A stretch of 35,276 nt of DNA from an uncultured Bacilli bacterium (GTDB lineage Bacteria > Bacillota_I > Bacilli_A > RFN20 > CAG-826). The notes under the pieces were generated by a model. It had not been told where the DNA came from. It was given only the letters and a program-made list of their open reading frames with translations, and searched no databases. A program made the translations under genes and the position numbers. Below are positions 1 through 35,276 of the stretch, piece by piece. The stretch is taken from assembly GCA_944368945.1 (NCBI GenBank), contig CALVXH010000009.1:1-35276 (forward strand), written 5' to 3'. Each line of letters begins with the position of its first letter. The first letter of the stretch is position 1.

Positions 1-88
1 ACGTTACAAAAATATTGATACGAAAACAAATTAACTTTATTAATTTTTTGCTTGATTTTAGTTATCTAATTTTGTTATTTAAATGATA

Positions 89-868
89 TTATAAAAGCAT
101 ATTATCTAAACTATTTAAAATAAGATAACCACCTCTATTATATACATCTTCTCTATTGTACTTAATAGGTTCACCATTTAGTTTAACAACATGTCCACCT
201 GCTTCTTCAACAATAATTTGGAAAGCGCATGTATCCCATTCTTTTGTACCATCTGATAATCTATAGCTTATTTCTGCTTTTCCTTCGGCAATATCGCAAG
301 CTTTTATACTTGATCCTCTTTTTATGACAGAAGTTATTTTGTCTTTGTATTTGTCAATTAATTCAACTTCTCTAGGTGCTAAATGGAAAACACTAGTTAA
401 GCAAGTTAAATCATCTTTTTTATTTGAAACGTGAATACGTGTGATATTTCCTTTTTCATCGATTTTATACGCGCCTTCACCTTTAACAGCATAGTAAATT
501 AGATTCTTTGCTGGTATTGCAACAACGCCCATTACAGCAATGTGCTTATAACTTAATCCAATATTACATGTAAATTCATCATCTTTATGTACATAATCTT
601 CTGTGCCATCTAACGGATCTATTATAAAAACATAATCATTATTTAATCTTTCAAGGTTATCTTCGCTTTCTTCAGTCAAAAAAGCGTATTTAGGAAATAA
701 TTTTGATAAGTAGTCTCTAATTAACTTATCAGTTGTTTTATCTGCCTCAGTAACTGGGCTATTATCTTTTTTAATTTCTGTATGAAAGCCATGAGTATAA
801 TAATTCATAATATTTTTCATAGCTTCTCTAGCGATATGTATAGATGCTTCTAATTCTTTCTCAAACAT
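89..868 (-). CDS. Inositol monophosphatase-family phosphatase, CysQ-like
   Basis: Mg-dependent phosphatase of the IMPase/FBPase superfamily, most like CysQ, 3'(2'),5'-bisphosphate nucleotidase, which removes phosphate from pAp. Visible motifs: SPVTEAD at about 37-43, the metal-binding TEES at 65-68, DPLDGT at 84-89 and a C-terminal EWDTCAF followed by EEAGG. The EWDT and EEAGG arrangement favours CysQ over inositol phosphatase, but substrate is inferred only. I chose ATG at 868: AAGGAG lies 6 nt upstream, while a TTG at 898 falls inside the preceding terminator. It is the last gene of the leftward ychF-fba run and is separated from fba by that terminator, so expression probably depends on read-through. 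Length about 259 aa, normal for the family. Confidence 0.85.
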   Translation of the reverse strand: MFEKELEASIHIAREAMKNIMNYYTHGFHTEIKKDNSPVTEADKTTDKLIRDYLSKLFPKYAFLTEESEDNLERLNNDYVFIIDPLDGTEDYVHKDDEFTCNIGLSYKHIAVMGVVAIPAKNLIYYAVKGEGAYKIDEKGNITRIHVSNKKDDLTCLTSVFHLAPREVELIDKYKDKITSVIKRGSSIKACDIAEGKAEISYRLSDGTKEWDTCAFQIIVEEAGGHVVKLNGEPIKYNREDVYNRGGYLILNSLDNMLL

Positions 869-881
869 TAACTTCTCCTTT

Positions 882-906
882 AAAAAAGCCGCCCTCAAAG
901 GCGACT
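882..906 (-). terminator. Rho-independent terminator after fba
   Basis: On the minus strand AGTCGCC and GGCGGCT pair (7 bp, one G-T wobble) around the loop TTTGAG and are followed by a run of T. It lies 11 bases past the fba stop, and the T-run almost touches the AAGGAG of the next gene, leaving no room for a promoter between them. Confidence 0.8.
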
Positions 907-916
907 TCTTATTTAA

Positions 917-1792
917 TTATTCAGCTTTACCGTAACTTCCAAATGCTTTAAGTAACTCAGTAACCTTTGCTTCAATTGCTTCGCATCCTGGTTTTAAAAG
1001 TTTACGTGGATCAAAACCTTTATTCTTTGTATCTAAATCTTTTTTAGCTTCAAAGTAAGTTCTTTCTGCTTTAGCAAACTCAAGTTGTAATTCTGTATTA
1101 ATATTAACTTTAGAAACTCCTAATGAAATCGCTTTTCTAACCATATCATAAGGGATTCCTGTACCACCATGTAAAACTAATGGTTTGCCATCTGTAACTG
1201 CTTGAATTTTCTTTAAAACTTCAAAATCAAGACCTTGCCAATTTGCAGGATATATGCCATGAATATTGCCAATACCAGCAGCTAAGAAATCGACACCTAA
1301 ACCAGCAATAACTTTACATTCTTCAGGATCTGCTTTTTCTCCAGAACTTGTAACACCATCTTCGCTTCCGCCAATGCCACCAACTTCACATTCAACAGAA
1401 ACACCTTTTGCGTGAGCCAATTCAATAATTTCTTTTGATTTTGCGAGGTTTTCTTCAAAAGGATAGTGAGAACCATCAAACATAACTGATGTATATCCAG
1501 CTTCAATACAAGCCTTTGCGCCTTCATATGTACCATGATCAAGGTGTAAAGCAACAGGAACAGTAATCTTTAAATAATCATGGATATTTTTGACCATATC
1601 AGCAACTGTCTTGTATCCACACATATATTTATTTGCACCTTCACTAACTTCCAAAATAACAGGTGCCTTAGCCTTTTCACAAGCTAATAAAATTGATTTT
1701 GTCCATTCTAAATTATTAATGTTGAATGCACAAATTGCATAATGACCTTCATGAGCTTTATTAATCATTTCGGTTGCACTAACTAATGCCAT
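917..1792 (-). CDS. fba: Class II fructose-1,6-bisphosphate aldolase
   Basis: Zinc-dependent glycolytic enzyme that reversibly splits fructose-1,6-bisphosphate into DHAP and glyceraldehyde-3-phosphate in the cytosol. The 291-aa length is standard. Key residues visible: catalytic Asp and zinc His in LHLDHG (D85, H86), E135, zinc His in GNIHG (H178) and LHGGTGIP (H208), and the phosphate-binding NINTE stretch. Upstream of ATG is AAAGGAG at about 10 nt. It is 27 bp downstream of rpoE and ends in a good terminator, so it probably rides on the rpoE/gltX transcript. The same rpoE-fba proximity is familiar in Bacilli such as B. subtilis, where rpoE-pyrG-fbaA are near each other; here pyrG is absent from between them. 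Confidence 0.96.
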   Translation of the reverse strand: MALVSATEMINKAHEGHYAICAFNINNLEWTKSILLACEKAKAPVILEVSEGANKYMCGYKTVADMVKNIHDYLKITVPVALHLDHGTYEGAKACIEAGYTSVMFDGSHYPFEENLAKSKEIIELAHAKGVSVECEVGGIGGSEDGVTSSGEKADPEECKVIAGLGVDFLAAGIGNIHGIYPANWQGLDFEVLKKIQAVTDGKPLVLHGGTGIPYDMVRKAISLGVSKVNINTELQLEFAKAERTYFEAKKDLDTKNKGFDPRKLLKPGCEAIEAKVTELLKAFGSYGKAE

Positions 1793-1819
1793 ATTAAAAT
1801 AACTCCTTTTAATCTATTA

Positions 1820-2239
1820 TTACAAATCTTCTTTTGAAAATCTGTCATAATCTTCTTCATCTTCATCAGAATCTTCATCATCAAGATCTTCATCTAAGCC
1901 TTCTGCTTCGATTTCTTCATGATCAAATTCTTCAAGGTCTCTATTTCCTTTAGTTTCTTCTTCAATGTCACTATAAACATCATTCATATCGATATGAACC
2001 TTGTCATAAGTTTGATTGGCTCTTAAATCCCACTCATTATCTCCAAGATTAACAAAACGTCCATCTAAAGATAAACCAGTGTAAAAAGTAGAAATGTTAT
2101 CAGCTTTTTCTGCGTCAGTTAACTCTAATCTTAAAGCAACTTCGTTAAACAAATCAGAAAATTTAATGATTTCACCTTTTTCTTTTAAAACACTATAAGC
2201 GACATCTACCATTGATTCGTTTTTATAATTTTCTGCCAT
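1820..2239 (-). CDS. rpoE: DNA-directed RNA polymerase delta subunit
   Basis: Delta is a small accessory subunit of Gram-positive RNA polymerase that speeds enzyme recycling and lowers affinity for non-promoter DNA. The protein shows the expected two parts: an ordered N-terminal HARE-HTH domain (about 1-85, ending NEWDLR) and a disordered, very acidic tail (about 86-139) rich in D and E with runs such as DEDLDDEDSDEDEED. Length 139 aa, slightly shorter than the roughly 170-aa B. subtilis protein. AGAGGA precedes the ATG. The presence of delta is a marker for Bacilli and relatives. The gene lies 53 bp after gltX and 27 bp before fba. Confidence 0.93.
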   Translation of the reverse strand: MAENYKNESMVDVAYSVLKEKGEIIKFSDLFNEVALRLELTDAEKADNISTFYTGLSLDGRFVNLGDNEWDLRANQTYDKVHIDMNDVYSDIEEETKGNRDLEEFDHEEIEAEGLDEDLDDEDSDEDEEDYDRFSKEDL

Positions 2240-2263
2240 TTTATTTTCCTCTTTCTCTCAATA

Positions 2264-2269
2264 ATTATA
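2264..2269 (-). promoter_or_regulatory. Possible -10 box for rpoE-fba
   Basis: A perfect TATAAT on the minus strand lies about 24 nt upstream of the rpoE ATG in the only sizeable gap of the ychF-fba run. I see no good -35 hexamer at 16-18 nt, so this may be AT-rich coincidence. Confidence 0.3.
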
Positions 2270-2292
2270 ATTAATCATTTATAAAAATACTA

Positions 2293-3738
2293 CTATATTA
2301 AGCGTGAAAGAGTTTCCTCTTTGCCTAATATATCAATAATGTTAAACATTTCAATACCATGCATAGATCCAGTTAACTTAATTCTAATTGGCATGTATAA
2401 ATCTTTGCCTTTAAAACCAGTTTCTTTTTGAATTTCTTTAAAGATATTTTTAACTGTATCTTGGTTAATCACATCAAGTTTTTCAAGTTTTTCTTTAAAA
2501 AGTGGAATGACAACTTTTGCACTTTCTGAATTTAAAATTGCCTTCTCTTCTTCATCATAATCTGTCTTTTTAACAAAGATATCATTTAACATATCTGTAA
2601 TATTTTGACCGATTTCAATTTCATTCTTAAAGATTAAACTAATAGATTTTAATTGATTGTCATTTAAGTTCGATGGAATATTTGCTTTTTTTACAAATGG
2701 CATAATGAATTCAAAATATTTCTCATTATCCATGTGTTTAATATAGTATTGATTTGTCCATAATAATCTCTTGTTATCAAACATAGATGGTGATGAAGAT
2801 AATCTAGATGGGTCAAAAGCTTTTATAGCTTCTTCTTTAGTAAAGATTTCTCTATTATCTTCACTTGTCCAACCCAATAAGAACAAGAAATTAAATATTG
2901 CTTCCGGGACATAGCCTAAGTCGCGGTATTGCGACATGAATTGTAATATATCATGATCGCGCTTTGATAATTTCTTACCGTTTGGATTAACAATAATTGT
3001 CATATGTCCAAATTTTGGAGGTTCCCAACCAAAATATTCATAAATTTGCAGTTGTTTTGGTGTATTTGATAAATGCTCTTCTCCGCGTAAAACATGTGTA
3101 ATGCCCATTAAATGGTCATCAATTACAACTGCAAAGTTATAGGTTGGGATGCCATTAGACTTCATAATAACGAAATCACCAATATCATTACTATTAAATT
3201 TAACATCTCCTCTAACAAGATCACGGAACTTAAATTCATGGTTTTCCATCATCTTGATTCTAATAGTAGGTTTTCTACCTTCTTTTCTATATTTTTCTTT
3301 TTCTTCTTCTGTTAAATTTAAACAATGTCTATTGTATTTAAACGATTTTACCCCATTAGCAAGTTGCTCTTCTTTCATTTCAGCAAGTTCATCTTCTGTA
3401 CAATAACATTCATAAGCAACACCCATATCAACTAACTTTTGAGCATATTGTCTATAAATATCTAACTTTTCAGTTTGTCTATATGGTGCATATTTTGGAT
3501 TTGGATTTTCCGTTGATTCGTCAGGAATAATCCCAAGCCAAATTAAATCATGTAATTGACTTTGTTCAGCACCAGGAATATTTCTTTCAATATCAGTGTC
3601 TTCAATACGAAATACAAAATCACCATTATACTTTTTAGCATAAAGATAATTAAACAAAGCACTTCTAGCTCCACCAATATGTAAATAACCCGTTGGGGAT
3701 GGAGCATATCTAACTCTTACTTTCTTCTTATCATCCAT
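2293..3738 (-). CDS. gltX: Glutamyl-tRNA synthetase
   Basis: Class I aminoacyl-tRNA synthetase that charges tRNA-Glu. HIGH-type motif PSPTGYLHIGG at 13-23 and KMSKS-type KLSKR at 256-260 are both present; the length of 481 aa is normal for the bacterial enzyme. C111, C113 and H138/C139 could form a zinc site comparable to the one in E. coli GluRS, which many Firmicutes lack; this is inference. AAAGGAG lies 7 nt before the ATG. The start overlaps the end of ispF by 8 bp, so the two are likely translationally coupled. In B. subtilis ispF and gltX are also adjacent, supporting an ancestral order. Confidence 0.96.
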   Translation of the reverse strand: MDDKKKVRVRYAPSPTGYLHIGGARSALFNYLYAKKYNGDFVFRIEDTDIERNIPGAEQSQLHDLIWLGIIPDESTENPNPKYAPYRQTEKLDIYRQYAQKLVDMGVAYECYCTEDELAEMKEEQLANGVKSFKYNRHCLNLTEEEKEKYRKEGRKPTIRIKMMENHEFKFRDLVRGDVKFNSNDIGDFVIMKSNGIPTYNFAVVIDDHLMGITHVLRGEEHLSNTPKQLQIYEYFGWEPPKFGHMTIIVNPNGKKLSKRDHDILQFMSQYRDLGYVPEAIFNFLFLLGWTSEDNREIFTKEEAIKAFDPSRLSSSPSMFDNKRLLWTNQYYIKHMDNEKYFEFIMPFVKKANIPSNLNDNQLKSISLIFKNEIEIGQNITDMLNDIFVKKTDYDEEEKAILNSESAKVVIPLFKEKLEKLDVINQDTVKNIFKEIQKETGFKGKDLYMPIRIKLTGSMHGIEMFNIIDILGKEETLSRLI

Positions 3739-4213
3739 TTCTTTTCTCCTTTAAGAGGCAAACGCAATAAGTTTCAATTGCTTCTCCTCTACCTACAGCA
3801 TCCATTTTTTCATTCGTACCAGCTTTAATAGAAACATTCTTAGGATCTGTCTCTAATATTGAACTAACTACTTCCACCATCTTTGGAATATAATCTTTAA
3901 GTTTAGGCTTTTCACAAGAAATAAATACATCAATATTATTTATTTCGTATCCATTGCTTTTCATTATACGATTCGCATCTTTTAAAAAATAAAGAGACGA
4001 AATATTTTTGTATTTATCATCGTTTGGTGGATAATGTGTTCCTAAATCACCAACATTTAAAGCTCCAAAAATTGATTCAACAATTGCATGAGTAGCGCAA
4101 TCTCCATCACTATGAGATTCGAGTCCAAAGGGGCAAGGTATTTCTACCCCACACAAAACTAATCGTTTTCCTACAACAGTTTTATGAATGTCTTTACTAA
4201 TGCCTATTCTCAT
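3731..4213 (-). CDS. ispF: 2-C-methyl-D-erythritol 2,4-cyclodiphosphate synthase
   Basis: MEP-pathway enzyme that cyclises CDP-ME-2-phosphate to ME-cPP on the way to isoprenoids. Metal ligands match the family: D8 and H10 (KDIH) and H42 (THAI); SHSDGD at 33-38 and GTHYPP are typical, and the C-terminal KAGTNEKMDAVGR replaces the usual KATTTE-type motif. At 160 aa the length is standard. The ATG follows the ychF stop after only 2 nt (TAA TT ATG) and I see no Shine-Dalgarno, so it is probably translated by ribosomes terminating on ychF. It overlaps gltX downstream. Confidence 0.95.
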   Translation of the reverse strand: MRIGISKDIHKTVVGKRLVLCGVEIPCPFGLESHSDGDCATHAIVESIFGALNVGDLGTHYPPNDDKYKNISSLYFLKDANRIMKSNGYEINNIDVFISCEKPKLKDYIPKMVEVVSSILETDPKNVSIKAGTNEKMDAVGRGEAIETYCVCLLKEKRNG

Positions 4214-4215
4214 AA

Positions 4216-5319
4216 TTAAACGTTAAATCTAAAGAAGAATATGTCGCCATCTTGAGCAACATAATCTTTTCCTTCAATTCTTAATTTTCCTGCTTCTTTT
4301 AATGCAACTTCGTTTTTATATTGCATGATATCGTTATAAGTATAAACTTCTGCTTTAATAAAACCCTTTTTAAAGTCGGTATGAATAATTCCAGCACAAT
4401 CAGGTGCTAACATTCCTTTTTTAAATGTCCGTGCTCTAACTTCATCAGACCCAACTGTAAAGAATGTTGAAAGATTTAGTAATTTATAAGCACTCTTTAC
4501 AAGTTTATCAAGTCCACTACTTGAAGCACCAAGACTCTTTAAAAATTCTTCTTTTTCTTCCTTTGAATATTTTGATAATTCAGCTTCTATTTCACAACAA
4601 ACAGGTATACATTCTGCGTTTTCTTGTTTTGCATATTCTCTAACTTTTTTATAATTCTCACAGTTTTCAATATCCATTAAATCACTATCGCTAACGTTAG
4701 CCACATAAATAATTGGCTTTGCTGTCAAAAAGTTAAAGTTCTTAAGAATTTTTGATTCATCTTCAGTAAATGATAAGCCTCTAATTGATTTACCAGATTC
4801 AAGTCTTGCCTTTAATTTTGTGAGTAAATTGACCTCAATCATACTTTCTTTATCTTTAGAAATACGAGCTTTATTTTCTATTTTTCCAAGTCTATTTGCG
4901 CAAGTATCCAAATCAGCCATAACAAGTTCTAAATTAATAATTTCAATGTCTCTAACAGGGTCTACAGTATTTTCAACGTGAATAATTTCACTATTTTCGA
5001 AACATCTAACAACTTCAATTATTGCATCAGTTTCTCTAATATGAGAAAGAAATTGGTTTCCTAACCCTTCACCTTTACTAGCTCCTTTGACTAAGCCAGC
5101 AATATCATAAAACTCAAAAGTAGTATATATGGTTTTCTTAGGATTAAATAACTTTGATAAATTATCAACTCTTTCATCTGGAACAATTACTGTACCAACA
5201 TTAGGATTAATGGTTGCAAAAGGATAATTAGCAGCTTCAACATTACTATTTGTAATTGCATTAAATAAAGTTGACTTCCCAACATTTGGCAATCCAACAA
5301 TTCCTGCTTTTAATCCCAT
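4216..5319 (-). CDS. ychF: Ribosome-binding ATPase YchF (OBG family)
   Basis: TRAFAC-class P-loop protein of the OBG family that binds ribosomes and prefers ATP over GTP. GLPNVGKS is at 9-16 and a DIAGL switch II motif follows. The usual G4 NKxD is replaced by NVSD, consistent with the altered base specificity of YchF (E. coli NVNE), and the TGS domain fills the C-terminus, ending DGDIFFFRFNV. I moved the start to the ATG at 5319 because AGGAGG sits 7 nt upstream; the first in-frame ATG at 5343 has no such site. The resulting 367 aa matches the family. It is the first gene of the run through ispF and gltX. Confidence 0.95.
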   Translation of the reverse strand: MGLKAGIVGLPNVGKSTLFNAITNSNVEAANYPFATINPNVGTVIVPDERVDNLSKLFNPKKTIYTTFEFYDIAGLVKGASKGEGLGNQFLSHIRETDAIIEVVRCFENSEIIHVENTVDPVRDIEIINLELVMADLDTCANRLGKIENKARISKDKESMIEVNLLTKLKARLESGKSIRGLSFTEDESKILKNFNFLTAKPIIYVANVSDSDLMDIENCENYKKVREYAKQENAECIPVCCEIEAELSKYSKEEKEEFLKSLGASSSGLDKLVKSAYKLLNLSTFFTVGSDEVRARTFKKGMLAPDCAGIIHTDFKKGFIKAEVYTYNDIMQYKNEVALKEAGKLRIEGKDYVAQDGDIFFFRFNV

Positions 5320-5346
5320 AATATGACCTCCTAAAAATCGCATTTA

Positions 5347-5355
5347 ATTATTACA
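5347..5355 (-). promoter_or_regulatory. Candidate extended -10 promoter for ychF
   Basis: The minus strand reads TG T AATAAT, an extended -10 with 5 of 6 matches, about 28 nt upstream of the chosen ychF ATG and just upstream of its AGGAGG. No clear -35 is seen. This would drive the ychF-ispF-gltX transcript. Confidence 0.4.
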
Positions 5356-5442
5356 TAATTAAAAACAAAAATCATTAAAAATAAAGGAAAAGTCATGTTA
5401 TATTGTTTTTTAACTATGTTATTTAATTTGTACTAACATATC

Positions 5443-8223
5443 TTAATGCAAATGTTTTTCTATTTTTAAGTTTCTTATTACCCTTAAAATTGTTAATGCT
5501 GAAAGAACACTGACTATTAATAAAATTATAATATTAAAAGCAAAATATATAGGATTTGCAATGTTAAATGAAGAAATACCATATGTTTTGCTTAACACAT
5601 TTTCAATTGTCATTGATATAAATATCAAGGATATCGAACTAGTAATGAATGATATTAGAGAATAGAAAAGATTGTCGAATATAAAAATTTTTAAAATTTG
5701 AAATTTATTAAACCCTAATATACAAAATATTGAAATATCTTTTTTAGATTCAATTGCATTTACGATACTAATGATAACTAGGAATATAAACGATGAGATA
5801 ATTGATAATACACTAAATCCAAATAATAGATATTTTAAAAATAACATAGAGTCTTCGATACTTTGTTCAATAGTCAAAATAGGATTTGTTAATTCATAAT
5901 CTGAAAAGAAGCTATTAATGTAATCAATATCTTTTTGGTCTAACTTATTATTTGTTTCAAAGATTATTGATGTTGGAATTAAAGAAAAAGAAGAAATTTT
6001 AAATAGGTCACGAAATAAAGATATTGAAAAATCTTTATTTTGATAAATTGCCACATTGTTATCTCTTTCTTCAACTCCTTTAATCACTAACTTTATGGTT
6101 TTGAACGTGTTTCTTATCTCATTATCAACTGAAGCACTATTTGTTAATAAAGTTACAAAAACTTCTTTATTAATAACATCATCAACTCCAAGTATTTTTC
6201 TAAATCCTTCACTCACAAAAATTTCATTTGGTAATAATTCTATTTGAGTAGACTTAAACTTCAAGTTGTCACTTGATGGCTTAAAAGCATATCCATCAAC
6301 AACATTTTCAGGAACTTTTATATTTAAATATTCATCTTCACCAACCTTTGAATGCGCATCGATAATAAAATCCAACTTTTGACTGTCCAAAGAAAAAAAC
6401 ACAGGTTTAGAAAAGCCACTAAAAAGTGAAGTTCCATTATTAAAATATCCTTGGTTTGTTGAAAAATAATAGTTTTCATATTTAAAATCAATATCATCGA
6501 GATTCTTAATCATGTTTATATCAATAGTATCCTTAAAAACATTATAGACAAATAATTTATTAGTCACTTGAGTATCATACGCGCAGGTTAAAGGTGAATA
6601 TGTGGAATTGTCACTATCAAAAAGGAAATTTTGATAGTCTTCATCATAAAATACTTTATTTAAAAAATACGTTTGAAACTTTTTAGTATGTACATAATAA
6701 ACTTTTTTAAATATCCAAGGATAATCTTCAACTTTATTTAATCTATTGGAAACTGGGAAACGCATTTTTTCTTCAAAAAGAACATTATTAAATAACGGGT
6801 TAGTATGATAAATTCTATTACTTGAATCTAATATAACACCTTTTACTTTAAATAATTGTTCATCACTATATTGCCAGGAATCATTTTGTACTCTTAAAGT
6901 AACTAATAGATTATGAGTTTTTATGTATCTAGCAAGAGAGTCAAAAGTCTTCTCAATTCTTAACTCCATACATATATTTTTCATTTGCTCATAATTAAAA
7001 GACATGATTATTTCATCATCTTCTAGATCTTCTGTTTGAGTAGGATAAATTTCATAACGAGAAAAATCTCTAATGACAATAAACTCATTAAACATTCTTA
7101 TATTAAATCCTTCTATCCTTTTTAATTTTCCTGTTTGAGTTAAATATAAATCATTTCCGTTTGGAAAAAAGTTTTCAAAATCTACTAGATAGTTTGTACC
7201 AAAATAATCTAAGTCGTCCTTATACTTATTTAATAATGAGGCAACATCATTAATTGAACTGGAATAAAAATCAAATATTGTGTTTTTGCAGTCTTTTTTA
7301 TTCAAAACTACTAAATTTTGGTCCAAAACTGATTTAAAAGAATCAACAAGAGATGTATGCAAACCCGTAGACAGGCCTAAAGATAAACCAGTGGAAATTA
7401 AAGAAATTGATAAAAATATGCTTTTAATAACATTTCTAACTTTTCGAATTTTAAGCTTTGAGTAAACATAGTTAAAAATATATTTAAAACGCAAAGTTGA
7501 AGTTTTCTTTTTTGACAACAAGTTCATTAACTTTAACTTCTCTTTTTTCTTTTTAGGTTGGTTCTTTATAACTTTTATTTCTTTATTCTTAAATTCTAAA
7601 ATTGTGTCCGCATATTTTATAGCGTTTTCTTTATCATGAGTTACACAAATAACAGTTGTATTAAGAGATATATTTCTTAATATGTTAAATATATTTTCTG
7701 TGTTAATAGTGTCTAAAGAGCCTGTTGGCTCATCACAAAAAATAACTTCTGGGCTTGTAATAATCGCTCTTCCAATTGCAACTCTTTGTTTTTCTCCTCC
7801 ACTTAAATTCCTAACATATTCATTTCTTATTTTTTCTAAGTCTAAAAGTTTGATTACTTCAGTGACTTTATTAATTTTAAAATCATTTGTTAATTCGCTA
7901 ATCGAATCTAACATTAACATTATGTTATTAAAAACTGTATCATCATCAAATAAATTAAAATTTTGAAAAATATATGAGAATTTATTGCTACGCAATGAAC
8001 ACTTTTCAACTTCTTTATATCTAAAGGCATCATTATCATTAATTAAATATAATCCTTCATAGTTTGTGTCAATTAAAGAAAGTATATTCAGTAAAGTTGT
8101 TTTTCCACAACCTGATTCTCCTAAAATAATATAAAAGCCACTTTCTTTAAATTCAAAAGTAAAATTCTTAATTAATATTTGTTCATTTATTTTTTTAGAT
8201 AATTTTTTTAATTTTAAAATCAT
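5443..8223 (-). CDS. Fused ABC ATPase/MacB-type permease, large partner
   Basis: Single-chain half-transporter of the MacB/type VII ABC family, which exports peptides or lipids or does mechanical work across one membrane. ATPase domain about 1-215: Walker A GESGCGKT 35-42, signature LSGGEKQR from 140, Walker B IFCDEPTG 161-168, H-loop H196. A Lys-rich linker (about 222-262) leads to TM1 (about 265-290), a large extracellular domain of roughly 490 residues, and three C-terminal TM segments typical of FtsX-like permeases. The 926 aa exceed most MacB proteins because of the extracellular part. It starts within the stop of the 673-aa partner (ATGA), so a stoichiometric heterodimer is likely. No two-component system or adaptor lies beside it. 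The substrate is unknown. Confidence 0.85.
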   Translation of the reverse strand: MILKLKKLSKKINEQILIKNFTFEFKESGFYIILGESGCGKTTLLNILSLIDTNYEGLYLINDNDAFRYKEVEKCSLRSNKFSYIFQNFNLFDDDTVFNNIMLMLDSISELTNDFKINKVTEVIKLLDLEKIRNEYVRNLSGGEKQRVAIGRAIITSPEVIFCDEPTGSLDTINTENIFNILRNISLNTTVICVTHDKENAIKYADTILEFKNKEIKVIKNQPKKKKEKLKLMNLLSKKKTSTLRFKYIFNYVYSKLKIRKVRNVIKSIFLSISLISTGLSLGLSTGLHTSLVDSFKSVLDQNLVVLNKKDCKNTIFDFYSSSINDVASLLNKYKDDLDYFGTNYLVDFENFFPNGNDLYLTQTGKLKRIEGFNIRMFNEFIVIRDFSRYEIYPTQTEDLEDDEIIMSFNYEQMKNICMELRIEKTFDSLARYIKTHNLLVTLRVQNDSWQYSDEQLFKVKGVILDSSNRIYHTNPLFNNVLFEEKMRFPVSNRLNKVEDYPWIFKKVYYVHTKKFQTYFLNKVFYDEDYQNFLFDSDNSTYSPLTCAYDTQVTNKLFVYNVFKDTIDINMIKNLDDIDFKYENYYFSTNQGYFNNGTSLFSGFSKPVFFSLDSQKLDFIIDAHSKVGEDEYLNIKVPENVVDGYAFKPSSDNLKFKSTQIELLPNEIFVSEGFRKILGVDDVINKEVFVTLLTNSASVDNEIRNTFKTIKLVIKGVEERDNNVAIYQNKDFSISLFRDLFKISSFSLIPTSIIFETNNKLDQKDIDYINSFFSDYELTNPILTIEQSIEDSMLFLKYLLFGFSVLSIISSFIFLVIISIVNAIESKKDISIFCILGFNKFQILKIFIFDNLFYSLISFITSSISLIFISMTIENVLSKTYGISSFNIANPIYFAFNIIILLIVSVLSALTILRVIRNLKIEKHLH

Positions 8224-10241
8224 TCTTCCTTTAACTCCTCCGCTATGCTATTTAATTTAACGAAACGTAAAGGAATTAAATTTGCTAAATAAACAAAAAT
8301 TATACTAGTTAAAATAATTATTGTTATTACTAGCCCATCAAAATTTATTAAGTTATTCACAATAAAGAAACTTTTTAAAATACGATTTAATATAGATTTT
8401 AATAACAAGCTAAACAATATTCCAATAATTAAACCATTTATCGAATAAACAAATTGCTCAATTATATAAATATTTAAAATTGAATTATCTTTTGCGCCAA
8501 TGCTTGAGACAATCGCAATTTCTTTTCGACTCATAGTAACAGAACTATATGCCAAAAATCCAATAATAAAAAGAGCTGTTAAGGCTAACAAAATTATAAA
8601 AATATTAATTCCAAGAAATACACTCTCAGATAAAGAGATAAAAGAATTTACTAGAGTAAATCCATAATTTTCAATTTTTAAATTTGTGTTTTTTGTTGTT
8701 TTACTCGATATAAGATTTTGGATCTTTTTATTGCTTTTATCATCAAAAGCAAAAACTTTATAAGAGTAACTGCTTATTTCACTTTCGTCTTTTGATATCG
8801 TCACTAAATCATAAAAAGTAGTATTTTTATTTAGATCCAAAGATGAATTTAAAGCTATCGTATTTTTTAAAACTTTCTCAAAGTAAAAAGTTGAATAATA
8901 GGCACATGGTTGATTCATGTAATTAAATTCATTATTAATTTGACCAATTATAAAAGGTATTTCAACTTCGAAAGTATCAATAATTGTTGTATTATTTCTT
9001 TCACTTATATAACTATAATCGCATTTTACAAATAGGCTTATTTCTTTATTAAGTAATTCCTTTTCATTTAACATGTTAGCCAAATTTGAATTAATTAATA
9101 AATAATTATTTGGATAAACTAAATTCGCGTATGGTCTACAACTAAATTTATCTATTGATAACTTATTAAACTTAATCTCTTTTTGTCCTCTAAAAAAATA
9201 ATCATAAGAAAAATCTATATAACAATTAATACCATTAAATAATTCATTTAAATCGTTATAATTTGGTCTAATACTTTTTTCTAATTCAATAGGTGAATTG
9301 TCTATACTCTCACTTTTAACTAAAGACACATTATATGAATTATTATCTGCATAAGATTTAATTAAATCGTTTTTACATGAACTTATACCACGATTTAAAA
9401 AGATTGATAAAATAAGTACAATAATCGAAAAGGCTGCAGAAATAGTACTTATTATATTTCGTTTAAAATTATTTTTTATATTTTTTGTAGCTATTTTATT
9501 TATAAATAAGTTATCATTTTTACTATTTTTGTGATTAGAAATAGCTTTAGAAGTTTTGTTATCCTTACCTAAATTAGGAGAGGAAAACTCTTTTATTTCA
9601 CCATTCTCTAAATATAAAAATCCATCATAAAAAAGTGAAAAAAGTTCCATATTATGTGTGACAACAATTACTAAAATTTCTTTAGACAACTCTTTTAATT
9701 CCTTCATTAATAATAATGAATTTTCGTGATCTAAAGCTCCTGTAGGTTCATCACAAAATAAAATTTTAGGTCGAGCAATAATCGCTCTGATTAAAGCTAC
9801 TCTTTGCTTTTCCCCTCCACTTAAGGTTCCTACTATTTGATTTCTTTTTTCATATAATCCATACTTTTTAAGTAATTCGTCCACTCTATTATCAATTTCC
9901 ATATTTTTAATGGACAAAGCGATTATTAAGTTATCTAAAACACTTAAATCATCTAGTAAATTATATTTTTGAAATAAAATAGAAATATCATTTTTTATAT
10001 AATCAACTCTTTCATTCTTTTTATAAAGTAGAATATTTTTATCATTAAAAATAACTTCTCCAGAATCTGCTTTCATTAAGCAACTTAAAACATTAAGAAG
10101 TGTTGTTTTTCCACTCCCACTTTTTCCAACAATAAAATAAAGTCCTTTATCATTAAAAGAATAATTAATGTCTTTTAATATTAAAGAAGATCGTGATGAA
10201 GATACCTTAAAAGATTTATGTAAGTTTTTAATTACTAACAT
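8220..10241 (-). CDS. Fused ABC ATPase/MacB-type permease, small partner
   Basis: Same architecture as its 926-aa neighbour but with a smaller extracellular domain. ATPase about 1-220: Walker A GKSGSGKT 39-46, signature LSGGEKQR from 140, Walker B LFCDEPTG 161-168, H-loop H196. A polar, Asn/Lys-rich linker precedes TM1 (about 263-283); the extracellular region runs to about 535 and three TM segments follow. Both ATP sites of the presumed heterodimer look complete. Its stop TGA overlaps the partner's ATG. The ribosome-binding site AAAGGG sits in the loop of a perfect 12-bp hairpin that ends at the ATG, suggesting control of expression at this point. The substrate is not evident; candidates are antimicrobial peptides, lipoproteins or cell-wall remodelling. 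Confidence 0.85.
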   Translation of the reverse strand: MLVIKNLHKSFKVSSSRSSLILKDINYSFNDKGLYFIVGKSGSGKTTLLNVLSCLMKADSGEVIFNDKNILLYKKNERVDYIKNDISILFQKYNLLDDLSVLDNLIIALSIKNMEIDNRVDELLKKYGLYEKRNQIVGTLSGGEKQRVALIRAIIARPKILFCDEPTGALDHENSLLLMKELKELSKEILVIVVTHNMELFSLFYDGFLYLENGEIKEFSSPNLGKDNKTSKAISNHKNSKNDNLFINKIATKNIKNNFKRNIISTISAAFSIIVLILSIFLNRGISSCKNDLIKSYADNNSYNVSLVKSESIDNSPIELEKSIRPNYNDLNELFNGINCYIDFSYDYFFRGQKEIKFNKLSIDKFSCRPYANLVYPNNYLLINSNLANMLNEKELLNKEISLFVKCDYSYISERNNTTIIDTFEVEIPFIIGQINNEFNYMNQPCAYYSTFYFEKVLKNTIALNSSLDLNKNTTFYDLVTISKDESEISSYSYKVFAFDDKSNKKIQNLISSKTTKNTNLKIENYGFTLVNSFISLSESVFLGINIFIILLALTALFIIGFLAYSSVTMSRKEIAIVSSIGAKDNSILNIYIIEQFVYSINGLIIGILFSLLLKSILNRILKSFFIVNNLINFDGLVITIIILTSIIFVYLANLIPLRFVKLNSIAEELKEE

Positions 10242-10272
10242 GTTGTTATTTTCCCTTTCAAAAATAACAACA
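10241..10272 (-). repeat. Perfect 12-bp inverted repeat with RBS in loop
   Basis: On the minus strand TGTTGTTATTTT and AAAATAACAACA are exact reverse complements separated by the 8-nt loop TGAAAGGG. The last base of the right arm is the A of the ATG of the 673-aa ABC gene, and AAAGGG in the loop is its Shine-Dalgarno. It is not followed by a T-run, so it is not an ordinary terminator. It could be an operator for a dimeric repressor or an RNA translational switch. Confidence 0.8.
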
Positions 10273-10284
10273 ATTCGAATTTAA

Positions 10285-10935
10285 TTATTTTTCCAAATTC
10301 TTTATAACTTTATATAATTCCTCGTAAGAATCAACTATTTTATATGGTTTTGTTTCACTATCATAATGTCTAGGAGCACCTTTAAATAAGATACATTTTA
10401 TCTTAGCATTTTCTGCAGCCAAGTAATCGAATTTTGTGTCTCCAATCATAATAGTTTCATCTTTAGAAACATTTAGTTTATCGATGATGTAATTAAGCAT
10501 CTCTGGATCTGGCTTAGTTTTAAAATGATCTGAACTTGTCAATATTAAAGAAAACATGTTTTCAAAACCATACTTTTCTAAAGTCTTAAGAGCCATCTCT
10601 CTATTTTTACTTGTAGCAATAGCAAATAAATAGCCTTCTTCATGAAGTTTTCTTAAAACTGGTAATTCATTGGGAAAAAGTTTTAAATAATCCATGTCGT
10701 AATATTTAGCAGTTCTAGTTCTATATTCCTTTAATATAAAATCAGGATCTTTTTCAGGAAAAGCTAGTTTAATAGAATCCATGACTGGCGGGCCACTAAA
10801 GCCTCTAACAAACTCCCTATCAATCTTATAATCCTTAGGTTTATATAGTTTAAAAAGTTCTTTCCATGTTTCATAAAGTACTTCATCAGTATCGATTAAA
10901 GTACCATCCATATCAAAAATTAATAGTTTTACCAT
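10285..10935 (-). CDS. ppaX: HAD-family phosphatase, PpaX-like
   Basis: HAD-superfamily hydrolase, subfamily IA. Motif I DMDGT (nucleophile D8, acid/base D10), motif II around ATSK, motif III Lys in KTKPDPE and motif IV GDTKFD are all intact; a helical cap lies between about 15 and 85. Length 216 aa equals B. subtilis PpaX, the pyrophosphatase that removes PPi made when HPr(Ser-P) is dephosphorylated. The call rests mostly on position: the gene overlaps the end of lgt by 7 bp, as in the hprK-lgt-ppaX operons of Bacilli. HprK itself is not in the window. A phosphoglycolate-type substrate cannot be excluded. Confidence 0.7.
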   Translation of the reverse strand: MVKLLIFDMDGTLIDTDEVLYETWKELFKLYKPKDYKIDREFVRGFSGPPVMDSIKLAFPEKDPDFILKEYRTRTAKYYDMDYLKLFPNELPVLRKLHEEGYLFAIATSKNREMALKTLEKYGFENMFSLILTSSDHFKTKPDPEMLNYIIDKLNVSKDETIMIGDTKFDYLAAENAKIKCILFKGAPRHYDSETKPYKIVDSYEELYKVIKNLEK

Positions 10936-12467
10936 ATGTTAAAAAATATAATGATCATTACTATAATAAATAAAGCGACTGCACTAACTATAATTGCATT
11001 TCTTTTTAATACCTTTTCGCTTCTAGTGTCTTTACTAATTGCCTCATCAACAAAATTAGAATTTTTATAAAATAATAATTTCTTTTCTCTTAAGACTTTT
11101 AAAACTATAAAGAAAAGAATTAGGAATAAACCCGCGGCAATCATTACATAGGCTGATGAAATGCTTAAATCATATTGGAAGTTTCCACTTCTTAATGGTT
11201 CAAGTAAAGCTCTTGTTGTTCCATACCATAATAAATACCATCCAGCGCCACTTCCTTCGGCGTGATATTTGCCTAATCCTCTACAAACGCCAAAGTATAT
11301 AAAGAAATACCCAATCAAATTGGTAATAGTTTCAATTGTTGCAAGTGGAAGATAAGCATCAGATAAGTTACCAATTTGAGATGAGTAATCATATTGATAA
11401 TTAAGTTTTATAAATGTTGGTAACCATTCAATACTTGCAAATGGGATTGGATTTCCATGGACTTCGCAGTTAAAGAAATTTCCAATTCTTCCTATTGCTT
11501 GAGCAACTAAAATAGTAGGAATAATAATATCTGCTAATCTAAGATAATTAAGTTTTTGATATGCTGGATCTTTTTTCCAGTATTTAATAATTAACATGAC
11601 ACTAACTCCAGCAATAATACCTAAAATAGCGCCTCCCATAATACCAAGTCCACCATCCCAAACATGGAATATTTTTTTCCAGTCATGAACATAAATTGAA
11701 GAAGCACCTTCTTTAGAAATATCAAGCACTACATACCATAATCTAGCGCCAATTAATCCAGCTGGGAAAGCAACAAAAAAGCAAGTAGTTACAGCGTCAT
11801 GAATTCCATAGTATTTATATATAAAGTGATCACAAATAGCTAAAACTAAAAACGCTCCGCTTAAAATAAATATTGCATAAAACGCAATTGAAACTCCTCC
11901 ATCTAAAGTGTAGGTCCCATTACTATAGATATAAAATGGTTCAGGCCTAAGGTAATTATTTATAAATTTAATTCCATGTTTACCGATATAAATTGAATTA
12001 CATAATGGATAGCTCAAATAAGGAGCATTTCCTTCTGACATTAATATAAAAGAAACAATGAATAAAGGAATTGATGAATACATTGTAATCTTTAAAATCT
12101 TTTTAATCTTGTCATCTAAGTTTGTTAAATAGAAATATCCAAAAAATGAAGTTAAAAATGTAAATCCAAATACTCCAACTAAAATGATGAAGAAGTATGA
12201 TAAAAATTGATGACCAGCATCAAGAGTTAAATTATTGTTTTTTATTAAATCAAGCGTTGAAGGATCTAAATAAAAAGCACTTATAAATAAAATTAATCCA
12301 ATTGTTAAAAGCCCAAAACATCCACCTAATATAGGTAAATACTTTTTAGTTAACTCATTAAAATTAATTCTTACCTTATTTTTTATAACTCGACTAACGA
12401 TTACTCCATAGCTTATAGCACCAATTACAAATAACGCCATAGCTAGATAATAAATAACTTCATTCAT
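10929..12467 (-). CDS. lgt: Prolipoprotein diacylglyceryl transferase with long N-terminal extension
   Basis: Membrane enzyme that transfers diacylglycerol from phosphatidylglycerol to the lipobox Cys of prolipoproteins. The Lgt core begins near residue 175 and includes IGARLWYV, VWDGGLGIMGG, the signature GRIGNFFNCEVHGNP (about 326-340) and TTRALLEPLR, the likely counterpart of essential E. coli Arg239. About 512 aa is nearly twice the usual 270-290: roughly 170 N-terminal residues add about four TM segments that I cannot assign. I chose the ATG at 12467 over an in-frame GTG at 12479; both have weak ribosome-binding sites. It overlaps the ppaX-like gene. Confidence 0.88.
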   Translation of the reverse strand: MNEVIYYLAMALFVIGAISYGVIVSRVIKNKVRINFNELTKKYLPILGGCFGLLTIGLILFISAFYLDPSTLDLIKNNNLTLDAGHQFLSYFFIILVGVFGFTFLTSFFGYFYLTNLDDKIKKILKITMYSSIPLFIVSFILMSEGNAPYLSYPLCNSIYIGKHGIKFINNYLRPEPFYIYSNGTYTLDGGVSIAFYAIFILSGAFLVLAICDHFIYKYYGIHDAVTTCFFVAFPAGLIGARLWYVVLDISKEGASSIYVHDWKKIFHVWDGGLGIMGGAILGIIAGVSVMLIIKYWKKDPAYQKLNYLRLADIIIPTILVAQAIGRIGNFFNCEVHGNPIPFASIEWLPTFIKLNYQYDYSSQIGNLSDAYLPLATIETITNLIGYFFIYFGVCRGLGKYHAEGSGAGWYLLWYGTTRALLEPLRSGNFQYDLSISSAYVMIAAGLFLILFFIVLKVLREKKLLFYKNSNFVDEAISKDTRSEKVLKRNAIIVSAVALFIIVMIIIFFNIW

Positions 12468-12489
12468 AAAAATTCTCACTTACTTCTCT

Positions 12490-12513
12490 ATAGTAAATAT
12501 TTATATTTACTAT
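12490..12513 (-). repeat. Perfect inverted repeat upstream of lgt
   Basis: ATAGTAAATA and TATTTACTAT, exact 10-bp reverse complements, are separated by TTTA, 22 bp upstream of the lgt ATG. A possible promoter (TTAAGA, 16 nt, TATATT on the minus strand) lies just upstream, so this may be an operator near the start of transcription. The arms are AT-rich, so chance is not excluded. Confidence 0.45.
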
Positions 12514-12620
12514 CAAATATAATAATACATTTTGCTATCTTAAGTCTTTAAAAAAGAATTCATAGCCATCATTTTTAAATTTTTATGTTAGAAAATTAAC
12601 TATCTAATCTAAGTAAAAAT

Positions 12621-12650
12621 TTAAAAAAGTCAACCAAATAGTTGACTTTT
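12621..12650 (-). terminator. Rho-independent terminator after uvrA
   Basis: On the minus strand AAAGTCAAC and GTTGACTTT form a perfect 9-bp stem with the loop TATTTG, followed by a T-run. It starts about 10 bases past the uvrA stop. The remainder of the 12480-12620 gap holds the lgt upstream region. Confidence 0.88.
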
Positions 12651-12659
12651 GCATATTTT

Positions 12660-15521
12660 TTACTCGTTTTGAAGTTTTTCTTTTCTTTTTTTATCTTCAT
12701 CCAAAGCTTTTTTAAGATATATACCTGTATAACTTATTGGACTCTTGCTAACTTCTTCTGGGGTTCCAGTAGCGATAATTTGGCCACCTCTATCTCCACC
12801 TTCTGGTCCTAAATCAATAATGTAATCAGCAACTTTAATGACATCTAAGTTATGTTCAATTACTAAAATTGTATCTCCATTATTAACAATTCTTTCAAGA
12901 ACTTCCAATAACTTTTTAACATCATCAGTATGAAGTCCAGTTGTAGGTTCATCAAGAATATATAAAGTTTTTCCTGTAGGACGTTTTTGTAAATAATAAG
13001 CTAGTTTAACTCTTTGAGCTTCTCCACCACTAAGAGTTGTTGCTGGTTGACCAACTTTAATATAACCTAATCCAACATCAATTAATGTTTTTAACTTTCT
13101 AGCAAGGCTAATATGAGGTTTAAAGAATTCATATGCATCTTCAATAGTCATCTCTAAAACATCATAGATATTTTTACCTTTATATGTGCAAAGTAATGTT
13201 TCGTCATTATATCTTTTTCCATCACATTCATCACATTTTACATAAACATCAGGCAAGAAATTCATAGGAATTCTAGTAACACCAGCACCTTGACAATGTT
13301 CACATCTTCCACCAGGCATATTAAATGAGAATCTTGATTTATCAAATCCATGGGCTTTTGCTTCAATTGTTTGACTAAATATATCTCTAATATCATCAAA
13401 AGCTTTAACATAAGTCGCTGGATTACTACGAGGAGTTCTGCCAATTGGCTCTTGAGAAATATTAATAACTTTATCAATATTTTCTAATCCTTTAATAGTT
13501 TTATAAGGACCAACATCAACATTTTTATTTTCAACAATCTTTAAAATTGCATTATAAAGTGTTTCATTAATTAAAGAAGATTTTCCACTTCCACTAACAC
13601 CAGTGACACAAACAAAGTCACCTAAAGGAATCTTAACGTTAACATTTTTAAGGTTATTAACTTTACAACCAGTTAACTCAATAAATTTGCCATTTCCCTT
13701 TCTTCTTTCAAGTGGGACAGGAATATATTTTTTTCCAGATAAATATTGTCCAGTTAAACTTCTTTCGCAGTTTTCAATGTCTTGAAGCGTTCCACAAGCA
13801 ACAACTTCTCCACCATGAACACCTGCTCTAGGACCAATATCTACAATATAATCTGCGCTTTTAATCATTTCATCGTCGTGTTCAACAACAATTAATGTAT
13901 TTCCTAAATCACGCATCTCTTTAAGCGAATTAATTAATCTCTCACTATCTCTTTGATGTAAACCAATTGAAGGTTCATCTAAAACATATAAAACGCCACT
14001 AAGTTTTGATCCAATTTGTGTAGCAAGTCTAATTCTTTGGCTTTCTCCACCACTTAATGTCATAGACATTCTAGCTAATGTTAAATAATCAAGTCCTACA
14101 TCAATCAAGAACTTTAATCTATTTAATATCTCATTTATAACCATTGAAGAAACAGTTAATTGATAAGGTGTTAATTTATTTTTTAGATTGGAGATGAAAT
14201 CATAAAGTTTATCTAATGATAAGCAAGTCATTTCATAAATATTTAAGCCATCAATTTTAACACTTAAAACTTTTTCACTTAATCTAGCTCCATGACATTT
14301 AGTGCATTCTTTATCTTTTAAGAATGATCCATACCATTCTCTAGAAAATTCACTTGTTGTTTCTTTATATAATCTTTCAATTCTAGTCTTAATACCTTCA
14401 ACAAATCCTCTTCTATGAGTAATATTGCCACTTGAACTACGTAAAGTTATATCTAATGGATCTTTACTTCCATTTAAAATAATATCAACTTCTTCTTTGG
14501 TCAAATCTTTAAAAGGTTTATCTAAAGAAATATGATAATGATTCATTACAGCTTCAAATGTTTGCCAATCCAAGTTATTTGTTCCAACAATATTTTTATA
14601 ATAAACGATTGCTCCTTCATTAATTGACTTATTCATATCTGGAACAAGTAAAGATAAATCAACTTCTTGAGATATACCTAATCCATTGCAACTAGGGCAA
14701 CATCCTAAAGGTGAGTTAAAAGAGAATAATCTAGGTTCAAGTTTTGGAACAGTAAATCCACAAATTGGACAAGCATTATGCTCACTATAAAGATGCTCTT
14801 CATCATTAATAAGAGTTAATACAAAACCATTTGCCCATTCACTAGCAAGTTCTACCGCTTCAAAAATTCTACTTCTGCTATCTTCTTTTAATACGATTCT
14901 ATCAATAATAATATCAATATTATGACGTTTATTTTTTTCTAACTCAGGTACATCTTCTAATAAGTAAGTTTCTCCATCAATTCTTACTCTAGTAAAGCCA
15001 TTAGCTTTAATTTTATTTATAGTATCTTTAAAGGTACCTTTTTCACCTCTAACAAGTGGTGATAATATTTGAATACGTGAGTTTTGCGGACTTTTCATGA
15101 TAATATCAGTGATTTTTTGAACAGAAAATGCAATGATAGGTTCATGATGAGTTGGGCAATATGGAACACCAATACGTGCATAAAGAAGTCTAAGATAATC
15201 ATAAATCTCAGTAACTGTTCCAACAGTACTTCTAGGGTTATGTGAAACACTTTTTTGATCAATAGCAATTGCAGGAGAAAGTCCTTCTATACTTTCAACG
15301 TCTGGTTTTTCATAATTGCCTAAAAATTGTCTAGCATAACTAGATAGAGATTCAATATATCTTCTTTGACCTTCAGCAAATATAGTGTCAAATGCAAGTG
15401 TTGATTTTCCGCTTCCACTAACTCCAGTGAAAACAATTAATTTGTCTTTTGGTAACGTAACATCAATATTCTTTAAGTTGTTAACTTTTGCTTTTATAAC
15501 TTTAATTTCATTTATCGCCAT
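12660..15521 (-). CDS. uvrA: Excinuclease ABC subunit A
   Basis: DNA-damage recognition ATPase of nucleotide excision repair; works as a dimer with UvrB. Two ABC ATPase modules are visible: Walker A GVSGSGKS at 33-40 and again GVSGSGKSS in the second half, signatures LSGGESQR and LSGGEAQR, and Walker B LDEPSIGL and LDEPTTGL. Zinc modules CPICG...CPSC and CEHCQG...CDECDG are intact. At 953 aa the length is normal. No Shine-Dalgarno precedes the ATG; instead a perfect TATAAT ends 7 nt before it. It is divergent from typA and stands alone, ended by a strong terminator. uvrB is not in the window. Confidence 0.97.
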   Translation of the reverse strand: MAINEIKVIKAKVNNLKNIDVTLPKDKLIVFTGVSGSGKSTLAFDTIFAEGQRRYIESLSSYARQFLGNYEKPDVESIEGLSPAIAIDQKSVSHNPRSTVGTVTEIYDYLRLLYARIGVPYCPTHHEPIIAFSVQKITDIIMKSPQNSRIQILSPLVRGEKGTFKDTINKIKANGFTRVRIDGETYLLEDVPELEKNKRHNIDIIIDRIVLKEDSRSRIFEAVELASEWANGFVLTLINDEEHLYSEHNACPICGFTVPKLEPRLFSFNSPLGCCPSCNGLGISQEVDLSLLVPDMNKSINEGAIVYYKNIVGTNNLDWQTFEAVMNHYHISLDKPFKDLTKEEVDIILNGSKDPLDITLRSSSGNITHRRGFVEGIKTRIERLYKETTSEFSREWYGSFLKDKECTKCHGARLSEKVLSVKIDGLNIYEMTCLSLDKLYDFISNLKNKLTPYQLTVSSMVINEILNRLKFLIDVGLDYLTLARMSMTLSGGESQRIRLATQIGSKLSGVLYVLDEPSIGLHQRDSERLINSLKEMRDLGNTLIVVEHDDEMIKSADYIVDIGPRAGVHGGEVVACGTLQDIENCERSLTGQYLSGKKYIPVPLERRKGNGKFIELTGCKVNNLKNVNVKIPLGDFVCVTGVSGSGKSSLINETLYNAILKIVENKNVDVGPYKTIKGLENIDKVINISQEPIGRTPRSNPATYVKAFDDIRDIFSQTIEAKAHGFDKSRFSFNMPGGRCEHCQGAGVTRIPMNFLPDVYVKCDECDGKRYNDETLLCTYKGKNIYDVLEMTIEDAYEFFKPHISLARKLKTLIDVGLGYIKVGQPATTLSGGEAQRVKLAYYLQKRPTGKTLYILDEPTTGLHTDDVKKLLEVLERIVNNGDTILVIEHNLDVIKVADYIIDLGPEGGDRGGQIIATGTPEEVSKSPISYTGIYLKKALDEDKKRKEKLQNE

Positions 15522-15528
15522 AAGAAAA

Positions 15529-15534
15529 ATTATA
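15529..15534 (-). promoter_or_regulatory. -10 box for a probably leaderless uvrA mRNA
   Basis: The minus strand reads TATAAT, then TTTTCTT, then the uvrA ATG. With the usual 6-8 nt from -10 to start of transcription, the mRNA would begin at or next to the A of ATG. The -35 (TTTAAT at 17 nt) is weak. Confidence 0.55.
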
Positions 15535-15610
15535 TCTACAAATTATTTTAAATTAAAGTGCTTTGCCAAAAATGTTTTATGATTATTTTACTCACCATAA
15601 AATCTAATAT

Positions 15611-15629
15611 TTTCATTAAAAATGAAAAA
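15611..15629. repeat. Inverted repeat in uvrA-typA gap
   Basis: TTTTCATT and AATGAAAA are exact 8-bp reverse complements around AAA. It lies upstream of the typA promoter candidate. It could be an operator or chance in AT-rich DNA. Confidence 0.3.
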
Positions 15630-15631
15630 TT

Positions 15632-15661
15632 TTACACTTAAATATACATTTATGTATATTT
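15632..15661 (+). promoter_or_regulatory. Candidate typA promoter overlapping a palindrome
   Basis: TTTACA (5/6) at 15632, an 18-nt spacer and TATATT (5/6) at 15656. A perfect palindrome (AAATATACAT, TT, ATGTATATTT; 15641-15662) covers most of the spacer and all of the -10, so a bound dimer would block polymerase. Leader length would be about 45 nt. Confidence 0.5.
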
Positions 15662-15713
15662 TTAAATTAAATTGTGATATTTTTATATCTAGTTTTTTTG
15701 GAGGTATTTATTT

Positions 15714-17534
15714 ATGAAGATGAGAAATGTCGCTATTATCGCACACGTTGACCATGGAAAAACTACCCTAGTTAATCAACTTCTTAAATGTAGCGGAACA
15801 TTTAGAGAAAACGAAAAATTAGAAGATAGAGCAATGGATAGTAACGCGATCGAAAGAGAAAGAGGCATTACCATCTTAGCTAAAACTACAAGTATTAAAT
15901 ATAAAGATTACAAAATTAATATTCTTGATACTCCAGGGCACGCAGATTTTGGTGGCGAAGTTGAAAGAATTATGCACATGGTTGATGGTTGCTTACTTCT
16001 TGTTGACGCATTTGAAGGTACAATGCCTCAAACAAGATTTGTTCTAAAAAAAGCAATTGAAGCTGGTGTTAAACCTGTAGTCATTGTTAATAAAGTTGAC
16101 CGTCCAAACGCTAATCCAGAAAAAGCTGTTGATGAAGTTTTACAACTTTTCATGGAACTTGGTGCTCCAGATGATTTCCTTGATTTTAAAGTTGCTTATA
16201 CGAGCGCTTTGAATGGAACAAGTTCGTTTAGTAGCGATCCTTCAACACAAAAACCTGGAATGGATCCAGTTTACGAATTAATTATTAATGAAATTCCTGA
16301 GCCAAAAGTTGAAGAAAACGGACCACTTCAACTTCAAGCAGCATTACTTGATTATAATGATTATGTTGGAAGAATGGGAATTGGTAGAATTCAAAGAGGG
16401 ACAATTAAAGTTGGCACTACAGTTTCTTGTGCTAGACTTGATGGAACAGCAAAGAGTTTTAAAATTCTTAAATTAATCGGATATTATGGATTAAAGAAAA
16501 TTGAAATTGAAGAGGCTCATGCTGGTGAAATCGTCGCAGTAGCTGGCTTACCAGATATTAATATTGGTGAAACAATTTGTGATGTAAACAATATTGAACC
16601 ATTGCCACTTCTTCATATTGATGAACCAACTCTCCAAATGACATTTGGTACAAATAGTTCACCATTTGCAGGACAAGATGGAAAATTATTAACAGCAAGA
16701 CAAATCGAAGAAAGACTTTATAAAGAAGCCCAAAAAGATGTTTCTTTAAAAGTTAAGAGAGTTCCAAACAGTGAAACATGGGTTGTCAGTGGTAGAGGCG
16801 AACTTCACTTAGGAATCTTAATCGAAAATATGCGTAGAGAAGGATTTGAAATCGAAGTTAGTAGACCACAAGTTATTATTAAAGAGGTCGATGGAGTCAA
16901 GGAAGAGCCTTATGAAGATTTAAGTGTCGAGGTTCCAAATGAATTCGTTGGTGATATTATGACTTCTCTTGGCTCTAGAGATGCTGAATTAATTGATATG
17001 GACGCTGGAGATGTTAATACCAAAATTAACTATGTTATACCATCAAGAGGCTTAATAGGATTTGTTACTAATTTCTTAACTTTAACTAAAGGATATGGAA
17101 TTATCGCTCATACATTTAAAGAATATCGTCCAGTTGCTCAAGGCAAGATTGGAGAAAGAGCTATTGGTGTTTTAGTAGCAACCGAAAATGGCCAAGCCAC
17201 CCCTTATGCTATTCAACACGTTGAAGAAAGAGGCGTTATGTTTATTTATCCAGGCGCTCAAATCTACGAAGGTATGATCGTTGGCGAAAATAAATATGAT
17301 ACTGATTTAAGTGTTAATGTTTGCCAAACTAAAAACTTAACTAACCAAAGAAGTGCTAATAAGGATCAAACAGTCGTTTTAAAATCTCCTAGAAAAATGA
17401 CTCTTGAAGCATGCTTAGATTATATTAATAGTGATGAACTTGTCGAAGTTACACCAAATAACTTTAGAATGAGAAAGAAGATTTTAAATAACGCTGAACG
17501 TAAAAAGTGGGAAGCTAAATATAAAAACATCTAA
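15714..17534 (+). CDS. typA: Translational GTPase TypA/BipA
   Basis: Ribosome-associated GTPase of the EF-G/LepA group, needed for large-subunit assembly and growth under stress or cold. G1 AHVDHGKT 10-17, G2 GIT in RERGITI, G3 DTPGH 72-76 and G4 NKVD 126-129 are intact; domain II, an EF-G domain V-like region and the TypA-specific C-terminal domain follow. The 606-aa length is standard. GGAGGT lies 9 nt before the ATG. It is the only rightward gene in the left two thirds of the window, divergent from uvrA, with its own promoter and a strong terminator. Confidence 0.97.
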
Positions 17535-17552
17535 AACTTAACTATTTTTGTC

Positions 17553-17591
17553 AAAAAAGAACCATCATAGTAATGAAATGGTTCTTTTTTT
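17553..17591. terminator. Bidirectional terminator between typA and the ABC permease
   Basis: AAAAAAGAACCAT and ATGGTTCTTTTTT are perfect 13-bp complements around a 12-nt loop, with T-runs for both directions. It serves typA rightward and the FtsX permease gene leftward. The rest of the gap, about 17600-17640, is a G/C-richer islet I cannot explain. Confidence 0.88.
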
Positions 17592-17652
17592 AACTTATAA
17601 ATTATAACTGGGAGATGGAATACACACCCCACCTGATTTTATAGAATTTAAG

Positions 17653-20415
17653 TTATTCTACACTCTTTAAAGATTCAGACATTGAAACTTTATTTATTCT
17701 AAAAGAGATTATTATATTAACTATCAATGCCGTTAAGAAACTAATTAAGAATGATATTACATATGTTTGAGGATAAATTACATATTCCCAATCAATTAAA
17801 TCTACTTTATTAATTCCTAAAACTAGCATCTCTATAGGCATACCAAAGAAAAGTCCTAAAATAGATCCAATTGTAGTTAATATCATAACTTCATAGACAA
17901 GACTTGAAGCAATCTCAAACATTGAAAACCCTAATACTCTTAATGTTGCAATGTCTCTTTTTCTTTCATTGAAATTTAAAATTGCTAAATTAATTAAAAC
18001 TACTACTGCTAGTAAAATAGCAAATATTTTAATAGTGGTTGTCATTTGACTGACACTAGACATATAACCTTCAATTTGGTCTATTGTTTCATCGTAAGTC
18101 ATAATGCTATAAGCAACTTTAGAATTTGCTAATAATTCTTCTTTTATATCGTTTGCATTATATCCGTCTTTAATTTTTACCCATGCAATATTTGGAGACC
18201 TAATAAAGTCTTCACTTGTTTCTTGATAGACAATAATACCATTAGTGGAAAAAGCATAATAAATTGCACCAATTTCGTAACTTTCAAATTTACCATCTAA
18301 GTTAAATGTTAATGTATCTCCAACCTTAGCATTCAATTTTTCAGCCTTTTGAGAAGTTAAAATAACTTTATTTAAATCTCCATGTCCGCCTTCACCTAAG
18401 TTATCATCATACTTATAAAATAAAGAGTTAGCAGAAATAAAATATATATTTGTATTAATTGATCTATTGTTACAAGTAACTTGAGTTTGAGCTAAAGAAT
18501 ACTCTTCAGCATATTCAATTCCTTCATAACGCATAAGTTCTTCTTTAGCTTCTCCGCTTTCAAGTCCTGGAGCTAAATTAACTACTAGATCACTATTATA
18601 GAAGTTAATTAAATCTAGGTCTTTTCCATAATTAATTGTGTCATCAATTCCCATTCCACAAATTAATAATGCTGTACATCCTAATACACCAATAATGACC
18701 ATAATTGATTTAGTCATATGAACTTTAATATTTCTAAAGGTCATCATCAACGATGTATTTTTAATATTTTTCTTTCTTGCTTTTAAATGGAAAGATGGAG
18801 TTGCAACTCGCATTGATTCACTTGCTGAATAACTTAACTCTTTTCTTATTAATAAATATGTCAATAATGAAATTAAAGCTAAAACAATTATTAAAGAAAT
18901 TAACGAGACTTTAAAAGGAAATACATAAGTCAAGGCAGGAATTTGATATAAAATACTATATTTAATATTTAGGATATGAGGTAAAATTAATGGTCCTAAA
19001 ATGAAGCCTAAAATCATACCAATAATAGCAACAATATCCATTATTGATAAATAATAAAGTAAAATCTTGCCTTTAGAAATTCCTAAAGCTTTCATTGTTC
19101 CAATTTGAGTACGCTCTTTTAAAATTAATTGAGCAACAGTTGTTAAAACAATTAAAATTGCAACGATAAAGAAAATAATTGGAAATACATATGTAAGTTG
19201 TTTTGCTTGAGTAATATCATTAGTAATTCCAGCAATGCTACCATTAGTTTTTCTATCAAAAACTGCTAATAAATTATTATTACTTTTTCTTTTAAAGTAA
19301 CTTGAGATTTGATTTGAGACTAAATCAGCGTCTAAATTTGGATCGATTATTAAAACAATTTGGTTATATAAATGACTTAAAAGTGATTCAATAAATGTAC
19401 TTGATTTATGATTGATAGAATAATTAATATCATTAATTACTAGACTAATAATTTGTGTAATTAATGAACTATTATTTTCGTCATTTAATATATTAATAAC
19501 CTCATCAATTAATAAAGTTACTACTTCATTTCCTTCATATTGAATTTTAAGTTCATTAAAAAATTCTACTAAATTTTCTGGCATAAATTTATTTGCCATA
19601 TCACTAAAAATAGTAGATAAAAGTAATCTTGAACTTAATAGGTAGTAAGAATTAGAAAACTTACCATTATCAATATTTTCTGGATGAGTCATTATGCCAT
19701 TGACTTCAATATTATAAGTAATACTTTCACTACTTAAATAATTATTTAATAAAGTAGTTAATAAGTTTTGAATAGAAGAAATATTACTTTTTAAAATATT
19801 TTCAAGTAATGAAGTAGCTACTCCGTTATCAGTCATATTACTAATTAAAGAATCGATTAATAAAGTAATTGTTTCTTCATTATTAATGACTTGAGTCAAG
19901 GTACTTTTTAATGTATTAGTTTGAAAAGAAACTGGTAAAGAATCACCTAATCCAATCGTATTCCCTGTAGAATCCTTATATTTTTTAATTAATCCTTCAT
20001 CTACAAAAAAGAAATTATTATCATTAAAATCATCAAATTCATAACTTGCTGGTTTATTAATTGTTGGAAAAGAAGGGCTAATTAAAGCATATGTACTAAA
20101 ACTATATATCTCTGAAGGCATATAAAGTCTAGTTTCACTACTAGCGTTTTCTCCTCCTACAGATTCAACATATAATTTGTCTTCATCCATTTCACTAAAA
20201 TCATTTAAATTAGGATTTATCGTTACCCAAATATCTGATAAATTTCCATTAGTGAATATGCTATTAACTCTTTTTTCAAATCCTTCTGCGTTAGCCTCTA
20301 ATCCAATATAAAGAGTACAAGAAATAGCAATAATAAAAATAATAGAAATAAATTGTTTTATATTTCTAAATATATCTCTTATACATTTTTTAAATAATGA
20401 CTTAGCTAGTCTCAT
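17653..20415 (-). CDS. ABC transporter permease, FtsX/MacB type, duplicated
   Basis: Large permease of the FtsX-like (DUF214) class, here two FtsX units in one 920-aa chain. TM1 is about 22-39; a roughly 360-residue extracellular domain, rich in Asn, Ser and Leu, follows. Three TM segments with the conserved KERTQIGTMKALG lie between about 405 and 530. The second half repeats this: TM (VIIGVLGCTALLICG), a smaller extracellular domain, three TMs with NERKRDIATLRVLG. Its ATPase is the adjacent gene, whose stop TAA is 1 nt upstream of this ATG, so coupled translation is likely. Such pairs export lipids, lipoproteins or antimicrobial peptides; the substrate is unknown, though the link with cls hints at membrane lipids. 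Confidence 0.87.
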   Translation of the reverse strand: MRLAKSLFKKCIRDIFRNIKQFISIIFIIAISCTLYIGLEANAEGFEKRVNSIFTNGNLSDIWVTINPNLNDFSEMDEDKLYVESVGGENASSETRLYMPSEIYSFSTYALISPSFPTINKPASYEFDDFNDNNFFFVDEGLIKKYKDSTGNTIGLGDSLPVSFQTNTLKSTLTQVINNEETITLLIDSLISNMTDNGVATSLLENILKSNISSIQNLLTTLLNNYLSSESITYNIEVNGIMTHPENIDNGKFSNSYYLLSSRLLLSTIFSDMANKFMPENLVEFFNELKIQYEGNEVVTLLIDEVINILNDENNSSLITQIISLVINDINYSINHKSSTFIESLLSHLYNQIVLIIDPNLDADLVSNQISSYFKRKSNNNLLAVFDRKTNGSIAGITNDITQAKQLTYVFPIIFFIVAILIVLTTVAQLILKERTQIGTMKALGISKGKILLYYLSIMDIVAIIGMILGFILGPLILPHILNIKYSILYQIPALTYVFPFKVSLISLIIVLALISLLTYLLIRKELSYSASESMRVATPSFHLKARKKNIKNTSLMMTFRNIKVHMTKSIMVIIGVLGCTALLICGMGIDDTINYGKDLDLINFYNSDLVVNLAPGLESGEAKEELMRYEGIEYAEEYSLAQTQVTCNNRSINTNIYFISANSLFYKYDDNLGEGGHGDLNKVILTSQKAEKLNAKVGDTLTFNLDGKFESYEIGAIYYAFSTNGIIVYQETSEDFIRSPNIAWVKIKDGYNANDIKEELLANSKVAYSIMTYDETIDQIEGYMSSVSQMTTTIKIFAILLAVVVLINLAILNFNERKRDIATLRVLGFSMFEIASSLVYEVMILTTIGSILGLFFGMPIEMLVLGINKVDLIDWEYVIYPQTYVISFLISFLTALIVNIIISFRINKVSMSESLKSVE

Positions 20416-20416
20416 A

Positions 20417-21136
20417 TTACCACTTAATGTCCTCTACTTTTTTAGGATGTTTAATAATTAAATTACTAACAACTTTACCATCTTGAATTTCAATAATTCT
20501 ATCAGCGACAACGGTTAAGGCTCTATTATGTGTAACAATGATTACAGTCTTATTTTCTTGTTTAGCTACTTTATAAAGTAAATTTAATATAGATGCACCT
20601 GTTTTACTATCAAGAGCACCAGTTGGTTCATCACATAATAGTAAAGTAGGATTTTTTACAAGTGCCCTAGCAATAGCAACACGTTGTTGTTCTCCTCCTG
20701 AGAGTTGGCTAGGGAAATTTTTTGCTCTATCTTTAAGCCCAACAAGTTCGAGCATCTTTTCAGGATCATAATGTTTATCCACTAAGGCTGAAGCAATATA
20801 AACATTTTCATAAGCAGTTAATGAAGGCATCAAATTATAAAATTGGAAAACAAATCCAATGTCATTTCTTCTAAATTTTGCTAATTCTTTTTCGTTCATT
20901 AAGGTTACATCTTTTCCATCTAGAATGTATTTTCCACTAGTAGCTTTGTCCATTCCACCTAAAATATTTAATAAAGTAGATTTACCAGCTCCACTAGGTC
21001 CCAAAATAAAAACAAGCTCACCTTTTCTAATTGAAAAAGTAGCGTCCTTTAAAGCAGTGACTTCTGCTTCGTTCTTTTTAGCATTTCCATATACTTTAGT
21101 AATGTTTTCTATAATTAATTGTCTTTGCTCTTCCAT
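20417..21136 (-). CDS. ABC transporter ATP-binding protein, LolD/MacB type
   Basis: Energy-supplying subunit for the adjacent permease. Walker A GPSGAGKS 46-53, Q-loop in FVFQFYNL, signature LSGGEQQR, Walker [10 protein letters not shown] and H-loop THN are intact; the sequence has the MacB/LolD/FtsE look ([17 protein letters not shown]). I chose ATG at 21136, with TGAGG 7-8 nt upstream, giving 239 aa; an earlier in-frame start would run back into the cls gene. The start is 11 bp after the cls stop, and the ribosome-binding site overlaps that stop, indicating one operon. Confidence 0.92.
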
Positions 21137-21147
21137 AATTTGCCTCA

Positions 21148-22743
21148 CTATAATAACGGAACTATAATCCTTAAAAACGCCCATAATACTTTTGTTCTAA
21201 AAGGCTTATTTAAATAAACTGTCGCTTCTTGCCTTTTTCCTTTTTTAATCATTTCTTCCATGTCTTGTCTCATATTAAAAATGACTGGGGAATCAGCAAT
21301 AAAAACGCAGTTTTCAAAATGTAAATAAAAACTTCTAAAATCAAAATTACATGTTCCAGTTAAAGCCATTTCATCATCACATACCATCATCTTTGTATGA
21401 TTAAATCCAGGGGTATATTCATAAATTTTTACCCCACCTGCTAATAACTTTCCATAGTAACTTCTTGAAACACAATAAACCATCTTTTTATCAGGTATTC
21501 CAGGAGTAACAATTCTTACATCAACTCCACTTTTAGCAGCATTTAATAAAGCTGTTACAAGTTCGCTGTCAGGAATTAAATATGGGGTAGATAAATAACA
21601 ATATTTTTTCGATCTATTTATCATAGCAAGATAAACATCTCTACTTGTGTTTTCTCCATCAAAAGGAACTTCGCCAAATGGTTGATAAAAACCTCTTAAT
21701 ACAGGGTAATTTTCATGCAAATGTCTATTTTTTTCATAGTGAAATGATTTTGGATCTTCACCATTATTTTCAAATTTATTATTCAAAGCCCGTGAACTTA
21801 AAAAGGTATTTGTAAGCCCGTTTACTGCTTCGCCTTTAAACATTATGATATTATCTTTCCAAACACCAAATCTTTCTACTTTATTGATATACTCATCGGC
21901 TAAATTACATCCGCCAGTAAATCCAACACATCCATCAATAACTAAGATCTTTCTATGATCTCTCATGTTTTGTCTAATATCAACAAAAGGTCTAACTCTA
22001 TTAAAGACTAAACATTTAATTCCATCAGCCCTAACTTGTTTATAAAAGTTTTTATCAATTTTAGCAACACTACCAAAATCATCATAAATAAATCTTACTT
22101 CAACACCTTCTTTAACCTTCTCTTTTAAAATACCATAAATAGTGTCAAAAAATTCTCCACTTTCAATAATAAAGTATTCAATAAAAATAAACTTTTTTGC
22201 TTTTTTAAGTTCTTCAACCATTTTTGGAAAACCTAATTCTCCAAATTTAAAATATTCACAAAATGTATCTTGATATACACCACTTAAAGCACTTTTATAA
22301 ATATATCTAGATATTGAATAAGCATCTTTATTCTCTTCTTTTAAAAGAGATAGAACTTGTGTCGTGTCATCAACACTTTGTCTTAATTGAATATTAATTT
22401 TGCTTAACTTTTTTCTTTTAAGCCTTCTTGTTGTAACTTTTTGAGCATACAAAAGATATAAAAAGGCTCCTGCGTAAGGTAAGCAAAGTAAAACTGTTAA
22501 CCAACTTACTTTAAAATCAACTTGAACATCGCTATTAGCAATAAAGATCCCACAGCATAAATCTAAAGCCACTAGAATTCCTAAAGAAATATAAAATGAA
22601 ACGGTATAAAGAGTTCCAGCAGCAATCATAGTTAAAGGAACAACTATTAAAATTGTACCAATTAAAAAAGCTAAGGCAGATATCATCAGTCTTATTGGAG
22701 AATGCTTCTTAACTTTTCTAATAACCTTACTTTTTTTGCTCAT
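21148..22743 (-). CDS. cls: Cardiolipin synthase (phospholipase D family)
   Basis: Membrane enzyme condensing two phosphatidylglycerols into cardiolipin and glycerol. N-terminal hydrophobic segments at about 19-45, 48-70 and 80-100 anchor it. Both HKD motifs are intact: H263-x-K265-x4-D270 (HRKILVID) and H449-x-K451-x4-D456 (HTKMMVCD), each followed by the usual GGCN/GTCNFD. At 531 aa it is slightly longer than B. subtilis ClsA. No Shine-Dalgarno is visible, and a perfect TATAAT ends 6 nt before the ATG, so the mRNA may be leaderless. It heads a three-gene operon with an ABC exporter. Confidence 0.93.
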   Translation of the reverse strand: MSKKSKVIRKVKKHSPIRLMISALAFLIGTILIVVPLTMIAAGTLYTVSFYISLGILVALDLCCGIFIANSDVQVDFKVSWLTVLLCLPYAGAFLYLLYAQKVTTRRLKRKKLSKINIQLRQSVDDTTQVLSLLKEENKDAYSISRYIYKSALSGVYQDTFCEYFKFGELGFPKMVEELKKAKKFIFIEYFIIESGEFFDTIYGILKEKVKEGVEVRFIYDDFGSVAKIDKNFYKQVRADGIKCLVFNRVRPFVDIRQNMRDHRKILVIDGCVGFTGGCNLADEYINKVERFGVWKDNIIMFKGEAVNGLTNTFLSSRALNNKFENNGEDPKSFHYEKNRHLHENYPVLRGFYQPFGEVPFDGENTSRDVYLAMINRSKKYCYLSTPYLIPDSELVTALLNAAKSGVDVRIVTPGIPDKKMVYCVSRSYYGKLLAGGVKIYEYTPGFNHTKMMVCDDEMALTGTCNFDFRSFYLHFENCVFIADSPVIFNMRQDMEEMIKKGKRQEATVYLNKPFRTKVLWAFLRIIVPLL

Positions 22744-22749
22744 AAAATA

Positions 22750-22755
22750 ATTATA
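22750..22755 (-). promoter_or_regulatory. -10 box for a probably leaderless cls mRNA
   Basis: The minus strand reads TATAAT, TATTTT, then ATG. Transcription would start at or within a base of the start codon. A TTTATA (4/6) lies 18 nt upstream as a possible -35. The 22744-22818 gap otherwise shows no terminator for the HAD gene upstream. Confidence 0.55.
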
Positions 22756-22818
22756 ACAACCCTAATTTTTAAGTATAAATATTTTAATAAAAATATTTAC
22801 TATTGAGCTAAAAGTAAC

Positions 22819-23469
22819 CTAAAAACTGCTTGTTTTTAATAATTTATAAAAATCTTCAAAGTTATCTACAATAGGTGCATCAGTCTTAGCTAATAAAGTT
22901 TTTGAGTTATGCCCTTTAGAATATAAAACAGGTTTTAAATTTAAAGCTTTAGCAACATCATAATCATGTAAAGTGTCGCCAATCATAACGCTCTCACTAG
23001 TATTAATATTGTTTTCTTTAATAAAAATTCTTCCATAATCAATTTTTCCTAAAGCTTCAATATTTTTACTAGCACTAAATCCATCAAAATATTCTAAGAT
23101 TTCTAATTCTTTTAATTGTTCAATTAATATTTTTTCTTCGGATGCAGTCAAAATATAAAGATTATATCCATCTTTTTTTAATTTCTTTAATAAAGTGACT
23201 ATTCCTTCATTTAATGAGGTCTCGTTTTTTTCTCTTTCTAAATAACTATCAAAAAATTTCTTTGAAATTCTATCGTAGTTAGCTTTAGAAACATCAAAAC
23301 CAACTTTTTTATAATAGTCAATTACTGGAAAACAAAAATTGTCTAAATAAAATTCTTTGCTAACTGGAGGGAGACCTTCTTCTTCAATCATTTTTGCTTC
23401 GATATCGTAGCAAAGGTCAGTATCATCAAGAATAGTTCCATTAAAATCAAAAAAGATATTTTTAATCAT
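22819..23469 (-). CDS. HAD-family hydrolase with DFNGT active-site variant
   Basis: HAD subfamily IA-like protein, 216 aa. Nucleophile D8 is present, but motif I reads DFNGT, so the usual acid/base Asp is N10. Motif II LTAS (107-110), motif III Lys near K142 and motif IV GDTLHDYD (164-171) look intact. The DFNGT variant occurs in some Firmicutes HAD proteins; loss of the second Asp would be expected to slow phosphatase turnover or change chemistry. No substrate can be named. Its ATG overlaps the pepP stop by one base (TAATG), placing it last in the yigZ-mrp-pepP operon. It is unlike the PpaX-like HAD at 10285. Confidence 0.8.
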   Translation of the reverse strand: MIKNIFFDFNGTILDDTDLCYDIEAKMIEEEGLPPVSKEFYLDNFCFPVIDYYKKVGFDVSKANYDRISKKFFDSYLEREKNETSLNEGIVTLLKKLKKDGYNLYILTASEEKILIEQLKELEILEYFDGFSASKNIEALGKIDYGRIFIKENNINTSESVMIGDTLHDYDVAKALNLKPVLYSKGHNSKTLLAKTDAPIVDNFEDFYKLLKTSSF

Positions 23470-24731
23470 TATCTTGAACCCATCGCTTTCTCAATATCAT
23501 CAATTTCTTTAATAATTGATCCACTTAAGTTATAGCTACCATCTTCAGTAACTAAAATATCATCTTCAATTCTTACACCAATACCTAATTCTCTAAAATA
23601 AAGTCCTGGTTCATCAGTAATTACATTACCTGGAACAAGTGGTAATTCTCTATTTGATGGATCATGCGTATCAAGACCTAAATGGTGTCCAATTGAGTGG
23701 AAATAGTATTTTCTAATTTCAGATTCGTTTGACATTAAGCCTTCTTCAACACATCTTTTTGCCATAAATTTAGTAGCAATATCATTAAGTTCCTTTAAAG
23801 TGATTCCAGGTTTAACTGAATCAATAATTAACTTATTACATTCAAGAACAATACTATAAATCTTCTTTTGTAAGTCACTAAATTTTCCATTAGCAGGATA
23901 TGTTCTTGAAATATCTGCGCAGTATACATTATTTTGACTTCCTAAATCAAATAAAACTAATTCACCATTTTTAACTTTTGCTACTGGTGTAGGGTAATGT
24001 AAACACGTTGCATTAACTCCACTAGCACAAATTGTTGGGAAACTTAACTCACTATTATCATAGTCTTGAATGGTGTAATAGAATAAACTTGATAATTGAT
24101 ATTCATAAAGTCCTGGTCTAATTTTTTTAAGAATATTCTTTAATCCAATGCTTGTTTTGTTAATTGCTTCTTTAATTTCAGCAACTTCATCTTTACTCTT
24201 TACCATTCTTAAACTAACGATTTTATTATAGATATCTTTAGCTTCAAGCCATGGATAATTCATTAATAAAACATCTTTAGCTTCTTCAACAGTCTTAAAT
24301 TCTTCAATTAAGTTTTCTGGTTCTAAATCAAAGTAAATGGTTGAAATCTTTGCAAAAGCGCTGTCTTTTTTGCAAATAATTAAGTCTAATTCACTCTCGA
24401 AAGCATTTAAATACATAATATTTTCAATGCCACTAAGTTCTTTAGCTTCTTCTGGTCTTAAGCGTTTTCCTGTCCATTTTTCCTTTAATTCATCATATTC
24501 ACTAATAAAAAGATATTCTTTAATAATGCCATCTTGTTTAGCAACTAAAAGAATCGAACCTTCTTGTTTAATGTTAGTTAAATAGAAGAAATTTCTATTA
24601 ACAATAAATGGATAGCATTCATCAGCACTTCTTTTTTTACTGACTCCAGCATATAAAATTAAAATTGAGTTATCATCTAATGATTCATATAACTTCTCTC
24701 TACGATTAGCAAATTCTTTAACTTCTATCAT
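23469..24731 (-). CDS. pepP: Xaa-Pro aminopeptidase (M24B)
   Basis: Dinuclear-metal peptidase removing an N-terminal residue before proline. The first half (about 1-165) is the aminopeptidase P N-terminal domain; the second is a pita-bread catalytic domain. Metal ligands are visible: Asp in LFDLG, Asp in CADISRTYP, His in HSIGHHLGLDTHDP, Glu in ITDEPGLYF and Glu in GVRIEDDILVT. At 420 aa it is close to E. coli PepP (441). GGAG about 9 nt upstream lies within the last codons of mrp, 2 nt from that stop. Likely role: peptide recycling in the cytosol. Confidence 0.93.
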   Translation of the reverse strand: MIEVKEFANRREKLYESLDDNSILILYAGVSKKRSADECYPFIVNRNFFYLTNIKQEGSILLVAKQDGIIKEYLFISEYDELKEKWTGKRLRPEEAKELSGIENIMYLNAFESELDLIICKKDSAFAKISTIYFDLEPENLIEEFKTVEEAKDVLLMNYPWLEAKDIYNKIVSLRMVKSKDEVAEIKEAINKTSIGLKNILKKIRPGLYEYQLSSLFYYTIQDYDNSELSFPTICASGVNATCLHYPTPVAKVKNGELVLFDLGSQNNVYCADISRTYPANGKFSDLQKKIYSIVLECNKLIIDSVKPGITLKELNDIATKFMAKRCVEEGLMSNESEIRKYYFHSIGHHLGLDTHDPSNRELPLVPGNVITDEPGLYFRELGIGVRIEDDILVTEDGSYNLSGSIIKEIDDIEKAMGSR

Positions 24732-24733
24732 AT

Positions 24734-25558
24734 TTATTTCTCCAAAAGTTTAATAACTTCATTAATCTCAGGCATTAAATCTACTATCTTTTCTGCATCT
24801 CCACCATCAATTAACTTAACTACTTCTTGTCTAATAGGTAATTTTGCAAGTGGTTTTAATCCAGTTTCTTTAGCAAATTCATCAAGTCTAGATTTCCCAT
24901 AAATTTCAATATGTTCATCACATTTTGGGCATAAAACATAACTCATGTTTTCAATAACACCTAAAATAGGAATATTCATCATCTTAGCCATATTAATAGC
25001 CTTTTTAACTATTAACGAAACCAAGTCTTGTGGTGATGTAACAATAATAATTCCATCTAATGGTATGGATTGAAATGCGGTAAGAGTTACATCGCTTGTT
25101 CCTGGTGGCATATCAATTAATAAATATTCTAATTCTCCCCAAGCAACATCGGTATAGAATTGTTTTAATAAAGAGGATACTAATCCACCACGCCAGATAA
25201 TAGGATCTTCTTCATGCTCTAAGAGTAAATTAGAGGAAATAATTTTAATACCGCTTTTTGTTGAAGCAGGAACTATGTGTTTTTGTTCGTTTCCATATGC
25301 GCTTTGGTGGATATTAAAGCAACTAGGAATAGATGGACCAACAATATCACCATCTAAAATTCCAACTTTATTTCCGTCTTTTGCAAGTTTTGCAGCAATT
25401 AAGGACGTAACAAAAGTTTTTCCCACACCACCTTTTCCACTTACAATAGCGATAGTTTTTTTAATCTTAGTTTCACTATTTGGTTTTACTTTTTCAATTC
25501 TATCGTGGCAATCTCCAACGCCACAACTTTCACAGTTATGTGTACAACTCTCACTCAT
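24734..25558 (-). CDS. Mrp/ApbC-type P-loop ATPase, Fe-S carrier
   Basis: Deviant-Walker ATPase of the Mrp/NBP35 family, which binds and transfers Fe-S clusters to apoproteins. GKGGVGKT at 41-48, DGDIVGPS at 69-76, PPGTSD at 151-156 and the C-terminal CPKC (C210, C213), which bridges a cluster between subunits, are present. The N-terminus also has C5, C9, C12 and C17, a ferredoxin-like cluster site as in eukaryotic NBP35 and some anaerobe Mrp proteins, rather than the DUF59 domain of many bacterial Mrps. Length 274 aa. Clients could include NrdG, a radical SAM enzyme in this window (inference). AAAGGA precedes the ATG, 2 nt after the yigZ stop. Confidence 0.92.
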   Translation of the reverse strand: MSESCTHNCESCGVGDCHDRIEKVKPNSETKIKKTIAIVSGKGGVGKTFVTSLIAAKLAKDGNKVGILDGDIVGPSIPSCFNIHQSAYGNEQKHIVPASTKSGIKIISSNLLLEHEEDPIIWRGGLVSSLLKQFYTDVAWGELEYLLIDMPPGTSDVTLTAFQSIPLDGIIIVTSPQDLVSLIVKKAINMAKMMNIPILGVIENMSYVLCPKCDEHIEIYGKSRLDEFAKETGLKPLAKLPIRQEVVKLIDGGDAEKIVDLMPEINEVIKLLEK

Positions 25559-25560
25559 TT

Positions 25561-26169
25561 CTATACATCCTTTCCATATAAATAATCTATTTGTCCAATA
25601 ATATCGATTTTTCCATAAAACATAGATTTTAAGTTTTCTTTAAAATCATATGGCGTCAAAAAATCTATAGTTATTTTATCATTAAATAACTGTTTAAGAA
25701 TAACAAAACACTGCTTATTTAAAAAAGATAAAAAGTTTTGATATGTATCAATTTCAACTTGTACTCTCCACTTTTTCATTTTTAACAATTGTTGCTTTTT
25801 AGCAACGGCTATAACTTCCTTGGCACTAGTTAAATATGTCCTTAAAAGTCTTCCACTTCCAAGTAATGTTCCACCAAAATATCGAACTACGATTACTAAG
25901 GTAAATTTTAAATTGTTAACTTCAAGTTGACCTAATATAGGACGTCCAGCCGTGCCTTGAGGTTCACCATCATCACTATACTTTTCTTCTTTGTCTAAAA
26001 TATATGCATAGCAATAATGACGTGCTTTTGGGTATTCTTTTATAGTTTCATCTAAAAATTTATTTACATCATTTTCAGTTTTTATAGGAAAAGCAAGTGC
26101 ATAAAATTTAGATTTTTCCACTTCTAAATAATAAATAGTTTTCTCTTTTACTGTTAAAATAGTTTCCAT
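25561..26169 (-). CDS. YigZ/YvyE family (IMPACT) protein
   Basis: UPF0029/IMPACT family protein related to B. subtilis YvyE and E. coli YigZ; its biochemical role is not settled, with ties to translation regulation suggested by the eukaryotic homologue. The signature SDDGEPQGTAGRPIL at about 65-79 and VVRYFGGTLLGSGRLLRTY are clear; the C-terminal third matches the DUF1949 position. Length 202 aa is normal. There is no Shine-Dalgarno; the start lies 11 nt from a TATAAT in the shared 30-bp divergent promoter. First gene of the yigZ-mrp-pepP-HAD operon. Confidence 0.92.
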   Translation of the reverse strand: METILTVKEKTIYYLEVEKSKFYALAFPIKTENDVNKFLDETIKEYPKARHYCYAYILDKEEKYSDDGEPQGTAGRPILGQLEVNNLKFTLVIVVRYFGGTLLGSGRLLRTYLTSAKEVIAVAKKQQLLKMKKWRVQVEIDTYQNFLSFLNKQCFVILKQLFNDKITIDFLTPYDFKENLKSMFYGKIDIIGQIDYLYGKDV

Positions 26170-26175
26170 TTAGAT

Positions 26176-26198
26176 ATTTTATTATATAATAATAAAAT
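26176..26198. promoter_or_regulatory. Palindromic 30-bp divergent promoter, yigZ / CPBP gene
   Basis: ATTTTATTAT and ATAATAAAAT are perfect 10-bp complements around ATA, filling most of the 30 bp between two ATGs. The centre carries a TATAAT on each strand: plus at 26185-26190 (9 nt from its ATG; TTTCCA 16 nt upstream as -35) and minus at 26181-26186 (11 nt from its ATG). Each -35 would lie inside the other gene's first codons. Neither gene has a Shine-Dalgarno. Confidence 0.6.
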
Positions 26199-26199
26199 C

Positions 26200-27096
26200 A
26201 TGAAAGAAAAAGTTAAGTGCAAAAAATGCGGTTTATTAATTGATAGTGATTTAGATACTTGTCCTTATTGTGGATTTCCTCAAGATAAGGATTTAGTTAA
26301 TGAGAGTACTATTGAATCTAAAGATCAAAATGAAAATAGTGAAGAGCCAAAAAGAAAAATTCGCTTTTTTGATTTTCCATCTCAAACATTATCAATTAGT
26401 TTTTTAAAATCTATAATCTTGTTTTTTGTAGGATTAATTGTTTTAAACTTATTAGCTACTTTATTTCAAGTAATTTCAGCAACTACAAATAACTTATATT
26501 TTTTAAATAATATTCAATATTCAGCCGCTATAAATTTTTCAGTTTATGCAATATTACTCGGTATTTTTGTAATTATATTAAATAAAGACATAATTAATTA
26601 TCTTAAACAATTTAAAAATAAAATGCGTTGGCTTGAAGGACTTGGATTTGGTTTCTTCTTAATGATAGTTTCTAGTGCAGTAACGATCATTTTTAGATTA
26701 TTTGACCAATCAACCGGATCTAATGCAAATGAACAAGGAGTTGATGCAATTACTACTTCTTATCCTATACTATCTTTACTTATTTTTGGAATTGTAGGCC
26801 CAATTTGCGAAGAATTAACTTATAGAGCAGGTTTATTTACTGCAATTAAAAAATATAATAGAATTTTTGCTTATATAGGAACAGCTGTTATTTTTGGACT
26901 AATTCACTTTGATTTTTCTAGTTTTGGAACCCCATCCTTAGTTAGCGAATTAATAAACATTCCTAGTTATATAGTAAGTGGGTTATTACTTTGCTATTTT
27001 TATGACTATAAAGGAATAGGTGCTAGTACAATTGCACATATAACAAATAACTTTATCGCTATATTAGTTCAAATTATTAGCATGTATTTATTATGA
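26200..27096 (+). CDS. Zinc-ribbon CPBP/CAAX-type intramembrane protease
   Basis: Multi-pass membrane protein of the CPBP (Abi/CAAX protease) family. A cytosolic zinc ribbon opens it (C7, C10, C21, C24), followed by a charged linker to about 55 and about seven or eight TM segments. Protease motifs are complete: EELTYR (E204, E205, R209), FGLIH (H236) and HITNN (H280, N284). In bacteria such proteins act in bacteriocin immunity, signal-protein cleavage or unknown processing. Here the partner is a TraX-like protein overlapping by 4 bp (ATGA). Translation starts without a Shine-Dalgarno from the divergent promoter. Length 298 aa. The substrate is unknown. Confidence 0.85.
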   Translation: MKEKVKCKKCGLLIDSDLDTCPYCGFPQDKDLVNESTIESKDQNENSEEPKRKIRFFDFPSQTLSISFLKSIILFFVGLIVLNLLATLFQVISATTNNLYFLNNIQYSAAINFSVYAILLGIFVIILNKDIINYLKQFKNKMRWLEGLGFGFFLMIVSSAVTIIFRLFDQSTGSNANEQGVDAITTSYPILSLLIFGIVGPICEELTYRAGLFTAIKKYNRIFAYIGTAVIFGLIHFDFSSFGTPSLVSELINIPSYIVSGLLLCYFYDYKGIGASTIAHITNNFIAILVQIISMYLL

Positions 27097-27983
27097 AAAA
27101 AGTATTAACACATTTTGATTTGAAGTTAATAGCTTTACTAGCTATGACTTTTGATCATATTGGAAAAATTTTAGATTTATTTTATCCAACTAACGACACA
27201 ATTAGTTTAATAAATTATATTTTTTCAATTATAGGTAGATTAGCATTCCCTTTATTTATCTTTTTAATCATTGAAGGATTTTATCACACTCATAATATAA
27301 AGAAATACTTTTTACGTTTAGGAATATTAGCTTTAGTAATTTATATAGGTATATTAGTTATTTATTATGTTCCTACTCTATCAAATGGCGAACCTATAAT
27401 TAAATTTGGAAATATCTTTATAGATTTATTATTAACTTTACTTTTTCTATATTTTGTAAGTAAAAAGAATTATTTATATCATTTAGTGGTTATCCCAATA
27501 ATTTTATATTTTGTTTTCTTCTTATTAGTTCAAACAAATATTATTTTAATTGATAATGATGTTTTATTAGGCTTAATTAGTGGCCTTGCTCCTCAATATG
27601 CTTTTATAACTCCTCTTTTATTAGTTTTATTTTATATATTTACTATTCTTAGTAATTTTTATTCATATAAAAAGGATAATACTTTGTCTTTTAATGAAGA
27701 AGGATTATTTGTTACTCCTAGTGTCATAAAAAGAAGTTATATTTTTTCATTTAGCATTCTTATATTAATAATTATTTTATATGCTTTAACTTATGTTGAA
27801 GGAATTGATTTAAACACAGATTTAGTAATTGATTCTTACTTTATTTTGGCAGTTATTCCTTTAATATTTTATGGTGGAGGAATCGGCAAAAATTCTAAAA
27901 TTATTCAGGGTGCATTTTATTTGTATTATCCGTTGTCTCTTTGTATTATCTACTTAGTAGTTTTGTTATCTACAATTATATAA
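27093..27983 (+). CDS. TraX-family membrane protein
   Basis: Polytopic membrane protein, 296 aa, with about eight hydrophobic segments. The N-terminal LKLIALLAMTFDHIGKI, with the DHIG hallmark at about 21-24, matches the TraX family. In the F plasmid TraX acetylates pilin, but chromosomal Firmicutes members have no known pilin and are only presumed acyltransferases. No conjugation genes are present. The ATG overlaps the stop of the CPBP protease, so the pair may act together on an envelope target (inference). Confidence 0.72.
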   Translation: MKKVLTHFDLKLIALLAMTFDHIGKILDLFYPTNDTISLINYIFSIIGRLAFPLFIFLIIEGFYHTHNIKKYFLRLGILALVIYIGILVIYYVPTLSNGEPIIKFGNIFIDLLLTLLFLYFVSKKNYLYHLVVIPIILYFVFFLLVQTNIILIDNDVLLGLISGLAPQYAFITPLLLVLFYIFTILSNFYSYKKDNTLSFNEEGLFVTPSVIKRSYIFSFSILILIIILYALTYVEGIDLNTDLVIDSYFILAVIPLIFYGGGIGKNSKIIQGAFYLYYPLSLCIIYLVVLLSTII

Positions 27984-28000
27984 TTTAAAGGAGGTACTTT

Positions 28001-28312
28001 ATGTTAATTCATTTAGGAAATAAAGAACAATTTAAGGAAGTAGTTAGTAAAGGTATTACACTTGTTGATTTTTTTGCCACATGGTGTGGACCATGCAGAA
28101 TGTTAACTCCAGAACTTGAAAAATTAGCTGAAAAAGATCAATCAATCAATGTTTTAAAAATTGATGTTGATGAATTCCAAGAATTAGCTGCTCAATTCAA
28201 TGTTCGCGCAGTTCCTACATTAGTCTTATTTAAAGACGGCCAAGTCGTTACAACAGGTTCAGGTTTTAGACCTTTAGCAAGTTTAGAACAATTCGTTGCT
28301 CAAGCTAAATAA
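28001..28312 (+). CDS. trxA: Thioredoxin
   Basis: Classical cytosolic thioredoxin of 103 aa with the active site WCGPC at 28-32 and the cis-Pro in RAVPTLV. It reduces disulfides, for example in ribonucleotide reductase or peroxiredoxins. AAGGAGGT sits 6 nt before the ATG, the strongest ribosome-binding site in this region. It lies 17 bp after the TraX-like gene with no terminator between, so it may be co-transcribed. It ends at a perfect hairpin terminator. Thioredoxin reductase is not in the window. Confidence 0.96.
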   Translation: MLIHLGNKEQFKEVVSKGITLVDFFATWCGPCRMLTPELEKLAEKDQSINVLKIDVDEFQELAAQFNVRAVPTLVLFKDGQVVTTGSGFRPLASLEQFVAQAK

Positions 28313-28331
28313 TATATAATTTTTGATTATT

Positions 28332-28362
28332 AAAACCGATAAGTTATGTGCTTATCGGTTTT
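28332..28362. terminator. Bidirectional terminator, trxA / small membrane gene
   Basis: AAAACCGATAAG and CTTATCGGTTTT form a perfect 12-bp stem around TTATGTG. It follows trxA by 20 bp, and its right end overlaps the stop codon of the leftward gene at 28361, so it serves both converging transcripts. Confidence 0.85.
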
Positions 28363-28657
28363 ATACTACAGCAATTAAGAATATTACAAACATTATAAGT
28401 GAAATAATTAATAGGATTACTCCTAAACTCATTCCAAAATTTGAAATGTCTTTTCCTTCTTTAATATTTTTTCTAGAGAAATGAACTCCAATTGAACTAA
28501 CGGCAATTGCAGCTAAAGATAAAGCTAATGATGCTACACTTAAATATAAATATACAAAAGATAAGCAGACAAAAATAAACGAAGCAACGCTTAATGCGCA
28601 TCCAATTATTCCACAAAAAGTAAATCTATATTTTTTTCTTTTTTCATTTTCTTCCAT
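28361..28657 (-). CDS. Small membrane protein, DUF4190-like
   Basis: 98-aa protein I do not recognise with certainty. A charged N-terminus (about 1-11) is followed by two close hydrophobic segments (about 13-55) and one at about 74-97; the middle NIKEGKDISNFGMSLGVI resembles small DUF4190-type proteins (G..LG.I). No catalytic motif is seen. It starts 1 nt after the stop of the VanZ-like gene and has no good ribosome-binding site, so it is probably translated by coupling. Its role is unknown. Confidence 0.65.
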   Translation of the reverse strand: MEENEKRKKYRFTFCGIIGCALSVASFIFVCLSFVYLYLSVASLALSLAAIAVSSIGVHFSRKNIKEGKDISNFGMSLGVILLIISLIMFVIFLIAVV

Positions 28658-28658
28658 A

Positions 28659-29162
28659 CTATAATTCTATATAATTTCCTTCTTTTTTTCCTTTAAAATA
28701 TACATAAATAAAATAGATTAAATAAAGAATGAATGGTATGGAGTATCCACTTAAATTAATTAACGTATCATTAGCGCTTGGTCCTCTACCTACACTTGAC
28801 ATTTGAATTACTTCAGTAATAATTGCAATAAATGCTCCAAAAATATAAAAACTTCCGAGTAGAAATAACTTTTGTCGCCAGTTCTTTTTATATAAAGCCA
28901 CGGAGGAAATAGCAAAAACTCCTGTAACTAAGAATAAACCAAAGTGTCCAATTAATTTTCTAACCAAATGTTTAACTATATCTGAATTTGGACCTACTTT
29001 AATATTAATATAACCCAAACTTTCAGAAATTATTTCTGTGACAATATTACTTTGCGCACTACTTGTTTCTCCATTAGCGAATGATAAATAAATTATCAAG
29101 GCACATAGTCCTAAGTAAATTAAAATTGATAAGAAGAATACGCATTCTCTAAATAATTTCAT
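28659..29162 (-). CDS. VanZ-like family membrane protein
   Basis: 167-aa protein with about four TM segments. VanZ hallmarks: RKLIGHFG at 68-75, EVIQ at 117-120 and GRGPSANDTLINLSG at 125-139, the family's R-x-x-x-x-D-x-x-x-N-x-x-G pattern. VanZ gives low-level teicoplanin resistance in enterococcal van clusters, but most chromosomal members are envelope proteins of unknown role, and no other van gene is here. TAAAAT lies 7 nt before the ATG and no Shine-Dalgarno is visible; alternatively it is in the O-antigen ligase-like transcript, 33 bp upstream. Confidence 0.82.
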   Translation of the reverse strand: MKLFRECVFFLSILIYLGLCALIIYLSFANGETSSAQSNIVTEIISESLGYINIKVGPNSDIVKHLVRKLIGHFGLFLVTGVFAISSVALYKKNWRQKLFLLGSFYIFGAFIAIITEVIQMSSVGRGPSANDTLINLSGYSIPFILYLIYFIYVYFKGKKEGNYIEL

Positions 29163-29195
29163 ATTAACTATTTTAGTTTAAATTTTGAGAGTTTA

Positions 29196-30638
29196 CTAAA
29201 TTTTTTTATTATATATTTTTATAGGTGAAATTATGTGACACCTATCTAAATATTCCTCGTATTCATAGTTAGGTATTACAACAAAATATAAGCCAAACAC
29301 CGCGCCAAAAAAGTTATTACTTAAAATAGGTATTGACTCTCCTAAACCATAAAAACATTGCGATATTAATAAAGAAATAAATACTAATAATATTAAAGGA
29401 TTTTCATCTCTAATTTTTACACATTTATTTAAAGAAATTAAAATAATTCCGATTATAAAGGCTAAATAAGGAATACCGCCTATAGCATAATATTCCACAA
29501 ATGTATTATGCATATAATAAATATATCCATATGTTCGAGGTACAATTAACTCAATTCCATATCCTAAGCCAAAAATATAATCCATACTATCTGCTTTTGA
29601 ATATATGTCAGATATAATAGTGAATCTATCTTTAAATAATTGTTTAAATAATGTGCTAAATAATTCATATAAAGTAATATTATTGTCACCGAACTTTATA
29701 CTTATATTTTTAAAGAAAAATGTGTCAAAAATTATAAATAATAGAATCAAGATAATTATTGAAATTAATATAGCCCCTAATTTAAAATTTCTTTTTAAAA
29801 TTACAAAAAGATATCCAATAAAATAGATAATAAAAAAGATAACTATAGAAAGTATTCCTGCTCTACTTTGACTAAAAAAGATAAATGGTATAAATATCAA
29901 ACTAAGTAAACCTAAATAATATTTTTTAGAAACTAAAGCTAAAAATATCATAGCAACAGCAGCACAATAAGTTGTATGGCCAAAAACATTTCCTATTCCA
30001 TAGAATGACTTAATTAAATTTTCACCATAATCTTTATCAACTAAGGAAAAATTTCTTAAAACATAGATATATTTATCAAGTTCTGTGCTTAATGAATAAA
30101 TAATACTAATTAAAGCATAAATTCCAACACAAACTAAAATTATCTCGATGAATACTTTCAAATTTTGCGTGCTTTTGTATAAAAAATAAAATGAAAATAT
30201 CATCATTATTTCTAAATAAAAACTAAAAAATGATTGTAGTCTATCGTTAAAATTAGGTGCGTTACCACTATAAGATGGGTTATATAAATGTGAATTATCT
30301 TTATTAAATATTAATACACCCATGTAAAGTAGCATTAACAAAAGTATTAATGTATAACCTATAAAAGTTGCATTAAATTTAAGTAAATTATTTTTATAAG
30401 CAATAAAAATAGCAAAGCCATATATGCATGTAATAATAATTGGTATAAGAACAATCAAGCCTATTGAAAGAGGTTCACCAAAAACCATAAAATCTGAAAA
30501 TTGACCAATGTTAGCTTCTAAAATTTGGCCATATACTAGACTTAACCCAATAGCACTAAAAATAATTGTAAAGTAGGCTATATCAAAATATTTATTTAAT
30601 AAATATCTCACAATTAATATGTTACTCTTAATAAACAT
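29196..30638 (-). CDS. O-antigen ligase/polymerase-like membrane protein
   Basis: 480-aa protein with about 11-12 TM segments and a long loop around 305-370. It fits the Wzy/WaaL (O-antigen ligase-like) family: SQSRAG at 256-261 is the usual SxSRxG motif and MHNTFVEYYAIGGIPYLAF (from about 376, H377) is the typical HN-(x)n-E-x-G region. In Gram-positives these proteins polymerise or attach glycans to wall or lipid carriers. No glycosyltransferase or Wzx is nearby, so the glycan is unknown. Upstream of the ATG there is no Shine-Dalgarno. Confidence 0.78.
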   Translation of the reverse strand: MFIKSNILIVRYLLNKYFDIAYFTIIFSAIGLSLVYGQILEANIGQFSDFMVFGEPLSIGLIVLIPIIITCIYGFAIFIAYKNNLLKFNATFIGYTLILLLMLLYMGVLIFNKDNSHLYNPSYSGNAPNFNDRLQSFFSFYLEIMMIFSFYFLYKSTQNLKVFIEIILVCVGIYALISIIYSLSTELDKYIYVLRNFSLVDKDYGENLIKSFYGIGNVFGHTTYCAAVAMIFLALVSKKYYLGLLSLIFIPFIFFSQSRAGILSIVIFFIIYFIGYLFVILKRNFKLGAILISIIILILLFIIFDTFFFKNISIKFGDNNITLYELFSTLFKQLFKDRFTIISDIYSKADSMDYIFGLGYGIELIVPRTYGYIYYMHNTFVEYYAIGGIPYLAFIIGIILISLNKCVKIRDENPLILLVFISLLISQCFYGLGESIPILSNNFFGAVFGLYFVVIPNYEYEEYLDRCHIISPIKIYNKKI

Positions 30639-30733
30639 TTTATTCTATTTAGATTATTAATAATATTTCATTTTATATTTTGTATTACAATTGACTATTT
30701 TATTGATAGCTTATTAAAACACTTTTAGTTGCC

Positions 30734-30760
30734 AAAAAAGAGCCATCAAATGGCTCTTTT
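30734..30760 (-). terminator. Rho-independent terminator after nrdD
   Basis: On the minus strand AAAAGAGCCAT and ATGGCTCTTTT pair perfectly (11 bp) around TTG and are followed by further T. It lies about 20 bp past the nrdD stop. The 30639-30733 remainder is the AT-rich upstream region of the O-antigen ligase-like gene; TTGTAA, 19 nt, TATTAT is a weak promoter guess. Confidence 0.87.
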
Positions 30761-30780
30761 GAGGATATAAGTTATTTTTA

Positions 30781-33192
30781 TTACTTATTAATATAATTAA
30801 GAATATTTGGTAATGATGATATAACATCAAAGTTCTTATTCTTATGTGAAACAAGAAGTGTAGGTGCAGCTGAGATATGATACTTATTAACAAGATCTTC
30901 TCTTGTTGTTGCATCTATTGTTGTAACTGAAATTCCTTTGTCGTGCATTACTCTTTGAACGATTTTACAGTTTGGACATGTTGGAGTTGTAAATAATACA
31001 TATTCATCACCATCACTATGAACTTCATTATTTACATTGTTTTCTTTAACTTCTGGTTTGCTCTCATGAGCTTCGCAATTGCAATTTTCATGATGTAAAG
31101 AATGATCGTGTGGTTGATATTTTTCGTTCATGACATCATAAGTTTTACGATCATGGAATTCTTCTAACTTACCATCATTCCAGTTTTGAACTGGTCTATA
31201 GTAACCTGTGATTCTTGAATAAACTTCTGTTTTCTTTCCACAGTGTGGGCATGCATAAACTTCACCTTTAATATATCCGTGTTCTTTACAAACTGAATAT
31301 GTTGGAGAAATTGTATAGTAAGGTAAACGGTAGTTTTGAGCAATCTTTCTGACTAAGGCTGCTGCTGCTTTCCAATCAGGTAACTTTTCACCTAAGAATG
31401 TATGGAAGACTGTTCCGCTTGTGTATAATGTTTGGAATCTATCTTCAATATCTAAGGCTGTAAAGATATCATCTGTAAATCCAACTGGTAAATGGCTTGA
31501 ATTTGTATAGTATGGGGTTCTTCCATTTTCAGTTGCTGTAATAATATCTGGATATTTTTCTTTATCGTGTTTAGCTAATCTATAACTTGTTGATTCAGCT
31601 GGTGTAGCTTCTAAGTTATATAAATCGCCATATTCTTCTTGATATTTAACAAGTCTTTCTCTCATATGATTTAATACTTCTTCAGTAAAATCTTGAGCGT
31701 TCGCATGTGTTAAATCTTCTTTAATCCAATTAGCATTTAAGCAAGTTTCGTTCATACCAACAAGACCAATTGTTGAGAAGTGATTGTTAAATGTTCCTAA
31801 ATAATGCTTTGTATATGGATATAAGCCATCATCAAGGAGTTTTGAAATAACTTTTCTCTTGATTTTAAGTGATCTAGCAGCAATATCCATCATATGATCA
31901 AGTCTTTGATAGAATTCTTCTTTGTCTTTAGAAAGATATGCGATACGTGGCATATTAATTGTAACAACACCAACAGAACCAGTTGATTCGCCACTGCCAA
32001 AGTAGCCACCACTCTTCTTTCTTAATTCTCTTAAGTCAAGTCTTAATCTACAGCACATACTTCTAACATCGCTTGGTTGCATATCACTATTAACATAGTT
32101 TGAGAAGTATGGTGTTCCGTATTTTGCTGTCATTTCGAATAATAATCTATTATTCTCTGTATCACTCCAGTCAAAGTCTTTAGTAATTGAATATGTTGGG
32201 ATTGGGTATTGGAAGCCTCTTCCATTAGCATCACCTTCAATCATAATTTCGATGAATGCTTTGTTAACCATATCCATTTCTTTTTTACAATCTTTATATT
32301 TGAATGGCATTAGTTTGCCACCAACAATACAATTTTGTTCAGCTAAGTCGTTTGGTACAGTCCAGTCTAATGTGATATTTGTAAATGGTGCTTGTGTACC
32401 CCATCTAGCAGGAATATTACATCCATAAACAAATGATTCAATACACTTTTTAACTTCTTCGTAACTTAAGTTATCAGTTTTAACAAATGGTGCTAAATAT
32501 GTATCAAACGATGAGAATGCTTGAGCGCCAGCCCATTCGTTTTGCATGATTCCTAAGAAGTTTACCATTTGGTTACAAAGGACTGAGAGATGTTTTGCAG
32601 GTGCACTTGTAATCTTTCCTGTAACACCACCTAAGCCTTCTTGAATTAATTGCTTTAAGCTCCAACCTGCACAATATCCACTTAGCATACTTAAATCATG
32701 AAGATGGATATCTGCATTTCTATGCGCATTAGCAATTTCCTCATCATATATTTCACTTAGCCAATAATTAGCTGTGATAGCTCCACTATTAGATAAGATT
32801 AATCCACCAATAGAGTAAGTAACTGTTGAGTTTTCTTTAACACGCCAATCTGTCTCTTTAATATAACTATCAACAATCTTTTTGTAGTCGAGGGTAGTAT
32901 TAATTGTTCTTAATTTTTCATGATTTTTTCTATATAAAATATAGCTTTTTGCAACATCAACATATCCTGCTTCCATTAAGACTGCTTCAACTAAATCTTG
33001 AATGTCTTCAACAGAAATTTTGTTGTCTTTAATTTTTGAATCAAATCTAGCAGTAACTTGAAGTGCTAACATATCAAGTTGAACTTGATCTGCTTCTCTA
33101 TTTACGCTCTTAAAAGCTTTTCCAATTGCCTTTGAAATCTTTGTAATATCGAATAAAACAATGCTGCCGTCTCTTTTTAATACTTTATACAT
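30781..33192 (-). CDS. nrdD: Anaerobic ribonucleotide reductase with C-terminal redoxin domain
   Basis: Class III glycyl-radical enzyme that makes deoxyribonucleotides without oxygen. Order of parts: ATP-cone (about 1-95), catalytic barrel with SGYCAGWSL and MCCRL cysteines, zinc site (C635, H638, C648, C651), and glycyl-radical motif RITGYYRPVQNWNDGK (G663 predicted). Beyond the normal end there is a His/Cys-rich linker (about 694-709, HDHSLHHENCNCEAH), an acidic stretch and a roughly 75-residue redoxin fold with CPNC (C739, C742) and the cis-Pro AAPT. Class III enzymes that use thioredoxin or glutaredoxin instead of formate are known; here the reductant may be built in (inference). ATG at 33192 is preceded by AGGAGG at 7 nt. 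It lies 10 bp after nrdG. Confidence 0.95.
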   Translation of the reverse strand: MYKVLKRDGSIVLFDITKISKAIGKAFKSVNREADQVQLDMLALQVTARFDSKIKDNKISVEDIQDLVEAVLMEAGYVDVAKSYILYRKNHEKLRTINTTLDYKKIVDSYIKETDWRVKENSTVTYSIGGLILSNSGAITANYWLSEIYDEEIANAHRNADIHLHDLSMLSGYCAGWSLKQLIQEGLGGVTGKITSAPAKHLSVLCNQMVNFLGIMQNEWAGAQAFSSFDTYLAPFVKTDNLSYEEVKKCIESFVYGCNIPARWGTQAPFTNITLDWTVPNDLAEQNCIVGGKLMPFKYKDCKKEMDMVNKAFIEIMIEGDANGRGFQYPIPTYSITKDFDWSDTENNRLLFEMTAKYGTPYFSNYVNSDMQPSDVRSMCCRLRLDLRELRKKSGGYFGSGESTGSVGVVTINMPRIAYLSKDKEEFYQRLDHMMDIAARSLKIKRKVISKLLDDGLYPYTKHYLGTFNNHFSTIGLVGMNETCLNANWIKEDLTHANAQDFTEEVLNHMRERLVKYQEEYGDLYNLEATPAESTSYRLAKHDKEKYPDIITATENGRTPYYTNSSHLPVGFTDDIFTALDIEDRFQTLYTSGTVFHTFLGEKLPDWKAAAALVRKIAQNYRLPYYTISPTYSVCKEHGYIKGEVYACPHCGKKTEVYSRITGYYRPVQNWNDGKLEEFHDRKTYDVMNEKYQPHDHSLHHENCNCEAHESKPEVKENNVNNEVHSDGDEYVLFTTPTCPNCKIVQRVMHDKGISVTTIDATTREDLVNKYHISAAPTLLVSHKNKNFDVISSLPNILNYINK

Positions 33193-33202
33193 AATCTCCC
33201 TC

Positions 33203-33898
33203 CTAATCTTCCCCTCGTATAAATGCATTTATGCCTAACGTTTTTAATATATTTAGATAATTCTTCATTTCTTCATCTGTAGGAGCATGTAAACCTCTTG
33301 ATATGCATGTATCTGAATCTTCAAATTTTTGTAAATAGTATTTTGAAGCACCTTGTAAGGTCTTTGCAATATCAATAAAATCGCTTACATTATGATATTC
33401 TTTAACAACGGTTGTCCTAAACTCGTATGGTATTGTTCCTCTTTTTAGGAAATCAATCGATTTTTGTATTTTGCTAGTATCTACAAATTTAATACCGGTT
33501 GTTAAATCATATTTTTGAAATGAATTTTTGATGTCCATCGCAACATAATCAACTAATTTATTATTAACTAGATCAATTAATGCATCTGGATTATATCCAT
33601 TAGTATCTAACTTCACTTTTAATCCGAGCATTTTAACCTTTTTCAATAAATCAGCTAAATCTTTATGAAGCGTTGGCTCCCCACCAGTAAAACATACTCC
33701 ATCAAGAACATTTTTCCTTTTTTCTATAAAATCTAATATTTCCTCTTCTGTATAGTATGTTGTTTTTGCCTCTGGAAGAACCAAATCTTTATTCTGGCAG
33801 AAAGGACATCTGAAGTTACAGCCCTTTAAGAAGATGGTGCACGCAACGTGGTTAGGAAAATCTAGCAAAGTAAGTTTTTGCAACCCTGAAATTAACAC
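33203..33898 (-). CDS. nrdG: Anaerobic ribonucleotide reductase-activating protein
   Basis: Radical SAM activase that installs the glycyl radical on NrdD. The cluster motif GCNFRCPFCQN gives C27, C31 and C34 (CxxxCxxC), and the SAM-binding GGEPTLH follows. At 231 aa it is longer than E. coli NrdG (154 aa) and resembles the longer type that carries a fuller radical SAM barrel. I chose GTG at 33898 because AGAGGT lies 6-7 nt upstream; the TTG at 33904 is too close to it. It precedes nrdD in one operon, the reverse of E. coli nrdD-nrdG. The Fe-S cluster could be delivered by the Mrp-type carrier in this window (inference). Confidence 0.93.
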   Translation of the reverse strand: MLISGLQKLTLLDFPNHVACTIFLKGCNFRCPFCQNKDLVLPEAKTTYYTEEEILDFIEKRKNVLDGVCFTGGEPTLHKDLADLLKKVKMLGLKVKLDTNGYNPDALIDLVNNKLVDYVAMDIKNSFQKYDLTTGIKFVDTSKIQKSIDFLKRGTIPYEFRTTVVKEYHNVSDFIDIAKTLQGASKYYLQKFEDSDTCISRGLHAPTDEEMKNYLNILKTLGINAFIRGED

Positions 33899-34001
33899 TA
33901 ACAATCACCTCTCTTATACTTATTTTCGACTGCTATTTAATGTTAAATGCAAAGAGGTTTTTTTACAAGAAGCGAAAATCAAAAAAACTGCAAAAACAAA
34001 G

Positions 34002-34023
34002 TTTTAGTAGTTTTTTAGTAGTT
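34002..34023. repeat. Two exact tandem 11-bp repeats upstream of nrdG
   Basis: TTTTAGTAGTT occurs twice back to back, one helical turn apart, 104-125 bp upstream of the nrdG start. A spacing of 11 bp is typical for direct-repeat sites of dimeric regulators. A weak promoter guess (minus strand TTGTAA, 17 nt, TAACAT) lies between it and nrdG. Confidence 0.45.
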
Positions 34024-34046
34024 TTAATTTTAGGCCGTTCTTACAA

Positions 34047-34061
34047 TTTGACAATGTCAAA
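34047..34061. repeat. Perfect short palindrome between hlyIII and nrdG
   Basis: TTTGACA and TGTCAAA are exact complements around one A. It lacks a clear T-run, so it is more like an operator than a terminator. It does not resemble the NrdR box. The 33899-34077 gap holds no gene. Confidence 0.4.
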
Positions 34062-34077
34062 AATTTAATAATTAAAC

Positions 34078-34794
34078 TTATAAAACAAAAAGGTAAACAC
34101 TTAAGAATTGTAAAATGATTCCAGCACTTACAAACCAATGAAATACAGTATGAAACCAAACACTATATTTTTTACCTATACCATATAAAATTGAACCTAT
34201 AGAAAAAGATATTCCACCACTAAGAAGTAGTAAAAACCCTTCAATTCCTAATGTTTTATAGAGCTCGACACAATTTACGACGATTAACCATCCAGCACAT
34301 AAATATATAATCATAGATAAAGCGCTGTACTTTTTTATATTCACTGAATTCATAGTAATACCTAAAGCGATACAGCTCCAAACTAAAGCAAAAATTAACC
34401 ATCCGCTCCATTCAGTTCCACTTAATCCCCATAAAGGTAAACTTCTCATTGTAATAAGGCAAAATGGAGTATACGTTCCTGCAACAAGGAAGAATACAAA
34501 GTCATGATCTAATACTCTTAGAACACGCTTACCATTATTTTTAGCAAGTGAATGATAAATACAGCTAATTGTCATACAAACAATAATAGAAAAACCATAA
34601 ATTGCACATGAAGCATATGCGTAAGGATCATTAACACTTATATGCATTCCATTAGGAGTATAAATTCCAGCAATCTTTAACATCATTAAAATAAAAGCAA
34701 CGATTCCAAATAGTGCTGTTAATCCATGGCTTATCGAATTCCATAGTTCGTGACGTAATTTATAATCAGGTAATTCTATTTCTCTAACACTCAT
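34078..34794 (-). CDS. Hemolysin III / PAQR family membrane protein
   Basis: 238-aa seven-TM protein of the hemolysin III (YqfA/PAQR) family. Typical conserved sites: HELWNSISHG near the N-terminus, Ser and His in SCIYHSL, Asp in LDHDFVFFLVAGTYTP and the C-terminal H-x3-H in WFHTVFHWFVSAG. In the adiponectin-receptor relatives these His form a zinc site of a ceramidase-like hydrolase; bacterial members affect membrane lipid balance, and the haemolysin name comes from Bacillus cereus. TTGGAG lies 7 nt before the ATG. It is monocistronic, with an inverted repeat in the leader. Confidence 0.88.
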   Translation of the reverse strand: MSVREIELPDYKLRHELWNSISHGLTALFGIVAFILMMLKIAGIYTPNGMHISVNDPYAYASCAIYGFSIIVCMTISCIYHSLAKNNGKRVLRVLDHDFVFFLVAGTYTPFCLITMRSLPLWGLSGTEWSGWLIFALVWSCIALGITMNSVNIKKYSALSMIIYLCAGWLIVVNCVELYKTLGIEGFLLLLSGGISFSIGSILYGIGKKYSVWFHTVFHWFVSAGIILQFLSVYLFVL

Positions 34795-34805
34795 AATTTC
34801 TCCAA

Positions 34806-34824
34806 TCTAGTAATCAATACTAGA
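34806..34824 (-). repeat. Inverted repeat in the hlyIII leader
   Basis: TCTAGTA and TACTAGA are exact 7-bp complements around ATCAA. The repeat lies between the candidate -10 and the ribosome-binding site of the hemolysin III gene, where a repressor would block transcription or a hairpin would form at the mRNA 5' end. Confidence 0.45.
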
Positions 34825-34833
34825 ACACTTATT

Positions 34834-34862
34834 ATTTTAAACCACATATAGAATATATACAA
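34834..34862 (-). promoter_or_regulatory. Candidate promoter for the hemolysin III gene
   Basis: Minus strand TTGTAT (34857-34862), 17-nt spacer, TAAAAT (34834-34839, 5/6). Transcription would start near 34827, just at the inverted repeat, giving a leader of about 33 nt. Confidence 0.45.
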
Positions 34863-34947
34863 TATAGTTAATTTTATTTTTAATTTAATATTCAATTTTA
34901 TTCAAGAAAATGTAACTTTTTGCTATCAAAATGGTAATTTTTATATA

Positions 34948-34976
34948 TTGCACTCACTATCTTTCTTTGATATAAT
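34948..34976 (+). promoter_or_regulatory. tRNA-Ser promoter
   Basis: TTGCAC (4/6) at 34948, exactly 17 nt, and a perfect TATAAT at 34971-34976. Predicted start is about 34983, five bases before the mature tRNA. This is the best-formed housekeeping promoter in the window. Confidence 0.85.
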
Positions 34977-34987
34977 TTTAAGGCTAT

Positions 34988-35077
34988 GGAGTAATACCCA
35001 AGTGGTGAAGGGGCTTCCCTGCTAAGGAAGTAGATCGGGAAACCGGTGCGTGAGTTCGATCCTCACTTACTCCGCCA
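34988..35077 (+). tRNA. tRNA-Ser (anticodon GCU)
   Basis: Acceptor stem GGAGTAA pairs with TTACTCC, followed by discriminator G and an encoded CCA at 35075-35077. The anticodon stem CTTCC/GGAAG encloses the loop CTGCTAA with anticodon GCT at 35021-35023, reading AGC and AGU. A long variable arm (CGG GAAA CCG) is as expected for tRNA-Ser, and the T-loop GTTCGATCC is canonical. It is a single tRNA with its own promoter and terminator. Confidence 0.97.
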
Positions 35078-35092
35078 TTATATTTAAGAAAT

Positions 35093-35119
35093 CCGATATC
35101 GCAAAATATCGGTTTTTTT
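35093..35119 (+). terminator. Rho-independent terminator after tRNA-Ser
   Basis: CCGATAT and ATATCGG form a 7-bp stem around CGCAAA, followed by seven T, 16 bases past the tRNA end. Between here and 35243 I see only AT-rich sequence; TTGATC, 16 nt, TAAACT is a weak promoter guess for the gene beyond the edge. Confidence 0.85.
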
Positions 35120-35243
35120 ATGCACATTTTTGATCGCTAAAAATAAACTAATAAACTTTCTCAAAATTATTATATTAATTAATTTTAGTAATATTATTGA
35201 TACGTCAAAATTTAACACTCTTACAAAAAGTCAGTAAAAAGAT

Positions 35244-35273
35244 ATCCTCTTAGGTGTAAAAACTTAGGAGGAT
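35244..35273 (+). promoter_or_regulatory. Hairpin hiding a Shine-Dalgarno at the right edge
   Basis: ATCCTCTTAGG pairs with CTTAGGAGGAT (11 bp including two G-U) around TGTAAAAA. The 3' arm contains AGGAGG with the right spacing for an ATG just outside the window. With T following, it could instead act as an attenuator. The gene itself is not visible. Confidence 0.5.
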
Positions 35274-35276
35274 TTT

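Follow-up and report, generated by a model that had tools for sequence, protein, structure and literature searches.

A start-region hairpin that overlaps a competence-type promoter-like element may guard an ABC exporter gene of an uncultured Bacilli bacterium against read-through

The whole stretch of DNA that was analyzed (the window) comprised 35,276 nt of contig CALVXH010000009.1 from the assembly of an uncultured Bacilli bacterium (GCA_944368945.1). On its minus strand, a HAD-family gene was found to be followed by two ABC exporter genes, with 43 nt between the stop of the former and the first exporter start. The features of this region were as follows.

5443..8223, minus strand: second ABC exporter of the pair, 926 aa, whose start overlaps the first (ORF list, Pfam)
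8220..10241, minus strand: ABC exporter, 673 aa, with an N-terminal ATPase and a C-terminal FtsX-like permease (ORF list, Pfam)
10241..10272, minus strand: hairpin, with left arm 10272-10261, loop 10260-10253 and right arm 10252-10241 (5′ to 3′ on the minus strand)
10253..10259, minus strand: Shine-Dalgarno-like GAAAGGG, in the hairpin loop (sequence)
10259..10272, minus strand: box 2 of a two-box element, TGTTGTTATTTTTG, containing the entire left arm of the hairpin (matrix match 10259-10298)
10285..10935, minus strand: HAD-family hydrolase, the co-directional upstream gene (ORF list, Pfam)
10288..10294, minus strand: box 1 of the element, GGAAAAA, overlapping the last codons of the HAD gene (sequence, matrix match)

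Both exporters carry ATPase and FtsX-like permease fused in one chain, and the best NCBIfam match of both was TIGR03608, a putative bacteriocin exporter, under its cut-off. BceAB-type exporters likewise combine an ATPase with an FtsX-like permease and have an adjacent two-component system. An earlier sequence-only reading of this DNA had set the pair apart from them for want of an adjacent regulator gene, and we agree: no regulator was seen among the neighboring ORFs (ORF list by eye; five window proteins against Pfam), nor did a sensor kinase and response regulator adjoin the exporter in the ORF list by eye; the fusion of ATPase and permease in each of two genes is a further difference. No transposase was seen by eye in the window ORF list, the neighbors being of lgt and HAD type, and the exporter gene did not lie on an insertion sequence; orthologues at E ≤ 1e-60 were detected in 24 of the 26 genomes sampled from this AT-rich genus (own genome included), with G006 (a fragment, residues 1-218) and G015 lacking one at this threshold. 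Rfam identified one tRNA within the window.

The minus-strand leader of the exporter gene reads GGAAAAA-TAATTAAATTCGAAT-TGTTGTTATTTT-TGAAAGGG-AAAATAACAACA-TG. The sequence-only reading had described a perfect 12-bp hairpin with the Shine-Dalgarno (SD) sequence in an 8-nt loop and a right arm that ends on the A of the ATG, and this was borne out: the arms (10241-10252 and 10261-10272) were complementary at 12 of 12 positions and 8 nt apart, the loop was filled by the SD-like GAAAGGG, and the final base of the right arm was the A of the start codon of ORF 10241..8220. Its view that chance was an unlikely source also held. Perfect arms of at least 12 nt with a loop of 3-12 nt were found at three places in the window (four listed hits, two at one place) versus two such repeats in total over 12 shuffled windows, and the 91-nt exporter leader folded at −15.3 kcal/mol (z −2.78), with 3 of 200 shuffles equally good. 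The other perfect repeats (17553-17590 and 28331-28363; 12-13 nt) lie just past ORFs 15714..17534 and 28001..28312 and are probably ordinary terminators. Since these two sit at gene ends, a long perfect repeat alone is not unusual in the window, but the position of the exporter hairpin is. Its stem is A+T-rich, extends to the start codon and is without a T-run after it.

Comparable structures were found in the relatives. The start codon or positions −18 to −6 were predicted to be paired, at a mean probability of at least 0.7, in 19 of the 24 ABC leaders (exceptions: G001, G002, G010, G020, and G023), and the ABC starts folded lower than 243 other genus starts chosen by an ORF-and-SD rule rather than from annotation (mean −12.9 versus −7.4 kcal/mol, p = 3.7e-9). 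The GTG start was paired in the G009 leader, while the leaders of the G003 group have no clear SD and a paired ATG (pairing of 0.84-0.91 in G003, G014, and G021). The stem of the G016 leader, ACCTCCTTT-GTATTAGT-AAAGGAGGT, was followed by a T-run. Beyond the genus, six orthologues of the family were retrieved, and a comparable hairpin was seen by eye in five of them (L024 and L028-L031; not L026). The sequence of the arms varied between species.

At the window site the left arm of the hairpin was found to coincide with box 2 of a promoter-like element common to competence-type genes, a relationship that had escaped the sequence-only reading. The word CTTGTAT occurred no more than 40 nt from the start in 11 of 24 ABC orthologues compared with 1 of 243 controls, the sole control being recA of G021. 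The word CATTCTTGTAT was detected in 81 copies over the 26 genomes versus 21 for the reversed word, and in 57 versus 5 copies in G002, G003, G014, G021, G022, and G023 jointly. Of these 81 matches, 30 made loci, 11 of which were aligned and 19 not (inside genes, in genomes without enrichment or, once, a duplicate of an ABC locus), and 5 further matches (G005, G009, G012, and G018) were left out. A gap-free alignment of 58 copies (7 before ABC genes), in which CATTCTTGTAT is invariant by selection, revealed an upstream box (GTGAATA, GCATAAA, or GGGATAAA) at a fixed distance and an SD-like sequence downstream; outside the selected word, T, A, and G occupied positions −6, −2, and −1 in 56, 55, and 44 copies, respectively. 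The genes behind the copies included comEA, dprA, recA, a C39-peptidase exporter and a possible DNA methylase (a weak match, below cut-off), and presumably a ComFA-like helicase (by name), rpsF and a thioredoxin-reductase-like gene. One element was thus found before several DNA-uptake and recombination genes (comEA, comFA-like, dprA, and recA), and the label "competence" as used here refers to this gene content. Among the 26 genomes, comFA was found in 25 and dprA, recA, and comEA each in all. Inspection by eye of the sequences before these four genes revealed clade-specific forms of the element, including TACCCCCC...CTACTTGTATA, GGTAAAT...GCATCTTGTTAGTA, and GAAAAA...TGTTGTATTAGTG, with a box spacing that was near-fixed inside each clade and differed among clades.

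The form of the element in the own genome and G009 was GAAAAA-N15/16-TGTTGT with an SD downstream. A core search returned 8 matches in the own genome versus 1 for the reversed core and 13 in G009 versus 0, and 20 of the 21 were preceded by a GAAAA-type box at a distance of about 21 nt (by eye); the two-box pattern returned 8 and 12 matches versus 2 and 3, and of these 20 matches six were inspected, at least one of which (L349) lay inside a gene and appeared chance-like. A matrix was then built from 22 element copies chosen for likeness, none of them before an ABC gene of the exporter family (L246 was excluded as it has no box 1). Under this matrix, the match at 10259-10298 ranked first of 70474 window positions at 16.8 bits, compared with 12.0 bits for the best of 20 shuffled windows and 27-42 bits for the 22 source copies; the window element is probably a worn, weak copy. 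Overall, it is very likely that ABC, comEA, comFA, dprA, and recA have a two-box element in common, as judged from these alignments and searches.

This element is likely a promoter, since (i) its two boxes at a fixed distance stand directly before genes and before RNA-like copies without an ORF; and (ii) in several cases it stands directly after the T-run of a terminator-like hairpin that belongs to the upstream gene. Such hairpins reached box 1, or stopped about 10 nt or less short of it, for comFA of G003, G021, and G014 and for ABC of G003 and G014. Box 2 was very close to the ATG in the G003 group; transcripts there would have almost no leader, in keeping with the absence of an SD. Three other features were considered: inspection by eye of the sequence ahead of box 2 showed no TTGACA-type −35 box; box 1 as a ComX-like −10 (GTGAATA resembling CGAATA) was dropped, as other clades have CCCCCC or GAAAAA there; and a TTG-TAT-TAG mini-ORF was dropped, as it was not conserved.

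The element was also observed in other settings. Copies without an ORF at hand were followed by a common sequence in the own genome (L229, L231, L235, L239, and L241), in G009 (L228, L232, L236, and L243), and in another clade (L105, L108, L110, L113, L114, L117, L119, L121, L124, L132, and L139), with about 300 nt alignable in the own genome and G009; these are candidate multicopy RNAs that would be under the same promoter. Rfam, run on 17 candidate-RNA loci, returned nothing at gathering score and sub-threshold, chance-like matches in 6. A reductase-like gene lay 130-140 nt downstream of the element in L108, L124, and L132. A TnpB/Cas12f1-like protein (PF07282, PF01385) was encoded behind a copy in G009 (L242:1547-2770), and the C39-peptidase exporter behind a copy in one relative (L084). 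A 60-66 aa peptide with EL..IK.GEAITLAA, which recalls leader-type bacteriocin or pheromone peptides, was found behind the element at L233:1527-1706 (no Pfam match for L233), with similar peptides in L240, L089, L116, L129, and L141; in the last four it precedes what we take to be a ribosomal-protein-L21-like gene. Many comFA-like genes (e.g., L159 of the own genome) had no ATG, GTG, or TTG behind the SD, and a start rule that penalized ATT and ATA still picked them in 17 of 25 rows (G022 doubtful); a conserved non-canonical start codon of comFA is possible on this pattern. In L337 (own genome, from 1501) and L351 (G009), an element copy sat in an inverted repeat and pointed at the 3′ end of a HAD-like gene, so its RNA would run against that gene.

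Pairing at the start was compared across the five genes that have the element. The mean predicted cost of opening six SD bases was 12.3 kcal/mol for comEA (n = 23), 8.3 for comFA (25), 7.2 for dprA (24), 5.8 for ABC (24), 3.8 for recA (26), and 2.3 for controls (243). The costs of comEA, comFA, and dprA were higher than that of recA (p ≤ 9e-5), while ABC did not differ clearly from recA by SD opening alone (p = 0.086) and was above controls when SD and start codon were opened together (p = 3.5e-9). Shuffling the sequence upstream of the SD lowered the cost by 7.5 kcal/mol for comEA, 3.6 for comFA, 3.3 for dprA, 2.8 for ABC, and 0.5 for recA, and all 40 own shuffles were beaten by 15 of 23 comEA, 8 of 25 comFA, 7 of 24 dprA, 6 of 24 ABC, and 0 of 26 recA genes. 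The recA group was above controls (p about 1e-4) yet not above its own shuffles, and thus part of the opening-cost effect is due to composition. In a swap test, which like all the other tests treated the species as independent (recA is subject to the same kinship), the observed complementarity was reached by 0 of 5000 permutations for each of ABC, comEA, comFA, and dprA and by 1998 of 5000 for recA. Covariation, which the sequence-only reading had put forward as the check on its hairpin, is therefore present: across the 24 ABC orthologues, the arms were more complementary within than between species. In ABC, comEA, comFA, and dprA alike, the arms are species-specific yet complementary.

The upstream gene was found to be co-directional, as assigned by a simple ORF rule, for 20 of 22 ABC, 23 of 23 comEA, 23 of 24 comFA, and 24 of 24 dprA genes (90 of 93) and for 26 of 26 recA genes; the median gaps to the upstream ORF were 62-134 nt, with 63 nt for recA. 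Having the element and a co-directional upstream gene but no lock, recA serves as a negative control. ABC is the least uniform of the four locked genes. The SD-plus-start measure was under the shuffle mean for ABC of G003, G014, and G021, in spite of the paired ATG, as the SD rule is unfit for genes without an SD; it was not clearly above the shuffles for ABC of G004, G017, and G020, and comFA and ABC of G010 had little pairing. As to the samples, the comEA start rule failed in 3 of 26 genomes (G007, G015, and G018), the upstream sequence was too short for dprA of G015 and G020, comFA of G022 was doubtful, and three regions (dprA of G010, dprA of G013, and recA of G010) were drawn from within the gene and stayed in the opening-cost, shuffle, swap, and neighbor tests.

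These results suggest, as the best explanation and a moderately probable one, a read-through lock in which the hairpin silences the exporter gene unless its own promoter fires, and we infer that this lock works in the cell. The exporter gene would be a member of a competence-like regulon that has the two-box promoter-like element in common. RNA running in from the co-directional upstream gene would carry both arms, fold and hide the SD and start codon, and where a T-run follows the hairpin, the fold may terminate the read-through. A transcript initiated at the element would start 6-7 nt past the TTGTNN hexamer, inside the repeat, and, with the left arm absent, would stay open; the hairpin would thus act on read-through RNA only. 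At the window site the promoter-like core lies in the left arm, and a putative RNA start inside the repeat follows from the position of the element. The predicted cost of opening the SD and start of the window gene was 6.1-7.4 kcal/mol for 5′ ends at −31 to −45, dropped via 5.2, 3.2, 2.1, and 1.6 kcal/mol for intermediate 5′ ends and was 1.3 kcal/mol at −20 and −18; we rely on this window series, as the promoter-initiated values of the other genes use guessed start sites. By prediction, the SD or start is hidden on upstream-initiated RNA. The sequence-only reading had held that a transcript starting inside the repeat would speak against its hairpin, and such a start is probably the case for the induced transcript.

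That reading had offered an operator or an RNA switch, and it is the RNA level that the swap test supports. The hairpin may belong to the normal mRNA, started upstream of the left arm, and act as a switch, an attenuator or a translational leader opened by protein or RNA. Though the coevolving arms and the many copies with a G+C stem and T-run, which are attenuator-like, are in keeping with this, we consider it rather unlikely, as (i) box 2 sits in the left arm or loop; (ii) terminator-like hairpins of the upstream gene at or about 10 nt from box 1 in several genes leave little room for another promoter; and (iii) recA has the element without the lock. It is improbable that the hairpins just terminate the upstream genes, with genome compactness bringing them onto the SD of the next gene. 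T-runs were present at many copies (including comEA, dprA, and comFA of the own genome) and the upstream gaps were short, both as such terminators would have it; recA, however, with equally short gaps and a co-directional neighbor throughout, had no pairing excess over shuffles. The window copy, moreover, has an A+T-rich stem that reaches the start codon and lacks the U-run of an intrinsic terminator or attenuator, and ABC and comFA of clade A seem to have a lock-like hairpin plus a separate upstream terminator. A perfect dyad at a gene start could also be a DNA operator of a dimeric repressor, but this is very improbable, since the arm sequence changes between species with complementarity kept, the 34-nt hairpin sequence occurred once in its own genome assembly, and arm copies with one mismatch numbered 3 in the window (two being the arms themselves) against a chance mean of 1.73. 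An RNA thermometer, to which the A+U-rich stem over the start region would be suited, is the least credible option, as opening is predicted to cost 5.6 kcal/mol at 50°C and 4.3 at 60°C and sister genes and relatives have G+C-rich stems.

With respect to the sigma factor that would read the element, the only sigma besides RpoD detected by Pfam Sigma70_r2 in the own genome was ECF-type, and it is a candidate for the sigma of the regulon. The distribution of the ECF sigma did not match that of the element: G018, G022, and G024 (74% complete) all carry the element, and none yielded an intact relative. Upstream of the ECF sigma genes (L278:940-1452, minus strand, and relatives) lies a separate conserved sequence, TTCCAATAA...TCGTATTAATAGTG; it has the look of an autoregulated promoter, and its second half resembles box 2. 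Two RpoD-like sigma genes about 2 kb or less apart were observed in G003, G010, G014, G017, G018, G021, and G022.

Protection of this type is known from mobile elements. In IS10 and IS200, incoming upstream RNA folds, which hides the start or ends transcription, while own-promoter RNA is free; transposase genes were reportedly found to be protected from external promoters in this manner by Davis, Simons and Kleckner in 1985 (IS10/Tn10) and by Beuzon et al. in 1999 (IS200). As in IS10, upstream RNA is predicted here to fold and own-promoter RNA to stay open; unlike these mobile elements, the present case concerns a chromosomal gene set with one promoter-like element and arms that differ by gene and species. 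Transcription attenuators located 5′ of genes, including "mobile attenuators" before transposases, are described in PMC2965389; they similarly place a terminator-like hairpin just before a gene. The word "competence" has 0 occurrences in the main text of that paper. Classical attenuators are located downstream of the promoter and ahead of the start codon, whereas the promoter-like core here is inside the repeat. As far as the available portions of the accounts go, the late competence regulon of pneumococcus is under ComX (PMC6560143) and that of Lactobacillus sakei under SigH (PMC3364868), and both resemble the present gene set in their dprA, comEA, comFA, recA, and ssb-type content; neither portion mentions a hairpin lock. 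The ComX consensus given there, TTTTTNHNNNYTHTTMCGAATADWNWRRD, differs from the element motif, and the candidate sigma here is ECF-like. A box of CGAATA type located 7-8 nt ahead of the transcription start, as in ComX/SigH promoters, is not a feature of the gene set: TTCGAATT precedes the left arm in the window, but dprA, comEA, recA, and comFA of the own genome have no such box (by eye). In the L. sakei data available, SigH raised dprA strongly (qPCR 2163) and recA little (2.7) (PMC3364868), a split that corresponds to the lock/no-lock split observed here.

More tentatively, read-through protection may extend to the whole chromosomal regulon. The uptake-only genes would have their promoter core running through a species-specific hairpin, at its left arm or loop, and this hairpin would stop or silence RNA arriving from upstream; recA, which has a dual use and shares the promoter, would carry no lock. 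The multicopy RNAs and a TnpB-like gene of one relative would be further targets of this promoter. The literature searched, which covered few subscription journals, yielded no description of a competence-gene lock of this type. In compact genomes the gaps between genes are short, and a tightly switched program therefore needs protection from read-through. The element would provide a motif-based route to the competence regulon of this genus, and the regulon would place the exporter pair in a context; among named families, the pair best matches one of bacteriocin export (below cut-off). If the lock is real, a protection known from insertion sequences would be applied gene by gene to a competence-type program, and the members that must be strictly off would be readable from sequence alone.
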